Origin: Mesonia oceanica
Lineage (GTDB): Bacteria; Bacteroidota; Bacteroidia; Flavobacteriales; Flavobacteriaceae
Length of the DNA stretch: 64,000 nucleotides
Assembly: GCF_902499555.1 (NCBI RefSeq)
Contig: NZ_CABVMM010000016.1
Location: 1 to 64,000 of the forward strand
Direction of reading: 5' to 3'
Shown: piece after piece, positions 1 through 64,000 of the stretch
Position numbering within the stretch: the first letter of the stretch is position 1
How the letters are laid out: each line of letters begins with the position of its first letter
Program-made: the position numbers and the translations under genes
The notes under the pieces: model-generated
Told to the model about the DNA's origin: nothing
What the model saw: only the letters and a program-made list of their open reading frames with translations
Database searches by the model: none

Positions 1-72
1 GTTGAAAGAAAACTATGGAAATTTATTGACCTTAATTTTAAATGCTATTTTCAGGACAAATTATCTGTGTAA
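1..72 (+). CDS. Possible 3' end of a CDS entering from the left
   Basis: Frame 1 is open from the first base to a TAA at 70-72, giving 23 residues. They include a Trp and several aromatic or charged residues, and nothing is recognisable. It may be the tail of a real gene cut by the window edge or a chance opening; 72 bases cannot decide this. Confidence 0.25.
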   Translation, partial: VERKLWKFIDLNFKCYFQDKLSV

Positions 73-137
73 AAAATTGTGTTCGTAAGGTTCGACTATA
101 TATGTTGCTAAAAATCTATAATAGCTTTAAACTACTT

Positions 138-776
138 TTATAATATTTTGGAATATTCGTGAGAATGAATATTATACTGCTCAAAATTGGATTCGTAATC
201 AAAAAATGTGTACTCTAACTTAATTAAATCTCCGTATATTTCATAGAGTTGGCTACCAAAATAATAGCAAGGAGTTAGATGATTTTGATTACTAGCTTTT
301 AAATAACTTTCTGTGAATAATAAATAAGAATTACTTTTAACAGAATTTTTAAGTAACCTATGCGCTTCTATCACAGTTTTACCATACAGTTTTGTGAATT
401 TATTCAACTTGTAAGTGGCGATTCTCCCATAATGCACAATCATTTTAAGAGTGAGGTCAATTTGAATACCAGTATCATTTTTAAGTTGCTTTAGTTTATT
501 GTTAAACTTGTCTAACATTATTTCAAATTGTTTTCTAATTTGAAGTGGGGTGATTGGATTTTTTGAATAAAAAAGCACCGCATCTCCTTCAATTTCTGAA
601 ATTTGAAAATTATATATATTATAATCAAGGATTGTTGATAATAATTCTCTGGTTATTTTTTTTCCGATTTCGAATTCGGTACTACTCACGAATTTTGTAA
701 ATCCGCTAATGTCTGGAATAAGCACGATGCCATCAAAAGCTTTTGAAGAATCATTATTTATTAAATTTGATGCCAT
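138..776 (-). CDS. DUF2652 family protein with class III nucleotide-cyclase-like fold
   Basis: A 212-residue soluble protein. The N-terminal part reads like a class III adenylate/guanylate cyclase homology domain. The segment PDISGFTKF (about residues 21-29) matches the first metal-binding strand, and EIEGDAVLFY (about 61-70) matches the second strand with its Gly-Asp turn. DUF2652 proteins of Bacteroidota have this make-up. Whether the protein makes a cyclic nucleotide is not known, and I see no convincing transition-state Asn/Arg pair. It stands alone, with 247 bases before the divergent Crp/Fnr gene. Confidence 0.7.
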   Translation of the reverse strand: MASNLINNDSSKAFDGIVLIPDISGFTKFVSSTEFEIGKKITRELLSTILDYNIYNFQISEIEGDAVLFYSKNPITPLQIRKQFEIMLDKFNNKLKQLKNDTGIQIDLTLKMIVHYGRIATYKLNKFTKLYGKTVIEAHRLLKNSVKSNSYLLFTESYLKASNQNHLTPCYYFGSQLYEIYGDLIKLEYTFFDYESNFEQYNIHSHEYSKIL

Positions 777-974
777 TTTATTAAAGTTTATAAAATCAAA
801 TTTCTCTTTGTGACCAGTGAGTTATTGATAGATTTTGAAGAATTCAATTTCGATTAGTAGCAAAATTATAATGCTTAAGATTTTTTAACTTGTATCAAAT
901 CACTGTAGTGCATAGCTGTTGATTTTTTTAATATCACCGACATCTCGGAAAAAAAACGTTTAAGTCCACTACTT

Positions 975-1018
975 TTTACCAAATGGTAAATGATTTGAGA
1001 TTGGTATTAATACTTTTG
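975..1018 (+). promoter_or_regulatory. Palindromic operator plus -7 box of the Crp/Fnr gene
   Basis: TTTACC-AAAT-GGTAAA at 975-990 is an inverted repeat with FNR-like geometry (6-bp arms, 4-bp spacer). A TAnnTTTG box (TACTTTTG) follows at 1011-1018. Centre-to-box-end distance is 35.5 bp. The same palindrome recurs before the next gene at 1590-1605, which suggests autoregulation by the 1024 product. The box ends 5 bases before the ATG, so the message may be leaderless. Confidence 0.75.
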
Positions 1019-1023
1019 TATTA

Positions 1024-1581
1024 ATGGAAGAATTTATAGAGTATATTTTACAGTTTGGAGACCTGAACTCTCGGCAAATAGACTTGATTAGAAGCAAAGC
1101 AAAGGTTGTAGAACTTCAGAAAGACGACTATTTTGCTGAAGCGGGAAAGGTGCTCAAGCAGGTGGGATTCATTATTGAAGGAGTGCTTCGTATTTGTTAT
1201 TACAATAATAAAGGCGAAGAAATCACCAAGATTTTCATCGAGGAAAATCATTTACTGTACAATCTGAAAAATGTGCCTTCTACAGAATATATTCAAGCGG
1301 CTACAGATTGTAAGCTACTCGTATTTTCAAATAAAGACTGGGTTGAAATTTCTGACACCATCATCGCCTGGGATAGTATCATTCAAAAAATCACAACGAA
1401 AGCACTTTTTCAAAAACTAGAGCGCGTGAGTCCGCTAATCTCACAAGATGCAACGACACGCTATCTGGAATTTATGGAGAAATACCCAACGCTGGTCAAT
1501 CGTATTCCATTATCCTATATTGCTTCCTATTTGGGCATCACCCAGCAATCCTTGAGCAGAATACGGAAGAATATTCGTTAA
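1024..1581 (+). CDS. Crp/Fnr family transcriptional regulator
   Basis: 185 residues: an N-terminal cyclic-nucleotide-binding-type beta barrel (about 20-120) and a C-terminal helix-turn-helix ending in SYIASYLGITQQSLSRIRKN (about 163-182), typical of short Bacteroidota Crp/Fnr regulators. It lacks the residues that bind cAMP in E. coli Crp, so the ligand is unknown. The gene sits between two copies of TTTACCAAATGGTAAA, one before itself and one before the SDR gene 80 bases downstream. It most likely activates the SDR gene and perhaps itself. Confidence 0.9.
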   Translation: MEEFIEYILQFGDLNSRQIDLIRSKAKVVELQKDDYFAEAGKVLKQVGFIIEGVLRICYYNNKGEEITKIFIEENHLLYNLKNVPSTEYIQAATDCKLLVFSNKDWVEISDTIIAWDSIIQKITTKALFQKLERVSPLISQDATTRYLEFMEKYPTLVNRIPLSYIASYLGITQQSLSRIRKNIR

Positions 1582-1589
1582 AATCGCTT

Positions 1590-1634
1590 TTTACCAAATG
1601 GTAAACAGGTTCCTCTTTTTATTGGGGAACTTTG
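1590..1634 (+). promoter_or_regulatory. Crp/Fnr-type operator and promoter of the SDR gene
   Basis: The palindrome TTTACC-AAAT-GGTAAA (1590-1605) is identical to the one before the regulator gene. The -7-like box GAACTTTG (7 of 8 to TAnnTTTG) is at 1627-1634, 36.5 bp from the palindrome centre to its last base. This is a class II activator layout, with the operator at the -41.5-like position. The ATG at 1661 leaves a leader of roughly 20 bases. Confidence 0.8.
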
Positions 1635-1660
1635 CTGTATAATTTTTTAAAAATAAAAAA

Positions 1661-2461
1661 ATGAACAAGACAATTTTTATTACAGGAGCATCATCAGGAC
1701 TAGGAAAAGCAAGCGCAAAACTTTTTGCTGCAAAAGGATGGACAGTCATTGCCACAATGCGCCAGCCGGAACAAGAAACCGAGCTTACCCAATTCTCTAA
1801 TATTCATCTTTTGAAATTGGATATCAGTGACGTTAGTCAGACAGCAGAGATTGCATCAAAAGCAGAAGAAATTAGTCCAGTAGATGTGGTATTGAATAAT
1901 GCCGGTTATGGCTTGATGGGGCCTTTTGAAGGGACAACTGACGAACAAATAGCGCAGCAAATCAACACCAATTTTTTAGGAACCGTATTGGTAACCAAAT
2001 CGTTTCTTCCGTATTTTAGAGCACGGAAAAAAGGGAATATTATTACGGTAACTTCTTCAACCGCCAATATACCATATCCTTTTGTAGCGGTGTATGCAGC
2101 CACCAAAGCTGCTTTAGAAACGTGGACAGAAGGATTGAGCTATGAGTTAAACAACTTTGGGATTGCTATAAAGACCATTGTTCCGGCTTATATGCAAACC
2201 AGTTTTGGAAGTAAGGCGCAACTGGTTTCACATCCCGATTATCAGGAACTTTTCGGTGATTATATGAAAGCTATGAAGGCAGATGCTTCCGCTAAACGTG
2301 ATACGCCGGAAAGCATTGCCGAAGTCATTTACGACGTAACTCTAAATAATGATACCCAGTTACATTATACTGCCGGTGAACTTTCAGCAACAGAATACAA
2401 GTGGCTTAGAAAAGACGGAATAGAAGAAGTGATGGATAAAATGAATAAGCGCTTTTTTTAA
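1661..2461 (+). CDS. SDR family NAD(P)-dependent oxidoreductase
   Basis: 266-residue classical short-chain dehydrogenase. TGASSGLGKA (residues 8-17) is the TGxxxGxG cofactor loop, NNAG (about 80-83) follows, and the catalytic Ser and YAATK (about 145-149) form the SxnYxxxK motif. Substrate unknown. It is the probable target of the Crp/Fnr regulator just upstream, a pairing that recurs in this window with other small redox or membrane genes. Confidence 0.9.
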   Translation: MNKTIFITGASSGLGKASAKLFAAKGWTVIATMRQPEQETELTQFSNIHLLKLDISDVSQTAEIASKAEEISPVDVVLNNAGYGLMGPFEGTTDEQIAQQINTNFLGTVLVTKSFLPYFRARKKGNIITVTSSTANIPYPFVAVYAATKAALETWTEGLSYELNNFGIAIKTIVPAYMQTSFGSKAQLVSHPDYQELFGDYMKAMKADASAKRDTPESIAEVIYDVTLNNDTQLHYTAGELSATEYKWLRKDGIEEVMDKMNKRFF

Positions 2462-2540
2462 AAGAGGCTTAAATTAATTTAACGGATATAAAATGTTGGT
2501 TCATTATCATTACAGTGATAACTAACAAAACTATTATTAA

Positions 2541-2585
2541 AAAACCTCAGAACTAACATATACTGTTGAGTCTGGGGTTTTTTAC
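2541..2585 (+). terminator. Rho-independent terminator after the SDR gene
   Basis: AACCTCAGA (2543-2551) pairs with TCTGGGGTT (2571-2579), with one G-U wobble, and a T run follows. A-rich bases on the left side would let it also serve leftward transcription. It lies between the SDR gene and the AraC gene that ends at 2644. Confidence 0.7.
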
Positions 2586-2643
2586 TTTAGATCGAATCTA
2601 TAAGGGAGGCAGGATTCCTATGGATTAGCTATTTGAGGGTCAG

Positions 2644-3375
2644 CTAATATACCTCGATTAAATCGCTATTGTGTTTTAAGGCTTTTGGTGGCATTCCAAA
2701 CATCTCGTACATATATTTATTTAATTGTGGAAGGTCATAAAAGCCGGTATCGTATGCAATGTCTGTGAGGCTTCTGTCTTTATCTGAAAGAGTGAGATAA
2801 ATGGCCTGCCGTAAGCGGGTCCACAATAAATATTTTGAGAGACTACTACCAGTTTGTTGCTTAAAAAGTGATGCTAGACGGGACGGAGAAAGAAAAACGA
2901 TATCGGCAAATGTTTGTGGCGTGATATCAGACTGAAAATAATTGGCTTTGATGTAATCCACAATTTTTGTAATCCTGTCATCATAATCGGTTAAGGGTAA
3001 TTTGGCGATTAAGGCATCGATTATCTTGTAGATGTCTAAACTATCCTTTTTAGTTCCAAAGAAATTATTTGTTTCTGACGGCGAGTCAAAAACTATATTA
3101 TCATCTTCTTTAAATCTGCTTGATAATTCTAAGCCAATGGTGGAATAAGGTTCTATATTTAAAACATTTAATGTTCCCTTTTCTGCAACACAAAAGTGGC
3201 GAACGTGGGGTTTTATCAGAAAACCGTGAATACGTTCGTATAATGTTCCATCAATAGTAGAATTAAAAGGAGTATCATTGGATAAGACAATTTGATACGC
3301 TGAATGATGATGAATTTCAACGGTCAGGTTACGGGCTTTCAATGCTAGAATAAATGGGTTATTCGACTGTTTCAT
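2644..3375 (-). CDS. AraC family transcriptional regulator
   Basis: 243 residues. The C-terminal about 100 residues form the two-HTH AraC domain: DITPQTFADIVFLSPSRLAS and SLTDIAYDTGFYDLPQLNKY, followed by the FG(M)PPKALK ending. The N-terminal part is a cupin-like ligand domain starting with several His residues (EIHHHSAYQ). It lies downstream of DUF2000 and MarR-GNAT genes on the same strand with a 60-base gap, so it may be read with them. Target unknown. Confidence 0.88.
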   Translation of the reverse strand: MKQSNNPFILALKARNLTVEIHHHSAYQIVLSNDTPFNSTIDGTLYERIHGFLIKPHVRHFCVAEKGTLNVLNIEPYSTIGLELSSRFKEDDNIVFDSPSETNNFFGTKKDSLDIYKIIDALIAKLPLTDYDDRITKIVDYIKANYFQSDITPQTFADIVFLSPSRLASLFKQQTGSSLSKYLLWTRLRQAIYLTLSDKDRSLTDIAYDTGFYDLPQLNKYMYEMFGMPPKALKHNSDLIEVY

Positions 3376-3435
3376 AACTAAATTTAAGTTTGTTTCATAT
3401 CAACTTATTATAAAATGTGATAAAATAATAAATGG

Positions 3436-3846
3436 TTAGGAATGGAATTTCAGTTTGTCAATGGCTTTATCGACTTTTTTATTCTCCCCATATATAATAA
3501 TACCAACTAAATCCAATTCAGCATCGGTATGCTTGGCAACCTCTTTTAAATTACCTTCCTCATTTTTAGTTGAGAAGAGTTCTTTAGTAAAAACACCTAT
3601 ATGCAACTCTCTTTCCTGTGACCTATTAAAAGTTCTTTTCATTTGCTCAGTTGTTTCAGCTGCATAGACAAGTATTGGATGTTTTAAAAAGGGTAGGTAA
3701 GGTGTACCTGATGCACTAAGGAGCGCTGCACCGTGTGTTTCAGGAAATGCTATTGCTACTGAACTTGACAGAAAAGCGGTGACATTTAATTTCTGCCAAT
3801 AAGCCAGATCGTTTAATACGACTATGGCGATCTTATTTTTATACAT
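3436..3846 (-). CDS. DUF2000 family protein
   Basis: 136 residues matching the DUF2000 family pattern: an N-terminal KIAIVVLNDLAYWQKLNVTAF strand-helix unit, a middle part with the small-residue stretch LLSASGTPYLPFLKHPILVY, and a C-terminal alpha/beta half. These proteins have an alpha/beta fold and no established activity. The neighbouring AraC regulator on the same strand suggests co-regulation. It starts 13 bases from the end of the MarR-GNAT gene. Confidence 0.75.
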   Translation of the reverse strand: MYKNKIAIVVLNDLAYWQKLNVTAFLSSSVAIAFPETHGAALLSASGTPYLPFLKHPILVYAAETTEQMKRTFNRSQERELHIGVFTKELFSTKNEEGNLKEVAKHTDAELDLVGIIIYGENKKVDKAIDKLKFHS

Positions 3847-3859
3847 ATTATATTATTTT

Positions 3860-4714
3860 TTATTTATTCTTTGTGCTAATATTGCAAGCCATCTGAATGT
3901 TGCATCTTTCATAAGGGGTGGGATGTCCTGTAATTTTTTTAAACCCCAGTTTTTGATAAAGGTTAATAGCTGGTTTCAATATCGTGTTACTCTCAAGGTA
4001 TATATTTTTTCCTCCTTGCATCCTTGCCCAATCTAGCGCTGCTTGGCCAAGTAACCAGCCTATATTCTTACCTTGAGCAAGTGGTGAAACAGCCATTTTA
4101 GCAAGTTCAAATTCATATTTGCTATCATACATTTTAATCATTGCACACACACCAACTGGTTTATTTTGGTATAGTGCCACCAAAATAGCCCCGCCTTTTT
4201 TTAAAATATAACCTTCCGGATCGCTTAAGGATTTATAGTCTGTTTCTTCCATCTTAAAATATGAAGAAATCCATTCTTCATTCAGTGATTTAAATGCTGC
4301 TGCATATTTTGACTTATATTTAACAATTTTCACATTTTTACTTTCCCTAAGTTTTTTTTCTTCGGTCACTCTCCGTAGTAAAGATTTTTGTTCGAGTAGA
4401 AATTCCCACTCTTCTATAGCCTTCCATAAATTATACGTTGCCTGCGATTCAATAGCTCCAATTGCGCTTTCTAAATCAATATACTGATCTTGAATTTTTT
4501 GGTTATAACTCGTTCCTTTTTTAGACAGACGCACCAAATTTCGTCTTCTATCGGCAGGGTCTTTTTTATTCAGAACAAGCTTCGCTTTGATCATTTCACT
4601 TACTATGTTACTTACTGAAGGGTGAGAATGTCCAATTTCAACTGCTAGTTCCGTAATGGATTTTCCTTGACCTTGGGACAACGCATAGAAAATCGGAAAC
4701 CATTTTGGTTGCAT
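3860..4714 (-). CDS. MarR-GNAT fusion, N-terminally truncated
   Basis: 284 residues. Residues 1-90 are a winged-helix MarR domain (SITELAVEIGHSHPSVSNIV, then the DPADRRRN wing). Residues about 125-280 are a GNAT acetyltransferase domain with AVSPLAQGKNIGWLLGQAAL and the C-terminal LYQKLGFKK. Family members usually begin 35-40 residues earlier; here the protein starts at MQPKWFP, in the middle of the first helices. The lost part would lie exactly where the integrase gene ends (4734), 20 bases away. I infer the gene was cut at an insertion boundary and is probably non-functional as a regulator. Confidence 0.8.
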   Translation of the reverse strand: MQPKWFPIFYALSQGQGKSITELAVEIGHSHPSVSNIVSEMIKAKLVLNKKDPADRRRNLVRLSKKGTSYNQKIQDQYIDLESAIGAIESQATYNLWKAIEEWEFLLEQKSLLRRVTEEKKLRESKNVKIVKYKSKYAAAFKSLNEEWISSYFKMEETDYKSLSDPEGYILKKGGAILVALYQNKPVGVCAMIKMYDSKYEFELAKMAVSPLAQGKNIGWLLGQAALDWARMQGGKNIYLESNTILKPAINLYQKLGFKKITGHPTPYERCNIQMACNISTKNK

Positions 4715-4733
4715 TTTTATACCATAAATTTAT

Positions 4734-6068
4734 TTAAAAATTGATTACACTATCCAAAGCATCATCTGCATCTTTATGAATAAAGTTGGCTTGATAATTT
4801 AGTGTGGTTTTTAGGTCACTGTGGCGATATAATTTTTGTAGCATTAAAGGATGTATTCTATCACCAGCAATATTCCCAAAACTATGCCGGGCAATGTGGT
4901 TTGATAAGTTCTTGTCAATACCACATTGATTAGCTATACGCTTCAGGTATTTATTAAATAGTTTTGTCGCATTTCTTGTCTTTCTAAAAATATCTTCATC
5001 ATTGTTAGAATTGGTATCTTTTAAGAAAGGAAAGACATATCCATTATTTTCTGCTTTGTTCTTTTTGTAATAATTTAAAATGGTATTGGCTTTATCTGGT
5101 ATTTTAAGACTTAAAGGCTTTTCATTTTTATTCATAACATAGTAAAGCCTATCATCATTAAAATCTGACCATTTTAATTTTATCACATCAGAGATGCGTA
5201 TTCCGGCAAAATAAAAAGCAATTAACCATACATTGTGTGTATGCCAGATTGATGATTGAGGTTCAAATTCCAACGATTCTATTTTTTCAATTTCCTTAAT
5301 CGTAAGACCGATTTTGTTGCCAGAACCAATTCGTATCTTTTCTTTTTCTCCTGCAAACGGATAAAATTTAGAAGCAACAATTCCCTTTTTTATACCAATA
5401 TTGAAAAGGGTTCTTATGAAAATTAATTGATTAGTAATTGTGCGAGTTTTCTGATTTAGATAAACTGAACAGAAAGTTTTATATTTTTCTATAAGCGATT
5501 GATCTATATCCCGGAATTTTAAAGTTTTATTTTTCTTAAAATGATTAATGCCGTCCATAAAAGAATATTCGCCTTTACGAGACTTGCTAACCCTGTCCTT
5601 TCTTCTTTGTTGTATATCTTCAATCACTTTCTTTTTGGGTAATGCGGATTTAAGCGTTAAAAACTCTTCAATGTTATATAATATAGAAAGCTCAGATTTG
5701 GCTACTGAGAAAGTTCCACGGTCATATTTACTTTTAACTCGTTCTGATGCAACTGAAAAAAAAGATTTAGAGCCTCCAGGTCCTTTCAATTTTTGTTTAG
5801 CCTGTTGGGGTGTAATATTATCATCTTTAGAATCAAAATATAGATCATTGGCTTCTGTCAACTTCTTCATCAAAAAGTTGTTTAGCTTTTTATGATTTGG
5901 ATGGGTTCTTTTAGCTTTCCCAGCAGCACTGTCCCAATCCTTTTCAAGGAGGTACTGCCCCAAAAACTTATAATTTGTTTTATAATTTTCGCTTATTCTT
6001 AGTGCTAGTGGAGCAGTACCGTCTTTTCTTTGTTTATTTCTTCGTCGAACAATTTTGATGCTTGCCAT
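4734..6068 (-). CDS. Tyrosine recombinase / integrase of a tRNA-fMet-targeting element
   Basis: 444 residues with the Bacteroidota integrase layout. An N-terminal arm-binding region (residues 1-90) is followed by a SAM-like core-binding domain (about 150-250, the region around FRDIDQSLIEKYKTFC). The catalytic domain shows Arg in FAGIRISDVIKLKW, HIARHSFGN (HxxR) and the nucleophile Tyr in TTLNYQANF near residue 425. It reads away from an attachment site at 6242-6287. The gene is intact, so the element may still be mobile if the other end exists outside the window. Confidence 0.92.
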   Translation of the reverse strand: MASIKIVRRRNKQRKDGTAPLALRISENYKTNYKFLGQYLLEKDWDSAAGKAKRTHPNHKKLNNFLMKKLTEANDLYFDSKDDNITPQQAKQKLKGPGGSKSFFSVASERVKSKYDRGTFSVAKSELSILYNIEEFLTLKSALPKKKVIEDIQQRRKDRVSKSRKGEYSFMDGINHFKKNKTLKFRDIDQSLIEKYKTFCSVYLNQKTRTITNQLIFIRTLFNIGIKKGIVASKFYPFAGEKEKIRIGSGNKIGLTIKEIEKIESLEFEPQSSIWHTHNVWLIAFYFAGIRISDVIKLKWSDFNDDRLYYVMNKNEKPLSLKIPDKANTILNYYKKNKAENNGYVFPFLKDTNSNNDEDIFRKTRNATKLFNKYLKRIANQCGIDKNLSNHIARHSFGNIAGDRIHPLMLQKLYRHSDLKTTLNYQANFIHKDADDALDSVINF

Positions 6069-6117
6069 AATTACTGCTTTAGAGATGATACAAAGATATA
6101 ATAATATTAAAAAAGGG

Positions 6118-6137
6118 GTACAGAATAGGTACAGAAT
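6118..6137. repeat. Left pair of GTACAGAAT repeats (candidate integrase arm sites)
   Basis: GTACAGAAT occurs at 6118-6126 and 6129-6137, 11 bases apart. The same pair with the same 11-base spacing lies at 6337-6356 on the other side of the tRNA 3' half. Paired, short direct repeats flanking a core are typical of arm-type integrase sites; binding itself is inferred. Confidence 0.6.
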
Positions 6138-6241
6138 AATTTAATTTTAAATAGTTTTAATTTATTTTTTAAATTATTAATTATCTTAAAAACAATTGAT
6201 TATAAAGGCTTTTGTGTTGTTTTGATGGTGATGAGTGTCAA

Positions 6242-6287
6242 GCTCATAACCCGAAGGTCACTGGTTCGAGTCCAGTTCCCGCTACTA
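6242..6287 (+). other. Attachment site: 3' half of an initiator tRNA-Met gene
   Basis: The sequence reads GCTCATAACCC (anticodon loop with CAT), then GAAGGTCACTGGTTCGAGTC, then the T-arm and TTCCCGCTACTA acceptor end, as in flavobacterial tRNA-fMet. The 5' half (D arm, 5' acceptor strand) is missing; AT-rich element DNA stands in its place. This is the expected att core left by an integrase that uses the 3' end of a tRNA gene. The intact tRNA copy is not in the window. Confidence 0.85.
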
Positions 6288-6295
6288 GCAATGAC

Positions 6296-6327
6296 AAGGC
6301 TTCACAGAAATGTGAAGCCTTTTTTTA
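6296..6327 (+). terminator. Terminator following the tRNA-fMet remnant
   Basis: AAGGCTTCAC (6296-6305) pairs with GTGAAGCCTT (6312-6321) around a 6-base loop, followed by a T run. It probably terminated the original tRNA-fMet transcript and so marks chromosomal DNA to the right of the attachment core, unless another element is inserted in tandem. Confidence 0.8.
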
Positions 6328-6336
6328 TATCCCTTA

Positions 6337-6356
6337 GTACAGAATAAGTACAGAAT
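6337..6356. repeat. Right pair of GTACAGAAT repeats (candidate integrase arm sites)
   Basis: GTACAGAAT at 6337-6345 and 6348-6356, spaced exactly as the left pair at 6118-6137. Arm sites on both sides of a core are expected for an excised attP or for a tandem junction of two related elements, rather than for a simple integrated end. Confidence 0.6.
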
Positions 6357-6435
6357 CATCACATTTTCAATTTGACATTTCCCTTGATTTCAAATGATAT
6401 TATTTTGTAGCAAGAAATAGTATGGATGAACTATT

Positions 6436-7698
6436 TTAATACTTAAATGCATTTTTCATTAATTCCATTTCGTTTCTTGGAATACCTAGATCCGTCGCTA
6501 TTTGTTCCCATTGGGCTACATTCTGACCAATTGTATTGATAATAGCATCGGCCTCTTTTTCTTTTAACCGAAAATATGGAGCTACTTCTCGTACAAGATC
6601 AAAATCCAACGCATTATCGGTTTCTGAAATATTAAGTTTTAAACCGTTACCGTTCGGTGTTGGATTGATATCATAAGCTGGCGAAAGTATCCAACCCGAA
6701 TCCCTCAAAAGGAATCCGTGATTGCGAAGATGATCGTCGGTATTTGATATGGCTATATTAAAAACAATGCGCCTCCATAATTTTTTGAGATCGTTATTAA
6801 CGTCAGTTCCATTCTGCATCAAAAATTCCACAAGCTCCAAATAACTAACCCCATCTTGATAGTCCGTTCCATCACTATATCCTAATAAGGTCATTGCAGA
6901 GGCAAAGTGCGTTCGGGTGCCATTGTTGTTACGATCAAATCGTTGTGTTAGAAATGTATGTTGATGATGCGAAAATTTTTCTACCCTTGACGGTGCCATT
7001 TCAATACCAGATTGAATGGCAAGCCGATAGGCAAGCATTTCCCAAGCGCCCATATCCTGACGATCATTTTGACTTGGGAATTTAGCAATCCATAAACTTC
7101 CTTCGGTATCCCGAATGTTTGCCTTGGGTCTTGCACCTCCCAAAGAAGATCCTGGTGCCATTAGCATATTAAGCCATTTTAGGTATTCCGGATTTTCTGA
7201 GGCATCTTCTTTTTCTAGTTGTAAGCTGGCAAATTCAAGATCCCGAAGTGCAGCAAGAGGTGGTGCGGCCATCGCTTCATCATCATCTAAAAATGCACCA
7301 TCGGACGTTGTTTTAAAACGAAGTCCTCCCATTCTGTTATTATCATAAACTCCGAGTAGGTAATCCGATTCCATTAAAGTGTTAGGCCGGCGTTCTTCTT
7401 TCCTAGCTTTAGCAGCCTCTTTACGCATCATTAGAACTCGACCCCATCGATCAGGTGAGGAATCCAAGAAAATACCGAAATTGGATTTCTCATCAGTCAG
7501 GTACTGGGCTCCTTCGAATAATTGTAAATCTGGATCTATGATCTGGGCATAATGCGATTGTAACCATTCTTTAGCATATTCAAAGGAAAATATTTCTTTT
7601 CCTCTAGATGGCGTAGCATATAAACTCCCCATTAAGAATGGATCTTCAATTCCATCCCAATGCGCATATACCAATATTTCTTTTCGTTCCTTTGTCAT
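6436..7698 (-). CDS. hipA: HipA-type serine/threonine kinase toxin
   Basis: 420 residues, full HipA length. It has an N-terminal coupling domain, a SLGGARPKA glycine-rich loop (about 185-193), the catalytic NTDDHLRNHGFLL segment (about 319-331) and the metal-binding YDINP (about 342-346). Known HipA enzymes phosphorylate aminoacyl-tRNA synthetases and induce dormancy. The start overlaps the hipB stop by one base (TAATG), so the two are translationally coupled. All catalytic motifs look intact. Confidence 0.93.
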   Translation of the reverse strand: MTKERKEILVYAHWDGIEDPFLMGSLYATPSRGKEIFSFEYAKEWLQSHYAQIIDPDLQLFEGAQYLTDEKSNFGIFLDSSPDRWGRVLMMRKEAAKARKEERRPNTLMESDYLLGVYDNNRMGGLRFKTTSDGAFLDDDEAMAAPPLAALRDLEFASLQLEKEDASENPEYLKWLNMLMAPGSSLGGARPKANIRDTEGSLWIAKFPSQNDRQDMGAWEMLAYRLAIQSGIEMAPSRVEKFSHHQHTFLTQRFDRNNNGTRTHFASAMTLLGYSDGTDYQDGVSYLELVEFLMQNGTDVNNDLKKLWRRIVFNIAISNTDDHLRNHGFLLRDSGWILSPAYDINPTPNGNGLKLNISETDNALDFDLVREVAPYFRLKEKEADAIINTIGQNVAQWEQIATDLGIPRNEMELMKNAFKY

Positions 7699-8018
7699 TA
7701 TTTCTTGGTATTTTTTGGACCACGTTCTTTAACGGTTAGATCGGCATCCTGTATTTTTCTACCCAATGTATCATCTTTGGCCAAAAGCAATATATCCTTC
7801 TCCAATCCTAATACTAATAAAACCTGGAGAATAATACCTAAAGAAACTGAAGGACTTCCTTTTTCTAGGGAAGAAAGTGTAGGTCGGGAAATCCCTGCCC
7901 GCTCTGAAACCTGATCCATCGTTAGTTTCCTGCGTAAGCGTGCCAACTTGATATTTTCTCCCACTGCTTGTAAAAGCTTCTGGTTTTTAGGTAGTAGTAT
8001 AAGGCTGTTTCTAGGCAT
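7698..8018 (-). CDS. hipB: HipB-type XRE antitoxin
   Basis: 106 residues with one XRE helix-turn-helix (about 24-78: NIKLARLRRKLTMDQVSERA, then GISRPTLSSLEKG). The C-terminal tail is basic, as expected of an antitoxin that folds on its partner. It is the first gene of the hipBA operon. Two operator-like palindromes lie just upstream (8022-8069). Confidence 0.9.
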   Translation of the reverse strand: MPRNSLILLPKNQKLLQAVGENIKLARLRRKLTMDQVSERAGISRPTLSSLEKGSPSVSLGIILQVLLVLGLEKDILLLAKDDTLGRKIQDADLTVKERGPKNTKK

Positions 8019-8021
8019 AAC

Positions 8022-8069
8022 GTTAAATATTTTTTACAAATATATCTAAAAAAGTAAATAGTATTTTAC
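8022..8069 (-). promoter_or_regulatory. Two candidate HipB operators
   Basis: GTAAATAGTATTTTAC (8054-8069) is an inverted repeat, GTAAA-N6-TTTAC. A related 16-mer, GTTAAATATTTTTTAC, lies at 8022-8037, 32 bp away centre to centre. Both are directly upstream of hipB, the usual place for autorepression of hipBA. Binding by HipB is inferred. Confidence 0.55.
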
Positions 8070-8465
8070 GTTATTGAAACAAATAATATAGGGGGCTTAA
8101 TTTTGTCCCAAAAAAAGTATTTTTTTAGGACAATTGAATTTGTTACATATATTTTCCACTATAGAGTATAATTAGCCATTAAAGCATTATTCTTTTATTG
8201 AGTTCACTCAGCATATTCCCCTTCATTCCTCGAAAAGCTACATTCCGGGCGGCAGCGCTTCCCTAAAAAGTCTTGGACACCACCCCCCAATTTCTCCTTT
8301 TCATTTCGTTAACCCTCCCGATACTCTGGAAAGGATCACTGCATTCCCAATCCGAAATCGTGAACGGAGTCCGCTCCATCGGAATTCCATTTAATCATTT
8401 AAAGCCCTTTTCAACATTTGAAAACTCATTCGGTTTCAAAATTCAATAGTTGAAGAATTACGTAC
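8070..8465. other. Gene-free stretch with a GC-richer patch
   Basis: About 400 bases with no convincing gene. From about 8215 to 8400 the composition is more GC-rich than its surroundings. On the minus strand a 38-codon opening starting near 8384 could be the relic of a gene brought by a mobile element. I cannot identify it. Confidence 0.3.
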
Positions 8466-8510
8466 TGCTACCTAAGTAGCATTAGTCAAAACAAATTAGC
8501 TTTATTTTTG
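8466..8510 (+). promoter_or_regulatory. Stress-island operator 1 and promoter of the APC gene
   Basis: TGCTAC-CTAA-GTAGCA (8466-8481) is a perfect 6-bp inverted repeat. The -7 box TATTTTTG (8503-8510) matches TAnnTTTG exactly, and its last base is 36.5 bp from the palindrome centre. Five further copies occur through 22.4 kb at the same spacing. The APC start codon follows 17 bases after the box. Confidence 0.8.
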
Positions 8511-8527
8511 ATTCATAAAATTTCAGA

Positions 8528-10258
8528 ATGTCTAAAAAACTTAACCAACTTGAAGCTACTGCCATTTGTGGAAATGATATCAGCTCGTCTTGTCTTTATG
8601 TTTCAGCGCTTGCTATAGTCTATGCTGGGCAGTATGCCTGGGTATCCTTATTAATAGTGGCTGTTGTGCTTTTCTTTTTTAGACGGATTTATGGTGAAGT
8701 GGTAGGTGCACTGCCGTTAAATGGCGGAGCTTATAATGCCCTGCTCAACACGACTAAAAAATCTACGGCATCGCTTGCAGCATCGCTAACAGTACTTTCT
8801 TATATGGCCACTGCTGTAATTTCAGCCAGTGAGGCGGTAAAATATGCTTATAGTATATGGAACGTTATCCCCATAATACCTACTACTATTGGGTTATTGT
8901 TGCTTTTTATGGGGCTGGTAATCATTGGTATTGGTGAATCTTCAAAAGTGGCTATTGGTATTTTTATTTTTCATTTGATATCTCTTACCTTATTATGTGG
9001 TTTTTGCTTGTTCTTTTTGTTTGAAAACGGATTTGAAACCTTACTTGCAAATTTTAGCAAACCTGTAAAAGGAGGGATTATTGCAGCTTTATTTTTGGGT
9101 TTTTCCGCAGCAATGTTGGGAATAAGTGGTTTTGAAAGCTCGGCTAATTATGTAGAAGAACAGCAAAAAGGAGTGTTTCCGAAAACACTTCGTAATATGT
9201 GGATTGTGGTTACGGTCTTTAATCCGTTGATTGCGTTTTTAGCATTGGCGCTTATTCCAATGGATACCGTGGTGGCCAATCAAGATTCATTACTTTCTCT
9301 AATGGGTAAGACGGCCTCTGGAAGATGGCTTGCCTACATTATAGGAATAGATGCAGCATTGGTCTTGAGTGGGGCGGTGCTTACCTCTTTTGTAGGAGTA
9401 AGTGGTCTTATGCAGCGTATGGCACTGGACAGGATATTGCCAAAACTATTGCTTAAAAAGAACAAGAAAGGTAGCGCTTATTTTATCCCATTAATGTTCT
9501 TTCTCTTATGCACTTCAATTTTGCTAATAACGCAAGGTAACCTCGCAAAACTGGCGGGAGTGTATACCATTGCATTTCTTTCTGTAATGTGCTTGTTTGG
9601 AATAGGGAATATCTTATTGAAAGTAAATCGAAAGCGTTTACCTCGCCCCGAACGTGCAAGCTGGTTAGTTCTTTTTATAGCGATAGTAGCTGTAGGGTCA
9701 GCTATTATAGGCAATATTTATCTGAACCCCGCGTATCTAGCGATTTTTATAGAATATCTTATTCCCACATTGGCTGTTATTTTCTTTATGTTATATAGAG
9801 TTAGGATTTATAAGGCCTTTTTACAAGTTTTGGAATATGCATTTCCAGATAAAGGGAAGTTGTTTCACAAGTTAAGGAGCATAACAACTAAGGCTCTTAA
9901 TGAAGTAAATAGCCAGCAGTTTGTCTATTTTACCAATCACGATAATGTAGCAAAACTTAACAAGATAATGCAATACGTTAAGCACAACGAATCTACTCGG
10001 CGTATTAAAATTATAACGGTGCTAGATACTGGTGAAATTGTTCCCGAAAATTTAAAAAATGATGTAAAAGTACTGGATCGTGCGTATCCTGAAATAGCTA
10101 TAGAATTTTTAGAAGAGCCTGGTGTTTTTGGTCCTGAAAAAATTTACGAATTATCAAAAAGATGGGGAATACCCACTAACTTTATGTTTATAGGTTCTCC
10201 TGGAGATTCATTCCCTTATAAAATTGAGGAATTGGGTGAGGTACGCTTGATTATTTAA
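8528..10258 (+). CDS. APC superfamily amino-acid transporter
   Basis: 576 residues. The first about 430 hold roughly 12 transmembrane helices of the amino acid-polyamine-organocation fold. TM1 carries the unwound-helix segment AICGNDISSSCLY, and a long hydrophobic run continues to residue 425. The last about 150 residues are a soluble domain (FVYFTNHDNVAKLNKIMQYV, then RRIKIITVL), as in other long bacterial APC proteins. Substrate unknown. It is the only rightward gene controlled by the stress-island palindrome. The acid- and salt-related neighbours suggest export or exchange under stress, but this is inference. Confidence 0.85.
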   Translation: MSKKLNQLEATAICGNDISSSCLYVSALAIVYAGQYAWVSLLIVAVVLFFFRRIYGEVVGALPLNGGAYNALLNTTKKSTASLAASLTVLSYMATAVISASEAVKYAYSIWNVIPIIPTTIGLLLLFMGLVIIGIGESSKVAIGIFIFHLISLTLLCGFCLFFLFENGFETLLANFSKPVKGGIIAALFLGFSAAMLGISGFESSANYVEEQQKGVFPKTLRNMWIVVTVFNPLIAFLALALIPMDTVVANQDSLLSLMGKTASGRWLAYIIGIDAALVLSGAVLTSFVGVSGLMQRMALDRILPKLLLKKNKKGSAYFIPLMFFLLCTSILLITQGNLAKLAGVYTIAFLSVMCLFGIGNILLKVNRKRLPRPERASWLVLFIAIVAVGSAIIGNIYLNPAYLAIFIEYLIPTLAVIFFMLYRVRIYKAFLQVLEYAFPDKGKLFHKLRSITTKALNEVNSQQFVYFTNHDNVAKLNKIMQYVKHNESTRRIKIITVLDTGEIVPENLKNDVKVLDRAYPEIAIEFLEEPGVFGPEKIYELSKRWGIPTNFMFIGSPGDSFPYKIEELGEVRLII

Positions 10259-10469
10259 AATATCCCGATAGAAGAATAAATGAAACTTACTATGTTTCCT
10301 GCTCTTAAAAGCTGTAACTATCTGCTTTATTTAATTGAAGTAGTAGTTTCACTTTAATCCACCTTGAAAATTAATATCATAGTGGTAAAATGCTCTTTTT
10401 TCCATTTACTATCATGAAGGCAAAATGTTGCTGTTGTGATTATTACTACCTGAAATACCACACTCATCA

Positions 10470-10830
10470 CACTGTGTTTTGTGATCCATCAGACTAATGC
10501 CAGTCACAAGCGGAACGATAGCCCTAACAATAGGAGTAAACCGAGAATAAAATAATGAATTTATACCATAGAGATATGATATTTCTAGGCTTTGTCATCT
10601 TTATAAGTCACATTGCCTAAAACGCTACCAGAAACGACCATTAAGCCGGCATCAAACCGGCAATGGAAAAATTTATCGAACCAGCAGCGGCAAGAATTTC
10701 AATAAGAAACAGTAATCCGTCTCCTGGCAACAGAGGAGCTATATAGACTATGGTATAAAAACAGATACGCCCCAATGAGGATAGGAAGTAGATAGATGAC
10801 TAAGCCAGTCGTCTAGGTTTGCGAAAAATC
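10470..10830 (-). pseudogene. Decayed membrane gene, possibly DedA-like
   Basis: The 577-base gap between the APC and antiporter genes has no intact frame. On the minus strand, fragments in different frames read LLPGDGLLFLIEILAAAG and VSGSVLGNVTY. The first resembles the PFLPGDSLLFVAG region of DedA/SNARE-associated membrane proteins. Stops and frame changes interrupt it. I read it as a decayed DedA-type gene, with modest confidence. Confidence 0.35.
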
Positions 10831-10835
10831 TGTTA

Positions 10836-12098
10836 TCATTTGGGTTTAACTTTCATAGGTTTCTGAAAATGAGTTATTACTCTTTCAAGGGATAAGCCCT
10901 GTATAATGATAGAAAAAACCACCACGATATAGGTAATGGGAACAATAATATCCCAAGCACTTGTTTTAGAAAGGGATAGTGCCATTGCAATGGAAATACC
11001 ACCACGCAATCCACCCCAAGTCATAATCATTGAAGTTTTAGATCCAAATGAATTCCATTTTTTTAAAAAGTTAACCAATACTTTTACCGAAATATACCGG
11101 GCAATCAGTACAATTGGGATGGCTATTAAACCTGCAAAAATGAGTTGTTTGCTGAAGGTAATAAGCACAATTTCCATTCCTATAAGCACAAACAAAATGG
11201 CGTTGGAGAGAATATCTATCAATTCCCAAAACTTATACACATATTCTTGGGTTTCAGCTTGCTTTTTAGATGAAGTATAAGTCTTGTTGCCAAGGAAAAG
11301 TCCGGATACCACCATAGCCAAGGGGCCGGAAAGTCCAAGTTTTCCTGCAAGGGCATAACCTCCCATTACCATTCCCAGTGTAATTAGTACTTCTACTTCA
11401 TACGAGTTAATTTTTAAAATAGCCCTGTGGGTAATTCTACCTAATACGATTCCAAATAAAATACCTCCCAAGACTTCCAAAAAAACCAGTTTTACAATTT
11501 CTGTAGTTTCGATAGCTTCGAAACTACCTGCTGAAGCAATTTTTAGTAGGATAATGAAAAGTACCACACCTATTCCATCGTTGAATAGACTTTCTCCTAC
11601 AATGTTTATCTCTAAAGTTTTATGGATCCCTGCTTTTTTTAAGATACCCATTACGGCCACAGGATCTGTAGGCGAGATGAGAGCTCCAAATAGGAAACAA
11701 TAAATTAAGGGTAAGCTTACTCCAAACAACGACAAGCTATAAAAAAGTGTAATCCCAATAAATGCTGTGGAAAGCAATACTCCTAATGTGGTAAAGGCAA
11801 TAACATTCCATTTTTGAGATTTCAGTGCATTGAAATCTACATGTAAAGCTCCCGCAAATAACATAAAGCTAAGAATACCATTTAATAAAAGTTTCTGAAA
11901 ATCGATAGTGCTTACCAGGCTCTTTTCATAACCAATATACGATGGATACCAAGAAGAAACAACAATTAGGCAGAGCGAAAACAATATAGATATGATCATA
12001 ATACCAATACTGTTCTGCAATTTTAAAAACCGATAGTTAATATATGCAAACGCAGATACCAGCACCATTAACAGTGCACCTATGTTGAATGTATCCAT
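10836..12098 (-). CDS. CPA1-type Na+/H+ antiporter
   Basis: 420 residues with about 12 transmembrane helices of the cation:proton antiporter 1 (NhaP/NHE) fold. Diagnostic segments are FGALISPTDPVAVMGILKKAG, with the SPTDP transport motif near residue 140, and ESLFNDGIGVVLF, with the ion-binding ND pair near residue 170. It exchanges Na+ (or K+/Li+) for protons across the inner membrane. Its ATG overlaps the stop of the preceding mqo gene (TAATGG), so they form one operon under the palindrome at 13658-13673. Confidence 0.9.
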   Translation of the reverse strand: MDTFNIGALLMVLVSAFAYINYRFLKLQNSIGIMIISILFSLCLIVVSSWYPSYIGYEKSLVSTIDFQKLLLNGILSFMLFAGALHVDFNALKSQKWNVIAFTTLGVLLSTAFIGITLFYSLSLFGVSLPLIYCFLFGALISPTDPVAVMGILKKAGIHKTLEINIVGESLFNDGIGVVLFIILLKIASAGSFEAIETTEIVKLVFLEVLGGILFGIVLGRITHRAILKINSYEVEVLITLGMVMGGYALAGKLGLSGPLAMVVSGLFLGNKTYTSSKKQAETQEYVYKFWELIDILSNAILFVLIGMEIVLITFSKQLIFAGLIAIPIVLIARYISVKVLVNFLKKWNSFGSKTSMIMTWGGLRGGISIAMALSLSKTSAWDIIVPITYIVVVFSIIIQGLSLERVITHFQKPMKVKPK

Positions 12099-13606
12099 TA
12101 TTTTTTTGCAGTTGTTAAGTTCAAGGTGCTTTCTGAATTTTTCAATTGCTCATCAAAAAAGGCTTCGGTAACATCATTATTCCAAAATGGTAACATTTCA
12201 TTGAGGGTTTTTTTTCCATTTTCAGAAAGTACTATTTCAGGAAATGCTTTTTCCAAAACCTCCATCATTATTTTTACCGCAGTAGATGCACCTGGTGATG
12301 CGCCCAATAGACAGGTAATACTGCCATCTTCACTACTTACCACCTCGGTGCCGAATTCTAATTTACCACCTTCAAATTCATCTTTTTTTATGGTCTGTAC
12401 CCGTTGTCCAGCTACTAAAATTTCCCAGTCTTCATCCTTGGCATCTTTTACAAAGGTGCGCAATGCATTCATCCTGTCCTCAAAGTTCATCGAGAGTTGT
12501 TTTACTAAATACTCAGTTAGAGGTAGATTGTGCCAAAAGACCCCCCACATAGAATGAAGATTTTTAAACTTGATGGATTTGAACAGGTCTAAGTTTGAAC
12601 CTTCTTTTAAGAATTTTGGGCTGAAACCTGCAAAAGGACCAAAAAGTAATTCCCGTTTTCCATTTATATAGCGCGTATCTAAATGAGGAACAGACATAGG
12701 AGGATCACCTATCCCTGCTTTGCTATAAACCTTAGCATTATGCTCATTGATGATATTCTCATTTTTGCAAACCAACCACTCACCGCTAACCGGGAAACCA
12801 CCGTAACCTGCTTTTTCCTTTATTTCCACTTTTTGCAATAATAGCAAACTCCCGCCGCCAGCTCCTATAAATACGTGTTTGGCATCAAAATGTTGGGTCT
12901 CGCGGGAATGTGTGTCTTTTATTTTTACCGTCCAATCTATAGTGTTATCTGGGTCAACATCCAGTACTTCTTTGTTGCAATAAACGGGGGTGTCAAATTG
13001 TTCTTCTAAAATTTGAAATAGTTGCTCGGTTAACACTCCGTAGTTCACTTCAGTTCCGCGTTCAATTCTAGAAGCAGCCATAATTTCATCATCAGCTCGA
13101 TCGTGCATCATAAGCGGGAACCATTTTTTCATTTGAGCAATGTCCCTTGTAAATTCAATGGTGTCAAACATAAAATGTTGGCGCATTGACTTATACCGTT
13201 TTTCAAGGTACTCAGCATTTGTTTTACCCATTACCCAACTGTGGTGTGGTACATTGCAAATAAATCTTTCAGGATTTTTAATAAACCCTTTTTGGGTAAG
13301 GTAGCACCAAAATTGCTTTGACATCTCGAACTGGGTGCAGATGTCTATGGCTTTCTTTATAGTCACATTTCCATTGGCATCTTCAGGAGTATAATTGAGT
13401 TCGCAAAGAGCAGAATGACCTGTTCCGGCATTATTCCAAGTGGCAGAACTTTCCTGAGCCACCTTATCCAATCGTTCTACGATAAGAACTTTTAAATTGG
13501 GTTGTAATATTTTTGCAAGTAAAGCCAAGGTAGCGCTCATGATACCGCCACCTACACAGATTAAATCATAGTTTACTTCGGGTATTTTGTTTGTTTTTAT
13601 TTTCAT
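12098..13606 (-). CDS. mqo: Malate:quinone oxidoreductase
   Basis: 502 residues, normal length for Mqo. The N-terminal FAD-binding motif is LICVGGGIMSATLALLAKIL (about 15-34), then a conserved SSATWNNAGTGHSALCELNY stretch and the C-terminal CLLGASPGASTAVKIM. Mqo is a peripheral membrane flavoenzyme that oxidises malate to oxaloacetate and passes electrons to quinone. It heads the operon with the Na+/H+ antiporter and follows a stress-island operator. Coupling a respiratory dehydrogenase with an antiporter would fit pH or salt homeostasis. Confidence 0.95.
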   Translation of the reverse strand: MKIKTNKIPEVNYDLICVGGGIMSATLALLAKILQPNLKVLIVERLDKVAQESSATWNNAGTGHSALCELNYTPEDANGNVTIKKAIDICTQFEMSKQFWCYLTQKGFIKNPERFICNVPHHSWVMGKTNAEYLEKRYKSMRQHFMFDTIEFTRDIAQMKKWFPLMMHDRADDEIMAASRIERGTEVNYGVLTEQLFQILEEQFDTPVYCNKEVLDVDPDNTIDWTVKIKDTHSRETQHFDAKHVFIGAGGGSLLLLQKVEIKEKAGYGGFPVSGEWLVCKNENIINEHNAKVYSKAGIGDPPMSVPHLDTRYINGKRELLFGPFAGFSPKFLKEGSNLDLFKSIKFKNLHSMWGVFWHNLPLTEYLVKQLSMNFEDRMNALRTFVKDAKDEDWEILVAGQRVQTIKKDEFEGGKLEFGTEVVSSEDGSITCLLGASPGASTAVKIMMEVLEKAFPEIVLSENGKKTLNEMLPFWNNDVTEAFFDEQLKNSESTLNLTTAKK

Positions 13607-13628
13607 AGTTATTTTCGCTAAGGAACTT

Positions 13629-13673
13629 TAATAATACATCAATAGAATAGATGTATGTGCTACTGGGGTAGTA
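13629..13673 (-). promoter_or_regulatory. Stress-island operator 2 (mqo promoter)
   Basis: Reading leftward, the palindrome at 13658-13673 is TGCTAC-N4-GTAGCA with one mismatch (GTAGTA on the plus strand). The octamer TATTATTA at 13636-13629 is 36.5 bp from the centre to its last base and retains TAnn plus two T of TTTG. It is the weakest copy of the six, but the spacing is the same. Confidence 0.65.
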
Positions 13674-13728
13674 TTTCTATTGATGGGTTGAGTACATTAT
13701 GATCAAATAAGTAATGCTTATTTTTTTC

Positions 13729-14280
13729 TTATCGATTCTGTCGCTGCTGTAATCCTAAAATCAATCGATATATTCCGATAAAGATAAAGGCAAAAGCGGT
13801 CATATAAACGATCGATAATTCGCCTATCCCTGGTTTTGCAAGTATAACCAAGCCGATAACTGCTGAAAGCAAAGCAGTTATCAGTAATGCAGAATAAACA
13901 GCTTTCGGTCCATTTTTAAGTTCGTAATACATTGCGATTCCCAGAAAAGCCCTAAAGAGAAACCAAAATCCCAAGAATAGAGGTAAGATTTCCATTGTAA
14001 GGTTTTCATGAGCCATTAAAATACCTCCAATGGCAATATCTACAATACCACCCACTAAATAAAACCCCCATTGTTTTGAATGTTTGCTGGCGCTTATTGC
14101 ATTGATAATTTCAAAAAAACCAGAAACAAACATCCAGATACTAAAGTAAATAGCAAGTGTGATAAAGGTTTCTATGGGGGTGAAACAAAACCAAAATCCG
14201 GTTCCTATAAAGAATATGCCTAGCAGTATGTTTAACCACCAGTATTTGTTGTGCATTTGTAATGTGAGTACTTTTTCCAT
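13729..14280 (-). CDS. HdeD family acid-resistance membrane protein
   Basis: 183 residues with six predicted transmembrane helices in three repeated two-helix units. It has the HdeD-like GLVILAKPG turn near residue 150 and FWFLFRAFLGI near residue 107. HdeD (DUF308) proteins are linked to acid resistance at high cell density in enterobacteria. It lies 26 bases downstream of the ClC gene on the same strand and is probably co-transcribed with it, which supports an acid-stress role. Confidence 0.85.
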   Translation of the reverse strand: MEKVLTLQMHNKYWWLNILLGIFFIGTGFWFCFTPIETFITLAIYFSIWMFVSGFFEIINAISASKHSKQWGFYLVGGIVDIAIGGILMAHENLTMEILPLFLGFWFLFRAFLGIAMYYELKNGPKAVYSALLITALLSAVIGLVILAKPGIGELSIVYMTAFAFIFIGIYRLILGLQQRQNR

Positions 14281-14306
14281 TTTTTTAGAATTTAAATTAG
14301 TTTTTA

Positions 14307-15626
14307 TTAGGATGGTGTATTATTCTCATTAGGGTTTTCTTCTTTTACTTCTTTGTCCAGCATCTTAATTTGGCGTCCTATTACAGTTGTTAAATGCGAG
14401 GCCTTTTTCAATGCGAGTATTTGTGTGGGGTAGATGCTTCGGTTTCCGGTAATAAAAAATGAAATGATACATGCAAGAGAAGCGTAGGGAGCAATGGCAG
14501 CGCCAAATAATTCAATGCCCATTATACAAGCTGCGATAGGAGCATTTGTGGTGCCACCTAAAACAGCAACCAATCCTATAGCGGCAAAGAGGGCAGGGTC
14601 GTTTCCTGTTAGTTGCCCAATTAAAGCGCCTAAAGTTGCACCCACAAAAAAAATGGGTGTTACCACGCCACCGCTACCGCCAAAGTTGAGCGTAACCGAC
14701 GTAACAATAATTTTTAAAAAGAACAGGTACCATACTATTTTTACACCATTAAAAATGCCTGTTACGGTGCTGGTTCCAAGTCCAAGTGCTTCGGTTCCAA
14801 ATAAGGAGCCTATTAAAATAATAATACTACCTCCTATGAGCCCTTTCAGTAAAAAATGTATTTTAATTTTGTTTGTTAATGCTTCCGTCCTATTCATAAC
14901 CTCAATAAATAAGAAAGCACAAATACCAAAGGCAACACCCGCAAGGGCAACCTTCAGAATAAAAAATTCATTAATACCAGCTGTAAAATCAATGTGATAA
15001 TCAGTGCGAGTAACCCCCATTAAATGGGTTATGTAAAAGGCTGTGATACCCGCAACAAAAGAGGGGAGTAGTACATCATATAATAATACACCCACGAACA
15101 ATACCTCAATACCAAACACGGCTCCCGAAATAGGTGTGCCAAAAATAGCGGCAAAGCCGGCACTTATACCGCAAATCACCAATTTTTTACGGTCTTCATC
15201 ATTAAATTTTAAAATATCTGCTAAAAGGGAAGAAAGTCCGCCACCCATTTGTGCACTCGGGCCTTCCTTACCCACAGAACCACCGGAAAAAAGGGTGAGC
15301 AATGTGGTGATGAGTTTTATAGGGATCACTGCAACCCTAATTCTACCGGCTCTTTTATGTATGGCTTCAATTACCTTTTCGGTACCGTGCCCTTCAGCAT
15401 CTGGGGCGAGGTATTTTATAAGGACGATGTTTGTGATAAAGAACACTGGAGCTATCCAAAAGTACTTGCTGAAATTTTGTGAATAGGCCGTGCCCCAATC
15501 AAGAAGTTTAATAAAAAAAGACACCAAAAGTCCAGAACCCAACCCGATAATGGTCGCTAAAAAAAACCAACGAACCACATCGTAAAAAATAATCTTTTCT
15601 TCTTTTAAGTATTTAGGTTGGACCAT
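14307..15626 (-). CDS. ClC-type chloride channel or Cl-/H+ antiporter
   Basis: 439 residues with the ClC signature segments: GSGLLVSFF near the N-terminus, GKEGPSAQMGG (the GxEGP motif, about residue 118), GFAAIFGTPISGAVFGIE (about 155) and GGSGGVVTPIFF (about 320). Bacterial ClC antiporters support extreme acid resistance by balancing charge. It is upstream of and close to hdeD. I cannot assign channel versus antiporter without locating the gating and proton Glu residues in an alignment. Confidence 0.92.
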   Translation of the reverse strand: MVQPKYLKEEKIIFYDVVRWFFLATIIGLGSGLLVSFFIKLLDWGTAYSQNFSKYFWIAPVFFITNIVLIKYLAPDAEGHGTEKVIEAIHKRAGRIRVAVIPIKLITTLLTLFSGGSVGKEGPSAQMGGGLSSLLADILKFNDEDRKKLVICGISAGFAAIFGTPISGAVFGIEVLFVGVLLYDVLLPSFVAGITAFYITHLMGVTRTDYHIDFTAGINEFFILKVALAGVAFGICAFLFIEVMNRTEALTNKIKIHFLLKGLIGGSIIILIGSLFGTEALGLGTSTVTGIFNGVKIVWYLFFLKIIVTSVTLNFGGSGGVVTPIFFVGATLGALIGQLTGNDPALFAAIGLVAVLGGTTNAPIAACIMGIELFGAAIAPYASLACIISFFITGNRSIYPTQILALKKASHLTTVIGRQIKMLDKEVKEENPNENNTPS

Positions 15627-15635
15627 TCGTTGAGT

Positions 15636-15815
15636 AGCTTTTTTTCATTAAGGTCTTTAGTTGCCTTACTTTTTCCATCCAAGCCAAGATAACGTACGAG
15701 TAAATCTGATAAAGAAAAAGCCTATGGCACCAATACGTTCTGTGATCCAGATGGCAAAACCTTCAGGTTATTTTAGGTCGTCTTTAAAAATATGGGTTTT
15801 TTAACGGACATTTCG
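15636..15815 (-). pseudogene. Remnant resembling a DUF1003 membrane protein
   Basis: The 200 bases between the ClC gene and the secreted-protein gene contain, on the minus strand, a piece reading AIWITERIGAIGFFFIRFTR then LSWLGW and a stop. This resembles the conserved first transmembrane segment of DUF1003 proteins. No start or remaining gene is present. It looks like an internally deleted relic. Confidence 0.35.
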
Positions 15816-15831
15816 ATACGATGGTTAAAAG

Positions 15832-16302
15832 TTAATCTGTAGTGATGGCCGTTCTATCTATCTGTGCATAAAAAGAAAGTAGCCAATCTTTTACCTTTTT
15901 TCCCGCCTGTTCATCTACTAAAGGATTTAAATGCGTGGTATCTTCCCGTTCAATCCAAATAGTAAGCATTACAGAATCTAGACCGTTTTGGTTTAGAAAT
16001 GGTCTAAACATCGCCATAATATCTACCTTTTCATTGTCTAGAATTGGGAATATCACTTCTTCAGTTTCCATAACCACGACATCTCCATTCTTGATTGGTT
16101 CTCCAGATTTTCCTTGATATTGATGTAAAAAATCCCGCCATTCACTTTCTACAAAATCCATTTGTACCCCTGTTATTGTAGCGGTAAAGCTCTTACTTGT
16201 ACCTGCTTGTGGCGCCTGACCTTCCTGTATGGTATAGTTATGTTGCGCGTTTGCGGTAATTGAGGTTGTTACAATTGCAAGATATAGTAACCTACGTATC
16301 AT
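15832..16302 (-). CDS. Secreted protein, paralog of the adjacent 16314 gene product
   Basis: 156 residues with a Sec signal peptide (about 1-19, cleavage after TANA). The mature part shares its layout with the upstream gene's product. Both have a short N-terminal YTI/YEI strand, SFTATITG versus SFTGNIIG, a W followed by about 5 residues and an FP(I/F) strand, LTIWIE versus LTLWIE, and VKDWLLSF versus IKQWLLAF near the end. No known family recognised. Likely periplasmic. Third gene of an operon driven by the palindrome at 17320. Confidence 0.75.
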   Translation of the reverse strand: MIRRLLYLAIVTTSITANAQHNYTIQEGQAPQAGTSKSFTATITGVQMDFVESEWRDFLHQYQGKSGEPIKNGDVVVMETEEVIFPILDNEKVDIMAMFRPFLNQNGLDSVMLTIWIEREDTTHLNPLVDEQAGKKVKDWLLSFYAQIDRTAITTD

Positions 16303-16313
16303 GATTTACGGTA

Positions 16314-16772
16314 TTAATGGGTTCCATTCATCTTCATGATTTCTTGGTCAAAAGCCAGTAACCATTGCTTTATTTTATTTGCCGAATCCTCATGTGTTTT
16401 TGAAGAATAAAAAGTACCATCCTTAAATTCTATCCACAGGGTTATCAGGACTCCTGTTCCCCTATCATTAGGCGTAAAGCGAGTATGGAGGGTTACGAGT
16501 TCATTTTTTATAAAAGGAAATGCTACGTGTTCACTTTCAAATTCAACATTGGCTTCGTTGTTGGAAACCAGGTAAGTAGTGCCCCCGTGTTTCTCGATAT
16601 ATTTTTGCCAATGGTACATCACAAAATTTTCGCTAGTCCCAATAATATTTCCTGTAAAGCTAGTGGCAAATTTGTTGTAAGGAAGATTTCGTTCCAAAAT
16701 TTCATAATTAGTTTGAGCAACTAATGTGGAGGTTGCAATTAGTAAAAATGAAATGATACATAATTTTTTCAT
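16314..16772 (-). CDS. Secreted protein, paralog of the adjacent 15832 gene product
   Basis: 152 residues with a signal peptide (about 1-19, ending LVAQ). Shared landmarks with the next gene suggest a tandem duplication that has diverged strongly. It carries LITLWIEFKDGTFY in place of LTIWIEREDTTH. Function unknown. Spacing of 11 bases to the downstream gene and 15 to the upstream gene indicates one transcript. The operon sits among acid- and ion-stress genes. Confidence 0.75.
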   Translation of the reverse strand: MKKLCIISFLLIATSTLVAQTNYEILERNLPYNKFATSFTGNIIGTSENFVMYHWQKYIEKHGGTTYLVSNNEANVEFESEHVAFPFIKNELVTLHTRFTPNDRGTGVLITLWIEFKDGTFYSSKTHEDSANKIKQWLLAFDQEIMKMNGTH

Positions 16773-16787
16773 AATGGTTATTTTAGG

Positions 16788-17228
16788 TTAGGAATCAATT
16801 TCTTGAATTAGGTAATCCATACTAAATTCAAAACTGTTATTTTTTAGATATGTAAAAAGCGCTTTCTTAAATTCTTTTATGCCCAATGCAAGAGTTTTCA
16901 TTTTTTTGGAAAATGTGATATGGTCTAATCGATATGTTCTATTGTCTTGAAGGCTTCCTGTCAAAATAATTTTTGCTAATAATTTTTCGTGAGAGTACAA
17001 CTTAGCTAATAAATCGTCTGAGAGTTTAAAAAGTAATGCATCAATGTTTCGATAAATTTCCTTGTGATCAAGATCTATCGTAGTCCTTGTGTCGATTTTC
17101 TTTATGATAAGTCCGTTAAGGAAATTCAATTCTTCCGAATAAAATTCAACATCATCAATCCATTCTTTGGTTTGATGATGAAGTTCTTCCTGAGAGGCTT
17201 CCAATAATAATTTAGCGGCTATAGTCAT
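16788..17228 (-). CDS. Conserved hypothetical helical cytosolic protein
   Basis: 146 residues, no signal peptide or membrane helix, largely alpha-helical and charged, with a possible coiled coil in the first 90 residues. I do not recognise the family. It is the first gene after the stress-island palindrome at 17320-17337 and is followed closely by two secreted paralogs, so it probably belongs to the same stress response. Confidence 0.65.
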   Translation of the reverse strand: MTIAAKLLLEASQEELHHQTKEWIDDVEFYSEELNFLNGLIIKKIDTRTTIDLDHKEIYRNIDALLFKLSDDLLAKLYSHEKLLAKIILTGSLQDNRTYRLDHITFSKKMKTLALGIKEFKKALFTYLKNNSFEFSMDYLIQEIDS

Positions 17229-17291
17229 ATTTTTTGCAAATAGCGTTATTTGGTGTTTGAACTCTTCGAGAGTTGTAACTTAATTATTAGG

Positions 17292-17337
17292 TAAATGTAA
17301 TATGGATTGTAAAAAGGAAGTGCTACCTAAGTAGCAC
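17292..17337 (-). promoter_or_regulatory. Stress-island operator 3
   Basis: GTGCTAC-CTAA-GTAGCAC (17320-17337) is a perfect 7-bp-arm palindrome. Reading leftward the -7 box TACATTTA (17299-17292) ends 36.5 bp from the centre. It drives the three-gene operon 17228 to 15832, leaving a leader of about 60 bases. Confidence 0.8.
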
Positions 17338-17422
17338 TAAGATTATTTTTTATGATTTTTAAGCTTTTCTTACTACTTGTAATTGGTACGGAAAAGTAGT
17401 TCAGCATCAAACTAATTACCGT

Positions 17423-17701
17423 TTACAAACATATCGACATATACAACACGGAAAATAAATGCATTATAAGTGCAACACAAATACCGCCTACTAAAATATA
17501 AAGGGAATGTTTTAAATATAGTGGCTTTTGTGCTAATGCTTTACCTAAATAGAAAATGTCTTCAATGATAGCATGATGTATGGCTTCAACATTAGATGAA
17601 ATAACTGTCATTGCTTTTTTATAGTCAGAAAGCTTTAAATCTTTAAAATTTCCGAAGAACAACGGGTTTCCTTTTTTTGAACTAAGATGGTCTTTAAATA
17701 T
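17423..17701 (-). pseudogene. C-terminal remnant of a DUF5706 (Pycsar-effector-like) membrane protein
   Basis: An open frame without a good start codon encodes about 92 residues containing GNPLFFGNFKDLKLSDYKKA, DIFYLGKALAQK and a final hydrophobic helix. This matches the C-terminal end of DUF5706 proteins, which form the membrane part of Pycsar-type effectors and of HD-domain fusions in Bacteroidota. A stop in frame at 17704-17702 and an ATG in another frame (17709) suggest a frameshift or deletion. The N-terminal helices are absent, so it is probably dead. Confidence 0.55.
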
Positions 17702-17865
17702 TTAGACATGAGGCTTCTAAGGGGTGATGGCGAGCATACTAGTGTATGCCTTATCACCTATTTCTTTTGATTGGGCAAGTTTCCCTTAGCTTCTTTTTTT
17801 GAGGCTTTAAGGTCTCTTTCTCTTGTGCTTTTTGTTCTCGACCATAAAATTGCTATTAAATATGC

Positions 17866-17946
17866 TTAAGAATAGAGCCGTTCAGCAATTAACAATGCTA
17901 TGATGACCAAGAGGATCATAATGATGATTTTTGTTTTTTTTGACAT
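17866..17946 (-). CDS. 26-residue single-pass membrane peptide
   Basis: ATG at 17946 opens a 26-codon frame: four basic or polar residues, then about 15 hydrophobic residues (IIIMILLVIIALLIA), then ERLYS and a stop. This is a plausible small inner-membrane protein. It begins about 20 bases after a perfect -7 box (TATTTTTG, 17976-17969) belonging to the best-conserved stress-island operator, and no other gene follows promptly. The promoter therefore appears to exist for this small gene. Too short for homology to be certain. Confidence 0.55.
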   Translation of the reverse strand: MSKKTKIIIMILLVIIALLIAERLYS

Positions 17947-17968
17947 TTCGTTTTTAATTATTATAAAT

Positions 17969-18013
17969 CAAAAATAGAAGTATTGATGCAAAGTGAATGC
18001 TACTTGGGTAGCA
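17969..18013 (-). promoter_or_regulatory. Stress-island operator 4 (small membrane peptide)
   Basis: TGCTAC-TTGG-GTAGCA at 17998-18013, with perfect 6-bp arms. Reading leftward, TATTTTTG at 17976-17969 matches the -7 consensus fully, and its last base is 36.5 bp from the palindrome centre. Same layout as the APC promoter at 8466-8510. Confidence 0.8.
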
Positions 18014-18229
18014 CTTAAAACATTTTATGTAATTTAAACTATTATCATACAAGGAATAGATGAACGCGAACAATTAGTAAGATTGCATAAAAGATTTCCA
18101 ATAATGTTTTATGGTCATTATACCACAGATGAAGATGAAAAAATGATATAACGATAATGAGAACCTTCATCAGTTCCCTGCCTGTTTAACTGAATAGTAT
18201 TTTGAGTGTGCCTACCTGAATACCCTGTT

Positions 18230-18350
18230 CTTTAAGTGTATTGGAGTTGCATTTTCATTATTATAACCCATTGCCTTCTGTGTTGATTGTGCCTCGGGGA
18301 TAAACTTTAATGCAGCAGAATTTTTGCAATAGCGGCTATGCGAAGGTGCC
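18230..18350 (-). pseudogene. Remnant of methionine sulfoxide reductase B
   Basis: On the minus strand a fragment reads RYCKNSAALKFIPEAQSTQK, close to the C-terminal catalytic end of MsrB (RYCINSAALxFIP), including the catalytic Cys. Nothing upstream preserves the zinc CxxC part. The rest of the 18.0-18.4 kb interval carries no intact gene. I read it as a decayed msrB, consistent with an oxidative-stress gene once present in this island. Confidence 0.5.
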
Positions 18351-18442
18351 ACCTATCATAAAAAGATGCCCAGATGCATTTCTGTAAATTGCGCATTAAT
18401 ACAATGCTATTCCCCCAAAGAAAAATAGCATTGCTAAAATTG

Positions 18443-19417
18443 TTACGCAGTTTCTGTTGAAATATGGAATATGGCATCACCTTGATATACCATTGGGGCG
18501 TGATTGATGTTAATGATATAGCCGTCATTGCTTGCCTCTACGATATGGCTTTTTGAGCCGTAAGGGTCTGATACAGTTGCTAATCTTTGTCCTTTTAGTA
18601 CATGTTCGTGAATACCAATCTGAACGTGCAAAAACCCTGAGTGGTCTGTACGGATCCAATGGTTTTGAGTTATAAGCACATTTTTATGGCGTTCTTCAGG
18701 AGCTTCAAAATTGGAATTTAGCATTTCCAAATAACTCAGAACTCGTTTTATGCCATCAAGTGCTTCCTTGCACATTTCTTTGTCAAGGGCGAGACTTTTT
18801 CCACTTTCATTTAAAAGAATTGGGATTCCTTTTTTTGCGCACGTCTCTCGATATGAACCTTCAATTTTATCTTCGAAGAGTGTAAAAGGAGCATCAAAAA
18901 TAGCGGCTAGTTCTTTCACATCCTCATTATCACGTTCAATACGTATTTGTGCAGAATTAAAACGCTCTCCACCTCCTGTATGAAAATCCATACATAGGTC
19001 TGCCACAGGTAAAATCTCGTTTACAAAATGATAAGCAAATCTGCTTGCCAAAGAGCCGTCTTTATGACCAGGAAATTCACGGTTTAAATCTCTACCATCT
19101 GGGAAGTATCTTGACTGGTTGATGAATCCAAAAACATTGATGATTGGCATACAAATAATAGTACCCTTATCAGGTTTGTTAATACCGTGCGAGATCACTT
19201 CGCGCACTATTTCCATTCCGTTCACTTCATCACCGTGAATGCCAGCTGTAATCAAAACTGTTGGGCCAGGCTTTTGAGACCGTTCCACAAATACAGGCAC
19301 TTCTACCGCTGTGTCTGTAAACAAATGAGCGATGTTAAAATTCAGTTTTTTACTTTCACCCAAGGCTATAGAACTGCCTAATATTTTTAAGTTTTCTTTA
19401 TGTTCTTTTAACTTCAT
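18443..19417 (-). CDS. Succinylglutamate desuccinylase/aspartoacylase family zinc hydrolase
   Basis: 324 residues. Zinc ligands are visible in ITAGIHGDEVNGMEIVRE (His and Glu, about 53-70) and in MDFHTGGGERFNS (His, about 139-151). The C-terminal third is a small beta domain. Family members hydrolyse N-acyl amino acids or remove C-terminal groups. It starts 15 bases after the RimK-like ATP-grasp gene on the same strand. Such pairs are common and suggest the two enzymes add and remove, or recycle, the same amino-acid conjugate. The actual substrate is unknown. Confidence 0.88.
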   Translation of the reverse strand: MKLKEHKENLKILGSSIALGESKKLNFNIAHLFTDTAVEVPVFVERSQKPGPTVLITAGIHGDEVNGMEIVREVISHGINKPDKGTIICMPIINVFGFINQSRYFPDGRDLNREFPGHKDGSLASRFAYHFVNEILPVADLCMDFHTGGGERFNSAQIRIERDNEDVKELAAIFDAPFTLFEDKIEGSYRETCAKKGIPILLNESGKSLALDKEMCKEALDGIKRVLSYLEMLNSNFEAPEERHKNVLITQNHWIRTDHSGFLHVQIGIHEHVLKGQRLATVSDPYGSKSHIVEASNDGYIININHAPMVYQGDAIFHISTETA

Positions 19418-19431
19418 ATCATTTCTAATTT

Positions 19432-20316
19432 TTAGTCTGTGTTTTTTTCTATGTATTTAATAATACTTACCGCAATATCTTTTTTGGTAGCACCTTCAAT
19501 CCCTTCAAGACCCGGTGAAGAATTAACTTCCATTATGAGGGGGCCTCTTTCAGATTGTAATAAATCGACCCCAGAAATGTTTAGGCCCAACATTCTTGCA
19601 GCTTTTATAGCAGAGTTTTCTTCCTCATCAGATAGTTGTATTAATTGAGAGGTACCACCTCGATGCAAGTTGGATCTAAATTCGCCTTCTTTTCCTTGTC
19701 GTTTCATAGCACCTACCACTTGGCCATCTATCACGAAAGCTCTAATATCTGCACCCTTGGCTTCTTTTATAAATTCTTGTGCAATGACTCTTGCTTGTAG
19801 CCCGTTGAAGGCTTCTATAACAGATTTCGCGGCATTTTGCGTTTCAGCCAATACAATCCCAAGACCTTGCGTGCCTTCCAAGAGTTTTATAATGAGTGGT
19901 GTACCTCCTATATAAGATAGAATTTGCTCAGTATGATTTGATGAATAATTGGTGAAAACTGTTTTTGGGATTCCTATGTTTCCTTTGGTTAGTAACTGTA
20001 GGCTTCTAAGTTTGTCCCGTGATCGAATGAGCGCTTGAGATTCTAACGTGCTAAACGTTTTCATCATTTCAAATTGTCTAATAACAGCAGCACCGTAATA
20101 CGTATGCGTAGCTCCTATACGTGGAATAACAGCGTCAACATCTTCAAGAAGCCGACCTTTATAATAAATTGTAGGTTTTTTTCTCTCTATTACTAAATCG
20201 CATTTCAAATAATCTATTACTTCTACATTATGACCTCTTTTTTTGGCCGCTTCGAACAATCTTTGTGTAGAGTACAATTTTTTGCTCAGCGATAAAATTT
20301 TAATAGTTAAGGGCAT
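19432..20316 (-). CDS. RimK-type ATP-grasp ligase
   Basis: 294 residues of the RimK/alpha-L-glutamate ligase family. An N-terminal Rossmann-like segment is followed by the ATP-grasp fold: [19 protein letters not shown] (about 134-152), the adenine-loop region [20 protein letters not shown] (about 170-189) and a C-terminal metal-binding [15 protein letters not shown] (about 264-278). RimK adds glutamates to ribosomal protein S6 and makes poly-glutamate; other members have different acceptors. It heads an operon with the AstE/AspA-like hydrolase under operator 5. Confidence 0.9.
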
Positions 20317-20337
20317 AATGAGATATAAATATATAAG

Positions 20338-20382
20338 TAAAGAAAATTATAATCTTATAAAAAAAGTGCTACCTAAGTAGCA
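20338..20382 (-). promoter_or_regulatory. Stress-island operator 5 (rimK-like operon)
   Basis: TGCTAC-CTAA-GTAGCA at 20367-20382. The octamer TTTCTTTA (20345-20338) retains the TTT of the -7 box, and its last base is 36.5 bp from the palindrome centre. A strong activator site could compensate for the poorer box. The gene starts 22 bases downstream. Confidence 0.7.
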
Positions 20383-20993
20383 TTCAAACTATATTTTAAT
20401 TTTTAGATTTATATCGTTTAATTTGAGGGGGTAGTGATTGGTTTTTTTATAAAGATTTAACCAATTGTCGTGATATTGAAACTAAATAATTTGCTTTTTT
20501 GAAGTGTATACTGTCTGGAAAATGACATAAAAACCTAAAAGAAGACTTTGGTTCACTTAGTGATGTTGAAGCTGAGGTAGAAATAAATCAAGTGAAAAAG
20601 ACCACAAGATGATGAAGAAAGAGCATCAAGATATTAAAAAAGATTAACAGAAGAAATGAAGGAAGCTAAAGAAATGGAGTAATTCTCATAAATCTGTCAA
20701 GAAAAAATTCCGTTTAAGCTTGTTTCAAAGAATTTATTTATTTTCAAGATCAAGTAATAGTTGTAGTGCCTTTAAATTTTATCAGCTTCGTTAATTGTGG
20801 GTTTTACATAATTAACTATGTATATAAGGTCCAACATTTAAAGATGGTTTTTTTTAGAGGTAAAAGCAGCAATGCTTCTATAATGGACAGAAAAAGAAAA
20901 ATAAATAGTTGAACAACCTAGATTAATGAAAAAAAGCATCCGCAATTATACCGAATGCTCCAACAATGTTTCAAAACTAAAAATAAGAAAGAT
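20383..20993. other. Gene-free interval with decayed coding fragments
   Basis: About 600 bases between the rimK-like and rraA genes. A plus-strand fragment near 20540-20620 reads DFGSLSDVEAEVEINQVKK before stops and looks like a degraded coding sequence that I cannot identify. No palindrome of the island type is present here. Confidence 0.3.
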
Positions 20994-21482
20994 ATGACAT
21001 TTAAAACAGCCGATTTATGTGATGCAAACCCCAATACTGAAAGCATCAATATTGTTGACAATATTGGATTTAAGGATTATGGTGGGAATTCAAGATTTTA
21101 CGGAAATATACAAACCTTAAAGTGTTTTGAAGACCATAGTTGGGTCGAAAAAATGCTTTCTGAAGATGGTACAGGAAAAGTGCTGGTTGTGGATGGAGGA
21201 GGATCTTTAAAGTGTGCCATTTTGGGTGATAGGTTGGCCAGTCTTGCCGTTAAAAACAATTGGAATGGTGTCGTTGTGTATGGAGCCATTCGTGATTCGG
21301 TTACTATTTCTAAGTTACCCATTGGTGTCAAAGCTTTGGGAACATATCCCATTTCAAACACTAAAGATACGGTTTGGCAAAAAAACATTGGGATTGAATT
21401 TGCCGGAACCTATTTCTGGTCTGACCAATACATATATTGTGATGAAGATGGAATGATTACATCACGCTCAAAACTAATTTAA
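20994..21482 (+). CDS. rraA: RraA family protein
   Basis: 162 residues when started at ATG 20994 (MTFKTADLCDANPN), which matches the usual RraA N-terminus. A start 39 bases upstream would add 13 unusual residues. Family landmarks are GKVLVVDGGGSLKCAILGD and WNGVVVYGAIRDS, the ring-trimer core with the acidic/arginine site. E. coli RraA inhibits RNase E; close relatives are 4-hydroxy-4-methyl-2-oxoglutarate/oxaloacetate lyases. Bacteroidota with this protein more likely use it as the aldolase. Convergent with the Usp gene, 4 bases apart. Confidence 0.85.
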   Translation: MTFKTADLCDANPNTESINIVDNIGFKDYGGNSRFYGNIQTLKCFEDHSWVEKMLSEDGTGKVLVVDGGGSLKCAILGDRLASLAVKNNWNGVVVYGAIRDSVTISKLPIGVKALGTYPISNTKDTVWQKNIGIEFAGTYFWSDQYIYCDEDGMITSRSKLI

Positions 21483-21486
21483 GTTG

Positions 21487-21948
21487 TTAATCTTGTTTTA
21501 TAGGAACTACGAGTAGGGGTGTTTTTGAGTGCCTTACAATTTTTGTAGCAATATTTCCCATTAATACGTTTTCCATAAAACTATGACTATGGGTGCCGAT
21601 AACCAATAAATCTGCACCCCAAGTATTTACGAAATCAAGGATTTCAGAGTCGGCATTAATACCCTCTAAAACTTTAGTTTCTATACTGGGATTACCCAAA
21701 TATTCAGCGGTGGCTTTTAGAAATATTTCGGTTTCAGCTTTAAGATTATCTACAAGTTTTATATCCTGTTGAATGAAAAATCCTTCATATCCCATTATGG
21801 GGTCATAATCGTATTGATACATTTCAACATCATATATGACGTGCAGTAAAACTACTTCGGCATTTAAAGCCTGAGCATATTCATATCCTAATTTTGCAAC
21901 TTTTTCAGCAGATGGACTGGTGTCGATCGCAATACATATTTTTTTCAT
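21487..21948 (-). CDS. Universal stress protein (UspA family)
   Basis: 153 residues of single-domain UspA type. The N-terminus KKICIAIDTSPSAEKVAKLG gives the first strand and Asp. The ATP-loop region LLVIGTHSHSFMENVLMGNIATKIVRHSKTPLLVVP shows the G-x2-G-x9-G(S/N)-like segment, here GTHSHS...MGNIA, close to the ATP-binding class. The nearest upstream promoter signal is stress-island operator 6 at 22292-22336, which would give a leader of about 340 bases. Confidence 0.92.
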   Translation of the reverse strand: MKKICIAIDTSPSAEKVAKLGYEYAQALNAEVVLLHVIYDVEMYQYDYDPIMGYEGFFIQQDIKLVDNLKAETEIFLKATAEYLGNPSIETKVLEGINADSEILDFVNTWGADLLVIGTHSHSFMENVLMGNIATKIVRHSKTPLLVVPIKQD

Positions 21949-22291
21949 ATCTATTTATTTTGAGAATAACTTCCTAAGCCAGTAAAATAGGAGCTACACC
22001 TAAGGCATAATAGTATGGTCTTAGTATAGCCTAAATTACGATTTATATTTTTATAGTCTTTTTTCATTCATATAAAGCCTCCTATCATAAAAGCAGCATT
22101 AAAAATACGCAATGCCATTGATTCATAGATGCCCGAGATTGTAAAATATAATCACAGTACTTATATAATAGCTGCATAAAACCATGCAAAACAGCTGTCT
22201 TACTAACTGTGCTTGTCTTCTAAACTGAAAGGCCTCGGTGATTGATTTATTGTTTTTATTAGTATGAAATGACTTTAATTGTTTAATACCG
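21949..22291 (-). other. Long leader or decayed gene ahead of the Usp gene
   Basis: About 340 bases between operator 6 and the Usp start. On the minus strand a piece near 22075-22130 reads ESMALRIFNAAFMIGGFI then stop, a hydrophobic fragment. A similar bit (HLFMIGGTF) occurs near 18340-18370, so related membrane genes may have decayed at both spots. No intact frame. Confidence 0.3.
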
Positions 22292-22336
22292 TAAATATAG
22301 CGTGATAATTAAATAAATACAGCTACCTAAGTAGCA
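22292..22336 (-). promoter_or_regulatory. Stress-island operator 6 (toward the Usp gene)
   Basis: AGCTAC-CTAA-GTAGCA at 22321-22336, one arm base changed. Reading leftward, TATATTTA (22299-22292) ends 36.5 bp from the centre. The plus direction has no box at that distance, so transcription goes toward the Usp gene. Confidence 0.7.
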
Positions 22337-22383
22337 GTTTGATAATTGTTTAAAATAATTTTAATGCATCGGTATATTCACGG

Positions 22384-22730
22384 CGGAACCATTGTTTTTA
22401 GCTTTTTTACTAAAAAGATAATCGGGATGCAAATTAAAAAGAACGCTCCTAGGGTCATAAATACATCTACAGAAGTAACCAGTTACACCTGCTTGGTAAG
22501 CATACCTTAAAAAATGGCCAATACTTGTTTTTTTGCATGAAAATCCTTCATTCCCTTTGCTACAAGATTTACCGTCATTTGGTTCAATCTTTCGAGCACA
22601 GTTAGATTAGTATTGCTTAAATGACTTGCTAATACACTTTTATTCTGTACAGTTTTATTGCCCAGGTAGGTGGCGAGTATGGCAACCCCAAAAGAGCCAC
22701 CCAACTGCTGCTTCCTGTGTATGGGTACTT
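22384..22730 (-). pseudogene. C-terminal remnant of an MFS (DHA2/EmrB-type) drug exporter
   Basis: Minus-strand pieces in sequence read RKQQLGGSFGVAILATYLG, then LERLNQMTVNLVAKGMKDFH, a stop, then DVFMTLGAFFLICIPIIFLL and VKKLKTMVPP. Together they correspond to the last three transmembrane helices of a 14-helix DHA2-type exporter. In-frame stops and the absence of the first four fifths show it is dead. Confidence 0.7.
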
Positions 22731-23262
22731 CACAAAAGACTTTTGAGAATGATCCTTTTCTTCCGTTAAACCATTAAAATCCTTTATAATTTAATTTCCA
22801 GTCAAAATCAGTAAAATGATTTTGAAACTCTTAAATAGGAGTTTTATATAACTTATCTCGGTCTAGTAAAAAATGTTGTCGTTTAGCAGAAAAAGTCTGT
22901 AAGCATCCAAGACGAAGTTTTTAACTTTCGCAGAAATAAACAGAGTGATGTTTCCTTGTTTTATTTCTTCAACATAGTATTGGGCTAACGTAGACAAAAG
23001 TATTTGATAGGTAGAATGAACCCATCTAAATCCTAAAATTATCTTTTATGATAGATGAGATTCTGTAATTCTGGAAACTAGTTTGTTATAAATTTGGTAT
23101 TTTAGTCTAAATTAATGGATAAGCAGGAATGTAAATTCTGGTTATTAGGTAAGAGGGTGATGCAATAAAATTTACAGTTTTAAAAAAATACAGGTTGCAT
23201 TTACAAGCATTTGTAAATGAATTATAGAATTGTTGGGTTTCATTAAAATCTTAAGATTGATA
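22731..23262. other. Gene-free interval
   Basis: About 530 AT-rich bases between the MFS remnant and the AspH-like gene. I see no intact gene, no RNA gene and no repeat of the families found elsewhere in the window. Confidence 0.4.
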
Positions 23263-23985
23263 ATGCAAAAGCATACTAAATATTTAAAGTTTCCTTTTCG
23301 GTTTAATAAAGAGAAACTGATCCAAGACTTATCATTAATTCTTGACAGAAATTGGATTGCACATTTTAATAAGTCAGGCTATGATGGAGATTGGAAAGTT
23401 ATTTCATTATATGCTCATAACGGAGACGAATCTAATATATATGCACTTTCAACAGCTAACTCAATATTGTCTGAAACAGCAATACTTAAAGAATGTCACT
23501 ATTTTAAGGAAGTGATTGACTTTTTTGAATGTCCCATACTTAGTGCCCGTATCCTAAGACTAGGGGTTGGTGCAGAAATTAAACCCCACAGAGATCATAA
23601 ATTAGGCTATGAGGATGGCAATTTTCGTTTACACATACCCATCGTAACAAATCCAGATGTCCAATTTATTCTAGATGGTATCCAATTAACGATGTTACCG
23701 GGGGAGTGTTGGTACACCAATGTAAACTACGTGCATTCTGTTATAAATTCAGGCGAGTCAGATCGAGTTCATTTGGTGATAGATGGCGAGAGGAATGAAT
23801 GGTCAGATCAATTGTTTTTCTCATTAGCTCCTAAGGAAAGCTTTCAAGCCATCCCTGAAGAAAGTGATTCTCCAGAAAAAATTAAACAAATTATTGAACA
23901 ATTAAAACGAAGTAATGAGCCAATAGCAGAACAATTGATTAATGAATTACTGCTAAAATTGACAGAACTAAAGGAAACACAATAA
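23263..23985 (+). CDS. Aspartyl/asparaginyl beta-hydroxylase-like dioxygenase
   Basis: 240 residues from ATG 23263 (MQKHTKYLKF), preferred over a GTT/TTG-rich upstream extension. The AspH fold is shown by ILRLGVGAEIKPHRDH, with the metal-binding HxD at about residues 109-111. GNFRLHIPIVTN and MLPGECWYTNVNYVHSVINS, with the second His, follow, then the 2-oxoglutarate-binding Arg in SDRVHLVID. The last 45 residues are a charged helical tail. An Fe(II)/2-oxoglutarate hydroxylase of unknown substrate, possibly a peptide or protein side chain. Confidence 0.85.
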   Translation: MQKHTKYLKFPFRFNKEKLIQDLSLILDRNWIAHFNKSGYDGDWKVISLYAHNGDESNIYALSTANSILSETAILKECHYFKEVIDFFECPILSARILRLGVGAEIKPHRDHKLGYEDGNFRLHIPIVTNPDVQFILDGIQLTMLPGECWYTNVNYVHSVINSGESDRVHLVIDGERNEWSDQLFFSLAPKESFQAIPEESDSPEKIKQIIEQLKRSNEPIAEQLINELLLKLTELKETQ

Positions 23986-24070
23986 AACCTAAAAATCATT
24001 AAAACGCATTTTAGCCAAAACCTTATGCTCAAGCTAGCAAAACTATGAGCTGAAATGTACCAAAAGTTAA

Positions 24071-24601
24071 ATGAAGAATTTAAACAACTACGTAGCGATC
24101 TATCAAGAGCAACTTGAAAAAGGAGACATTTTAATAGCATACAATGCGCTTGTAAAATTCGTTATGAGTTTAAGAACAGAATTCATCAAAACGCTATCTG
24201 ACCATTATTCGTTTACAGGAATTCTTCATGGATATATGGATTTTACCTATTTCTATTATTCAAACGATTTTTTAAAAAGTAAAAAATTAAAACTGGGGAT
24301 TGTTTTGAATCACTTAGAAATGAGATTTGAGGTTTGGCTTTTGGGAAATACCATACCGATTCAAAAAAAATATTGGGAACTGCTGAAAAACTCAAAATGG
24401 AATAAAGAAAAAACAGAAATGCCTAAATATGCGATTCTTGAAACTACTATAGCAGAAAATCCTGATTTTAACAATTTGGATCAACTAACCGAACAACTAG
24501 CAACTCAAATGGTTCAGGCTTCTGAAGAAATAGTGGACTATCTTAAAACATTAAATCAAGTACCTAGATATGAAACCGGTAAGCGTTCAGCAAATACCTG
24601 A
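24071..24601 (+). CDS. DUF7000 family protein
   Basis: 176 residues. The pattern YVAIYQEQLEKGDILIAYNA, then MDFTYFYYSNDFLKSKKLKL and FEVWLLGNTIPIQKKYWELL matches DUF7000, a small helical/beta family of Bacteroidota and Firmicutes with no known function. No signal or membrane segment. Located 85 bases after the AspH-like gene on the same strand. Confidence 0.65.
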   Translation: MKNLNNYVAIYQEQLEKGDILIAYNALVKFVMSLRTEFIKTLSDHYSFTGILHGYMDFTYFYYSNDFLKSKKLKLGIVLNHLEMRFEVWLLGNTIPIQKKYWELLKNSKWNKEKTEMPKYAILETTIAENPDFNNLDQLTEQLATQMVQASEEIVDYLKTLNQVPRYETGKRSANT

Positions 24602-24732
24602 ATCTAGATGTTTTCATTCTTTTATTTCTTCAACATAACATTAGACTAACGTGGACAAATATATTTGATTATGTGAACCGGCTATTTTTTTAGGAAAGGT
24701 TTTTTTGATGGGCTATTTTTCTCTTTTAAGGG

Positions 24733-24769
24733 AAACCGTGATTGATATTGGTTTTTTTTGGTAGATTTT
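24733..24769 (+). promoter_or_regulatory. Portable promoter module A
   Basis: AAACCGTGA (24733-24741) then 20 bases then TAGATTTT (24762-24769). It is one of six copies of an AAACCGTAA-spacer-TAnnTTT arrangement found before accessory genes here. The spacer is one base shorter than in the others. Confidence 0.5.
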
Positions 24770-24859
24770 ATGATTGAACTAAAGTGAATATCACACAACG
24801 CTTGTTGGGATATGGCTAGATTGAGCAACATTAAATAAGACACTCGGCTAATTAAGATT

Positions 24860-24932
24860 TTAAGTATATACTTAACTTAACTCATTCCTTATTTAATATT
24901 TTTTTAATATTCTTAATTAAGATGTATCTTTA
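24860..24932 (+). promoter_or_regulatory. Palindromic operators and promoter of the Fic gene
   Basis: TTAAGTATATACTTAA (24860-24875) is a perfect 16-bp palindrome, and TCTTAATTAAGA (24911-24922) a perfect 12-bp one. The second sits just before a TATCTTTA box (24925-24932). Such placement suits repression. The Fic protein carries a C-terminal winged helix and may bind here itself. Confidence 0.5.
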
Positions 24933-24956
24933 TTTAAGTTTGTAATTAAATAAAAA

Positions 24957-26081
24957 ATGAAAACCTTCAAATCTGGTACCTACATAAACCAAGGTACACA
25001 TAAAAGCTTTCAACCTACTAAAATAAATCAACAATGGACAATTGAAGATATGGAGGTATTAGCTCTTTTAAGTCAAGCTGATAGACAACTAGGAAGACTA
25101 GATATGTATTCAGAACACATTCCAAATATCGATTTATTTATCAGAATGCACGTTTTAAAAGAAGCAACACAATCAAGTAAAATTGAGGGAACAAAAACAA
25201 ATATAGAAGATGCTTTATTAGATAAGGAAGATGTAAATGATGAAAAACGAGATGATTGGGAAGAGGTACAAAACTATATCGAAGCATTAAATTCTGCTAT
25301 CAAAAGTTTAAAAAAACTACCTTTTTCCTCTAGATTAATACGTGAAACACATAGAATATTATTGCAAGGAGTTAGAGGAAAGCATAAACTTCCTGGAGAA
25401 TTTAGAAGCAGTCAAAACTGGATTGGAGGAGCAAGTATTAATGACGCCACGTTTATTCCACCTATACATACGACTGTAAATGAATATATGGGAGATTTAG
25501 AGAATTTTGCTCATAATTCCCAATCATTTTTTCCTGATTTATTAAAAATTGCTTTAATTCACTACCAATTTGAAACTATTCATCCATTTTTAGACGGTAA
25601 TGGAAGAGTTGGTCGATTAATGATTATATTGTATTTAGTTGAAAAGGGAATACTAAAAAAGCCTATTCTCTATCTCTCTGATTTTTTTGAAAGAAACAGA
25701 ATGCTTTATTATGACAACCTAACAAGAGTTAGAGAAAAAAATGATTTAAATCAATGGTTTAAGTTCTTCTTAGTTGGTGTAATTGAAACTGCAAAAAACG
25801 GAATAAACACATTTGAGAGTATTTTAAAACTACAAAAAGAAGTTGAATTTAAATTACAAACCTTAGGAAGTCGTTCACACAATGCGCAATTGATTTTAAA
25901 TCATCTTTACCAAAGACCAATTATTGATGCTCAAAAAGTTAAAGATTTGACAGGCTTATCATTACCTTCGGTTTACAAATTAATAGAAGAACTTGAAAAA
26001 TTAGAAATATTAAATGAAATAACTGGAGGAAAAAGAGGAAGAATATATTTATTCGGAGAATATACTAAACTATTTAAATAA
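24957..26081 (+). CDS. Fic family AMP-transferase with C-terminal winged helix
   Basis: 374 residues. The inhibitory motif SSKIEGT (about 72-78, S/TxxxEG) lies before the Fic core, making it a class II Fic protein. The active site is HPFLDGNGRVGRLM (about residues 205-218), a full HxFx(D/E)GNGRxxR. The C-terminal about 90 residues are a winged helix (IIDAQKVKDLTGLSLPSVYK). Fic enzymes transfer AMP to target proteins; this inhibitor-containing, HTH-bearing form is common as a lone gene in Bacteroidota. Confidence 0.92.
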   Translation: MKTFKSGTYINQGTHKSFQPTKINQQWTIEDMEVLALLSQADRQLGRLDMYSEHIPNIDLFIRMHVLKEATQSSKIEGTKTNIEDALLDKEDVNDEKRDDWEEVQNYIEALNSAIKSLKKLPFSSRLIRETHRILLQGVRGKHKLPGEFRSSQNWIGGASINDATFIPPIHTTVNEYMGDLENFAHNSQSFFPDLLKIALIHYQFETIHPFLDGNGRVGRLMIILYLVEKGILKKPILYLSDFFERNRMLYYDNLTRVREKNDLNQWFKFFLVGVIETAKNGINTFESILKLQKEVEFKLQTLGSRSHNAQLILNHLYQRPIIDAQKVKDLTGLSLPSVYKLIEELEKLEILNEITGGKRGRIYLFGEYTKLFK

Positions 26082-26151
26082 ATACGTTGCCAAAAAATTG
26101 CTTTCTAAAAGCTTTTTAATTTCAAATCAACAAAGCAATCAAGTAGCACAA

Positions 26152-26646
26152 ATGGACAAAAATCTAAGTCAGATTAAAACCGAAATTTACGATAAATGCG
26201 CACTTGAGCTCTCCGACTTTAAAACCGAAACAGAAAGCAAAGCATACAATGCCTGTCGATTTCAACTCAACGGAATGCATATTTTGAGCCGAAATGCTAA
26301 AATCACACCCAAGAAAGCCGGACAATTTGTGACCTTTTGGAAACGACAAAAGAATGGTCCCATTGAACCTTTTAGCGGGAATGATGCCATTGATTTTTAT
26401 GTGGTCAACGTACGGACAGAACATAAATTTGGGCAGTTTGTATTCCCCAAATCGGTACTGATAAAAAAAGGAATTCTCGCTACCGAAAATAAAGATGGAA
26501 AGCGCGCCTTTAGAGTTTATCCACATTGGGATATGGTGAAAAGCAAACAAGCTGAAAGGACGCAAAAATGGCAACTGAATTATTTTTATGAAATAAGCAG
26601 TCTAACCAATTTACAAAAGGTGAATCAATTGTATACTAACCAATAA
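26152..26646 (+). CDS. MepB family protein
   Basis: 164 residues from ATG 26152. An upstream TTG would add 18 residues without family support. Landmarks are KAYNACRFQLNGMHILSRNA, KAGQFVTFWKR and GQFVFPKSVLIKKGILA, then the RAFRVYPHWD segment. MepB is named after the S. aureus mepRAB locus; its biochemical role is unknown. It follows the Fic gene by 70 bases, and that gap contains a TACGTTGCCAAAA stretch like the ends of other single-gene blocks here. Confidence 0.75.
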   Translation: MDKNLSQIKTEIYDKCALELSDFKTETESKAYNACRFQLNGMHILSRNAKITPKKAGQFVTFWKRQKNGPIEPFSGNDAIDFYVVNVRTEHKFGQFVFPKSVLIKKGILATENKDGKRAFRVYPHWDMVKSKQAERTQKWQLNYFYEISSLTNLQKVNQLYTNQ

Positions 26647-26961
26647 AGCATTGCTTGGCAGGCGTTCGCCAAACCTTTTTTGATCTTCTTTAATTATTAG
26701 CCTAACTCCGCAGCTTATCCTAAAAATAGTATCTTTAATTTCTAATTGACACTTATACAAGTCCGAGAGATAACACAACTCCATCAAAATAGATCGATTA
26801 CTAGAAACCATAAAGCTCTATACATCCCTTAGTCCGCAGGAAATAATACCGTAAAACCCTCAAATTTATGAATTCACAAGAATACTTTTTTACAGAAGCT
26901 TTATAAGAGAACTTCATTTTTACTGTTCTGTAAAACCTGGTTTTGGATGCATTTTTAAGGG
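26647..26961. other. Intergenic block between MepB and the toxin locus
   Basis: Some 315 bases. The first part (AAGCATTGCTTGGCAGGCGT and following) resembles the tail segments found after other single accessory genes. No gene is supported in either direction. Confidence 0.3.
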
Positions 26962-26999
26962 AAACAGTAATTGAAATTTAGCGTTTCAGGTTAGATTTA
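26962..26999 (+). promoter_or_regulatory. Portable promoter module B
   Basis: AAACAGTAA (26962-26970), 21-base spacer, TAGATTTA (26992-26999). One base differs from the AAACCGTAA core of the other copies. It precedes the toxin-antitoxin pair starting at 27100, which also has its own TACATTTG box at 27088-27095. Confidence 0.5.
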
Positions 27000-27099
27000 T
27001 ACTGAATAAAATACAACTTGTGGGGTTATAAGTATCCGTGTACGTGTTGCTGAAAAAGGAAAAGTTGTCTTATTGGACTACTTTTTTTACATTTGTACT

Positions 27100-27441
27100 A
27101 TGAATAAAAAACGGGAACTTTATTTTTTCAAAAATTACTTTGAGGAATTTTACGAAGCCCAAGCTGATAAAGTAAAGAAGAAAATTATTTGGACTTTAAA
27201 GGTAATTGAAGAAATTGATCGAATTCCCGATATTTATTTAAAACATTTGAAAAACACGACTGGTCTCTACGAAATAAGAGTCCAGGTTGGAAATAACATT
27301 TTCAGAATTTTCTGCTTTTTCGACTTGGATAATATTGTGGTTGTTGGTAACGGATTTCAAAAGAAAACGCAAAAAACACCAAAACAACAAATTGAAAGAG
27401 CAGAACAAATAAAAAGAGAATACTATGAAAGCAAAAAATAA
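27100..27441 (+). CDS. RelE/HigB-like toxin (Gp49/DUF891 type)
   Basis: 113 residues from ATG 27100. Core segments YFEEFYEAQADKVKKKIIWT, LKNTTGLYEIRVQVGNNIFR and IFCFFDLDNIVVVGNGFQKK, then TQKTPKQQIERA, are typical of the HigB-like Gp49 toxins, which cleave mRNA on the ribosome. The TACATTTG box (27088-27095) ends only 4 bases before the ATG, so initiation may be leaderless. Toxin-first order with a 17-base overlap into the antitoxin gene. A paralogous pair lies at 36 kb. Confidence 0.88.
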   Translation: MNKKRELYFFKNYFEEFYEAQADKVKKKIIWTLKVIEEIDRIPDIYLKHLKNTTGLYEIRVQVGNNIFRIFCFFDLDNIVVVGNGFQKKTQKTPKQQIERAEQIKREYYESKK

Positions 27442-27733
27442 AAACCTGAAGAGTCTTGACCAGTTTGTCGATGAAAAGGTGGGAGAAAGAGGAACTGAAA
27501 AACGAGAGGCATTTGAAACAGAATATGACGCTTTCAAACTTGGTGTATTGATTCAGCAAGCCAGAGAGGATAAAGGTCTTACTCAAGAACAATTGGCAGA
27601 ATTAGCAGGAACAAACAAATCCTATATTTCAAAATTAGAAAGAAATTTAAAAGACATTCGATTTTCCACATTACAGAGAATTATCAACGAAGGATTAGGT
27701 GGACATTTAGATATTTCTATCAAATTTAAATAA
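27425..27733 (+). CDS. XRE antitoxin of the Gp49-type pair
   Basis: 102 residues with an XRE helix-turn-helix (about 38-90: IQQAREDKGLTQEQLAELAG, then TNKSYISKLERN). The overlap with the toxin gene implies coupled translation. Its counterpart at 36322-36612 shares the N-terminal EKVGERGTEKREAFE/EKGTERRDELD segment and the GLGGHLDISI/GLGGKVKISI ending, so the two loci are paralogous. Confidence 0.88.
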   Translation: MKAKNKNLKSLDQFVDEKVGERGTEKREAFETEYDAFKLGVLIQQAREDKGLTQEQLAELAGTNKSYISKLERNLKDIRFSTLQRIINEGLGGHLDISIKFK

Positions 27734-27805
27734 TGCTAAACACTCAAATAAATAAGCGACAGTGAGCTAAAAGAAAGGGATTAATAATAATTGATATTTT
27801 CATCA

Positions 27806-28584
27806 TTTTAGGTCATTGTGTAAATTTTCGCAATAATACTTATTTGCGTCATTCCGGGCCTGCCCGTCCGGCAGGCGTGCTCGACCCGGAATCTCATACC
27901 GAATTTTAAAAAAAGACTTTGAAGATGAGACCCTGAATCAGACCCGCCTCGCCGGCAGGCAGGCTCAGGGTGACGACAGATTGTGATGCTCCATTCCGGC
28001 ATACTTTTTATATCCGTAGCAAAACAAATCAATTCCGCAGCGCTGGATGTGTAGGATGGCCTAGCGCAGCGGTTGCCATCCGCAGGATAAGGAATTTGAT
28101 GTAGTTTTCAAGGATGTAAAAATAAGCCTAGCGTTTCCTGCCCGCCGGCAGGCGGGTTTGTTTCTTTTTTTGGCGATGAAAAAAAGAAAGGGATTATGAA
28201 TAGAATCTTTAATCTGATAATGTATTGAAAAATATAATCTAGAGAATAAGATTCTGAACTAGAATATTCAACCTAGTTAATCAACATTTCGACTCCGCTC
28301 AATGTGAGAATCCGGGGTGACGACGCCAGATTATAATTATTAGAGACGTTCATTCTAAAAGAGAAAATAGAATACCAACTTCAAGGCTGTCAATTCGAGT
28401 GGAAATCGGTGACGATTTTTGTATCGAGAATAAGTCTTGAAGTCAATAATTGATATCGGAATGTACGATAGATTGATAGCAATAATAAAGAACAAAGTTG
28501 AGGTTGATAGCAAGGTTGTTAGTAAGCATTTTAGGTCATTGAGTAAATTTTCGCAGAAAATTTGTATCTAAATGCTCCAAAATG
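27806..28584. repeat. Composite intergenic repeat block 1
   Basis: A mosaic of segments repeated elsewhere. It holds a GTCATTCCGGGCCTGCCCGT-type unit (27848-27970), an AAATCAATTCCGCAGCG... GGATGGCC unit (27992-28115) and a CCTGCCCGCCGGCAGGCGGG palindrome (28139 on). A long unit (about 28263-28515) is nearly identical to 31290-31475. A full 59-bp palindromic element follows at 28527-28584. No gene is supported in it. Confidence 0.8.
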
Positions 28585-28734
28585 AAACGCTTTAAACCTG
28601 GAATTTTTTACGGGATATCAATAGCATTGTTTTCAAGGATGAAAAAAAGAAAGGAATGTTATTACAACAAAACCAAACTTCTTGACCATCGTCAAGAAAA
28701 TTCGGTGAGCAAATCCCTAGCTTTGTCTTAAAAA

Positions 28735-29598
28735 ATGAACGCAAAAAAAGTATTGGTTGCTGGCGCCACCGGATATTTAGGTCAGTATTTGGTCAAAGAA
28801 TTGAAAAGACGAGGCTTTTGGGTAAGAATATTGATCCGTAGAGAAGCCCAAAAACAACTATTTACCAAGGTTGACGATATTTTTGTAGGTGAAATCACCC
28901 GTCCCGAAACCCTAAACGGAATCACGCAAAACATCGATTGGGTCATTTCTTCCGTGGGGATCACCCGGCAAAAAGATGGGTTAACCTATATGGATGTCGA
29001 TTACCAGGGCAATGCAAATTTGCTAAACGAAGCCTTAAAAGATCAGGTCGAAGCATTTCAATACATTTCAGCCATCAACGGAGATCAGCTAAGGCAGTTA
29101 AAAATCTTTGAAGCCAAAGAAAGATTTGTCGATGAATTAACCAATGCTGCTATTCAGCAAAGCATTATCCGCCCTAATGGTTATTTCTCTGATATGAAAG
29201 ACTTTTTAACAATGGCAAAAGGCGGCAGGGTTTACCTTTTTGGAGACGGAAAGCAACAGCTAAATCCCATTCACGGCGCAGATCTCGCCGAGTTTTGTGT
29301 CGATAAAATGATCGCCGGCAGCCCGGAAGAAAGCGTGGGCGGTCCCGATATTTTAAGTCAAAATCAACTCGCCAGCATCGCCTTGCAAGCCTGGAGCAAA
29401 CCCATTAAGATTTATCACTTGCCCGATTGGATAAGAAAAAGCATCATCTGGTCGTTAAGAACTTTTACCTCTTCTAAAACCTACGGACCCATTGAATTCT
29501 TTTTAACCGCAATGGCCAAGGATAATATCGCTCAAACCTATGGCACACATCATCTTAACGAGTTCTTTAAAGAAGAAGTGAACAAAGAAAAAGCATAA
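28735..29598 (+). CDS. NAD(P)-binding SDR-type oxidoreductase (atypical, NmrA/NDUFA9-like)
   Basis: 287 residues. The N-terminal VLVAGATGYLGQYLVKELKR is the GxxGxxG Rossmann loop (about 6-25). YISAINGD and the later FFLTAMAKDN fit extended/atypical SDRs that act as NAD(P)H sensors or epimerase-like enzymes. No clear YxxxK. It begins a three-gene cluster (with GNAT and AAA genes) that sits between two large copies of the composite repeat. Confidence 0.82.
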   Translation: MNAKKVLVAGATGYLGQYLVKELKRRGFWVRILIRREAQKQLFTKVDDIFVGEITRPETLNGITQNIDWVISSVGITRQKDGLTYMDVDYQGNANLLNEALKDQVEAFQYISAINGDQLRQLKIFEAKERFVDELTNAAIQQSIIRPNGYFSDMKDFLTMAKGGRVYLFGDGKQQLNPIHGADLAEFCVDKMIAGSPEESVGGPDILSQNQLASIALQAWSKPIKIYHLPDWIRKSIIWSLRTFTSSKTYGPIEFFLTAMAKDNIAQTYGTHHLNEFFKEEVNKEKA

Positions 29599-29610
29599 AA
29601 TAGAAGCCTA

Positions 29611-30147
29611 ATGATACTGGAAATTGATGACCAACTACAACTGAAAAAGTTAGAAAAAACCGATGCCGAAGTGATTTTTAGAACCATCGATAATCAGCGA
29701 GAATACTTGGGGAAATGGCTTCCGTTTGTTGCATTGACAAAAAAGCTAGCCGATACCCAAGCCTTTGTCGATACCGTGGTGAAAGCATCCGAAGAAAAAT
29801 CTGAATACGTATTCACCATTCTGAAGAATAGCGAATTCGTCGGACTTATTGGCTTGAATGGAACAGACAAAAGCAACCAAAAAACAGAAATAGGCTATTG
29901 GCTTTCCGAAGCATATCAAAAGCAAGGCATTATGACAAAATCGGTAGCCAAAATCTGTGAGTTTGCTTTTCAGGAACTCCAACTTAACCGCATCCAAATC
30001 AAGTGCGCGGTGGGAAATCACTCCAGCAGTAAAATTCCGCAAAGATTAGGCTTTACGCTCGAAGGAATACAAAGACAAGGAGAGCGCTTAACCGGAAATG
30101 TATTTACCGATCTGCAAATTTACAGCAAGTTAAAAAGCGATGATTAA
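29611..30147 (+). CDS. GNAT N-acetyltransferase (RimJ/RimL type)
   Basis: 178 residues. EIGYWLSEAYQKQGIMTKSV (about 91-110) carries the acetyl-CoA loop, and the IPQRLGFTLEGIQRQGERL region is the usual C-terminal motif. Family members acetylate protein N-termini or small molecules. It starts 12 bases after the SDR gene, so they are likely co-transcribed. A truncated relative lies at 32413-32676. Confidence 0.88.
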   Translation: MILEIDDQLQLKKLEKTDAEVIFRTIDNQREYLGKWLPFVALTKKLADTQAFVDTVVKASEEKSEYVFTILKNSEFVGLIGLNGTDKSNQKTEIGYWLSEAYQKQGIMTKSVAKICEFAFQELQLNRIQIKCAVGNHSSSKIPQRLGFTLEGIQRQGERLTGNVFTDLQIYSKLKSDD

Positions 30148-30167
30148 GCTAAAAACGAGCAAAAAGG

Positions 30168-30731
30168 ATGATTCCATTCAAACAACACCCCAATTTTCAC
30201 ATCATCACCGGCGGTCCCGGCGTAGGGAAAACCACCCTGTTAACGGAACTCCAAAACAGAGGATATCCCGTAGTTCCGGAAGTAGCGCGGCAACTGATTA
30301 AAGAACAGCAACAAGCCAACGGAGAAGCCTTACCGTGGAAAAATAAGGAATTGTACAAGCAACTAATGTTCGAGCGTTCCGTGGAAAGTTACGTGCAAAC
30401 CGAAAAACATAGAAACAACCGGAAGCCCGTATTTTTTGACCGCTCGTTTTTAGATACGCTCTGTTATGCCCAACTTATCGGTTCCGCAATTAGCGAAGAA
30501 ATGCAATCGTATGCGGAACATTGGAGGTACCATACGAAGGTTTTTATACTTCCGCCCTGGCAGGAAATCTACCAAACCGATCACCAACGCAAACAAGATT
30601 GGGATGAGGTGCTGTTAACGCATACCAAAATGAAAGAAACTTATAATCACTATGGCTATCAAACCATCGAAGTCCCCAAAACCGAAGCAAAAACCCGAGC
30701 AGATTTTGTATTGAAATATACTGGAGCATAA
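30168..30731 (+). CDS. Small AAA-type ATPase (AAA_28)
   Basis: 187 residues. Walker A is GGPGVGKTTL (about 14-23) and a Walker B-like FFDRSFLDTL lies near residue 88. The segment VVPEVARQLIKEQQQANGEA is characteristic of AAA_28 predicted nucleotide-binding proteins, which are often annotated as adenylate-kinase-like. No nuclease or membrane part. Last gene of the SDR-GNAT-AAA cluster. Confidence 0.85.
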   Translation: MIPFKQHPNFHIITGGPGVGKTTLLTELQNRGYPVVPEVARQLIKEQQQANGEALPWKNKELYKQLMFERSVESYVQTEKHRNNRKPVFFDRSFLDTLCYAQLIGSAISEEMQSYAEHWRYHTKVFILPPWQEIYQTDHQRKQDWDEVLLTHTKMKETYNHYGYQTIEVPKTEAKTRADFVLKYTGA

Positions 30732-31535
30732 AGCATTTTAGTTCATTGCGTGAATTTTCGCAATAAGGCTTATTTTGCGTCATTCCGGGCCTGCCCGTCC
30801 GGCAGACGGGCTCGACCCGTAATCTCATACCGAATTTTAAAAATAGACTTTGAAGATGAGACCCTGAATCAGGCTCAGATTGACGACACATTGTGATGCT
30901 CCATTCCGGCATACTTTTTATATCCGTAGCAAAACAAATCAATTCCGCAGCGCTGGGCGTAGAGGATGGCTTATCCAGTGTATTGCCATCTGCAGAATAA
31001 GGAGTTGGTGTAGTTTTTATCATTTTGGGGTCATTGAGTGAATTTTCGTAGAAAATTTATATCGAAATGTCACTAAAATGTAAACCGTATCATATAATAG
31101 ACTATGGCAATAATATAATTTATTGCTTATCGGTAATTTTCAATAAGGCTTATTTGCGTCATTCCGGGCCTGCCCGTCCGGCAGGCGGGCTTGACCCGGA
31201 ATCTCATACTGAATTTTAAAAATAGACTTTGAAGATGAGACCCTGAATCAGACCCGTCTCGCCGGCAGGCAGGTTCAGGGTGACGACGCCAGATTATAAT
31301 TATTAAAGACATTCATTATAAAACAGAAAATAGAATACCAACTTCAAGGCTTTCAATTCGAGTGGAAATCGGTGACGATTTTTGTATCGAGAATAAGTCT
31401 TGAAGTCAATAATTGATATCGTAATGTACGATAGATTCATAGCAATAATAAAAAACAAAGTTGAGGTTGTTAGCAAGCATTTTACGTCATTGAGTGAATT
31501 TTCGCAGAAAATTTGTATCGAAATGCCCTAAAATG
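30732..31535. repeat. Composite intergenic repeat block 2
   Basis: Contains the same units as block 1 in the same orientation, with full 59-bp palindromic elements at 31021-31080 and 31478-31535. The CCGGGCCTGCCCGTCCGGCA unit occurs twice (30780 and 31160 regions). The 31290-31475 unit is nearly identical to 28325-28515. The two blocks bracket the SDR-GNAT-AAA cluster. Confidence 0.8.
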
Positions 31536-31622
31536 AAAACCTCAAAACCACATTTTTTACAGAAATTTGACACCGACTCCAAAATAAACTTCAATCTAAT
31601 TCAGCAAAGCAAAAAAACAAAA

Positions 31623-32414
31623 ATGAAATACATACCCATACTTTTAATCCTTTGCACCTCTACGCTCCTCGGGCAAAACAGGTTCCAAAATAGTTACGAC
31701 AGTTTAAGACTCGAGGGCAGCACGACCCTTTACGACTATAAAAACAAACAATGGATCTTTACCGATGCGCAGGATGCCGAAATTCCCACGCTGCCCGCAT
31801 CCACTTTTAAAATCCCCAATTCCCTTATGCTGCTCGAACAAAAAGCAGTAAAGGACGAAAATGAAATCTATCAATGGGATGGAGAACCAAAATCACATTT
31901 TGGATTTCCGTTTAAAGTTTGGGAGCAAGACACCGATTTAAAAACCGCCTACAAGAACTCCACCATCTGGTTTTATGTAAAAGCTTCCCAAAAAATCAAA
32001 AGAAGCACCTATAAAAACCTGCTGAACAACATCAACTACGGAAATAACAAGCTAAGTGAAGCAGGAGATGATTTCTGGAATTATGGAAATTTTGCGATAT
32101 CCCCTAAAAATCAGGTCGAATTTTTAATCGATCTTTATGAAAACAAGCTACCTTTTTCTCAAGAAAATATGGAAAAGGTAAAAGAACTAATGATTTCAGA
32201 ACACAAGGAAAACTACACCTTTCGCGATAAAACCGGATGGACAAGAACCAACGGAAAAGACATCGGCTGGTGGGTAGGTTATCTCACCACTAAGGATAAT
32301 GTGTACTTTTTTGCCACCCGACTGACCAAAGCTATCGATGAAGAAAATCCAAATTTCTTTAGCGGAAGAAAGCAAGTCACCCAACAAATCCTCAAAGAAC
32401 TCAACGCCTACTAA
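31623..32414 (+). CDS. Class D (OXA-type) beta-lactamase
   Basis: 263 residues from ATG 31623, which starts a signal peptide (about 1-18). An upstream in-frame start at 31494 lies inside the palindromic repeat and is not credible. Class D motifs are catalytic Ser-x-x-Lys in PASTFKIPNS (S60-K63), an SxV-like NSTIW (about 112-116), YGN (139-141) and KTG (203-205). The expected periplasmic enzyme hydrolyses beta-lactams. It follows a repeat block and is followed by a truncated GNAT gene, so the locus has been rearranged. Confidence 0.9.
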   Translation: MKYIPILLILCTSTLLGQNRFQNSYDSLRLEGSTTLYDYKNKQWIFTDAQDAEIPTLPASTFKIPNSLMLLEQKAVKDENEIYQWDGEPKSHFGFPFKVWEQDTDLKTAYKNSTIWFYVKASQKIKRSTYKNLLNNINYGNNKLSEAGDDFWNYGNFAISPKNQVEFLIDLYENKLPFSQENMEKVKELMISEHKENYTFRDKTGWTRTNGKDIGWWVGYLTTKDNVYFFATRLTKAIDEENPNFFSGRKQVTQQILKELNAY

Positions 32415-32676
32415 AGACGAAATCGGACTTTGGCTACTTCCCGAATTTTGGGCACAGGGAATAATGACCGAGGCACTTCCTTTAATCACCCATTACAGAT
32501 TTAAACAACTTCACCTTCACCAAATGGAAGGTTTTGTAGAAACCGAAAACACCAATTACAAAAAAGCAATGGCCAAGCTCGTTTTTAAAGAAGAACGCAC
32601 CCTACAAGAAGCCGAATTTAAAAGCGGAAAACCCATAAACCTTGAGGATTTTATAAAAATGAATCCTAAAATTTAA
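32413..32676 (+). pseudogene. 5'-truncated GNAT acetyltransferase
   Basis: Directly at the stop of the beta-lactamase gene, a frame begins with KDEIGLWLLPEFWAQGIMTE and runs to MNPKI. This is the C-terminal half of a RimJ/RimL-type GNAT (acetyl-CoA loop, then a YKKAMAKLVFKEER tail). The N-terminal half is missing and replaced by the beta-lactamase gene end. An apparent ATG at 32338 lies inside that gene in another frame. The deletion junction is near 32413. Confidence 0.7.
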
Positions 32677-32773
32677 AAATAACTAATGATTTGTTTATAT
32701 ACGGGTTAATTTTTTAAGTATTGATAATTAATACCTTATAAGGTATTTTGTCGATTTTTTTAGCCTTTAGGGG

Positions 32774-32811
32774 AAACCGTAAGGAAGTTTGTATGGTTTT
32801 GGTTAGGTTTA
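32774..32811 (+). promoter_or_regulatory. Portable promoter module C
   Basis: AAACCGTAA (32774-32782), 21 bases, TAGGTTTA (32804-32811). The DUF4917 start codon at 32872 follows 60 bases later. It is preceded by TTTAGGGG, as in other copies. Confidence 0.65.
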
Positions 32812-32871
32812 TAAAGTATAAATAAGATTGATGTTTTTATACAATTTTTGTGTGTAATTAAAACCGATAAA

Positions 32872-33930
32872 ATGGAAATAGAAAAACTAATGACTTACCA
32901 AGAAGTTGTAGATTCTTTAAATAAGAAAAAAAGAAAAAAGCATTTATTATTTGGCAATGGATTTAGTATGGCTTTTGATAACAGTATTTTCTCGTATAAT
33001 GCATTAAGCAAATTTATAGAAGATAGTGGTGACCCAATGGTTGTAAAACTTTTCGAACGACTTAATACGAAGAATTTTGAATTAATAATGCAACAACTTG
33101 ATAACTTTTGTGAAATCGCTGACCTATTTAGTAATGATAAAACTTTAGTACCGAAGATAAAAGCAGTTACGGAACAGTTAAAAAAAAGTTTAATAGATGC
33201 AGTAAAAGAGCTACATCCTGAACACGTCTTCAAAATTCCTGATGAAAAAAGCGAATCTTGTATGAAATTTTTACAAGAGTATCTTTCTCGAGACGGATTG
33301 GTATTTTCAACAAATTACGATTTGCTTCTGTATTGGGTTTTAATGAGAAATCAAGTCAAAAATGCAATCGATGGATTTGGTCGAGATTTAGAAACTGATT
33401 TAGATAGTGGAGAATTCATTCCATCAGAGGAATTGGAATATTCCGAATTGAGATGGGGGAAATATAAAGAAGAAATGACCATATTCCATCTTCACGGAAC
33501 TTTGCCAATTTTTGATACCGGAATTAATATAGTAAAAGTGGAATACGATAACGCTCATTATCTTCTCGAAAATGTAAAGGAAAGAATTGACAATAAAGAA
33601 TATCCCATTTTTGTTACTGCTGGCAATGGAGAAGAAAAACTTAACCATATAATGCACAATAAATATTTAACTCATTGTTATGACCAATTATGTGCTATTG
33701 AGGGTTCGCTTATAACATTCGGTTTTAATTTTGGAAAATATGACTACCACATAATAAATGCCGTGAACAAAGCGGCTAAAATGGGGAAAAAAGTTAAGGA
33801 CAAACTTTGGAGTGTTTACATTGGAGTTTATTCCGATGAAGATTTGGAATATATTAATGAAATTAAAGACAAATTCAAATGCAAAGTAACACCATACAAT
33901 GCACGAACAGTTAACATTTGGAATAATTAA
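32872..33930 (+). CDS. DUF4917 family protein with SIR2-like Rossmann fold
   Basis: 352 residues from ATG 32872. Segments HLLFGNGFSMAFD (about 24-36), FSTNYDLLLYW (about 144-154) and FHLHGTL (about 205-211) follow the order seen in SIR2-like proteins: nucleotide loop, STNYD, LHG. A C-terminal FGFNFGKYDYHII follows. DUF4917 is a distant SIR2-like family often found alone in genomic islands and suspected of NAD-related defence functions. Placed in an island of toxins and nucleases behind a portable promoter, a phage-defence role is plausible but unproved. Confidence 0.75.
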   Translation: MEIEKLMTYQEVVDSLNKKKRKKHLLFGNGFSMAFDNSIFSYNALSKFIEDSGDPMVVKLFERLNTKNFELIMQQLDNFCEIADLFSNDKTLVPKIKAVTEQLKKSLIDAVKELHPEHVFKIPDEKSESCMKFLQEYLSRDGLVFSTNYDLLLYWVLMRNQVKNAIDGFGRDLETDLDSGEFIPSEELEYSELRWGKYKEEMTIFHLHGTLPIFDTGINIVKVEYDNAHYLLENVKERIDNKEYPIFVTAGNGEEKLNHIMHNKYLTHCYDQLCAIEGSLITFGFNFGKYDYHIINAVNKAAKMGKKVKDKLWSVYIGVYSDEDLEYINEIKDKFKCKVTPYNARTVNIWNN

Positions 33931-33954
33931 ATTAGAAAATGAAACTTTTAATTT

Positions 33955-34232
33955 ATGAAAAAAAGCTATTTGATTGGTTATGATTTAAATAAATCAGTCA
34001 AGACTATACAACACTAACACTAATCGAAGCGATTAAAGAATTAGGAATTTGGTGGCATTGTTTAGATAGTACTTTTATTGTTAAGTCATCGTCAACCACA
34101 ACTTTAATTAGAGACCATTTAAAACAATTTATTAATTCAAATGATGAACTTTTAGCGGTCTGCTTAACAGGAGAAGGAGCTTGGGCTGGATTTAGCAAAG
34201 AGTGCTCTGACTGGTTAAAGAATAACCTATAA
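33955..34232 (+). pseudogene. SinR-like (VapD/Cas2-fold) protein with a one-base frameshift
   Basis: ATG 33955 begins MKKSYLIGYDLNKS. After about 14 codons the matching continuation is in another frame: QDYTTL..LIEAIKELGIWW, then LDSTFIVKSSSTTTLIRDHL and LTGEGAWAGFSKECSDWLKN to TAA at 34230-34232. Joined, this is a complete about 90-residue SinR-like protein. The break lies at about 33997-34002 (AAATCAGTCAAG, where AAATCAGGTCAAG is expected). Either a real loss of function or a sequencing error in this window. Confidence 0.7.
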
Positions 34233-34252
34233 TAACTAAATAGAAAAATGAA

Positions 34253-34340
34253 TGTAAGTAATTGCTTGTTTTCGCTTACTTCTTAAAAATCGCGAGTATT
34301 TTTAGGTTGGTGTTGGCTTGCAGTTTACCGCTAACAAACG
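34253..34340. repeat. Structured post-gene segment, type seen also at 40184-40270
   Basis: GTAAGTAATTGCTTGTTTTC is followed by a hairpin (TAAAAAT 34284-34290 with ATTTTTA 34298-34304), then GGTTGGTGTTGGC and CGCTAACAAACG. The block at 40184-40270 has the same order: GGTAACAATTTGC, hairpin, GCAACG, CAAACACGTTGG. Such blocks follow single accessory genes in flavobacteria and resemble recombination or cassette boundaries. From 34341 to 34618 I find no supported gene. Confidence 0.4.
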
Positions 34341-34618
34341 TAAATTCTCATAGGCGAAACACTTTTGCATAAGTTTAAAAAACTACCAAAATCAATGATT
34401 CATTATTCATCTCATCAATTATCAAATCTGGTTGACTGGAATGTCCAGAAGCAATTCAATTATGTGAAAAAATATACTTTTAATACAAGTTTACGTTCAA
34501 AAATGCTATGGCGGATTCGGTTATGTCCAAATCCACTTGAAATTATTAACGCTAAGCTAAACATTTATAAATAAATTTTTTAATAATTCATTATTCCAAA
34601 ATTTGAAAAGACAGATAA

Positions 34619-35770
34619 ATGATTACTAGGCAAGACATTTTTATAAAAGTAATATTAGAAAGGCTTCCCAAAAATACTTGGATTAATCTTTTGGAAATTT
34701 ATCAAATAGTAGAAAGTAGCATCGATCATTTCGAACCAGGAGATTTGGAGCCATTGGCTGATTATAATCAACAGGAAAGGTGGAAACGAAATGTTAGAAA
34801 TGCTTTACAAACTCTTAAGGCAAAAGGTAATATTAAGTGGGACGGAAAGGCTAACTATTTTCTTGGAGTTAATTCTAATAGCGCAGAAAAAAAATCCACA
34901 AGCGAAAAATCTAAAACAGAATTAAGCAATACTGATAAATTATATGTGCAACGAGCAAAACTTGCTTTTCCCATTTTGGTAAGACAAGCTAGAGCTGGAA
35001 AGCCAATATTTTATTCTGATTTGGCTCAGGAAATTGGAATGTCGAATGCTCGTAATTTGAATTATGTATTGGGAGCTGTAGGTAATTGGATTAAAGAATT
35101 ACAAAAGAAGACTAATAAAAAAATACCATTATTAAACTTTATAGTTATCAATAAATCAGAAGAAATTCCAGGTTCTGGAATTGAAGAATTTAGTGAATAT
35201 TCTAATTTTCAATCGCTAAATAAAGGTCAAAAAAGAAAAGCAGTTGACAAAGTACTTACCGATATCTATTTATACAAAGATTGGTATTGGGTGTTAACCG
35301 AGCTTAATTTAAAACCTTTAGAAACAGATTTTGACCAAAAAATAAAAGAACCCAGACCAAATTACGGAGCAGGAGGGGAAAGTCAACAACACAAAGACTT
35401 CAAAAATTATATTGCTGATAATCCAAAACTTTTGGGACTTTCATCAAAACTAATAGGTATTACAGAATATGAATTACCTTCAATGGATTTGATAGATGTA
35501 GTTTTTAAAAACAAAGATGAAATAATCGGTATTGAGGTAAAGTCATATATTTCCAATTCTGCTGATATTCAAAGGGGATTATTCCAATGTGTAAAATATA
35601 AAGCTTTATTAGAATCAGAGCAGATAGTTAATGACCATATTCCAAATAGTAGAGTAATACTAGCTTTAGAAAAGGAATTACCAAATAATCTAATTGCAGT
35701 AAAAAATCAATTAGGAATAGAGGTTTATGAATATAAAAGAAATATAAAAAAGTTACAAAACAATCATTAA
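34619..35770 (+). CDS. Lone PD-(D/E)XK-type nuclease with winged-helix N-terminus
   Basis: 383 residues. The N-terminal about 80 residues look like an Mrr_N-type winged helix (KVILERLPKNTWINLLEIYQ, then ERWKRNVRNALQTLKAKG). A central helical part follows. The C-terminal domain has MDLIDVVFKNKDEIIGIEVKSY (about 299-320), a D-x-(D/E)-x-K core, then QRGLFQCVKYKALLE, typical of restriction-endonuclease-like folds. There is no methyltransferase neighbour, so it could be a modification-dependent (type IV) restriction enzyme or another defence nuclease. That is inference. Confidence 0.65.
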   Translation: MITRQDIFIKVILERLPKNTWINLLEIYQIVESSIDHFEPGDLEPLADYNQQERWKRNVRNALQTLKAKGNIKWDGKANYFLGVNSNSAEKKSTSEKSKTELSNTDKLYVQRAKLAFPILVRQARAGKPIFYSDLAQEIGMSNARNLNYVLGAVGNWIKELQKKTNKKIPLLNFIVINKSEEIPGSGIEEFSEYSNFQSLNKGQKRKAVDKVLTDIYLYKDWYWVLTELNLKPLETDFDQKIKEPRPNYGAGGESQQHKDFKNYIADNPKLLGLSSKLIGITEYELPSMDLIDVVFKNKDEIIGIEVKSYISNSADIQRGLFQCVKYKALLESEQIVNDHIPNSRVILALEKELPNNLIAVKNQLGIEVYEYKRNIKKLQNNH

Positions 35771-35950
35771 AACCAATTGCTAGTTCTAGCCTAATTCAGA
35801 AAACCCTATCGAATTTTTATGCTGATGAATACTTTTTGATATATAAGGTTATTCCTAAAACATACCACTATTTATAGTTTTTAAATTCTTTTCAGCGGAA
35901 TAAAATTATTGAAAATCAACAATTTCCTGTACATTAAATTTTTAAAAAAC

Positions 35951-35966
35951 GTAACTTAAAAGTTAC
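35951..35966 (+). promoter_or_regulatory. Palindromic operator of the second Gp49/XRE locus
   Basis: GTAACT-TAAA-AGTTAC is an inverted repeat with 6-bp arms 19 bases before the toxin reading frame. Placement immediately upstream of a toxin-antitoxin operon suggests the XRE antitoxin binds here. Confidence 0.5.
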
Positions 35967-35984
35967 CTTAGAAAGGAGAGAAAA

Positions 35985-36320
35985 GTAAGGGAGGTTATAG
36001 CGTACAAACATTATTTCGAAGAATTTCTTTTGGCTCAACCAAATAAAGTTCAGGACAAAATATATAAAGTCATCGAAATAATTGAAACCTATGAAAGAGT
36101 TCCTTCTAATTATCTAAAAGCATTAAAGGGAACCTATAGACTTTACGAAGCAAGAATTAAGCTTAGTTCGAATATTTGGCGGGTCTTTTGCTTCTTCGAT
36201 AAAGGAAAGCTTGTTATTCTCTTAAACGGATTTCAGAAAAAAACACAGAAAACACCGAAAAAGGAAATTGATAAAGCGCTGATTTTGATGAAAATGTATT
36301 TTCAAGAAAAAAATAAATAA
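35985..36320 (+). CDS. RelE/HigB-like toxin (Gp49 type) with a degenerate start
   Basis: The frame encodes VREVIAYKHYFEEFLLAQPN followed by the Gp49 toxin core (LKGTYRLYEARIKLSSNIWR, FCFFDKGKLVILLNGFQKK). Paralogous to the 27100 toxin. A Shine-Dalgarno-like AAGGAG (35973-35978) is placed 6 bases before codon 35985, but that codon is GTA, not a standard start. The first usable start is TTG at 36030, which would remove 15 N-terminal residues shared with the family. The toxin may be weakly made or inactivated. Confidence 0.75.
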   Translation, partial: VREVIAYKHYFEEFLLAQPNKVQDKIYKVIEIIETYERVPSNYLKALKGTYRLYEARIKLSSNIWRVFCFFDKGKLVILLNGFQKKTQKTPKKEIDKALILMKMYFQEKNK

Positions 36321-36321
36321 A

Positions 36322-36612
36322 ATGGATACTAAAAGCTGGAAAGAAATAAAAGATACGGTTTACGGAGAAAAAGGAACAGAACGCAGAGATGAACTGGACA
36401 GAGATTTTGAGTCTTTTAAAATCGGACTGCTTTTAAGAAAAGCCAGAGAAGATAAAAATTTGACCCAGGAACAACTCGCAGCATTAGTCGACAAAAAACG
36501 GACTTATATTTCGAGGGTGGAAAATAACGGAAGTAATTTAACGCTAAAAACACTTTACGACATCGTTGAAAAAGGACTTGGCGGGAAAGTAAAAATATCA
36601 ATCGAAGTATAA
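36322..36612 (+). CDS. XRE antitoxin paired with the 35985 toxin
   Basis: 96 residues with an XRE helix-turn-helix (LLRKAREDKNLTQEQLAALV, then DKKRTYISRVENN). The GLGGKVKISIEV ending matches the antitoxin at 27425-27733. Begins one base after the toxin stop. If the toxin start is indeed broken, the antitoxin might survive as an orphan that can cross-talk with the paralogous locus. Confidence 0.87.
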   Translation: MDTKSWKEIKDTVYGEKGTERRDELDRDFESFKIGLLLRKAREDKNLTQEQLAALVDKKRTYISRVENNGSNLTLKTLYDIVEKGLGGKVKISIEV

Positions 36613-36762
36613 AAGTAGGTTTAGGAATACGTCCAGAATCTTCCAAAATAATTCAATAGTAGTTATTCTAATGTCAAGTATTTTGTTTCATTTACTTGAC
36701 GTATGATTAATATGTATTACCTTTGCAAAGTAATGGGAGTTACACAAAACAACCAAAAATTC

Positions 36763-37005
36763 CTAAGACACTTTTAAAAGCTCGTGGAGTGAAAGTTCCA
36801 ATCCCTTTGCAATTTTTATAAGTGTAAGTAAACGAGGGTTGGTTTTTCCGTTTTCAATCATATAAAGCTGTGTTCTACCTATCTCACAATCAAAGGCAAA
36901 AGTTTTTTGATCTAAGTCCTTTTCCTCTCGTAATTGCTTGATTCTAGCACCCAGTTTTTCGAAATATTGTTGTTCTTTCGTGTTCACTATACCGAATTTC
37001 AACAA
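36763..37005 (-). CDS. XRE regulator divergent from a SymE-like gene
   Basis: 80 residues, single XRE domain (RIKQLREEKDLDQKTFAFDC, then EIGRTQLYMIENGKTNPRLL). Divergent from a SymE-like pseudogene that starts 34 bases away. The same arrangement recurs at 51524-52044, so the XRE protein is probably the antitoxin or repressor of the SymE partner. Confidence 0.88.
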   Translation of the reverse strand: MLKFGIVNTKEQQYFEKLGARIKQLREEKDLDQKTFAFDCEIGRTQLYMIENGKTNPRLLTLIKIAKGLELSLHELLKVS

Positions 37006-37038
37006 TTTTTTTATATCTTGTGTTCGTTATTCCGAACA
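36981..37038. promoter_or_regulatory. Two XRE operators between the XRE and SymE-like genes
   Basis: TGTTCG-TTATTC-CGAACA (37021-37038) is a perfect 6-bp-arm inverted repeat. A degenerate copy, TGTTCA-CTATAC-CGAATT, lies at 36981-36998 across the XRE start codon, 40 bp away centre to centre. This is a typical autoregulatory pair. Confidence 0.65.
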
Positions 37039-37039
37039 T

Positions 37040-37252
37040 ATGGAAATGAACCGATTTAGAAAATTAAAAATTTATAGTAAGTTTCGTACCCGGCGGTAGG
37101 ATAATACAACCGTTCCCGAAATTCGACTTCAAGGTAAATGGCTGGAAAATTTAGGCTTTAAAGAAGGCGCTCAAGTAAAGATTAAAGAACAACACCATCA
37201 ACTCATCATCACCGTTCTTCAGCAAAAAAAAGAAGGAACTAATCACACATAA
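37040..37252 (+). pseudogene. SymE-like toxin gene with a premature stop
   Basis: ATG 37040 reads MEMNRFRKLKIYSKFRTRR then TAG, then DNTTVPEIRLQGKWLENLGF and KEGAQVKIKEQHHQLIITVL to TAA at 37250. The intact copy at 51835 has Trp at the stop position (RRWRNN). One TGG to TAG change therefore killed this copy while the rest remained nearly identical. SymE proteins have an AbrB-like fold and are SOS-induced, toxin-like nucleoid-binding proteins in E. coli. Confidence 0.85.
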
Positions 37253-37808
37253 ACTATGGTTTCAACTTAAAAGTCTGTGGTCATAAAACCACCACTATTT
37301 TTATACAAAACCATTATTCCACGCTAAAAAAATTATAAAAGCGTAGCATAACACATATTTAGATGATCGGCCTACTTTTTATTTCCGTAGCAAAACAAAA
37401 CAATTCCGCCGCGTTGGATGTGGAGGATGGCCTAGCGTAGCGTTTGCCATCCGCAGGATAAGGAATTTGGTGTAGTTTTCAAGGATATAAAATAAGCCTA
37501 GTCCTTCCTGCCTGCCGGCAGGCGAGTTGGTTTCTTTTGCTTGTCCTGAGCTTTTGTCGAAGGGTTGGCAATGAAAAAAAAGAAAAGGATTATGAATAGG
37601 ATCTTTAATCTGATAATGTATTGAAAAGCATAATCTAGAGAATAAGATTCTATCTAGTTAATCAACATTTCGACTCCGCTCAATGTGACAATTCAGAGTA
37701 ACGACATTTAGTGATGATTCATTTCATAAATTCAGTATAATTTTTCACCCATTTTGCGTTATTGAGTTGATTTTTACAGAAAATTTATATCGAAATGTTC
37801 CCAAAATG
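37253..37808. repeat. Composite intergenic repeat block 3
   Basis: Holds the CAATTCCGCCGCGTTGGATG unit (37362-37490) and a CCTGCCTGCCGGCAGGCG palindrome (37508 on). The AACATTTCGACTCCGCTCAA unit follows at about 37675-37710, then a full palindromic 59-bp element at 37750-37808. Same orientation and order as blocks 1 and 2, with internal deletions. No gene. Confidence 0.75.
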
Positions 37809-37834
37809 GAATTTCAAAAAATCACCACATAAAC

Positions 37835-37872
37835 AAACCGCTTCAATACCCATTGGGAGAAGCGGTTTTTTA
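37835..37872. terminator. Bidirectional terminator
   Basis: AAACCGCTTC (37835-37844) pairs with GAAGCGGTTT (37859-37868), followed by T residues and preceded by A residues. It can end leftward transcription from the AhpD-like gene. Confidence 0.8.
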
Positions 37873-37920
37873 ATTTATCTTCGGTTTCCACACTAATGAT
37901 TGAAAAAATATTCAGTGGAA

Positions 37921-38361
37921 TTAGTTTTCGTGTTTTAAATGCGTGGAGATCCCAATGCGGTTCCATAAATTGATGGTACCAATCTGCATAATAATTTGCG
38001 CGATTTCATTCCCCGTAAAATGTTTTTGCGCTGCTGTATACGTATCTTCAGTCAGGCCTTTTTGTTGAATATGGGTGATTTCTTCCGTCATTTTCAGCAA
38101 TACGTTTTCTTTCTCATCAAATAGCGGAGATTCCCACCAGGCACTTAAAGCAAAGATCCGTTGGTGGGTTTCCCCATAGCCTAGCGCATCTTTCGTATGC
38201 ATTTCTATACAGTAAGCACAGCCATTGATTTGAGAAGTTCTGATTTTGATCAACTCCTTTTCGATATGCGTCAGGCTGGTAGTCGCTAAATAGTTTTCCA
38301 AGCCAAGCATCGCTTTGTACGCTTCCGGTTCAAGTTGTTGAATGTTAATTCTATTTTCCAT
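37921..38361 (-). CDS. AhpD-like carboxymuconolactone decarboxylase family protein
   Basis: 146 residues from ATG 38361 (MENRINIQQL); an upstream frame extension overlaps the previous gene and is not needed. The core SQINGCAYCIEMHTKDAL carries the CxxC...H catalytic motif of AhpD-type peroxidases and related proteins. Probably an alkylhydroperoxidase-like antioxidant. It is the second gene of a target operon of the adjacent Crp/Fnr regulator; the two target genes overlap by 11 bases. Confidence 0.88.
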   Translation of the reverse strand: MENRINIQQLEPEAYKAMLGLENYLATTSLTHIEKELIKIRTSQINGCAYCIEMHTKDALGYGETHQRIFALSAWWESPLFDEKENVLLKMTEEITHIQQKGLTEDTYTAAQKHFTGNEIAQIIMQIGTINLWNRIGISTHLKHEN

Positions 38362-38641
38362 TGTATTTATAATTTGAAATGAGTCCATCGAATACGGTAT
38401 AGACATAGCCAAAACCAATCCCTAAACCTAAACAGAGCATAAGCATAGGCAGATTGTTTAAAGAATCTGATGAATAGCTAAACCAGGCGGTCATCCCTAA
38501 AAAATAGGTGATGAGATTATTAAAAAATTTCAGTTTAGTCACCCAGGCCGGTAGTTGTAGTAAGATACAAACGTAAATCGATAAGGCGGCCAGAAGCCCT
38601 AATACAATCGATTTTAAACTATCTTTTAAAGTGATTTCCAT
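38351..38641 (-). CDS. Small membrane protein co-transcribed with the AhpD-like gene
   Basis: 96 residues from ATG 38641 (MEITLKD). The frame extends to 38659, but the promoter box at 38668-38661 puts the transcript start downstream of that. About three hydrophobic helices (SIVLGLLAALSIYVCILLQL; LITYFLGMTAWFSY; MLMLCLGLGIGFGYVYTVF). No family recognised. First gene after the Crp/Fnr-type operator. Confidence 0.65.
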   Translation of the reverse strand: MEITLKDSLKSIVLGLLAALSIYVCILLQLPAWVTKLKFFNNLITYFLGMTAWFSYSSDSLNNLPMLMLCLGLGIGFGYVYTVFDGLISNYKYNGK

Positions 38642-38660
38642 TGTTGATTTGTGTTGCATA

Positions 38661-38707
38661 CAAACCTACAGGGAATACAGGTGAATATTCTTAATCTAGA
38701 TTAAGAA
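38661..38707 (-). promoter_or_regulatory. Crp/Fnr-type operator and promoter of the AhpD operon
   Basis: TTCTTAATCTAGATTAAGAA (38688-38707) is a perfect 20-bp palindrome between the Crp/Fnr gene and its neighbour. Leftward, TAGGTTTG (38668-38661) is a perfect TAnnTTTG box, its last base 36.5 bp from the palindrome centre. Confidence 0.85.
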
Positions 38708-38717
38708 GCAAAGCGCA

Positions 38718-39281
38718 TTACATTTTGGAGCGGATTTTACTAATAAATTCTGGCGTTACCCCAAGGTAGGAAGCCAACATATATTGAGGAACACGTTGCG
38801 TAAATGCAGCATTCACTTCTATAAAATGCCGGTATTGTTCTTCTGAAGATAAACTAAACAGAAATTCCAGTCTTTTTTGAAAAGCCATATAAGCGCGTTC
38901 CATTATCCTTCTGAACAAACGTTCCGTTTTTGGAAGTTGTTGACAAAGCTGTTCAAATTTATCTGAAGTTAAGCAATATACTTCGGTAGGTTCAATCGCT
39001 TCAATAACCAGTTGTGAAGGCGTATCATTCAGCAAGCTTTCGTAGTTGGAAATCCACCAATTGTCGATACCAAAATGATAGATCTGCTCTTTACCTTTTT
39101 CGGTATAACCATACATTCGAACACATCCTTTTTTGATATAAAATCGGCTTTGGCACCGCTCTTCGTAGGCCAATAATCGCGTTCCGGGAGCAAAGGATTT
39201 CGTTTCCAGGTAAGATAAGAAAACGGCATATTCTTCTTCAGATAGGCTAATGTAGCGTTGTACGTATTCTTTTAAGCACAT
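38718..39281 (-). CDS. Crp/Fnr family transcriptional regulator
   Basis: 187 residues: beta-barrel sensor domain (about 15-115, KKGCVRMYGYTEKGKEQIYH) and a C-terminal helix-turn-helix (QYMLASYLGVTPEFISKIRS). A TATATTTG box at 39325-39318 serves as its promoter. Placed directly upstream, on the same strand, of the two-gene operon whose promoter carries the palindrome at 38688-38707, which it most likely activates. Confidence 0.9.
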   Translation of the reverse strand: MCLKEYVQRYISLSEEEYAVFLSYLETKSFAPGTRLLAYEERCQSRFYIKKGCVRMYGYTEKGKEQIYHFGIDNWWISNYESLLNDTPSQLVIEAIEPTEVYCLTSDKFEQLCQQLPKTERLFRRIMERAYMAFQKRLEFLFSLSSEEQYRHFIEVNAAFTQRVPQYMLASYLGVTPEFISKIRSKM

Positions 39282-39434
39282 TGGTTCAGTTCATTTTTTG
39301 GCAGACAAATCTCATTACAAATATACACGGGTAGGGACAATAGTTTCCATTTCGAATTTTAAGGGGTGGAGGTTTTTACGGAAATCAGGGATTTAACAAG
39401 TATTGTTCCTCATAAATTTTTCAGCCTTTAGCGC

Positions 39435-39472
39435 AAACCGTAAGGAATGTTGTAGGTTTTTGTTTATTTTTA
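39435..39472 (+). promoter_or_regulatory. Portable promoter module D
   Basis: AAACCGTAA (39435-39443), 21 bases, TATTTTTA (39465-39472). Followed by AACTAGTTGTGTTATACG, a segment resembling leaders of other single-gene blocks, then the gene at 39529. Confidence 0.6.
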
Positions 39473-39528
39473 TAATATAACTAGTTGTGTTATACGTATG
39501 TTGCCACACATTTGAAAAAAATGCACTA

Positions 39529-40179
39529 ATGAACGAAATGATTTATAAACCTGACGTGCGAATAAATAATCCGATTTACTTATTAAGACAAGCGGAAGAA
39601 TTAATTAAAATAGCAAAATCTAACGAAAACGTCTCATCGTTGATTTACGCTTCGTTAGAATGTCGAATTGCGCTTGAGTTAATGGAATTAAATTTTCTTC
39701 TACATTCTGTTAAACGAGAGGAAAGGGAACAAATCATTGATGATTCCAAACCAAAGAATGGAATTGACCGAGTAAACAATAAAGTAGGAAGTTTAAAATT
39801 TAAATATCAACAATTTTTACAAGCAGTTTGCGAGATTTTAGACATCGATAATGAATTTTATGATTATAAAAAATCGAAGAACTTACAGCACGAATTAAGC
39901 ACATACATCCATTCTTATTATTTAATAAATGTTGAGATAAAATATCAATCAGCATATATGCAAAAATGTTTAGAATTGATTTTAAAGGTCATAAACTTTG
40001 TTAAAAGCTCAATGCCTTATAAAGATGGAACTTACACAATGTTGGGAATGGAAATAGCATCAATGCCTGTAGAAGATAGAATAATATTGGACGAGTGGAA
40101 AACTTCGACCAAAATGACTTACGAAGAACTAAAAGAAATGCTGAAATCAAATCATAATAAACGTAAACAAAAAGAATAA
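39529..40179 (+). CDS. Hypothetical helical protein
   Basis: 216 residues from ATG 39529; an upstream start at 39487 would place the leader sequence in the coding region. Strongly helical, with ASLECRIALELMELNFLLHS and KSKNLQHELSTYIHSYYLIN. The general look is of a HEPN-like or Abi-type helical bundle, but I cannot see a secure RX4-6H motif (R..H spacing is not clear). Lone gene behind portable promoter D. Confidence 0.55.
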   Translation: MNEMIYKPDVRINNPIYLLRQAEELIKIAKSNENVSSLIYASLECRIALELMELNFLLHSVKREEREQIIDDSKPKNGIDRVNNKVGSLKFKYQQFLQAVCEILDIDNEFYDYKKSKNLQHELSTYIHSYYLINVEIKYQSAYMQKCLELILKVINFVKSSMPYKDGTYTMLGMEIASMPVEDRIILDEWKTSTKMTYEELKEMLKSNHNKRKQKE

Positions 40180-40183
40180 AAAA

Positions 40184-40270
40184 ACGTGTGGTAACAATTT
40201 GCTATCTTTCGGTTACGGCGGAAAATCATAGCTAATTTTCTGCAACGAGCCATACGCAAACACGTTGGTG
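40184..40270. repeat. Structured post-gene segment, second copy
   Basis: CGTGT near 40185 pairs with ACACG near 40261. In the middle, GAAAAT (40221-40226) pairs with ATTTTC (40235-40240). Order and flanks parallel those at 34253-34340. It lies between two unrelated hypothetical genes. Confidence 0.4.
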
Positions 40271-40281
40271 TAATTAAAAAT

Positions 40282-40989
40282 ATGAGAACAGCAATTAAGA
40301 TTTCATACTACGGCGAGCCTGAAGAAGGTTTCAATATTTCGGAATTTAAAGGACTTACTGAATTCAAGAATGATTTAGATGAAGATTATTATGCTTTTAT
40401 ACAGAAAAAAACAGATGGATACGGTGCTGGGTTTTATGAGTTGGCTGTCGAAATTTTATCCGACTTAAACTTACAGCAATTCATTGAATTTATTGGAACT
40501 GGAATTGCTTATGATGTTCTTAAATCGGGAACTGAGAATATAATTTTAAAGCCCTTTCTGAAAGCTTATAAAAAATTGAAAAGAAAAAATAGGAGTATTG
40601 ATATTCAAGAGTTGAAGTTTTCATTCAAAGATTCAACCATTACCATTTACAAAATTTATGAAAACAGCATTTTCGGTGAATTAGAAAACATCTTACTTGG
40701 CTTATCTATTAATTACACCAATTTATATTTAAAAAGTGGCGAAAAACCCTTCGAATTAAACATCCCAATTTTCAAGAATCCAAACGAAAGTAATGGTATA
40801 AAATATAGATGTCTGTTGAGTGTAGATGAAACTATTCAAAATATTAATAAGGAAGATTATTTCATATATTGGGGTGCATATTACCAATTTAAAGGTTGGT
40901 TTCACGTTTTTGACTACAAAAAACAGGAATTGACAAATGAGTTTTATTATACTGAAGAATTGTACTTGGAAAAAGTTAAAGCAGAATAA
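40282..40989 (+). CDS. Hypothetical protein
   Basis: 235 residues, no signal peptide. An N-terminal ISYYGEPEEGFNISEFKGLT strand-turn region is followed by a more helical middle (FLKAYKKLKRKNRS) and a C-terminal part rich in aromatic residues (YFIYWGAYYQFKGWFHVFDY). Not recognised. It stands as a single gene between two structured segments, as expected for horizontally exchanged cargo. Confidence 0.5.
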   Translation: MRTAIKISYYGEPEEGFNISEFKGLTEFKNDLDEDYYAFIQKKTDGYGAGFYELAVEILSDLNLQQFIEFIGTGIAYDVLKSGTENIILKPFLKAYKKLKRKNRSIDIQELKFSFKDSTITIYKIYENSIFGELENILLGLSINYTNLYLKSGEKPFELNIPIFKNPNESNGIKYRCLLSVDETIQNINKEDYFIYWGAYYQFKGWFHVFDYKKQELTNEFYYTEELYLEKVKAE

Positions 40990-41035
40990 CCCAAACCCTT
41001 TATAATTAATTGGAAAGTGCTTATTTGTAAATTAG

Positions 41036-41074
41036 GTACAAATATTGTACATTTATTCGTACAATATAAAGTAC
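41036..41074 (+). promoter_or_regulatory. Operator of the YefM-YoeB locus: four phased GTAC sites
   Basis: GTAC occurs at 41036, 41047, 41059 and 41071, that is every 11-12 bases on one helix face. GTACAAATATTGTAC forms an inverted pair. E. coli YefM recognises palindromes centred on TGTACA, so this is very likely the autorepression site. Confidence 0.75.
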
Positions 41075-41088
41075 AATAAATAGTAATG

Positions 41089-41358
41089 ATGAAGGCAATA
41101 ACAATTTCCACGCTGCGTAAGAATATAAAAAAACATTTCGACTATGTTTCAAAGTCAATGGGAGTAATCGTTGTACCAAGAACTAAAGGAGATGATGCTG
41201 TAGTTATAATGTCTATTAGCGAGTATAATTCATTAAAAGAAACCGAACACCTATTATCTACAAAAGCCAATAGAAATAGACTAATGGAATCTATTGAACA
41301 AATGGAAAAAGGAGAGTTAATTGAATATAATGATGAAGAAATAGAATTAGCTCAATAA
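41089..41358 (+). CDS. yefM: YefM/Phd-type antitoxin
   Basis: 89 residues from ATG 41089 ([12 protein letters not shown]); the ATG one codon earlier is equally possible. The N-terminal Phd/YefM fold shows [20 protein letters not shown] and [20 protein letters not shown]. An acidic C-terminal tail binds the toxin. It abuts the yoeB start without a gap. Confidence 0.93.
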
Positions 41359-41637
41359 ATGAATATCGTTTTTACGACACACGGATGGGAAGATTTTACA
41401 TACTGGTTAGAAAATGACGCTGATACTGCAATTAAAATAAAAAACTTATTAAAGGAAATCAAATCAAACCCTTTTAAAGGAATAGGAAAACCAGAACCTT
41501 TAAAACACGGACTTAAAGGTTTTTGGTCAAGAAGAATAACAGGTGAACACAGGTTGGTTTATAAAGTATCTGGGAAAAAAGGCATTGACCAAAAATGCAC
41601 GATAATTCAGTGTAGATTTCATTACGATGATAAATAA
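41359..41637 (+). CDS. yoeB: YoeB-type mRNA interferase toxin
   Basis: 92 residues. Family landmarks are WEDFTYWLENDADTAIKIKN, the catalytic Glu region IGKPEPLKHGLKGFWSRRIT, then GEHRLVYKV and the C-terminal CRFHYDDK with the catalytic His. YoeB cleaves mRNA at the ribosomal A site. Complete and probably functional. Confidence 0.94.
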   Translation: MNIVFTTHGWEDFTYWLENDADTAIKIKNLLKEIKSNPFKGIGKPEPLKHGLKGFWSRRITGEHRLVYKVSGKKGIDQKCTIIQCRFHYDDK

Positions 41638-41675
41638 AAGCCAATTACCAAAAAGCACAACCAAAAAACACCCAA

Positions 41676-42242
41676 ATGGACCAAATCAGAAAGTTTATTG
41701 ATCATATTTCTCCAATAAGCGATTCTGACTGGGATTTTTTCTCTTCCAAACTAAAAGAAGTACCGTTTCACAAAAACACCACCCTATTAAAAACCGGAAA
41801 AATAGAGCAGCATTTATCTTTTATTGCTAAGGGAATCGTTCGCCTTTATATCCCAAAAGAAGAAGCCGATGTAACCTTCGGATTTTTATTTGAAAACGAA
41901 TTTGTGACCGCCTACGATTCCTTTTTAACCCAAACCCCTTCTGAATACCAGATAGAAACCTTAACCGAAACCATTTTGTGGCAGATTTCCCATAAAGACT
42001 TACAAGAAGTCTATAAAAACACCACCATCGGGAATATTATTGGCCGCAAAATGGCTGAAAATATGTATCTAAGAAAATCAAAAAGAGAACTTTCCTTATT
42101 AAGCCAAACCGCAGAAGAACGATATCTAAGCCTGTTTTCTGATAGACCAAAACTATTAAAACAAATTCCCTTAAAATATATAGCTTCCTATATTGGCGTA
42201 ACGCCACAAGCCTTAAGTAGAATAAGAAAACGTATTACTTAA
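41676..42242 (+). CDS. Crp/Fnr family transcriptional regulator
   Basis: 188 residues with the sensor barrel (FIAKGIVRLYIPKEEADVTF) and helix-turn-helix KYIASYIGVTPQALSRIRKR at the C-terminus. It is followed on the same strand by a DoxX-like membrane gene. A CCTAGG-centred palindrome overlapping the regulator's stop codon region is correctly placed to activate that gene. Confidence 0.9.
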   Translation: MDQIRKFIDHISPISDSDWDFFSSKLKEVPFHKNTTLLKTGKIEQHLSFIAKGIVRLYIPKEEADVTFGFLFENEFVTAYDSFLTQTPSEYQIETLTETILWQISHKDLQEVYKNTTIGNIIGRKMAENMYLRKSKRELSLLSQTAEERYLSLFSDRPKLLKQIPLKYIASYIGVTPQALSRIRKRIT

Positions 42243-42282
42243 CCTAGGTTCATTATTTCTATTTCCGCTTTACAGAACTTTG
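42241..42282 (+). promoter_or_regulatory. Crp/Fnr-type operator and promoter of the DoxX-like gene
   Basis: AACCTAGGTT (42241-42250) is a perfect palindrome that begins right at the regulator's stop codon. The -7-like box GAACTTTG (42275-42282) ends 36.5 bp from its centre. The box sequence is the same as that of the SDR promoter at 1627-1634. Confidence 0.8.
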
Positions 42283-42303
42283 TATTTCTATAAATTAAGA
42301 AAT

Positions 42304-42756
42304 ATGAAACCATTAATTGTTCTGTTAGTAAGTTTTACCCTCGCTTTGTTGATCATAAAACTGATAAGTAAAACCTATGATTTTAGAAGATCGGCGAGAA
42401 TTGCAATGGCCCTAATGCTGGTATTTACGGCAATTGCGCATTTTGCATTTACCAAAGGAATGGCGATGATGATCCCAACATTTATACCTTATAAAAACTC
42501 CGTAGTTTATGTAACCGGAGTCTTTGAAGTTTTACTTGCCATAGGTCTTCTAATTCCGAAACTTAAATACATAACCGGGTGGGCACTTATTCTCTTTCTT
42601 CTTCTCATACTACCCGCTAATATTTATGCATCCATACATCAAGTAAACTATCAAAAAGGCACATTCGACGGAAATGGACTTACTTATTTATGGTTTAGGA
42701 TTCCATTGCAATTACTGTTTATTGCCTGGACTTATGTTAGTACCATCCGAACTTAA
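42304..42756 (+). CDS. DoxX-like membrane protein
   Basis: 150 residues from ATG 42304. An in-frame start at 42280 lies within the promoter box and is excluded. Four hydrophobic helices with the DoxX-type IAMALMLVFTAIAHFAFTKG and VFEVLLAIGLLIPK, then ILPANIYASIHQVNYQKG. DoxX-like proteins are small quinol- or sulfur-redox-associated membrane proteins of mostly unknown role. Probable target of the adjacent Crp/Fnr regulator. Confidence 0.85.
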   Translation: MKPLIVLLVSFTLALLIIKLISKTYDFRRSARIAMALMLVFTAIAHFAFTKGMAMMIPTFIPYKNSVVYVTGVFEVLLAIGLLIPKLKYITGWALILFLLLILPANIYASIHQVNYQKGTFDGNGLTYLWFRIPLQLLFIAWTYVSTIRT

Positions 42757-42774
42757 AACAGGAAAAACCGATAG

Positions 42775-43407
42775 CTAAGATTTATAAAAATTTTGATGAT
42801 TCATTCTCGGCCTACTTTTTAGTTCCGTAGTAAAACAAATCAATTCCGCAGCGGTGGATGCGGAGGATGGCCTAGCGTAGCGGTTTGCCATCCGCAGGAT
42901 AAGGAGTTGCTGTAGTTTTTATCATTTTGGGGCATTGAGTGAATTTTCGTAGAAAATTTGTATCGAAATGTCATCAAAATGTAAACCGTATCATATAATA
43001 GACTATGGCAATAATATAATTTATTGCTTATCGGTAATTTTCAATAATGCTTATTTGCGTCATTCCGGGCCTGCCCGTCCGGCAGGCGGGCTCGACCCGG
43101 AATCTCATACTGAATTTAAAAAAATAGACTTTGAAGATAATACCCTGAAATAGAAGATTCACCTAGTTAATCAACATTTCGACTCCGCTCAATGTGACAA
43201 TTCAGAATGATGATACGTTGTTATTATTCATTAAAGATGTTCAATTTTATTTCATCAAAAAACACGAATGCATTATTCCTGGCCTACTTTTTAGTTCCGT
43301 AGTAAAACAAAACAATTCCGCAGGATAAGGAGTTGTGATAGTTTTTATCATTTTGGGGCATTGAGTGAATTTTCGTAGAAAATTTATATCGAAATGTTAC
43401 CAAAAGC
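42775..43407. repeat. Composite intergenic repeat block 4
   Basis: Includes the CAATTCCGCAGCGGTGGATG unit (about 42800-42920), full palindromic elements at 42923-42981 and 43349-43407, and the CCGGGCCTGCCCGTCCGGCA unit (about 43068-43145). The AACATTTCGACTCCGCTCAA unit (about 43165-43205) and a shortened second CAATTCCGCAGG unit (43279-43345) complete it. The segment 42982-43060 is nearly identical to 31081-31160. No gene. Confidence 0.8.
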
Positions 43408-43532
43408 AATAAACTACAGTGGGCTAAGAAAGAAAGGCAGGGAGGTAGTTTTATATCAAAGGTTTTTAGTTAGTTTTATAAAAGAAATAAAACGAATATG
43501 TTGATACGAATACGCCCACAAACCACTAAATT

Positions 43533-44327
43533 TTGAAAAAGCTCCTTCACGGCATTATCTTCCTTCTTTTAACTGTTATTACCCAAATAGGCGGTATAAT
43601 ATATCTTATTTCAATTGTACTTATTAAGTCAACAGCACACAAAAAGCTGATAAAACGGCTAGGGGTATTTATAGCACTTTACCTCATCGCCATCTTTTTG
43701 ATTGTTCCGAATGTGGCTCCAATTTTTGGCCGTGAAAAAATCAAAGAAACCGAATTTTTAAAAGCACATTCCATATTTTATAAACTGGCCAATAGAAATT
43801 ATGTTCGGCCGGAACTAAATAAAACCCTCGCACAGATAGCCAGTGAATTTGGACAACAGCATAACGGAATAAAAATGGTTTATTTAGATGCCAATTTTCC
43901 ATTCATTGATAAATTTCCGCTTTTACCTCATTTAAGTCATAATGACGGAAAGAAAATAGATGTTTCGTTAATCTATGAAAATCCGAACGGACAATTGACC
44001 AACAAGAAACCATCGGTTAGCGGATATGGTGTTTATGAAAGTCCGAAACCTAAGGATTATAACCAAACTACAGTTTGTAAAAAAGAGGGGTATTGGCAAT
44101 ACGATTTTCCTAAGTATTTAACTTTAGGAAAGATTAATAAAGACATTCAATTTTCAGAAAACGGAACACGAAATTTAGTGGATCTCATTTTGAAACAGCA
44201 TACTATCGGAAAAATGTTTATCGAGCCACATTTAAAAACGCGACTTCATCTCGCGAATGAAAAAATAAGGTTTCACGGCTGTCAGGCAGCACGACACGAT
44301 GACCATATACATTTCCAATTGAAATAG
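43533..44327 (+). CDS. Membrane-anchored LAS-type peptidase-like protein
   Basis: 264 residues beginning at TTG 43533; no ATG is available. Two hydrophobic helices (GIIFLLLTVITQIGGIIYLI and GVFIALYLIAIFLIV) are followed by a periplasmic domain. The latter contains LSHNDGKKIDVSLIY (H-x6-D) and a C-terminal HGCQAARHDDHIHFQL (HxH). This is the metal-site pattern of LAS peptidases (MepA, DD-carboxypeptidase relatives), suggesting peptidoglycan hydrolysis. It follows repeat block 4. Confidence 0.65.
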   Translation: MKKLLHGIIFLLLTVITQIGGIIYLISIVLIKSTAHKKLIKRLGVFIALYLIAIFLIVPNVAPIFGREKIKETEFLKAHSIFYKLANRNYVRPELNKTLAQIASEFGQQHNGIKMVYLDANFPFIDKFPLLPHLSHNDGKKIDVSLIYENPNGQLTNKKPSVSGYGVYESPKPKDYNQTTVCKKEGYWQYDFPKYLTLGKINKDIQFSENGTRNLVDLILKQHTIGKMFIEPHLKTRLHLANEKIRFHGCQAARHDDHIHFQLK

Positions 44328-44364
44328 AAGTTAGACCACAACAAAGAGATTTGCTTAGTTGTTT

Positions 44365-44742
44365 TTAATCCGCATTAACAAATTCCCCTTTTTCGGTTAC
44401 GATTTGATTGCCCCATTTAGTAATTGATTCCAACACAGGAATAAAAGATTTTCCGAAATCTGTTAATCCATAAACAACTTTGATCGGTGGTTTTTTGCCA
44501 TACACTTTTCGGGAGACCAATCCGTCTTTTTCCAATTGCTTTAGTTGCAAGCTTAGTGTCATTTCGGTAACTGTACCCATTTCCCTGCGGAGTTGGCTAA
44601 ACCTTTTGTTGGCATCCATCAAGTGGTATAAAATAACCGCTTTCCATTTTCCGCCCACCAAATCCATCGTTAAACTTACCGAACACGGATAAATTTTTCC
44701 ATTTACTTTTACATAATCACCTTTACATTCTTCTTTCATCAC
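44365..44742 (-). CDS. HxlR family transcriptional regulator
   Basis: 125 residues with the HxlR winged helix (VGGKWKAVILYHLMDANKRF, then SQLRREMGTVTEMTLSLQLK and the wing KVYGKKPPIKVVYGLT). Two Cys residues (EECKGDY, IYPCSVSL) near the N-terminus could sense redox or quinones as in related regulators. Divergent from an NAD(P)H oxidoreductase gene that it likely represses. Confidence 0.9.
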   Translation of the reverse strand: MMKEECKGDYVKVNGKIYPCSVSLTMDLVGGKWKAVILYHLMDANKRFSQLRREMGTVTEMTLSLQLKQLEKDGLVSRKVYGKKPPIKVVYGLTDFGKSFIPVLESITKWGNQIVTEKGEFVNAD

Positions 44743-44754
44743 TAGTTATTTTCC

Positions 44755-44774
44755 ACCTATCCAAATCGATAGGT
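44755..44774. promoter_or_regulatory. HxlR operator
   Basis: ACCTATC-CAAATC-GATAGGT is an inverted repeat with 7-bp arms, 13 bases from the HxlR gene start and 58 before the divergent oxidoreductase gene. Typical of the shared operator of HxlR/flavoprotein pairs. Confidence 0.65.
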
Positions 44775-44832
44775 ATTGTAAATGTAGTACACTAAAAGTA
44801 GTTTAGCAACTCAATTAATTATAGTATACATT

Positions 44833-45378
44833 ATGGCATTAATCATTTTAGGACATCCCAATTATAAAAACTCCTTCGCCAACAAAACGGTGATCGAAGA
44901 ACTCAAGAAAAGCGATTTGGATTTAGAGATAAGAGATCTTCAGAAACTATATCCAGATTACAACATACACATACAAGCAGAACAAGAAGCATTATTGAGA
45001 CATCAAACCATTGTATTTCAATATCCATTTTACTGGTACAATATGCCCGCCATTTTAAAACATTGGTTTGATGAGGTTTTTGCATATCAATTTGCGTATG
45101 GTTCCGAAGGCGACAAACTCAAAGGCAAGAATTTCGTACCCAGTTTTACTGTCGGCTCCTCAGAAAGCAGTTATTCCGTTTTAGGAAGTCAGCACTTTCG
45201 GGTGTACGAATTTTGTAAAAACCTAGAGCAAACAGCCTTGTTTGCCCATATGAATTACGTAGATCCTATTTACTTCCACGGAACCTCCCTGGCCGCCGGT
45301 TATACCGAAACCGATATCAAAAACAACGCAAAACAACACGCTACAAAATTAATAAAGCACCTAGCCGAATTGGGATAG
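44833..45378 (+). CDS. NAD(P)H-dependent flavodoxin-fold oxidoreductase
   Basis: 181 residues of the MdaB/KefF-type quinone reductase family. LIILGHPNYKNSFANKTVIE is the FMN phosphate-binding region, and FQYPFYWYNMPAILKHWFDEVF the conserved second motif. Probably reduces quinones or electrophiles. Divergently paired with the HxlR regulator, a common inducible detoxification unit. Confidence 0.9.
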   Translation: MALIILGHPNYKNSFANKTVIEELKKSDLDLEIRDLQKLYPDYNIHIQAEQEALLRHQTIVFQYPFYWYNMPAILKHWFDEVFAYQFAYGSEGDKLKGKNFVPSFTVGSSESSYSVLGSQHFRVYEFCKNLEQTALFAHMNYVDPIYFHGTSLAAGYTETDIKNNAKQHATKLIKHLAELG

Positions 45379-45499
45379 AATCAAACACGAAAAATTTTCG
45401 TACAAAACCTTACTGACGAGAAGTGATTAGCGGTATTTGTCATTAGAAATATCATATCCTAAAACTATACCTACCTAACTTTCCGGCCTACTTTTTTAT

Positions 45500-45558
45500 C
45501 ATTTTGGGGCATTTAGTGAATTTTCATAGAAAATTTATATCGAAATGTTACCAAAATG
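45500..45558. repeat. Solo 59-bp palindromic element
   Basis: CATTTTGGGGCATT at one end and CCAAAATG at the other, with an inner hairpin (AATTTTC..GAAAATT). Preceded by a short GGCCTACTTTTT piece of the CAATTCCGC unit. Other solo or embedded copies: 28527, 31021, 31478, 37750, 42923, 43349, 52853, 53642. Confidence 0.85.
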
Positions 45559-45669
45559 AAATTCTTTTGCACTCAAAAGCTTTACCGATAAACGTGTGAT
45601 TATTAAAAAATAAGCACGTGTTTTGAAATTAGTTGTATATTTATAGTTATTCAGTTTAAAATAAAGGAG

Positions 45670-45924
45670 ATGAATACAAAGCTGACGTTAACAATCGAGC
45701 AGGAAGTCATTAAAAAGGCAAAAGAATATGCGAAAGATAAAAATCGCAGCTTATCAGATATTATCGAAAATTATTTGAAAATGCTGACTAAAGAAGAACA
45801 CAAAGAAATAGCCAAAAAGAATAATCCGGTTGTAAAGTCATTAAAAGGATCTTTTAAAATCCCTAAAAAAGAAATGGATTATAAAAAAGAATTAAGACAG
45901 CGCTTAGACGAAAAATATTCTTAA
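45670..45924 (+). CDS. DUF6364 family antitoxin
   Basis: 84 residues with a ribbon-helix-helix N-terminus (KLTLTIEQEVIKKAKEYAKD, then NRSLSDIIENYL) and a charged tail (SLKGSFKIPKKEMDYKKELR) that matches DUF6364 antitoxins. The stop overlaps the PIN toxin start by one base (TAATGG). A GGAG sequence lies 5 bases before its ATG. Confidence 0.88.
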   Translation: MNTKLTLTIEQEVIKKAKEYAKDKNRSLSDIIENYLKMLTKEEHKEIAKKNNPVVKSLKGSFKIPKKEMDYKKELRQRLDEKYS

Positions 45925-46346
45925 TGGATAAAGTTCTTATTGATACCGACGTCATCCTGGATTTCTTTTTTGATCGTGAACCCTTTGCGGCATTTGCCAC
46001 AGAAGTTTTTAATTTATGTGAAGAGAACAAGATAAATGGATTTACTACGCCAGTTATCATTTGCAATGTGTATTATTTATTAAGGAAATCGGCCAAACAC
46101 GAAATCATAATTGAAAAAATAAAGCAGCTCTTAACGATAATAGATATCATAAAAATAGATAAAGAAGCCGTTTTTGGAGCTTTAAATTCTAATTTTAAAG
46201 ATTTTGAGGATGCATTACAAAATTTCTCAGCTATAGAGAATGATGAAATAAAAATAATACTAACTCGAAATATCAAAGATTTTAAGAAAAGTGAACTTGC
46301 CGTTTTAACTCCGGAAACCTATTTAAAAGGAAACCCCAGTGAATAA
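45924..46346 (+). CDS. PIN-domain toxin (VapC-like)
   Basis: 140 residues. PIN acidic residues appear in VLIDTDVILDFFFDREPF (Asp near 8), and in the central helix and DFEDALQNFSAIENDEIKII (Asp/Glu/Asp). The conserved ILTRNIKDFKKS follows. PIN toxins are RNases acting on tRNA or rRNA. Full catalytic set appears present. Confidence 0.9.
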   Translation: MDKVLIDTDVILDFFFDREPFAAFATEVFNLCEENKINGFTTPVIICNVYYLLRKSAKHEIIIEKIKQLLTIIDIIKIDKEAVFGALNSNFKDFEDALQNFSAIENDEIKIILTRNIKDFKKSELAVLTPETYLKGNPSE

Positions 46347-46389
46347 GCATCTTATTAAACCAAAAAGCTAGTTCTACCTTAAACACCAA

Positions 46390-46864
46390 ATGAAACTATT
46401 TCCTATCAATAAATATGAGCTTAAACTAAAAAGAGAAAGTTCGAAGGCCTTATCAGAGCTAGAAAATAAAACCCTATCAAAAGAACAGTTTGTTACCCAA
46501 TGGAATAATCAGGCGTTCATTGGAAAAGTTGGAAAAGATGAATTTGAGTTGATACCTTCAAAAAAGCTAATCGGACAAATATGTGTTCTAAAAGGTAAAT
46601 TTGAAAATGAAAAAGGAAAAAGGAAGCTTAGAAATAAGGACAGGAAAAATCTTTAGAATCATTTTTTTAGCCGTTACGTTGTTTTCGTTTTCCGGAATAA
46701 TTACTGTAATAATTCAAACGAAATGGTCAGTTATTGTTCCACTTGTTTTGATAATTATAATTGCAAGATTCGTTTTTCTGGAATTGGGTTTTAGACTTGT
46801 TTCTAAAAACGCACTAAATAAATTAACAGCAATTATCGGGATTAAAAAGTTGCATAAAAAATAG
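46390..46864 (+). pseudogene. Small membrane-protein gene broken by a 7-bp duplication
   Basis: ATG 46390 reads MKLFPINKYELKLKRESSKA to LKGKFENEKG and then loses frame. The rest, GSLEIRTGKIFRIIFLAVTL with a second hydrophobic helix (WSVIVPLVLIIIIARFVFLE), is in the next frame and ends at 46864. Between them GAAAAAG is present twice in tandem (46609-46615 and 46616-46622). Removing one copy restores a single about 156-residue protein with two membrane helices. Family unrecognised. Confidence 0.7.
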
Positions 46865-46984
46865 TGAGGCTATCACAGCCTTTTTAAGACATTACCCCTA
46901 ACTTTCCCTTAAAAAATAAAATGAGTCAGATAGATTGATTTTGAGAAGTATAATGAAGCAAAATTGTATTGATAATTTAATTTT

Positions 46985-47045
46985 AGTTACTATTCTCGAT
47001 ACAAAAATTTTAACCGATTTTTACTCCAATTGAAGGTCTTGAAGT
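46985..47045 (-). repeat. Inverted fragment of the long repeat unit
   Basis: CTCGATACAAAAATTTTAAC and the following bases through TTGAAGGTCTTGAAGT are a diverged reverse complement of the unit at about 28385-28445 and 31340-31400. It is the only clearly inverted copy seen. Confidence 0.55.
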
Positions 47046-47105
47046 AAAACAGTAAAGTGTATCAGAGGTTACTATAATAAAAAAACAAACTTTAAAACTT
47101 AGAAA

Positions 47106-47888
47106 ATGGGCCTATTCAACCTTTTTAAAAAGAACAAAACACAATCGACTTTTCCAGAAAATGAACTGGAAAAAAGTTTAATAAAAGCCTCTTCAGACGT
47201 TTCGGCCCGAAGTGAATTCTACACCAAATTACTATGGAATGAACTCATTGTATTGACCAGCGGACACAACCCATCACAGGAAGGAAGAAGAACCTTAGAG
47301 GAAGATACTGAAGTTCAATTTGTCACCTTTAAAAACGGACAAATTCCCGTATTTACCACAACCAATAGAATTTTTGATAAAGGCATTATCAAAGAGCAAG
47401 TACCATTTATGGCAATGAAAGGCCAGGACCTATTTCAATTGACCAAAGGGGCCACACTTGTATTAAATCCGTATTCAGATTACGGCAAAGAATTGATGCC
47501 GCAAGAAATTGAAAACCTTTTAAACGGTTCTATTTTTCAGCAAACCCATCAAACCGAAATCACCAAAGACACCCAGGTGTTAATCGGCCAACCCGCAACC
47601 TATCCCAGCCAATTGGTCAAAGCCCTGGCTCAACTCTTTAAAGAAGAACCAAGCGTAAAATCTGCCTATCTGGCAAGCATCAAAACGGACCATACAGAAC
47701 ATCAGCCCCATTTAATTATTGGGATTGATGTAGAAGGAAGTATGTCGTCTATTTCTGGGAAAGCCGGTGCGCTCGCAGAACAAATGATAGGAAAAAATGA
47801 AATCATCGATTTTATAAAAATAGAAGAAAACAATAGCATATCTGCCTATTTTCTCGATCAAACCCAAGCCTTTTACCAACGGAAATAA
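47106..47888 (+). CDS. sseB: SseB-like protein (enhanced serine sensitivity family)
   Basis: 260 residues. N-terminal SseB domain (NELEKSLIKASSDVSARSEF, EDTEVQFVTFKNGQIPVFTT) and C-terminal SseB domain (LVKALAQLFKEEPSVKSAYL to LIIGIDVEGSMSS). E. coli SseB overexpression alters serine sensitivity; the actual role is unknown, and in other bacteria SseB-like proteins are linked to secretion loci. Nothing of that sort is nearby. Confidence 0.8.
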   Translation: MGLFNLFKKNKTQSTFPENELEKSLIKASSDVSARSEFYTKLLWNELIVLTSGHNPSQEGRRTLEEDTEVQFVTFKNGQIPVFTTTNRIFDKGIIKEQVPFMAMKGQDLFQLTKGATLVLNPYSDYGKELMPQEIENLLNGSIFQQTHQTEITKDTQVLIGQPATYPSQLVKALAQLFKEEPSVKSAYLASIKTDHTEHQPHLIIGIDVEGSMSSISGKAGALAEQMIGKNEIIDFIKIEENNSISAYFLDQTQAFYQRK

Positions 47889-47968
47889 AAAGAGTAGGGA
47901 ATAGGTGTGTCATTATTTTAAAATCTAATTTAAACTAATTACCTCTTAAAAGTTTTCTATTTTACGGA

Positions 47969-48006
47969 AAACCGTAAGGCACAAGTGTAGTTGTTAACTA
48001 GTTTTA
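47969..48006 (+). promoter_or_regulatory. Portable promoter module E
   Basis: AAACCGTAA (47969-47977), 21 bases, TAGTTTTA (47999-48006). The start codon at 48065 follows 58 bases later. Confidence 0.65.
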
Positions 48007-48064
48007 TTTTAAATAAAATTAGATTGAGTTTCCAGCTTGATAGGTAACATAAAAAAAGGGAAAT

Positions 48065-49054
48065 ATGACGACATTAAAAGGCGCAATGCGCTCGTACGGT
48101 GCAGCTGTAAGAAGAATTGAAAGAGAACAACAACGGCAAGCACGAGAAGCCGCTAAAAGATTTAAAGAGCAACAAAAACTAAAGGAAATTGAGAATGCGC
48201 AGCAAGCTGTTTCTGACTGGCAAAATTATGTCGAAACCATTCAATCTGTTCATAAAAATTGTACCGAACCCATAGATTGGGGACAAATTGAAGAAACAAA
48301 AAAACCAATAAAACCAGCTCTTAAGACTAAAAATGAAAGTATTGCAAAAAATAAATTAAACAGCTTTAAACCATCGTTTTTCGATAAAATTTTTGGCACT
48401 TCTCAAAATAAAATTAACCTGCTTTCCCAACAAGTAGAACAAGCTAAACTAAAAGACAAAGAGGAATTTGATAGTGCTTATAAAAATTATTTAGAGGAGT
48501 TAAGTAGCTGGGAAGAATTGCAAGAGATTAGTGCAGGAATTAAAAGAAAAGACCCCACATCCTATAAAAAAGCACTTCAGTATTTTGACCCCTTTTCAGA
48601 TATTGGAGAATTAGGAACAAAAATCAGTTTCAATTTTGAAGAAAATCACATAGATATTGATTTACACATTAATAGTTTAGATAGCATACCAGATTACGAA
48701 TTGAGGCAAACTTCTACTGGAAAACTATCAAAAAAGAATATGCCCAAAACAAGGTTTAATGAATTATATCAAGACCATATTTGCAGTGCTTCTATGCGAA
48801 TTGCAAGAGAAGTATTCGCTTATTTGCCAATAGACTATGCTAGAATTAATGCGATGGCAAATATCGTAAATACAGCAACCGGTCATTTAGAAGAGCAGCC
48901 CATTTTGTCAGTAATATTTCCGCCTCAAACCATTGAAAGTTTGAATTTAGAAACAATTGATCCTTCAGACAGTATGCGAAATTTTGTTCATAATATGAAC
49001 TTTAGTAAAACAAAAGGATTCTCGGTAATTGAAAAAGTCGAACTGGAAAAATGA
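48065..49054 (+). CDS. Hypothetical protein with N-terminal coiled coil
   Basis: 329 residues. Residues 10-60 are a charged coiled coil (REQQRQAREAAKRFKEQQKL). Residues 110-180 are also helical. The C-terminal half is mixed alpha/beta, with KALQYFDPFSDIGELGTKIS, RQTSTGKLSKKNMPKTRFNE and a final SMRNFVHNMNFSKTKGFSVI. I do not recognise the family. Lone gene with its own portable promoter, just before the HAD-PRTase-DprA-like operon, which has another. It could be a stand-alone defence or regulatory gene. Confidence 0.6.
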   Translation: MTTLKGAMRSYGAAVRRIEREQQRQAREAAKRFKEQQKLKEIENAQQAVSDWQNYVETIQSVHKNCTEPIDWGQIEETKKPIKPALKTKNESIAKNKLNSFKPSFFDKIFGTSQNKINLLSQQVEQAKLKDKEEFDSAYKNYLEELSSWEELQEISAGIKRKDPTSYKKALQYFDPFSDIGELGTKISFNFEENHIDIDLHINSLDSIPDYELRQTSTGKLSKKNMPKTRFNELYQDHICSASMRIAREVFAYLPIDYARINAMANIVNTATGHLEEQPILSVIFPPQTIESLNLETIDPSDSMRNFVHNMNFSKTKGFSVIEKVELEK

Positions 49055-49131
49055 TATGTGTGAATATTGATAAGTTTTCTCAAAACCTCTTATTTAAATA
49101 ATTATTAATAGAAATTTTTTCATTTTACGCT

Positions 49132-49169
49132 AAACCGTAATTAGCGTTGAGTTTTCTTGGTTAGTTTTG
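49132..49169 (+). promoter_or_regulatory. Portable promoter module F
   Basis: AAACCGTAA (49132-49140), 21 bases, TAGTTTTG (49162-49169), the best -7 box among the six copies. It drives the three-gene operon starting at 49236. Confidence 0.7.
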
Positions 49170-49235
49170 TAGATGAATAATAAACTGCTTTTATAGGTTC
49201 TTTAGTGTGAAATAAAAAAATGTAACTATACAGAA

Positions 49236-49796
49236 ATGGAGATAACAAAAGATAAAACCTTATTTTTTGATATGGACGGAACATTGATTGATACGGATTT
49301 TTCAAATTTTTTATCATATGAAAAAGCGATACAATCTGTAATTAAGACAAATGAAAAACTTACTTATAGTCCCAAGAGAAGGTTAAATCGTTTAAACTTA
49401 AGATCCAAATTCCCAAATATTTCCGATTGTGATTATCGAAAAATTGTTATCCTCAAAGAAGAATTTTATAAAGAAAATTTGCATCATACAAAACTAAATA
49501 AGGAAGTTGAGGAAATATTATTACAATATTATAAAACCAACAAATGTGTTCTAGTGACTAATTGTAGGAAAGAAAGGGCAATGCTGACATTGAATTATCA
49601 TAATCTAACTAAAAAGTTTTGTAACTTATTTTTTGGTAATTATTCGGATAATAATAAGAGAATCAACAAATACGAAAACGCTATATCAATTATGGGACTA
49701 TCGCCTCATAATATTATTGTTTTTGAAAATGAAAGTCAAGAAATTGAATATGCTAATAAAGCGGGAATAGTTATGAGTAATATTTTAAGTATTTAG
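49236..49796 (+). CDS. HAD-like phosphatase of a three-gene nucleotide-type operon
   Basis: 186 residues. Motif I FFDMDGTLIDT (Asp12, Asp14), motif II VLVTNC (about residue 108), a Lys in the KYENAISIMG region, and motif IV IIVFENESQEIEYANKAGI, where the usual DD/GD is ENE. A helical cap lies between motifs I and II. Probably a small phosphatase or nucleotidase. It is followed by a phosphoribosyltransferase-like gene after 3 bases, so they act together. Confidence 0.8.
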   Translation: MEITKDKTLFFDMDGTLIDTDFSNFLSYEKAIQSVIKTNEKLTYSPKRRLNRLNLRSKFPNISDCDYRKIVILKEEFYKENLHHTKLNKEVEEILLQYYKTNKCVLVTNCRKERAMLTLNYHNLTKKFCNLFFGNYSDNNKRINKYENAISIMGLSPHNIIVFENESQEIEYANKAGIVMSNILSI

Positions 49797-49799
49797 ATT

Positions 49800-50432
49800 A
49801 TGATACAGTTTACGATTAAACAAAACGATTTTCTTTCTAAAGAAATTGAGGCCTTTTCTCATACAGATTATATAGGCTACGACAGACGTGATGAAATTGA
49901 AAATTATCCGATGTATTTGTTAACTTTAAAGAATGATGTAAATCGTAATTGGAGGGAGTCCTTGCTTAAAGATGCTCAAAAGTCATTACTTGCAGCTCTT
50001 TCTAGTGATCTTCCAGAAATTATAGATAAGATTGAACCAGAAAATTTAACCGTTTGTGTAGTTCCTCGTGCCAAGAAAGAAAATTCATATAGAAAAGATC
50101 AATTACTTTTCAAAGAAACCATCAGAATCGCAGTTAATAAATTAGGAGATGATTTTATAGATGGAACACAATTTATATCAAGACACACAAACACAAAAAC
50201 CACGCACTTAAGACGGCCTATTGATGATTATGATAACGATGGTTCAGAACCATATCCAGGTATTAGTGGAAATACCTGTAATTTTTCAGAAAATCTAAGA
50301 GGTCGTGATATCCTTTTGATAGATGATATCTATACGGAAAATATAAATATCGATGAAGATATGATACAAGCTCTCTTGGATTGTGAAGCAAATTCAGTTA
50401 CCTTTTACGCTGTTGGAAAAACTATTCATTAA
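49800..50432 (+). CDS. Phosphoribosyltransferase-like protein
   Basis: 210 residues. DILLIDDIYTENINIDEDMI (about 170-189) is the type I PRTase PRPP loop with the two Asp residues, though the usual TG is replaced by EN. VCVVPRAKKENSYRK and HLRRPIDDYDNDGSEPYPG form the flanking active-site and hood regions. ComF-like PRTases have similar layouts. Substrate unknown. Middle gene of the HAD-PRTase-DprA-like operon; 31 bases separate it from the third gene. Confidence 0.75.
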   Translation: MIQFTIKQNDFLSKEIEAFSHTDYIGYDRRDEIENYPMYLLTLKNDVNRNWRESLLKDAQKSLLAALSSDLPEIIDKIEPENLTVCVVPRAKKENSYRKDQLLFKETIRIAVNKLGDDFIDGTQFISRHTNTKTTHLRRPIDDYDNDGSEPYPGISGNTCNFSENLRGRDILLIDDIYTENINIDEDMIQALLDCEANSVTFYAVGKTIH

Positions 50433-50463
50433 TAGCTAGTATTTATTATTTGATAATCACAAA

Positions 50464-51462
50464 ATGAAGTATACGGATAACGCAATAAATATAATAACTG
50501 CCAAATCTTATAAAGGAATAGGTAATGCTTGGTTGGTTAAAAATTTGAAAGGAAATGAAGATGTGAGTACAATCGTTTCTCTTCTAAATAATAAAATTAG
50601 TGAGAAAACCAGTATTGCAGAATTTAAGCATTTGAAAGAAATGTTTGAGAAAAAACTTAGTGATAAATTTCAGGATTTCTGTGATGGTATTGTAGCTATG
50701 GGTGATAATGATTTTCCTCAATATCGTGGAAATGTAAAAGATAGTGAAAAACCTGTTTTCCTTTATTATAAAGGAGATATTAATCTTTTACGTATTGAGA
50801 ATAAAAATATATCTGTAATAGGGCTTTTAAGTCCTGATGAAGATATAGAAGAAAGGGAAAGAAATGTTGTTTCGGAATTTGTAAAAAATGGAGCTACAAT
50901 AGTTAGTGGATTAGCATTAGGCTGTGATAGTATTTCTCACAAAGAAGCTTTAGATAGAAACGGCAAAACAGTGGCTATTTTACCGAGCCCACTTTATAAT
51001 ATTATGCCTGCTACAAATAAAGGTCTTGCTTTCCAAATTGTTGAAGAAGGTGGATTGCTTATAACTGAATATGGTAATGATTTTAAAAATGGATTGGAAT
51101 TAAGTAGTCGTTATAAAGAACGTGATCGGTTACAAGCTTTATTTTGTGAAACAATAGTATTGTCTGCAAGTTATGCTCAAAATAGTGCAGAAAGATGGAA
51201 ATTATTTGGTGAAAAATTAGATAGTGGGGCTCGTTTAGCAATGGAATATGCCAAAAAATATAATATTCCAAGGGCAGTTATGTATGATAAAAATCTTGAT
51301 GATTGTAATCCAATGTTTGATTTAAATCGAGACTTGATTAAGGAACAAAAAGAAATTACAGTAATTGATCAAATTAATATTTCGGAAATTGTAAATAAGA
51401 TTATGGATAACAGTAGTAAAATTAAAAAGTTAAATACCGTTCAAGGAAATTTATTTCATTAA
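50464..51462 (+). CDS. DprA/SLOG-like Rossmann-fold protein
   Basis: 332 residues. An N-terminal helical part is followed by a DprA-type domain. It shows ISVIGLLSPDEDIEERERNV (about 116-135), GATIVSGLALGCDSISHKEA (matching DprA's SGLARGID), VAILPSPLYNIMP (DprA's VLxxGxDxxYP) and EGGLLITEYG. RYKERDRLQALFCETIVLSA replaces the RNRIIAGLS helix. It lacks the C-terminal winged helix of competence DprA. Such SLOG-type domains bind nucleotides and occur in conflict systems. Together with the HAD and PRTase genes it suggests a nucleotide-based defence module. Confidence 0.75.
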   Translation: MKYTDNAINIITAKSYKGIGNAWLVKNLKGNEDVSTIVSLLNNKISEKTSIAEFKHLKEMFEKKLSDKFQDFCDGIVAMGDNDFPQYRGNVKDSEKPVFLYYKGDINLLRIENKNISVIGLLSPDEDIEERERNVVSEFVKNGATIVSGLALGCDSISHKEALDRNGKTVAILPSPLYNIMPATNKGLAFQIVEEGGLLITEYGNDFKNGLELSSRYKERDRLQALFCETIVLSASYAQNSAERWKLFGEKLDSGARLAMEYAKKYNIPRAVMYDKNLDDCNPMFDLNRDLIKEQKEITVIDQINISEIVNKIMDNSSKIKKLNTVQGNLFH

Positions 51463-51523
51463 AATAATTTAAGAGAATGAAAAATTATTTATAAAAATGA
51501 GAATTCTTTCAAAATCTCTAAAA

Positions 51524-51739
51524 CTAAAAATCCACCAACTTTTTTAAAGGAACTTCTAAGGCTTTAGCAACTTCTAAAAGCGAGTAGAGGGTTGGATTTA
51601 CTTTTCCATTTTCCAGTTTTTCAATTGCCTGTCGGTCTTTTGCACAGGCACGGGCCAAATCTGATTGGCTCCATCCCTTTTGACTTCTTAATTCAACAAT
51701 ACGTTGACCAATTTTATTTTTAAGCTGCTCTTTATCCAC
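51524..51739 (-). CDS. XRE regulator divergent from SymE-like toxin
   Basis: 71 residues, a single XRE domain (RIVELRSQKGWSQSDLARAC, then AKDRQAIEKLENGKVNPTLY). Divergent from an intact SymE-like gene, as at 36763-37252. Three operator copies lie between them. Probable repressor/antitoxin. Confidence 0.9.
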   Translation of the reverse strand: MDKEQLKNKIGQRIVELRSQKGWSQSDLARACAKDRQAIEKLENGKVNPTLYSLLEVAKALEVPLKKLVDF

Positions 51740-51746
51740 AACACAA

Positions 51747-51834
51747 ATGTCAATTAATTATACGACAATTTTGTCATACAAGAATTTGACAAATCAATTA
51801 AAATTAATAGTTTTGTCATATATAAAGATGACAA
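51747..51834. promoter_or_regulatory. Three XRE operators between the XRE and SymE-like genes
   Basis: Sites of the form TTGTC-N12-GACAA: 51771-51792 and 51813-51834 (the latter TTGTCAT-N8-ATGACAA) are good, and 51747-51768 is a weaker third copy (ATGTC-N12-GACAA). Centres are 24 and 42 bp apart. Unlike the TGTTCG/CGAACA operator at 37 kb, so the two XRE paralogs have distinct specificities. Confidence 0.7.
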
Positions 51835-52044
51835 TTGAGCACCTTCAGAATTTTAAAAATATATAGTAAATTCCGTAATCGCAGATGGCGAAATAATTAC
51901 ACTGTTCCCGAAATCCGACTTCAAGGAAAATGGCTAGAAAATTTAGGCTTTAAAGAAGGCGCTCAAGTAAAGATTAAAGAGCAACATCATCAACTCATCA
52001 TCACCGTTCTTCAGCAAGAAAAAGAAGGAACTAATCAAACATAA
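51835..52044 (+). CDS. SymE-like toxin
   Basis: 69 residues starting with TTG at 51835, directly at the last operator. KIYSKFRNRRWRNNYTVPEI, RLQGKWLENLGFKEGAQVKI and IITVLQQ define the SymE/AbrB-like fold. The paralog at 37040 shows the same start position. The weak TTG start and overlapping operator would keep expression very low. E. coli SymE is SOS-induced and condenses nucleoid DNA. Confidence 0.85.
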   Translation: MSTFRILKIYSKFRNRRWRNNYTVPEIRLQGKWLENLGFKEGAQVKIKEQHHQLIITVLQQEKEGTNQT

Positions 52045-52119
52045 TGAGATAAACCTAAAAACCCATTCCTTCGATAACCAACAAAAAGCACTTCAACCTT
52101 ACCAATTTCAGTCAGACCA

Positions 52120-52746
52120 TTAATCAAGAGCCCTGATTTTTTCATAAATCATTTGTTTCGATTGCTTAAAAAGTTCCCCACCAAACTCCTCATTATCCAA
52201 CGAGATAACCCGCGTATCTTTTACGCCCATCATTCCGAAAACAAATTTTAAATAAGAAGTCTGAAAATTCATCAGTTCATTTTTCTCCCCTTCCGCATAA
52301 CCTGTATCGCCCCGTGCTGAAAGAATAAAGAGTTTTTTACCGTTCAATAAGCCCACATAATCGCCATCGGGCACGCCAGATCTAAATTTCCAGGTTTCGT
52401 TAATACGCATAATTTGGTCGATATACGCTTTTAAACCGCTAGGGATTGACCAGTTGTACATTGGGGTAGCCAGCACATAAATATCGTGTTCCTTGATTTC
52501 ACGTACCAGTTCATCACTCAGCATCACCCCACGCTGATTTGCTGTTGTCCGTTCTTCAGGCTTTATAAACGCACTCGCAATCCAAGCCTCATCGATGGGT
52601 GGAATTTCCACCAATCCCACTTCGCGATACGTAAAAGTGTCTTTAGGATGTTTACTTTTCCAGTTTTCAACAAATAATTCAGCGAGCTTTCTACTTTGTG
52701 ATCGCTCTTCCCTAACGCTGGAATTAATGATTAATACTTTGTCCAT
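52120..52746 (-). CDS. FMN-dependent NADH:quinone reductase / azoreductase
   Basis: 208 residues, AzoR-type flavodoxin fold. VLIINSSVREERSQSRKLAE is the FMN phosphate loop, ATPMYNWSIPSGLKAYIDQI the conserved middle motif, and LSARGDTGYAEGEKNEL the later FMN-contact loop. Reduces quinones or azo compounds with NADH. Target of the adjacent Crp/Fnr regulator, judging by the operator at 52799-52812. Confidence 0.92.
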   Translation of the reverse strand: MDKVLIINSSVREERSQSRKLAELFVENWKSKHPKDTFTYREVGLVEIPPIDEAWIASAFIKPEERTTANQRGVMLSDELVREIKEHDIYVLATPMYNWSIPSGLKAYIDQIMRINETWKFRSGVPDGDYVGLLNGKKLFILSARGDTGYAEGEKNELMNFQTSYLKFVFGMMGVKDTRVISLDNEEFGGELFKQSKQMIYEKIRALD

Positions 52747-52768
52747 TTTTAACTTTTTAAGTTCAGGA

Positions 52769-52812
52769 CAAAGCTGAGGAATATTCAGCTTAAAAAAATT
52801 GACCTAGTTCAA
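52769..52812 (-). promoter_or_regulatory. Crp/Fnr-type operator and promoter of the azoreductase gene
   Basis: TTGACCTAGTTCAA (52799-52812) is a near-perfect palindrome. Leftward, CAGCTTTG (52776-52769; 7 of 8 to TAnnTTTG) ends 36.5 bp from its centre. Followed by the start codon 23 bases later. Confidence 0.8.
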
Positions 52813-52852
52813 GATGAATTTTTTATCTGACTTCGATCGTATCGTTTTTTAT

Positions 52853-52911
52853 CATTTTGGGGCATTGAGTGAATTTTCGTAGAAAATTTGTATCGAAATG
52901 TTCCCAAAATG
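52853..52911. repeat. 59-bp palindromic element
   Basis: CATTTTGGGGCATTGAGTG at the left and GTTCCCAAAATG at the right, inner hairpin AATTTTC-GTA-GAAAATT. Lies between the azoreductase promoter and the Crp/Fnr gene end, 4 bases from the latter's stop. Confidence 0.9.
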
Positions 52912-52914
52912 AAC

Positions 52915-53484
52915 TCAGCTATTTCGAATCCGACTTAAAAACTCGGCCGACATATTTAAATACGAAGCGATGAGGTAATTGGGAAACCGTGCTGAAATAA
53001 GCGGATACCTATTTTGAAAATCTACATACCGCTCTTGGGCATCGAGTACCTGATTGAAAATAATTTTTTGTTGTAGCGCGCCTAGGTAACGTTCTAGAAT
53101 GATTCTGAAAAAACGTTCGAGTTGAGGAAGTTCTTCCAGCAATTTTTGAAAGGACTCGTAAGAAATCTGGAGCAGCTGGGTATCTTCTACCGCCTGAATG
53201 TTGTAAATAGAGGGCGTTTGCTGCTGAAAACTATGCATATCGGTAGCCCACCAATCTTCAATCGCAAAATAAAGAATTTCTTCTTTGCCGGATTTCGGAT
53301 TGATAAAATAAGCTTTTAAAGCACCTTTTACGACAAAATTGTCGGTTTTGCAAACCCTTCCGTTGCGCAATAAATATGCTCCTTTTTGTAAAGCTTTTTC
53401 AGTCCAGTAGTGAGAAAAAACTTTTTCTTCCGCCTCCGTAAGCTTTACAATGCTATTTACTTTTTGTAGAAGTTGTCCCGTCAT
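52915..53484 (-). CDS. Crp/Fnr family transcriptional regulator
   Basis: 189 residues from ATG 53484 (MTGQLLQKVN). The frame is open to 53622, but the additional 46 residues do not resemble the family. Sensor barrel (VVKGALKAYFINPKSGKEEI) and helix-turn-helix NYLIASYLNMSAEFLSRIRN. The protein ends abruptly after IRNS next to a palindromic repeat. Probable activator of the azoreductase gene downstream. Confidence 0.88.
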   Translation of the reverse strand: MTGQLLQKVNSIVKLTEAEEKVFSHYWTEKALQKGAYLLRNGRVCKTDNFVVKGALKAYFINPKSGKEEILYFAIEDWWATDMHSFQQQTPSIYNIQAVEDTQLLQISYESFQKLLEELPQLERFFRIILERYLGALQQKIIFNQVLDAQERYVDFQNRYPLISARFPNYLIASYLNMSAEFLSRIRNS

Positions 53485-53641
53485 TTCAATGTTTTTATAC
53501 GGAATTGAAATTACAAATTTGTCAGTTCGTTGTGTAGTAAAACATCCCAAAATAACATACGAGTACTCAAAACCAAAAACCGTAATCGATTTTTCTTGAG
53601 TTGAAAGTCTAAAAGTATTCATCCTGGACGTTCAATTTTAT

Positions 53642-53700
53642 CATTTTGGGTCATTGAGTGAATTTTCGTAGAAAATTTGTATCGAAATGTTCCCAAAATG
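53642..53700. repeat. 59-bp palindromic element
   Basis: Starts CATTTTGGGTCATTGAGTG and ends GTTCCCAAAATG, with the same inner hairpin as the copy at 52853-52911. The two copies bracket the Crp/Fnr gene in direct orientation. Confidence 0.9.
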
Positions 53701-53798
53701 AATAACCGACAGGGAGCTTTATAGACTTCAATTTAAAAAATATTCTAGGATCCTTAAGTCCATTGGCAACTTAAAGCATCAAATTAATCTAGCAAATA

Positions 53799-54275
53799 CT
53801 ATAGTGTTTTCAGCATCCAGATGTTACAGGAAGAATGTCCTGAATTTCCTAAACATTCATCCAAGCTTTTAAAACCCAATTTTTTGTACCAAGAAACCGC
53901 ATTGGAAAATTCGGGTAAGCTTTCCAGGTAAAGTTCCCGGTACCCAAATTGCAGGGCAGAAGCCAGAGAAGCCTCCATCAATTTTTTCCCTAAGCCTTTT
54001 CCACGAGCTTCTTTGCTGATGTAGAATTTAACCAGTTCGGCACAGCCCTCAGGCAAACCTTCGGTAGGATATACACCGCAACAACCTAGGATTTTCCCTT
54101 CATCTTCAGCTACCCAAAGTTCAGCTTTTTCTATTCTGAAGCATTCATAAAGACTGTTCGTGGCCGCATCAGAATATACCGTTCCTTCTTTTGGTGCATT
54201 ATATTCTTCGAACACATGCTTAATCAAGGTGGCCACTGCTTTATTATCGGTTCTTTTTATTTGTCTAATTTCCAT
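53799..54275 (-). CDS. GNAT N-acetyltransferase
   Basis: 158 residues. Acetyl-CoA loop in FYISKEARGKGLGKKLMEAS (about 87-106), strand LYLESL, and AVSWYKKLGFKSLDE at the C-terminus. Substrate unknown. Its ATG overlaps the stop of the preceding GNAT gene by one base, so the two are one operon, divergent from a MarR gene. Confidence 0.9.
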   Translation of the reverse strand: MEIRQIKRTDNKAVATLIKHVFEEYNAPKEGTVYSDAATNSLYECFRIEKAELWVAEDEGKILGCCGVYPTEGLPEGCAELVKFYISKEARGKGLGKKLMEASLASALQFGYRELYLESLPEFSNAVSWYKKLGFKSLDECLGNSGHSSCNIWMLKTL

Positions 54276-54712
54276 TAGTGTAGTTCTAATTTCATATGAT
54301 TATGCGGTATGCCTACCTCTGTAAAGGTTTCGCCGTAGGTGGTGAAATCTGCTTTTTTATAAAAGTCGACCGCATAGTGTCGGGAATGACACTGAATCTC
54401 TTTTAAGGATTTACTTTTGGCAAAAGTGATGATTTCCTTAAGCAATAACTGACCTATACCTTTTCCCTGAACATCGGGATCTACTGCCATTTGTATCAAT
54501 TGCGCTAAGGTTTTATGTTCTTCGGAAGGAACCAGCACCGCACAGCCAATCACGTTGTCATTCTCTAGTGCTACAAAATGCCAAGAGCGCTCGTCGTGCA
54601 TCTCCCAGGAATGATCGGGAATCCCTAGGGGGCGTAGCAATACTTTATTGCGAAGCTCACGCATCTCCTGATAATATGGAGAATGGGTATTTATATTTTT
54701 TATACGGATCAT
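54275..54712 (-). CDS. GNAT N-acetyltransferase (ElaA/YjcF-like)
   Basis: 145 residues. RELRNKVLLRPLGIPDHSWE near the start and QMAVDPDVQGKGIGQLLLKE (acetyl-CoA loop, about 71-90) are typical of small GNATs of this subgroup, as is HAVDFYKKADF-like CHSRHYAVDFYKKADFTTYG near the end. First gene of the operon controlled from the MarR-operator region at 54743-54790. Confidence 0.9.
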   Translation of the reverse strand: MIRIKNINTHSPYYQEMRELRNKVLLRPLGIPDHSWEMHDERSWHFVALENDNVIGCAVLVPSEEHKTLAQLIQMAVDPDVQGKGIGQLLLKEIITFAKSKSLKEIQCHSRHYAVDFYKKADFTTYGETFTEVGIPHNHMKLELH

Positions 54713-54742
54713 AGCTGAATTTTAGTATAAGATGTTGTATAT

Positions 54743-54790
54743 TACTTGACAAAAGCAAATATAATTAAAGATACTTGATATAAGCAAGTA
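54743..54790. promoter_or_regulatory. Two MarR operators
   Basis: TACTTG-ATATAAG-CAAGTA (54772-54790) is a perfect 6-bp-arm inverted repeat. A second copy, TACTTG-ACAAAAG-CAAATA, lies at 54743-54761, 29 bp away. They fill the divergent gap between the GNAT operon and marR, so the MarR protein likely represses both sides. Confidence 0.75.
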
Positions 54791-54796
54791 AATTTT

Positions 54797-55228
54797 ATGA
54801 AGGAGATTGAAATTATACATAGTATTCGAAAATTCAACCGTAATTATGTGAGAAGTATTGGCTTGTTAGAAAAAAGCTTTTTAAACACGGGGTATTCGCT
54901 TACCGAGTCTCATATTTTGTATATCGTTAAAGAACAGGGCAAGACCACCGCAACCGAAATTAATAAGGTATTGAATTTAGATGAAGGTTATTTAAGCCGA
55001 ATCATCAAAAAACTGATTTCAAATTCGATATTGACCAAAGAAAAATCAAAAGACGATAAGCGCGTTTTTAAAATTAGCTTAACAGAAAAAGGCATCAAAG
55101 AACAACAAAAGCTCGACGATTTATCTTCCGATTCCGTAGCCGGTATTATTTCACATTTATCCCTTCCTGAACAGGAAGAATTGGCCCATTCTTTTAATAA
55201 GATCATGGGCTTGCTGTATGGGGAATGA
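54797..55228 (+). CDS. MarR family transcriptional regulator
   Basis: 143 residues with the winged helix TATEINKVLNLDEGYLSRII and wing KSKDDKRVFKISLT. Dimerising helices at both ends. Divergent from two GNAT genes. The 5' leader is short (6 bases after the operator). Confidence 0.92.
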   Translation: MKEIEIIHSIRKFNRNYVRSIGLLEKSFLNTGYSLTESHILYIVKEQGKTTATEINKVLNLDEGYLSRIIKKLISNSILTKEKSKDDKRVFKISLTEKGIKEQQKLDDLSSDSVAGIISHLSLPEQEELAHSFNKIMGLLYGE

Positions 55229-55375
55229 GTTGGGGATAGTATTGAAGGCGGGGTTTGAAAATTATTTTAAATTTGTATATTGTATTAATTATATAAAACC
55301 CTAAAGAGAAGGTTTCTTGATAATAATGTGATAATATATTATATTTAGACCTTTAAAATTGATATTGGCACTTGT

Positions 55376-56500
55376 ATGATCCACGATAAAAAGCGTTTAG
55401 ATGATTTAAAGTCGTATAAGATTTTAGATACTTCACCCGAGGAACAGCTTGACCAGATTACAGAACTAGCTTCGTTGATTTGCGATACCCCTATTTCGCT
55501 AATTACTTTATTAGATGATAAACGACAATGGTTTAAATCTAATAAAGGGCTTAGTAAGCCACAAACAAATGTCACACATTCTTTTTGTCAATATGCTTTA
55601 GGTAATCCCCAAGAGGTATTAGTGGTTAATGATTCTTGGCAAGACAGTCGTTTTAAAAATAGTGAATTAGTAGTTAATGATCCTAAAATCCGTTTTTATG
55701 CTGGTGCACCTTTAGCAACCAGTAACGGAAATGTTCTGGGAACCCTTTGTATAATCGATACTAAACCAAGGGAAATTACTGAAAATCAAAAAAAAGCCCT
55801 TGAGATTTTGGCTAAAAAAGCTATGGGACATATTGAATTGAGAAAGATTTTTCTCGATCAGAATAAAACCATTGCTATGGGCGTTCATCGGCTAAATAAA
55901 CTTACTCAAAATATACCTGGTGGTATTTTTCAGCTACGTGTAAAGCCAGATAACTCATTTAAATTTGAATTTTTAAGCGAAGGGATAAAGGATCTACATC
56001 CAGATATAAATATTGATGAGTGGCTGAAAAATCCCTCTTTAGGATTTTCGCTTATACATCCAGATGATCTTAAAAACCTTAGGGAGACTCTTGCTGATTC
56101 AGTTAAAAATAATACTAATCTTTATTATGAATATAGAGTGAATTATGGTGATGAAATACATTGGCATTCTGTAAAAGCGCATCCTGAATACACTAAAAAT
56201 GGGGACACTATTTTATATGGGGTTTTTAACGATATAAGTAATCACTATGAGTACCAATCTGCCATGGAGCAAATTTCTTTTGATATTTCCCATAAATTAA
56301 GAAAGCCAGTCACGAATTTATTAGGCTTAACTCATTTGGCGGAAAATAATCTAAATGCAACTAAAAAAGAATTGAAAGAATATATAGGTTATATTCAAAT
56401 GGCTTCTGATGAATTAGATAAGTTTACAAAACAACTCAATGAAACTTATGAGTGGAAAAAACAAAAAATTGCCAATAGCTCTTGGGAAAAAAGTAATTAA
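55376..56500 (+). CDS. GAF-PAS protein with histidine-kinase DHp helix but no ATPase domain
   Basis: 374 residues. GAF domain (about 20-160, SLICDTPISLITLLDDKRQW and ATSNGNVLGTLCIID). PAS-like domain (about 185-300, with HPDDLKNL and EYRVNYGDEIHWHSVKAHPE). A final DHp-like helix pair carries DISHKLRKPVTNLLGLTHLA with the phospho-acceptor His. It ends after about 75 residues of DHp, with no HATPase_c domain. It could be a sensor partner phosphorylated by another kinase, such as the one at 56921-58399. Convergent with the response-regulator gene. Confidence 0.82.
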   Translation: MIHDKKRLDDLKSYKILDTSPEEQLDQITELASLICDTPISLITLLDDKRQWFKSNKGLSKPQTNVTHSFCQYALGNPQEVLVVNDSWQDSRFKNSELVVNDPKIRFYAGAPLATSNGNVLGTLCIIDTKPREITENQKKALEILAKKAMGHIELRKIFLDQNKTIAMGVHRLNKLTQNIPGGIFQLRVKPDNSFKFEFLSEGIKDLHPDINIDEWLKNPSLGFSLIHPDDLKNLRETLADSVKNNTNLYYEYRVNYGDEIHWHSVKAHPEYTKNGDTILYGVFNDISNHYEYQSAMEQISFDISHKLRKPVTNLLGLTHLAENNLNATKKELKEYIGYIQMASDELDKFTKQLNETYEWKKQKIANSSWEKSN

Positions 56501-56526
56501 CTCAATTATTTGTATTTAAATAGCGA

Positions 56527-56937
56527 TTATAAATTTTTTACTTTGGTTAACTGGCATATTTTTTTCAATTTTTTCAAATCGATAGGTTTAGTGATATAGT
56601 CTTTAACCAAAGGATGATTATGTGCTTTTTTAATGTCTGTATGATCTACCGATGAAGAAACGATTAAAATTTGAAGCTTTTTTGCATTTTTCACTTTAAT
56701 AATGCTATCTAGAAATTGCCAACCGTTCATAACGGGCATATTAATATCTAGCAAAATGACTTCCGGTAGGTCTAGGTTTTCTTCCAAGGCTACACTAAAG
56801 TGCTCGTAAGCTTCTTGGCCATTCTTAAATATTAAAAAATCATTGCAATATTTTTTAAGTTGGAATAATTTTTTTGTTCCAAATCTAAATAACTTATCAT
56901 CATCAATGATACACAAAAGGTTAAACTCTTGTTCCAT
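56527..56937 (-). CDS. Single-domain response regulator (CheY-like)
   Basis: 136 residues: acidic pocket LLCIIDDDKLF (about 7-17), phospho-acceptor Asp in EVILLDINMPVMNGWQFLDS, Thr/Ser in ILIVSSSVD, and Lys in DYITKPIDL. No output domain. It overlaps the end of the upstream kinase gene by 17 bases, so it is the kinase's partner; a stand-alone receiver suggests phosphorelay or protein-interaction output. Confidence 0.92.
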   Translation of the reverse strand: MEQEFNLLCIIDDDKLFRFGTKKLFQLKKYCNDFLIFKNGQEAYEHFSVALEENLDLPEVILLDINMPVMNGWQFLDSIIKVKNAKKLQILIVSSSVDHTDIKKAHNHPLVKDYITKPIDLKKLKKICQLTKVKNL

Positions 56938-58399
56938 TTTTTAAAAATACTTTAAAGTTAGACCCTTTATTTATTTCACTTTCTACTTGTATAGAACCTC
57001 CTAAGGCTTCTATTTGGTTTTTGGTAATAAATAGTCCTATGCCACGGGAATCTTTATGCTGGTGAAAGGTTTTGTACATCCCAAAAAGCTTTTCTCCAAT
57101 TTTATTCAAATCCATTCCTAGCCCGTTATCTATTACCTCAAGGCTAATGAGGTTGTCTATTTCTTTTGCAATTATTTTTATTTTTAATTCTGTTTCTGGT
57201 TTCCTGTATTTAATGGCGTTGGTAAGTAAATTCAATAAGATGCTTTCTAAATAGGCAGGAATCGCTTGTACTTTTAATTGATGATCTACTTCAGTTTGTA
57301 TATGAGCATTTTCAGATTTTATTAGAGCAGAAATATTTTCCAACGTCTTTTCAATGTAGTAAAGCAAATTTAGACTTTCTATATTTTTCTTATCTGTATT
57401 TTGCATGGCAGCCACTTCGTTAAGATGGTTGATGGTCTCACTTAAATTATCTACCGATTGCTCGAAAAGAGGAATAAGTTCATTCTCCTCCAATTCAGGA
57501 TAATCAGAATGCATAAGCTCTAACAGCATCGATAAATTACCGGAATGTGATTTTAAGTTATGTGAGACAATATGCGCAAAATTTACTAAGCGATGGTTTT
57601 GATCTGTAGTGATATCTAAATAGGAAGTAAGTTTTTGTTTACTTTCATACTGAGCAGATAGATCAATTACTTGTGCTAAAAAATTTAATATGCGACCATT
57701 AATATCTCTTATCACAGTTAAAACTAAATGGATATGTAATGTATTTCCATTTTTATGTTTTAAGTTTTTTTCTGTGGTATAGGTTTTAATTTTTCCTTCT
57801 TTTAATTTATTAAAACCTTGAAGAAAACTTTGTAAGTCTTTTTTGTTAATATATTCATTAAAATAGGTTCCTTCTATAGCTTCACAGGAATACCCTAAAA
57901 TCTGGCAAAACCCGTCATTGGTATTTTTGATGAGGCCTCTTTTGTCTAAAAATGCAATTCCTATACTCGTATTTTTTAATACATCGTTAGTGATTTGTAA
58001 CTGTTTGTGAAGGTGTTCTTGTTTTCTTTCTTCTTTATCTATGTTTTGAAACAAGCCATAGATACTCACACATTTGCCATCTTCAAACTCTGGGATTCCA
58101 ATAGCCCTTACCCAAATATTTTTACTTTTAGCCGTGGTTATTTTTACTTTTATATCGTATTCTATATTATGATGGATCGCTTTATTAAAGCTATCTTTAA
58201 TAAGTTTTAAAGAATAGGGATCTTTATAGAAGCTCCAAATATTTTCAAAATCACATTGATAATCTTCATCAACTTCGTGAATTAATTTCGTGACTTTACT
58301 CCAATAAATTTCTTCTTTTTCAAAATCTATCTCCCAACTACCCATTTTGGCATAGATAGCGGTTTTTTCAAGTAACGATTTAAAATTTTGTCGGTGCAT
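56921..58399 (-). CDS. PAS-domain sensor histidine kinase
   Basis: 492 residues, no membrane helix. Two PAS/PAC units (about 15-120 and 135-255). The H-box is FAHIVSHNLKSHSGNLSMLL (His about 283). The ATPase domain shows LLNLLTNAIKYR (N box), VIDNGLGMDLNKIGEKLFGM (G1) and SRGIGLFITKNQIEALGGSI (G2). Bacteroidota light- or redox-type PAS kinases have this layout. Coupled to the receiver gene downstream. Confidence 0.93.
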   Translation of the reverse strand: MHRQNFKSLLEKTAIYAKMGSWEIDFEKEEIYWSKVTKLIHEVDEDYQCDFENIWSFYKDPYSLKLIKDSFNKAIHHNIEYDIKVKITTAKSKNIWVRAIGIPEFEDGKCVSIYGLFQNIDKEERKQEHLHKQLQITNDVLKNTSIGIAFLDKRGLIKNTNDGFCQILGYSCEAIEGTYFNEYINKKDLQSFLQGFNKLKEGKIKTYTTEKNLKHKNGNTLHIHLVLTVIRDINGRILNFLAQVIDLSAQYESKQKLTSYLDITTDQNHRLVNFAHIVSHNLKSHSGNLSMLLELMHSDYPELEENELIPLFEQSVDNLSETINHLNEVAAMQNTDKKNIESLNLLYYIEKTLENISALIKSENAHIQTEVDHQLKVQAIPAYLESILLNLLTNAIKYRKPETELKIKIIAKEIDNLISLEVIDNGLGMDLNKIGEKLFGMYKTFHQHKDSRGIGLFITKNQIEALGGSIQVESEINKGSNFKVFLKNGTRV

Positions 58400-58715
58400 A
58401 AGTTTTTTATTAAAAACGAAGTTTAGCGCTCTTAGGTTTTTGAAAGTGCAAAAAACTACAATAAGATTTTACATGTCATGAAATTTTCAATATTTTATGA
58501 TTTTTTATTAAATCGAAATTCGATTTACTTCAACGAAAATAGGTTGATTAGATAATTTGAAGTCTGCTTTTCGATTAATGGAAGTTTCTTTATCGTTGAA
58601 TTAATAAAAACTATAGATAAGCTGTATTTTTGTCTATTATCGATAAATATGTTTAAAAATTAAATAAGCTTAATTTAAGGGGTCATTAAAAAAGAAATGA
58701 AAATCTTTTTGCGTA
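58400..58715. other. Gene-free interval
   Basis: About 315 AT-rich bases between the kinase start and the end of the Panacea pair. No gene, repeat or clear hairpin seen. It likely holds the kinase promoter. Confidence 0.4.
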
Positions 58716-59102
58716 TTAAATATCCCTTTTGGGGAATAAATTCTTAATCACTGTTAGGTAGAAAATTAGAATAGATGCAGTAAGAGTTCCGCAGACAAAG
58801 ATGAATTCGTTTTCTGTTATTCTAAAGTAATGGATGCTAATAAAGGCGTGTAGTAAAATGAAGATAGCAATAAAAATTGCCCATATTGCTGAAAACCAAA
58901 AAGCTTTTTTTGCGTTTTCCTTTCTTAAAGCTCGTTCAGATTCTTGGTTTTCTTTTTCTATAAGAAGTTTGTGAAACTTAACCCAAGTATCAATATCGTC
59001 CATACTTCCGGTGAAGAGTTCTTTTGATTCTTCATTCTCGGTTGTGTTTAAGGAGGGATTTTCAACAGAATTTTTAAAATAGTCTTCGTAATCTTTACCC
59101 AT
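58716..59102 (-). CDS. Small two-helix membrane protein, candidate toxin of a Panacea pair
   Basis: 128 residues. An acidic N-terminal half (DYFKNSVENPSLNTTENEES) is followed by a basic stretch and two hydrophobic helices (FWFSAIWAIFIAIFILLHAF; FIFVCGTLTASILIFYLTVI), ending NLFPKRDI. It starts exactly where the Panacea-domain gene stops (1-base spacing). Panacea antitoxins neutralise diverse toxins, some of them membrane-acting, so this protein is the natural toxin candidate. Not tested. Confidence 0.65.
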   Translation of the reverse strand: MGKDYEDYFKNSVENPSLNTTENEESKELFTGSMDDIDTWVKFHKLLIEKENQESERALRKENAKKAFWFSAIWAIFIAIFILLHAFISIHYFRITENEFIFVCGTLTASILIFYLTVIKNLFPKRDI

Positions 59103-59555
59103 TTACGAAGCTATTTTATTCTTATAATATTCTTTAATGATGGATTCATCAATATTGATGTTGTTGAAGTTAGGCTTAAATACTTTGTCCCAAGGAGTGT
59201 TTTTTTCGTGGGTTAATTCAGATAAACTTATTCCTGAAACGTTTTTGTATTTATTCCATAATGCTTGTAGGAATTTTTTATCCTCTTCAGAAAGCTTATT
59301 TTTAGCATGTAGGTCTAAAACTACCGGATTTACATTATGATAGCCAAATGGTTTGATAACGTAATATAGTTCTGGGATTACAGGACCATATTTCCAAGCT
59401 TGAATTTGATTGGAAAATAAAGATTTATTGAAGAAAGCTAAGTAATACCCCTGCGCAATATAAGTTAGCTTGAGAAGTTTCATAGGATCTACTCCTTTGT
59501 TCTCTTTTTGTGCTAACTCGACAAAATATTTTGCTATGTCAAAACAGTTGTACAT
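59103..59555 (-). CDS. Panacea (DUF4065) domain antitoxin
   Basis: 150 residues covering a complete Panacea/SocA-like domain: FDIAKYFVELAQKENKGVDP, MKLLKLTYIAQGYYLAFFNK, QAWKYGPVIPELYYVIKPFG and SELTHEKNTPWDKVF. This domain acts as a hyper-adaptable antitoxin next to unrelated toxins. It is the first gene of a two-gene operon. Confidence 0.9.
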   Translation of the reverse strand: MYNCFDIAKYFVELAQKENKGVDPMKLLKLTYIAQGYYLAFFNKSLFSNQIQAWKYGPVIPELYYVIKPFGYHNVNPVVLDLHAKNKLSEEDKKFLQALWNKYKNVSGISLSELTHEKNTPWDKVFKPNFNNINIDESIIKEYYKNKIAS

Positions 59556-59711
59556 ACGTTACTAACTCCTTTTTATTTTTTGAATGTTATTGATATACAA
59601 ATATACAAAAATTTTTAATTGGTATTTGTAGGGTACTGTTAATAAGGTTACAAGAAGCTATTATGCATTGCACGTGTAATTGTAGTAATTCAAACCATTA
59701 AAAATATATGA

Positions 59712-60917
59712 TTAACGACTCGGTTTCTTTGTGAACAGTAGGTATGAAATTATCCCAATTAAAACACATGTCATAGCGAATATTCCAATTTTTAGGGGTA
59801 GGAGCGGATTTTCATAGAACTTATCATTGAATACACTGAAAATTATATGAAATAATCTCGTTGGTATAAATGCTAGACTTACCATAATGGCCAAGTATTT
59901 TGGATTAGTGTATTTCGTTAAGATAGAATAAATAACGGGTGCAATGTGAATTTCTGAAACCCCTAGAAAAAATAAGGATACTAAATAAGTAATCACATGT
60001 TGTTCAGTAGGGATTTCCGGGATTAGAAATAGAATTCCTAAAGCTATTATTCCAAAGATAAAACCGAGCATTAATTTAAAAAATGGATGGCTATAGACAT
60101 AGGTCCATACCACAATAGCAATGAGGCTAATGGGAAAAATAAAAACAGAGTTCATAGATTCCCATAGATATTCGGAAAGATAAAATGATGATATCTCTTT
60201 AAATTGAAATTGTAAATTAAAAATCCGAATGCCAGAGCTTTCGTAAACGCCCCAAAATAGACCAATTGCGAAAAATGCAATGAGGATGTTTAGAATCCTT
60301 TTGACTATTGAAGAGTTGCTTTTTACAAGTTGATGAATTGTTTTCTCTTTTGAAATAAGAATAGGGGTTAGAGATAGCAACATCATTATTCCAGCAATAA
60401 TAAACCCGCTACGATAACTTACTTTTTCGTTTAAGTATCCCATGAATAATACTCCCAAAAACGAACCTAAATTGACAGCTAGGTAAAATATGGTATAGCC
60501 AGAATCTAAGAGTTTGGAGTTGTTTAAATAGAGCTTCCCGAAATTCGAGATGATATTTGGGGTGAAAAACCCGCTTCCCAAAACCACTAAAAATAAACCC
60601 ACATAAAGCCCGAACAGGGAGGGGAGAGATAAGCAAAATGCCCCTATAGCTTGTAAAATACCTCCCAGAAGAATTGCTTTTCTATTTCCTATCAGTAAAT
60701 CTCCCATGAAAGCCCCGATGATTTGTGAAAAAATCAATGAACCGGTAAACCAACCGTAAATACTAAAAGCTTCATCATCTTCCATGTGTAGTGTTTCTCC
60801 CACCATATAGAGTATAACCAGCGACCGAAGTCCATAATAAGAGGCTCTTTCGAGTAGTCTTGATAAACTATAATGGGTAATTTGAGTAGGGTGCTTTGGA
60901 TTTTGAATTTTTTCCAT
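59712..60917 (-). CDS. POT/PTR-type peptide transporter (MFS), short form
   Basis: 401 residues, about 12 transmembrane helices. The N-terminal LERASYYGLRSLVILYMV matches the ERFSYYGMR proton-binding motif of POT transporters, followed by GDLLIGNRKAILLGGI and the second signature region FYLAVNLGSFLGVL. Proton-coupled di/tripeptide uptake is likely. It is about 80 residues shorter than many bacterial POTs because loops and the two extra helices are missing. Confidence 0.85.
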   Translation of the reverse strand: MEKIQNPKHPTQITHYSLSRLLERASYYGLRSLVILYMVGETLHMEDDEAFSIYGWFTGSLIFSQIIGAFMGDLLIGNRKAILLGGILQAIGAFCLSLPSLFGLYVGLFLVVLGSGFFTPNIISNFGKLYLNNSKLLDSGYTIFYLAVNLGSFLGVLFMGYLNEKVSYRSGFIIAGIMMLLSLTPILISKEKTIHQLVKSNSSIVKRILNILIAFFAIGLFWGVYESSGIRIFNLQFQFKEISSFYLSEYLWESMNSVFIFPISLIAIVVWTYVYSHPFFKLMLGFIFGIIALGILFLIPEIPTEQHVITYLVSLFFLGVSEIHIAPVIYSILTKYTNPKYLAIMVSLAFIPTRLFHIIFSVFNDKFYENPLLPLKIGIFAMTCVLIGIISYLLFTKKPSR

Positions 60918-61527
60918 GAGGTTGGTAAGTTGGTAGAATTGGTTTTGAAGTAGCCTTGTGGTTAGAAAATTAACTTTATAACTATAAACTTAAAATCGGC
61001 GATAATTTTTAGAAGTATTCCTAATAGGTATTGATCTAGTTAATACTTTATATGATGGTTATATTTTCTTTTTACAGCTGAAAATAAAAATTAATGAGGT
61101 GAATAGTATTAGTTTGACTGATAAAGTTTTCATAGATGGTAGTTTATCTATTTGATGAATATTTTCTTAAATGTTACAATTTTTAAGTTTAAAATTAGCT
61201 ATTGTTCTACAATAGGAATATTTAAATTATTTGGCACTTAACCTTACAAGTTTATACTCAAAACTAAAATTCGCAAGGATTTATAAAAGTAAGCGGTAGG
61301 TTACTCTTAAACTTCAAGACATATTTATATAAGAGTGTTAAAAAAACAAAATGGGAGTTCTGAAAATACCGATTATCTGCTTTATTTACACTTCAACTAT
61401 TACGGATTTTGATGGTGTTAGATCATCTTTAATAAAAGTTTAAATTTAATTTTTTCAGGTGGTATTTCTGGGTAGTATTCTTACTTTAGTTTCCTGAGAA
61501 TTTAGAAAACTCATTATTATTGATATT
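60918..61527. other. Gene-free interval
   Basis: About 610 AT-rich bases between divergent genes. No gene or recognised repeat. TTGGCACTTAACCTTACAAG near 61230 shows no structure I can interpret. Confidence 0.4.
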
Positions 61528-61719
61528 ATGAAAAAAATAATTACCCTATCCAGCTTATTCTTTTTATTGTTTGTTTCGGCACCAGTATCTGCTCAAGATT
61601 TACCTCCGATATTTGATACTTATGTAGATGATGAAACTCCTCCTCCAGCTCCAATTACAGGTCTTTTGCCTCTAGGGATAGCAGTAGGAGCTTATCTAGG
61701 CTTTAAAAAATTAAAATAG
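61528..61719 (+). CDS. Small PID-CTERM-like sorting-domain protein
   Basis: 63 residues. Signal peptide (about 1-22, ending VSAQ), a short Pro-rich acidic middle (VDDETPPPAP), then PITGLLPLGIAVGAYLGFKK at the C-terminus. This is the tripartite shape (P-I-x-G motif, hydrophobic helix, basic end) of Bacteroidota PID-CTERM proteins, which are thought to be processed by a dedicated sorting system. The motif here is PITGL rather than PIDGG. Confidence 0.7.
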   Translation: MKKIITLSSLFFLLFVSAPVSAQDLPPIFDTYVDDETPPPAPITGLLPLGIAVGAYLGFKKLK

Positions 61720-61764
61720 AATACAATTACAAATTGTTTACTTTTACCTTGAAGTAATATTACC

Positions 61765-62226
61765 ATGGTAAACAATTTAGAACAAGGTTATTTTGGTATT
61801 GGTATACAGAATGGTAAAACCCCTGAAAATTTAGGGGTTTTATGGCGTTCTGCTCAAAATTTAGGGGCTAGTTTTATCTTTACCATAGGCAATAGGTACC
61901 ATAAACAGGCATGCGATACCCATAAAGCGGTTGGAGCCATGCCTTATTTTCATTATAATAATCTAGAAGAATTCTACTGTAATTTACCTAAAAGTGCCTT
62001 ATTAATTGGTGTGGAATTAACCGAAGAAGCTGAAAGTCTCGAGGAGTTCAATCATCCCCGTCGAGCTGTTTATTTATTGGGAGCTGAAGATCATGGCTTA
62101 ACCAATCAGGCTATTGAAAAATGCCATAAACTAGTAAAATTCAAGTCACCAAAAAGTCTAAATGTTTCGGTAGCCGGGAGTATTGTCATGTATGATAGAA
62201 ATTTAAAAGGAACAGTGATTCTTTAA
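61765..62226 (+). CDS. SpoU/TrmH family RNA 2'-O-methyltransferase
   Basis: 153 residues, minimal SPOUT fold. Motif 1 NLGVLWRSAQNLGASFIFTI (Asn/Arg), motif 2 AVYLLGAEDHGLTNQAIEKC and motif 3 SLNVSVAGSIVMYDR make the knotted SAM site. Targets a tRNA or rRNA ribose; TrmL-like length suggests tRNA position 34, but this is not secure. Its stop codon is the first part of a 50-bp palindrome. Confidence 0.88.
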   Translation: MVNNLEQGYFGIGIQNGKTPENLGVLWRSAQNLGASFIFTIGNRYHKQACDTHKAVGAMPYFHYNNLEEFYCNLPKSALLIGVELTEEAESLEEFNHPRRAVYLLGAEDHGLTNQAIEKCHKLVKFKSPKSLNVSVAGSIVMYDRNLKGTVIL

Positions 62227-62274
62227 CTTATAAAATAAATAGCCGGGAATTCCCGGCTATTTATTTTATAAGTT
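62225..62274. terminator. 50-bp perfect palindrome, bidirectional terminator
   Basis: The 25 bases 62225-62249 are exactly repeated inverted at 62250-62274. The centre is GCCGGGAA/TTCCCGGC, the outer arms are A/T-rich (AACTTATAAAATAAATA). It lies between two convergent genes and begins inside the stop codon of the methyltransferase gene. The GC core plus T-rich outer arm works as a terminator for both strands. Confidence 0.9.
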
Positions 62275-62291
62275 TTGATGAGGTTCACATT

Positions 62292-63296
62292 TTAGGGTTT
62301 GAGAACTATCCTAAACCTCGCTTCATTATTCATCATTTTTTCAAAAGCTTCATTTACTTGATCTAGTGGATACTCCTCAATCATAGGTTTGGTGTTGGTC
62401 ATTGCACTAAAATTTAACGTATCTTCAGAATCAATGGGTGTTCCACTGGGCCAGCCAGCAATTGTTTTTCTCCCCATGATTAATTGCATGGTAGAAACCT
62501 CCATGGCTTCTCCGGTAGCTGCAACGGTAAGTAATTTTCCGTCAATTCCTAACCCATCCACTACGCTAGAGATAGCCTTCCCACTAGGAGCTGTTGCCAA
62601 AATTAATTTTGCTCCGCCCAATTCTTGAAGTTTTTCAGCGGCATTGTCTTTTTTGGCATTAATGAAATCGTGAGCTCCTAATTTGTGGGCTAAATCTTTT
62701 TTATCGTCACTAGTGGAAATGGCGATGGTTCGCATACCCATTTTGTTGGCATATTGAATGGCTAAATGGCCTAAACCGCCAATACCTTGAACCGCTACTA
62801 AATCTCCCGCTCTTAATCCGGCATTTCTCATCGCATTAAAAACGGTTATCCCTGCACAGAGTAAAGGTGCAGCTTCTGCAGATTTTAATTTTTCAGGGAT
62901 GGATACCACTGCTTCTTGAGGAGCGGTCATGTATTCTGCATAACCTCCATTGTAAGATATTCCGCTAATCTTTGCATGATCACAACTCACAAAATCACCT
63001 CTTCGACATGGCTCACATTCAAAACAATGACCTCCATGCCATCCAATACCAACTCGTTGATTTTTATTCCATTGTTTAACCTCACTTCCCAATTCTTCGA
63101 TGGTACCTACAACTTCGTGTCCGGGAGTTCTAGGATATTCTAGTCCCGGAAAAGCTCCTGTTTTTACAAAATTATCACTGTGGCAAATTCCGCAGGCTTC
63201 AACTTTAATAAGAATTTCGTTAGGTAGTGGAGAAGGCTTGTCAATTTCTACTAATTCAAAGTCACCATTTTTAGCTTTAATCTGTGCTGCTTTCAT
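62292..63296 (-). CDS. Zinc-dependent alcohol dehydrogenase
   Basis: 334 residues from ATG 63296 (MKAAQIKAK); the ATG five codons earlier is less typical. Catalytic zinc CGICHSDNF and GHEVVG, structural zinc C-x2-C-x2-C-x7-C (HCFECEPCRRGDFVSCDHAK), NAD loop VAVQGIGGLGHLAIQYAN. Medium-chain ADH of the AdhA/AdhP type, interconverting alcohols and aldehydes. Confidence 0.93.
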   Translation of the reverse strand: MKAAQIKAKNGDFELVEIDKPSPLPNEILIKVEACGICHSDNFVKTGAFPGLEYPRTPGHEVVGTIEELGSEVKQWNKNQRVGIGWHGGHCFECEPCRRGDFVSCDHAKISGISYNGGYAEYMTAPQEAVVSIPEKLKSAEAAPLLCAGITVFNAMRNAGLRAGDLVAVQGIGGLGHLAIQYANKMGMRTIAISTSDDKKDLAHKLGAHDFINAKKDNAAEKLQELGGAKLILATAPSGKAISSVVDGLGIDGKLLTVAATGEAMEVSTMQLIMGRKTIAGWPSGTPIDSEDTLNFSAMTNTKPMIEEYPLDQVNEAFEKMMNNEARFRIVLKP

Positions 63297-63418
63297 TCTT
63301 TTTATTTTCAAGGTAATTGATTTATTTTAATCTAAATTCTAAGTTTTTGTTAATCATTTAGTTGGAATCTTAATTTTTGGTAGATTATTTGTTTTTTTGT
63401 TACAAAACGCATTTGAAA

Positions 63419-64000
63419 ATGAAGAAGATTTTAATTTTATTGATGATGGCCACTATGGCTATTAGTTGTACAGAAGATGAAGGGAATGTAACTGAAGTAG
63501 AAAAGAATACTGAAGAACCTCCTAAAGAAATCGAGAGCAGTTTGGCATTAAGGGCCACCCTTGAAAACATGAAGGAAGTACAAGGAATAACCGGCAGATC
63601 TGTTCAAAACGAATTATGTTTTCAATTTGATTATCCTATCGTTTTATCCTATAATGACGATTCAACAGTAGAGGTGACTACCTACAATCAATTACTTAGT
63701 CTTTTGTTGGAAGAAACTGTAGAATTACACATGGTAGGAATTCAATATCCATTTGCTGTTATTCAGAATGATAGCAATCAAACTATTAATGAGGAATCAG
63801 AGTTTCAGGCTTTAATTAGCGATTGTGGATACGATTATATTGATGTTAACGATGTTGTAGCTCTTACCGACGATTGCTTTACAGTAGATTTTCCAATTAC
63901 TGTATATGTTAACGGAGAAGCTGAAACCTTTACAAGTCAAGCACAGGCTCAAGAATTTTTCGTTAACTATTCTGGCACTATCGAATCTATTAATTTTGAT
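63419..64000 (+). CDS. Lipoprotein, C-terminus beyond the window
   Basis: ATG 63419 opens a frame that stays open for 194 codons to the window end. The N-terminus MKKILILLMMATMAISC is a lipoprotein signal with Cys17 in an AISC lipobox. An acidic linker (TEDEGNVTEVEKNTEEPPKE) follows, then a beta-rich region with two repeated units. One is near ELCFQFDYPIVLSYNDDSTV and TYNQLLSLLLEE, the other near DCFTVDFPITVYVNGEAETF and AQAQEFFV. These internal repeats suggest a tandem small beta domain. Family not recognised. Confidence 0.85.
   Translation, partial: MKKILILLMMATMAISCTEDEGNVTEVEKNTEEPPKEIESSLALRATLENMKEVQGITGRSVQNELCFQFDYPIVLSYNDDSTVEVTTYNQLLSLLLEETVELHMVGIQYPFAVIQNDSNQTINEESEFQALISDCGYDYIDVNDVVALTDDCFTVDFPITVYVNGEAETFTSQAQAQEFFVNYSGTIESINFD

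What the first reader, a model, noticed from the sequence alone, without database searches (positions are those of the whole stretch)
49236..51462. HAD - phosphoribosyltransferase - DprA/SLOG-like operon: candidate nucleotide-based defence system
Three tightly packed genes share one portable promoter. A PRTase with an altered PRPP loop (TEN in place of T-x-G) and a HAD phosphatase with an unusual motif IV could make or break a phosphoribosyl nucleotide. The DprA-like protein lacks the competence winged helix and could sense that nucleotide or DNA. SLOG-type Rossmann proteins are known members of nucleotide-centred conflict systems. The operon sits in an island of toxins and nucleases. I cannot confirm whether this exact three-gene set has been described.
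Basis: partly seen in the sequence, partly recalled or inferred. Interest (0 to 1): 0.85.

Follow-up and report, generated by a model that had tools for sequence, protein, structure and literature searches.

The report
Three-gene ShosTA-like defence toxin operon
Three adjacent bacterial genes (a phosphatase, an enzyme related to a known phage-defence toxin, and a DNA-binding-type partner) form a conserved, transferable unit that looks like a split version of an already known toxin-antitoxin phage defence called ShosTA.

Summary
The three ORFs are real and travel together. A PRTase signature scanned over one genome for each of 84,980 species gave 78 loci in 15 named phyla. A DprA-like gene adjoins the PRTase in 76 of 78 (the other 2 are cut by contig ends). 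A HAD gene adjoins in 54 of 78, is absent in 8 and undecidable in 16. Relatives found without the motif scan (pSYLB, G249, G453) also have all three parts; in G249 HAD and PRTase are one protein. The genome carries separate dprA- and comF-like genes elsewhere.

It is not a new kind. The predicted PRTase fold matches ShosT, toxin of the ShosTA phage-defence system, and ComF, and some ShosT proteins already carry a HAD domain. I read the operon as a three-gene ShosTA-like toxin-antitoxin/defence module: PRTase toxin, DprA-like antitoxin/sensor, HAD phosphatase serving the toxin reaction. Toxicity, neutralisation and defence are inferred, not tested. PADLOC models do not separate these proteins from housekeeping DprA/ComF. 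What is new is a widespread separate-gene form with an intact HAD and an unusual PRPP loop.

The parts
49236..49796 (+). HAD-superfamily phosphatase, 186 aa; motif I DMDGT, motif II T108, motif III K145, motif IV FENE
   Evidence: Pfam HAD_2 2.4e-12; motif residues kept in the family; profile scores 233 bits here and 44.8 bits for the only other match in the genome
49800..50432 (+). ComF/ShosT-type phosphoribosyltransferase, 210 aa, PRPP loop DDIYTENINIDED (probable toxin)
   Evidence: model pLDDT 94.2; Foldseek best matches ShosT and ComF; VIA Z 13.4 ComF and 12.0 ShosT, next 8.7
50464..51462 (+). DprA-like (SLOG/Rossmann) protein without winged helix, 332 aa (probable antitoxin/sensor)
   Evidence: Pfam DNA_processg_A 9.8e-32; model pLDDT 92.8; in one clade with 70 other signature rows, apart from 7 housekeeping-type DprAs
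49055..49235 (+). upstream gap: one Bacteroidota-type -7 motif TAGTTTTG at 49162-49169 and a 7-bp inverted repeat 49127-49133/49141-49147; candidate promoter/operator only
   Evidence: no excess over chance for the -7 motif (consensus recalled)

Best explanation
A three-gene, ShosTA-like toxin-antitoxin module that probably acts in phage defence. Shown by sequence and predicted structure: a ComF/ShosT-class PRTase, a DprA-like protein without winged helix and a HAD phosphatase with intact core motifs form one conserved, horizontally moving unit. Inferred: (1) the PRTase is the toxin and disturbs nucleotide pools or DNA, as reported for ShosT and RqlH; (2) the DprA-like protein binds the PRTase and/or ssDNA, keeps it in check and releases it when a phage changes DNA or transcription; (3) the HAD works on the toxin side, hydrolysing the pyrophosphate or the phosphoribosyl product, and does as a separate enzyme what the HAD part does inside fused ShosT proteins.
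For: DprA-like gene beside the PRTase in 76 of 78 loci and HAD in 54 of 78; HAD-PRTase fusions in G249, L049 and L102, in the ShosT of phage PfAC02a and, with weaker PRTase matches, on Bradyrhizobium, E. coli and Klebsiella plasmids; PRTase fold next to ShosT and ComF; 60 of 60 PRTases match PADLOC ShosT and 49 of 49 DprA-like proteins match ShosA (not specific, see against); related pairs act as toxin-antitoxin or phage defence (passages: PMC9122126, PMC4670107, PMC12593503); rare in relatives, low GC, phyla interleaved in the tree.
Against: No activity was tested. PADLOC scores are lower than for the genome's own DprA-like and ComF-like proteins (144.6 against 205.5; 31.2 against 44.4 bits). 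HAD is absent in 8 of the 62 decidable loci and no HAD was found in several distant pairs. In Deinococcus the HAD is fused to DprA, not to a PRTase. The PRPP loop differs where T165A removes nucleotide binding in ComFC, so PRPP use is uncertain. In G249 the neighbours look like ordinary genes (my reading of the ORFs).
Confidence: 0.6

Rival explanations
1. Same toxin-antitoxin module, but the HAD belongs to the protective side: it destroys the toxic phosphoribosyl product or pyrophosphate and so helps the DprA-like antitoxin.
For: HAD is a separate gene in most loci and is optional (54 with, 8 without); in one Deinococcus plasmid it is fused to DprA; it lies either before the PRTase or after DprA.
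Against: Most fusions seen join HAD to the PRTase; a review reports pyrophosphatase activity in the toxin ShosT itself.
Confidence: 0.2
2. A horizontally spread DNA-uptake/repair or nucleotide-salvage operon built from ComF- and DprA-like parts, with no defence role.
For: ComF is the best VIA match (Z 13.4); DprA and ComF are competence proteins.
Against: The genome has separate dprA- and comF-like genes; the PRTase is missing from nearly all sampled relatives; one copy sits on a plasmid next to Abi-family and Rpn genes; winged helix not found; related pairs are toxin-antitoxins.
Confidence: 0.12

Closest known systems
ShosTA (ShosT PRTase toxin + ShosA DprA-like antitoxin; P2-type system, PDB 8zvb-8zvd, 9vzo)
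   Same: PRTase gene next to DprA-like gene; PRTase fold; DprA-like protein; HAD or HAD remnant linked to the PRTase in PfAC02a and P2_4C9
   Different: HAD and PRTase are separate genes here; HAD motifs intact, against a decayed HAD-like part in the crystallised ShosT; loop DDIYTENINIDED against DDFCTEGNA; 17% identity over 173 aligned residues
PsyrTA / RqlHI
   Same: DprA-like antitoxin paired with a PRTase-bearing toxin (PMC4670107, passages)
   Different: There the PRTase domain is part of a RecQ-like helicase; no helicase domain here
ComF/ComFC competence PRTase
   Same: Closest fold by VIA; acidic pair of the PRPP loop
   Different: ComFC loop is DDIITTGTTL and it has a zinc finger; here no zinc finger in the model region, altered loop, linked HAD and DprA-like genes
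Rst DprA-PRTase system of P2-like phages (Rousset 2022)
   Same: DprA + PRTase pair, protects against T7 and lambda (PMC9122126, passages)
   Different: Described there as two genes; the HAD part is not mentioned in the passages I saw

Membership tests
ShosTA | PRTase gene directly beside a DprA-like gene | tested here: met
   window ORFs; 76 of 78 related loci
ShosTA | PRTase domain with the ShosT fold | tested here: met
   Foldseek ranks 1, 2 and 4 are ShosT; VIA Z 12.0, second to ComF 13.4 and well above the next 8.7
ShosTA | sequence-model match above housekeeping level | tested here: inconclusive
   PADLOC ShosA 144.6 bits against 205.5 for the own DprA-like gene; ShosT 31.2 against 44.4 for the own ComF-like gene; the ShosT model matches in 391 of 395 phylum genomes, so the models do not discriminate
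ShosTA | toxin is one polypeptide with an N-terminal HAD or HAD-like part (as in P2_4C9 and PfAC02a) | tested here: not met
   HAD and PRTase are separate ORFs in the window; so I call it ShosTA-like, not ShosTA proper
ShosTA | PRTase toxicity, neutralisation by the DprA-like protein, phage defence | not testable with these tools
   needs experiments
PsyrTA / RqlHI | PRTase domain fused to a RecQ-like helicase | tested here: not met
   PRTase ORF is 210 aa without helicase match
housekeeping dprA/comF (competence) | present in most relatives; DprA grouping with housekeeping DprAs | tested here: not met
   PRTase in 2 of 395 (order) and 3 of 395 (phylum) genomes, own included, above 28 bits; DprA-like protein outside the clade of 7 housekeeping-type DprAs (support 100)
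retron with PRTase effector | reverse transcriptase beside the PRTase | tested here: not met
   no RT match among the ORFs tested next to the operon (45924-49054 and 51524-51739)

The most novel reading that the evidence does not exclude
A distinct three-enzyme module in which a PRTase with a rebuilt 5'-phosphate loop (T-x-x-x-N-I-D-E-D) no longer makes an ordinary nucleotide but phosphoribosylates an unusual acceptor (for example DNA or a signal nucleotide), with the HAD trimming or erasing the product and the SLOG/DprA-like protein reading it; the fused ShosT with its decayed HAD would then be a derived form of this three-part ancestor.
Probability: 0.15. Interest if true: 0.75.

Novelty: new variant of a known kind. 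Interest (0 to 1): 0.45.

Why it matters
It ties a widespread HAD gene to DprA-PRTase toxin-antitoxin systems. A 2026 paper says that the function of HAD domains in defence is unknown (PMC13092281, passages); here the HAD is a free protein with intact core motifs beside its PRTase, so the two activities can be removed one at a time, which is harder in a fused ShosT. The controls also show that the PADLOC ShosTA models hit housekeeping-type DprA and ComF proteins, a caution for automatic annotation that lacks a context rule.

Tried and rejected
PADLOC match as proof of ShosTA: rejected after the own DprA-like and ComF-like genes scored higher. Viral contigs: no relative by P0002, by alignment A1 or by DNA signature; phage records: no match to the PRTase at E 0.1. 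First genome-contig scan with A1: 85 stretches, no relative. PRTase profile against PDB sequences: nothing credible. Ter-type PRTase_2/3: no Pfam match for the window PRTase. Neighbour enrichment: 141 ORFs taken from the 77 loci other than L046 (near-copy of L095, dropped before the count; at most two ORFs a locus, within 3 kb, 130-900 aa; some loci gave none) matched 128 PADLOC families at E 1e-20, of which the first 25 are shown, nearly all reverse-transcriptase models matching 2 neighbours each; 22 control ORFs beside ShosT-model (ComF-type) loci matched 0. The number of distinct neighbours hit is not given and the control is small, so enrichment is not claimed.

Biases: the 78 loci were found by an exact DNA signature, so the PRTase and its D175, D176, Y178, T179, N183, D185 and E186 are there by construction; D187, the HAD and the DprA-like gene are not. 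G453, found by profile only, has DDLYTKSVNIDED and both partners; G456 carries the same HAD protein as L100. 33 of 78 loci are Bacteroidota, so counts are not independent events. HAD, PRTase and DprA profiles were seeded from three systems. The tree count of HAD presence (4 changes) used 54 rows with HAD and 5 without. The tree was a quick search with several long branches; two rows that I had labelled housekeeping without proof (Cetobacterium, Persicobacter) fell outside the housekeeping clade. 'Housekeeping' for the own dprA- and comF-like genes is my reading of sequence and distribution; no NCBIfam call was made on them. Best match to the DprA-like protein in relatives is a second DprA-like gene of G029 (33%), whose partner genes I did not look for beyond 3.4 kb.

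Full report
What is there. Three + strand ORFs, 49236-49796, 49800-50432 and 50464-51462, lie 3 and 31 nt apart. The first is a HAD phosphatase (Pfam HAD_2 2.4e-12), the third a DprA-like protein (DNA_processg_A 9.8e-32); the second has no significant Pfam match. The stretch is AT-richer than its surroundings (GC 0.291 against 0.342; fourth lowest of 248 windows of its size).

Not housekeeping. The genome has separate dprA-like and comF-like genes on another contig (named by my reading). With the DprA-like protein as query 87 of 99 genomes match (own included), but the best match in another genome is 33% identical (E 1.6e-19, a second DprA-like gene in G029). With a two-row PRTase profile 2 of 395 genomes of the order match, one being the own. 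With the 58-row profile 29 of 395 phylum genomes match, but only the own one, G453 and G456 above 28 bits. The HAD profile gives 233 bits here and 44.8 bits for the only other match in the genome.

Co-occurrence. The three genes stand in the same order on Synechocystis plasmid pSYLB, near an Abi-family and an Rpn gene, with 35%, 48% and 52% identity (HAD, PRTase, DprA). In G249 HAD and PRTase are one 593-residue ORF followed by the DprA-like gene. From the three PRTases I derived the signature DD[IV]YTxxxN[IV]DE and scanned one genome for each of 84,980 species: 78 stretches. All 78 hold a PRTase at the motif, 76 of 78 a DprA-like gene (the other 2 end at a contig end), 54 of 78 a HAD: 46 before the PRTase, 8 after the DprA-like gene. 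Of the 24 without HAD, 8 show enough sequence on both sides to say it is absent (L084 and L101 among these look degraded) and 16 are cut too near. The HADs at both positions share N24, Y28, R49, K74 and R114 in 49 of 49 aligned sequences, so I take them as one family with a moved position; on the DprA tree the order changes at least once and HAD presence at least 4 times (54 rows with, 5 without). All 59 HAD-profile hits of 20 bits or more in the 81 loci lie within 1.15 kb of a PRTase or DprA gene on the same strand. Distances of the three proteins correlate (r 0.71, 0.70, 0.79; 0 of 999 permutations each; 42 loci). The 78 loci come from 15 named phyla (one unassigned) and rows of different phyla are interleaved in the tree, as expected from transfer.

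The enzymes. PRTase: model pLDDT 94.2. Foldseek against PDB puts ShosT first, second and fourth and H. pylori ComF third. VIA gives ComF Z 13.4 (163 residues, 3.1 A), ShosT 12.0 (173 residues, 3.4 A), next 8.7 for a PurF-type enzyme. Invariant residues include P89-R90, R128, T132, T135-H136 and D175-D176. A conserved arginine after strand 2 is described as shared by ComFC-like and mobile-element PRTases (PMC5512222, passages); that it is R90 is my reading. The PRPP loop keeps the acidic pair and T at position 5 and has N at position 9 (all by construction of the scan); position 7 is free (T 31, G 24, S 11, N 6, other 11 of 83), and D-E-D follows. In ComFC the loop is DDIITTGTTL and T165A (position 9) removes nucleotide binding (PMC9005727, passages). 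So binding of the 5'-phosphate is probably altered; whether PRPP is still used is open. HAD: motif I D12 in 48 of 48 with letters and D14 in 49 of 49, motif II T/S in 49 of 49, motif III K in 43 of 49; motif IV is E/D-N in 39 and E/D-D in 10 of 49. DprA-like: Rossmann core kept, no winged helix found; nearest solved structures are ShosA and DprA.

Relation to known systems. P2_4C9 gp41 is identical over its 424 residues to PDB ShosT (8zvb), and gp42 matches ShosA (9vzo) over residues 22-349. gp41 has a weak N-terminal HAD match below the Pfam cut-off and no DxD motif: it looks like a decayed HAD fused to the PRTase. Phage PfAC02a, whose system its authors call ShosTA (PMC11878078, passages), has a HAD with DxD motif fused to the PRTase. 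A Bradyrhizobium plasmid has a HAD ORF with a PRTase match below cut-off beside DprA. An E. coli and a Klebsiella plasmid have one long ORF starting with HAD, then a weak PRTase match, DUF559 and a DEAD helicase. S. copri and S. meliloti plasmids have PRTase-DprA-HAD as three genes. A Deinococcus plasmid has HAD fused to DprA, with no PRTase match in the two ORFs before it. No HAD match was found in the annotated PRTases of a Lactobacillales plasmid, phage Mana and phage phi OH2, nor in the ORF beside DprA in E. coli M11, which has no Pfam match at all; no HAD gene is annotated beside the Streptomyces DprA-ComF pair. Four further plasmids show DprA with no annotated PRTase beside it. These 18 regions were chosen by hand (14 of 151 plasmid and 4 of 27 phage records that match the DprA-like protein, pSYLB counted), so they give no rates. 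HAD is thus a recurrent but not universal partner of DprA-PRTase systems, and the window shows the form with all three parts separate.

Known biology, from passages read: DprA+PRTase in the P2 hotspot protects against T7 and lambda (PMC9122126); the RqlH PRTase domain is genotoxic, D663A removes this, and RqlI needs that domain for binding (PMC4670107); a review says ShosT is a PRTase and a pyrophosphatase that disturbs purine metabolism, ShosA binds DNA and T7 Gp0.7 is a trigger (PMC12593503); ShosTA is named among systems activated by phage Gp32 (PMC10732053). A 2026 paper notes that HAD domains occur in other defence systems, citing Kimelman 2012 and one more work, with unknown function (PMC13092281). 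The primary papers (Kimelman 2012, Sberro 2013, Pu 2025) I did not read; two were asked for and are not held. My ten searches listed no paper on the separate three-gene form by title or abstract start, but that library lacks the key papers, and the HAD link itself is probably known.

Mechanism. Best reading: the PRTase is the toxin, the DprA-like protein the antitoxin and DNA-linked sensor, the HAD the phosphatase arm of the toxin reaction. Fusions to the PRTase favour the toxin side; the one fusion to DprA and the optional presence leave room for a protective role. No activity was tested here.

Limits. PADLOC models cannot decide membership: the own DprA-like and ComF-like proteins score higher than the operon's. 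I call it ShosTA-like because of gene pairing, fold and the DprA tree (signature clade of 71 rows, support 99; 7 housekeeping-type DprAs apart, support 100). Defence-island enrichment was not shown.

Noticed in passing
PADLOC models PDLC03961 (ShosA) and PDLC03962 (ShosT): They match housekeeping-type DprA and ComF proteins, the ShosT model in 391 of 395 phylum genomes and in 13 of 14 control genomes: a likely source of false single-gene annotation.
   Followed up: yes
window 24957-26081: Fic protein matching PADLOC SoFic at 405 bits.
   Followed up: no
window 32848-33930: Protein matching PADLOC candidate defence family PDC-S21 at 368 bits, weakly SIR2.
   Followed up: no
window 45924-46346: PIN-domain protein (Pfam PIN_3 3.8e-18), about 3 kb upstream of the operon, with a small ORF after it; possible toxin-antitoxin pair.
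   Followed up: no
window 27073-27733, 36030-36612, 41086-41637: Pairs of small ORFs that look like toxin-antitoxin pairs (my reading of the translations, no search made).
   Followed up: no
L011 379-2160: HAD-PRTase fusion with a middle stretch repeated twice (KMLIYQ...RIEI.DE.LKRIL..KEGC.L.IQ).
   Followed up: no
L126 3960-6681 and L135 4412-7633: Plasmid proteins annotated as RecQ helicase that begin with a HAD domain, then a weak PRTase match and DUF559, beside DprA: HAD also in a PsyrT-like giant.
   Followed up: partly
L122 3296-4714: HAD fused to DprA in a Deinococcus plasmid, with a helicase and a coiled-coil ORF before it and no PRTase match in them.
   Followed up: partly
L061 5426-6751 and L072 4176-5816: Single open frames that match both the PRTase and the DprA profile: PRTase-DprA fusions or frame joins.
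   Followed up: no
L074 1439-4114: Large ORF that looks like a reverse transcriptase right after the PRTase-DprA pair (translation).
   Followed up: no
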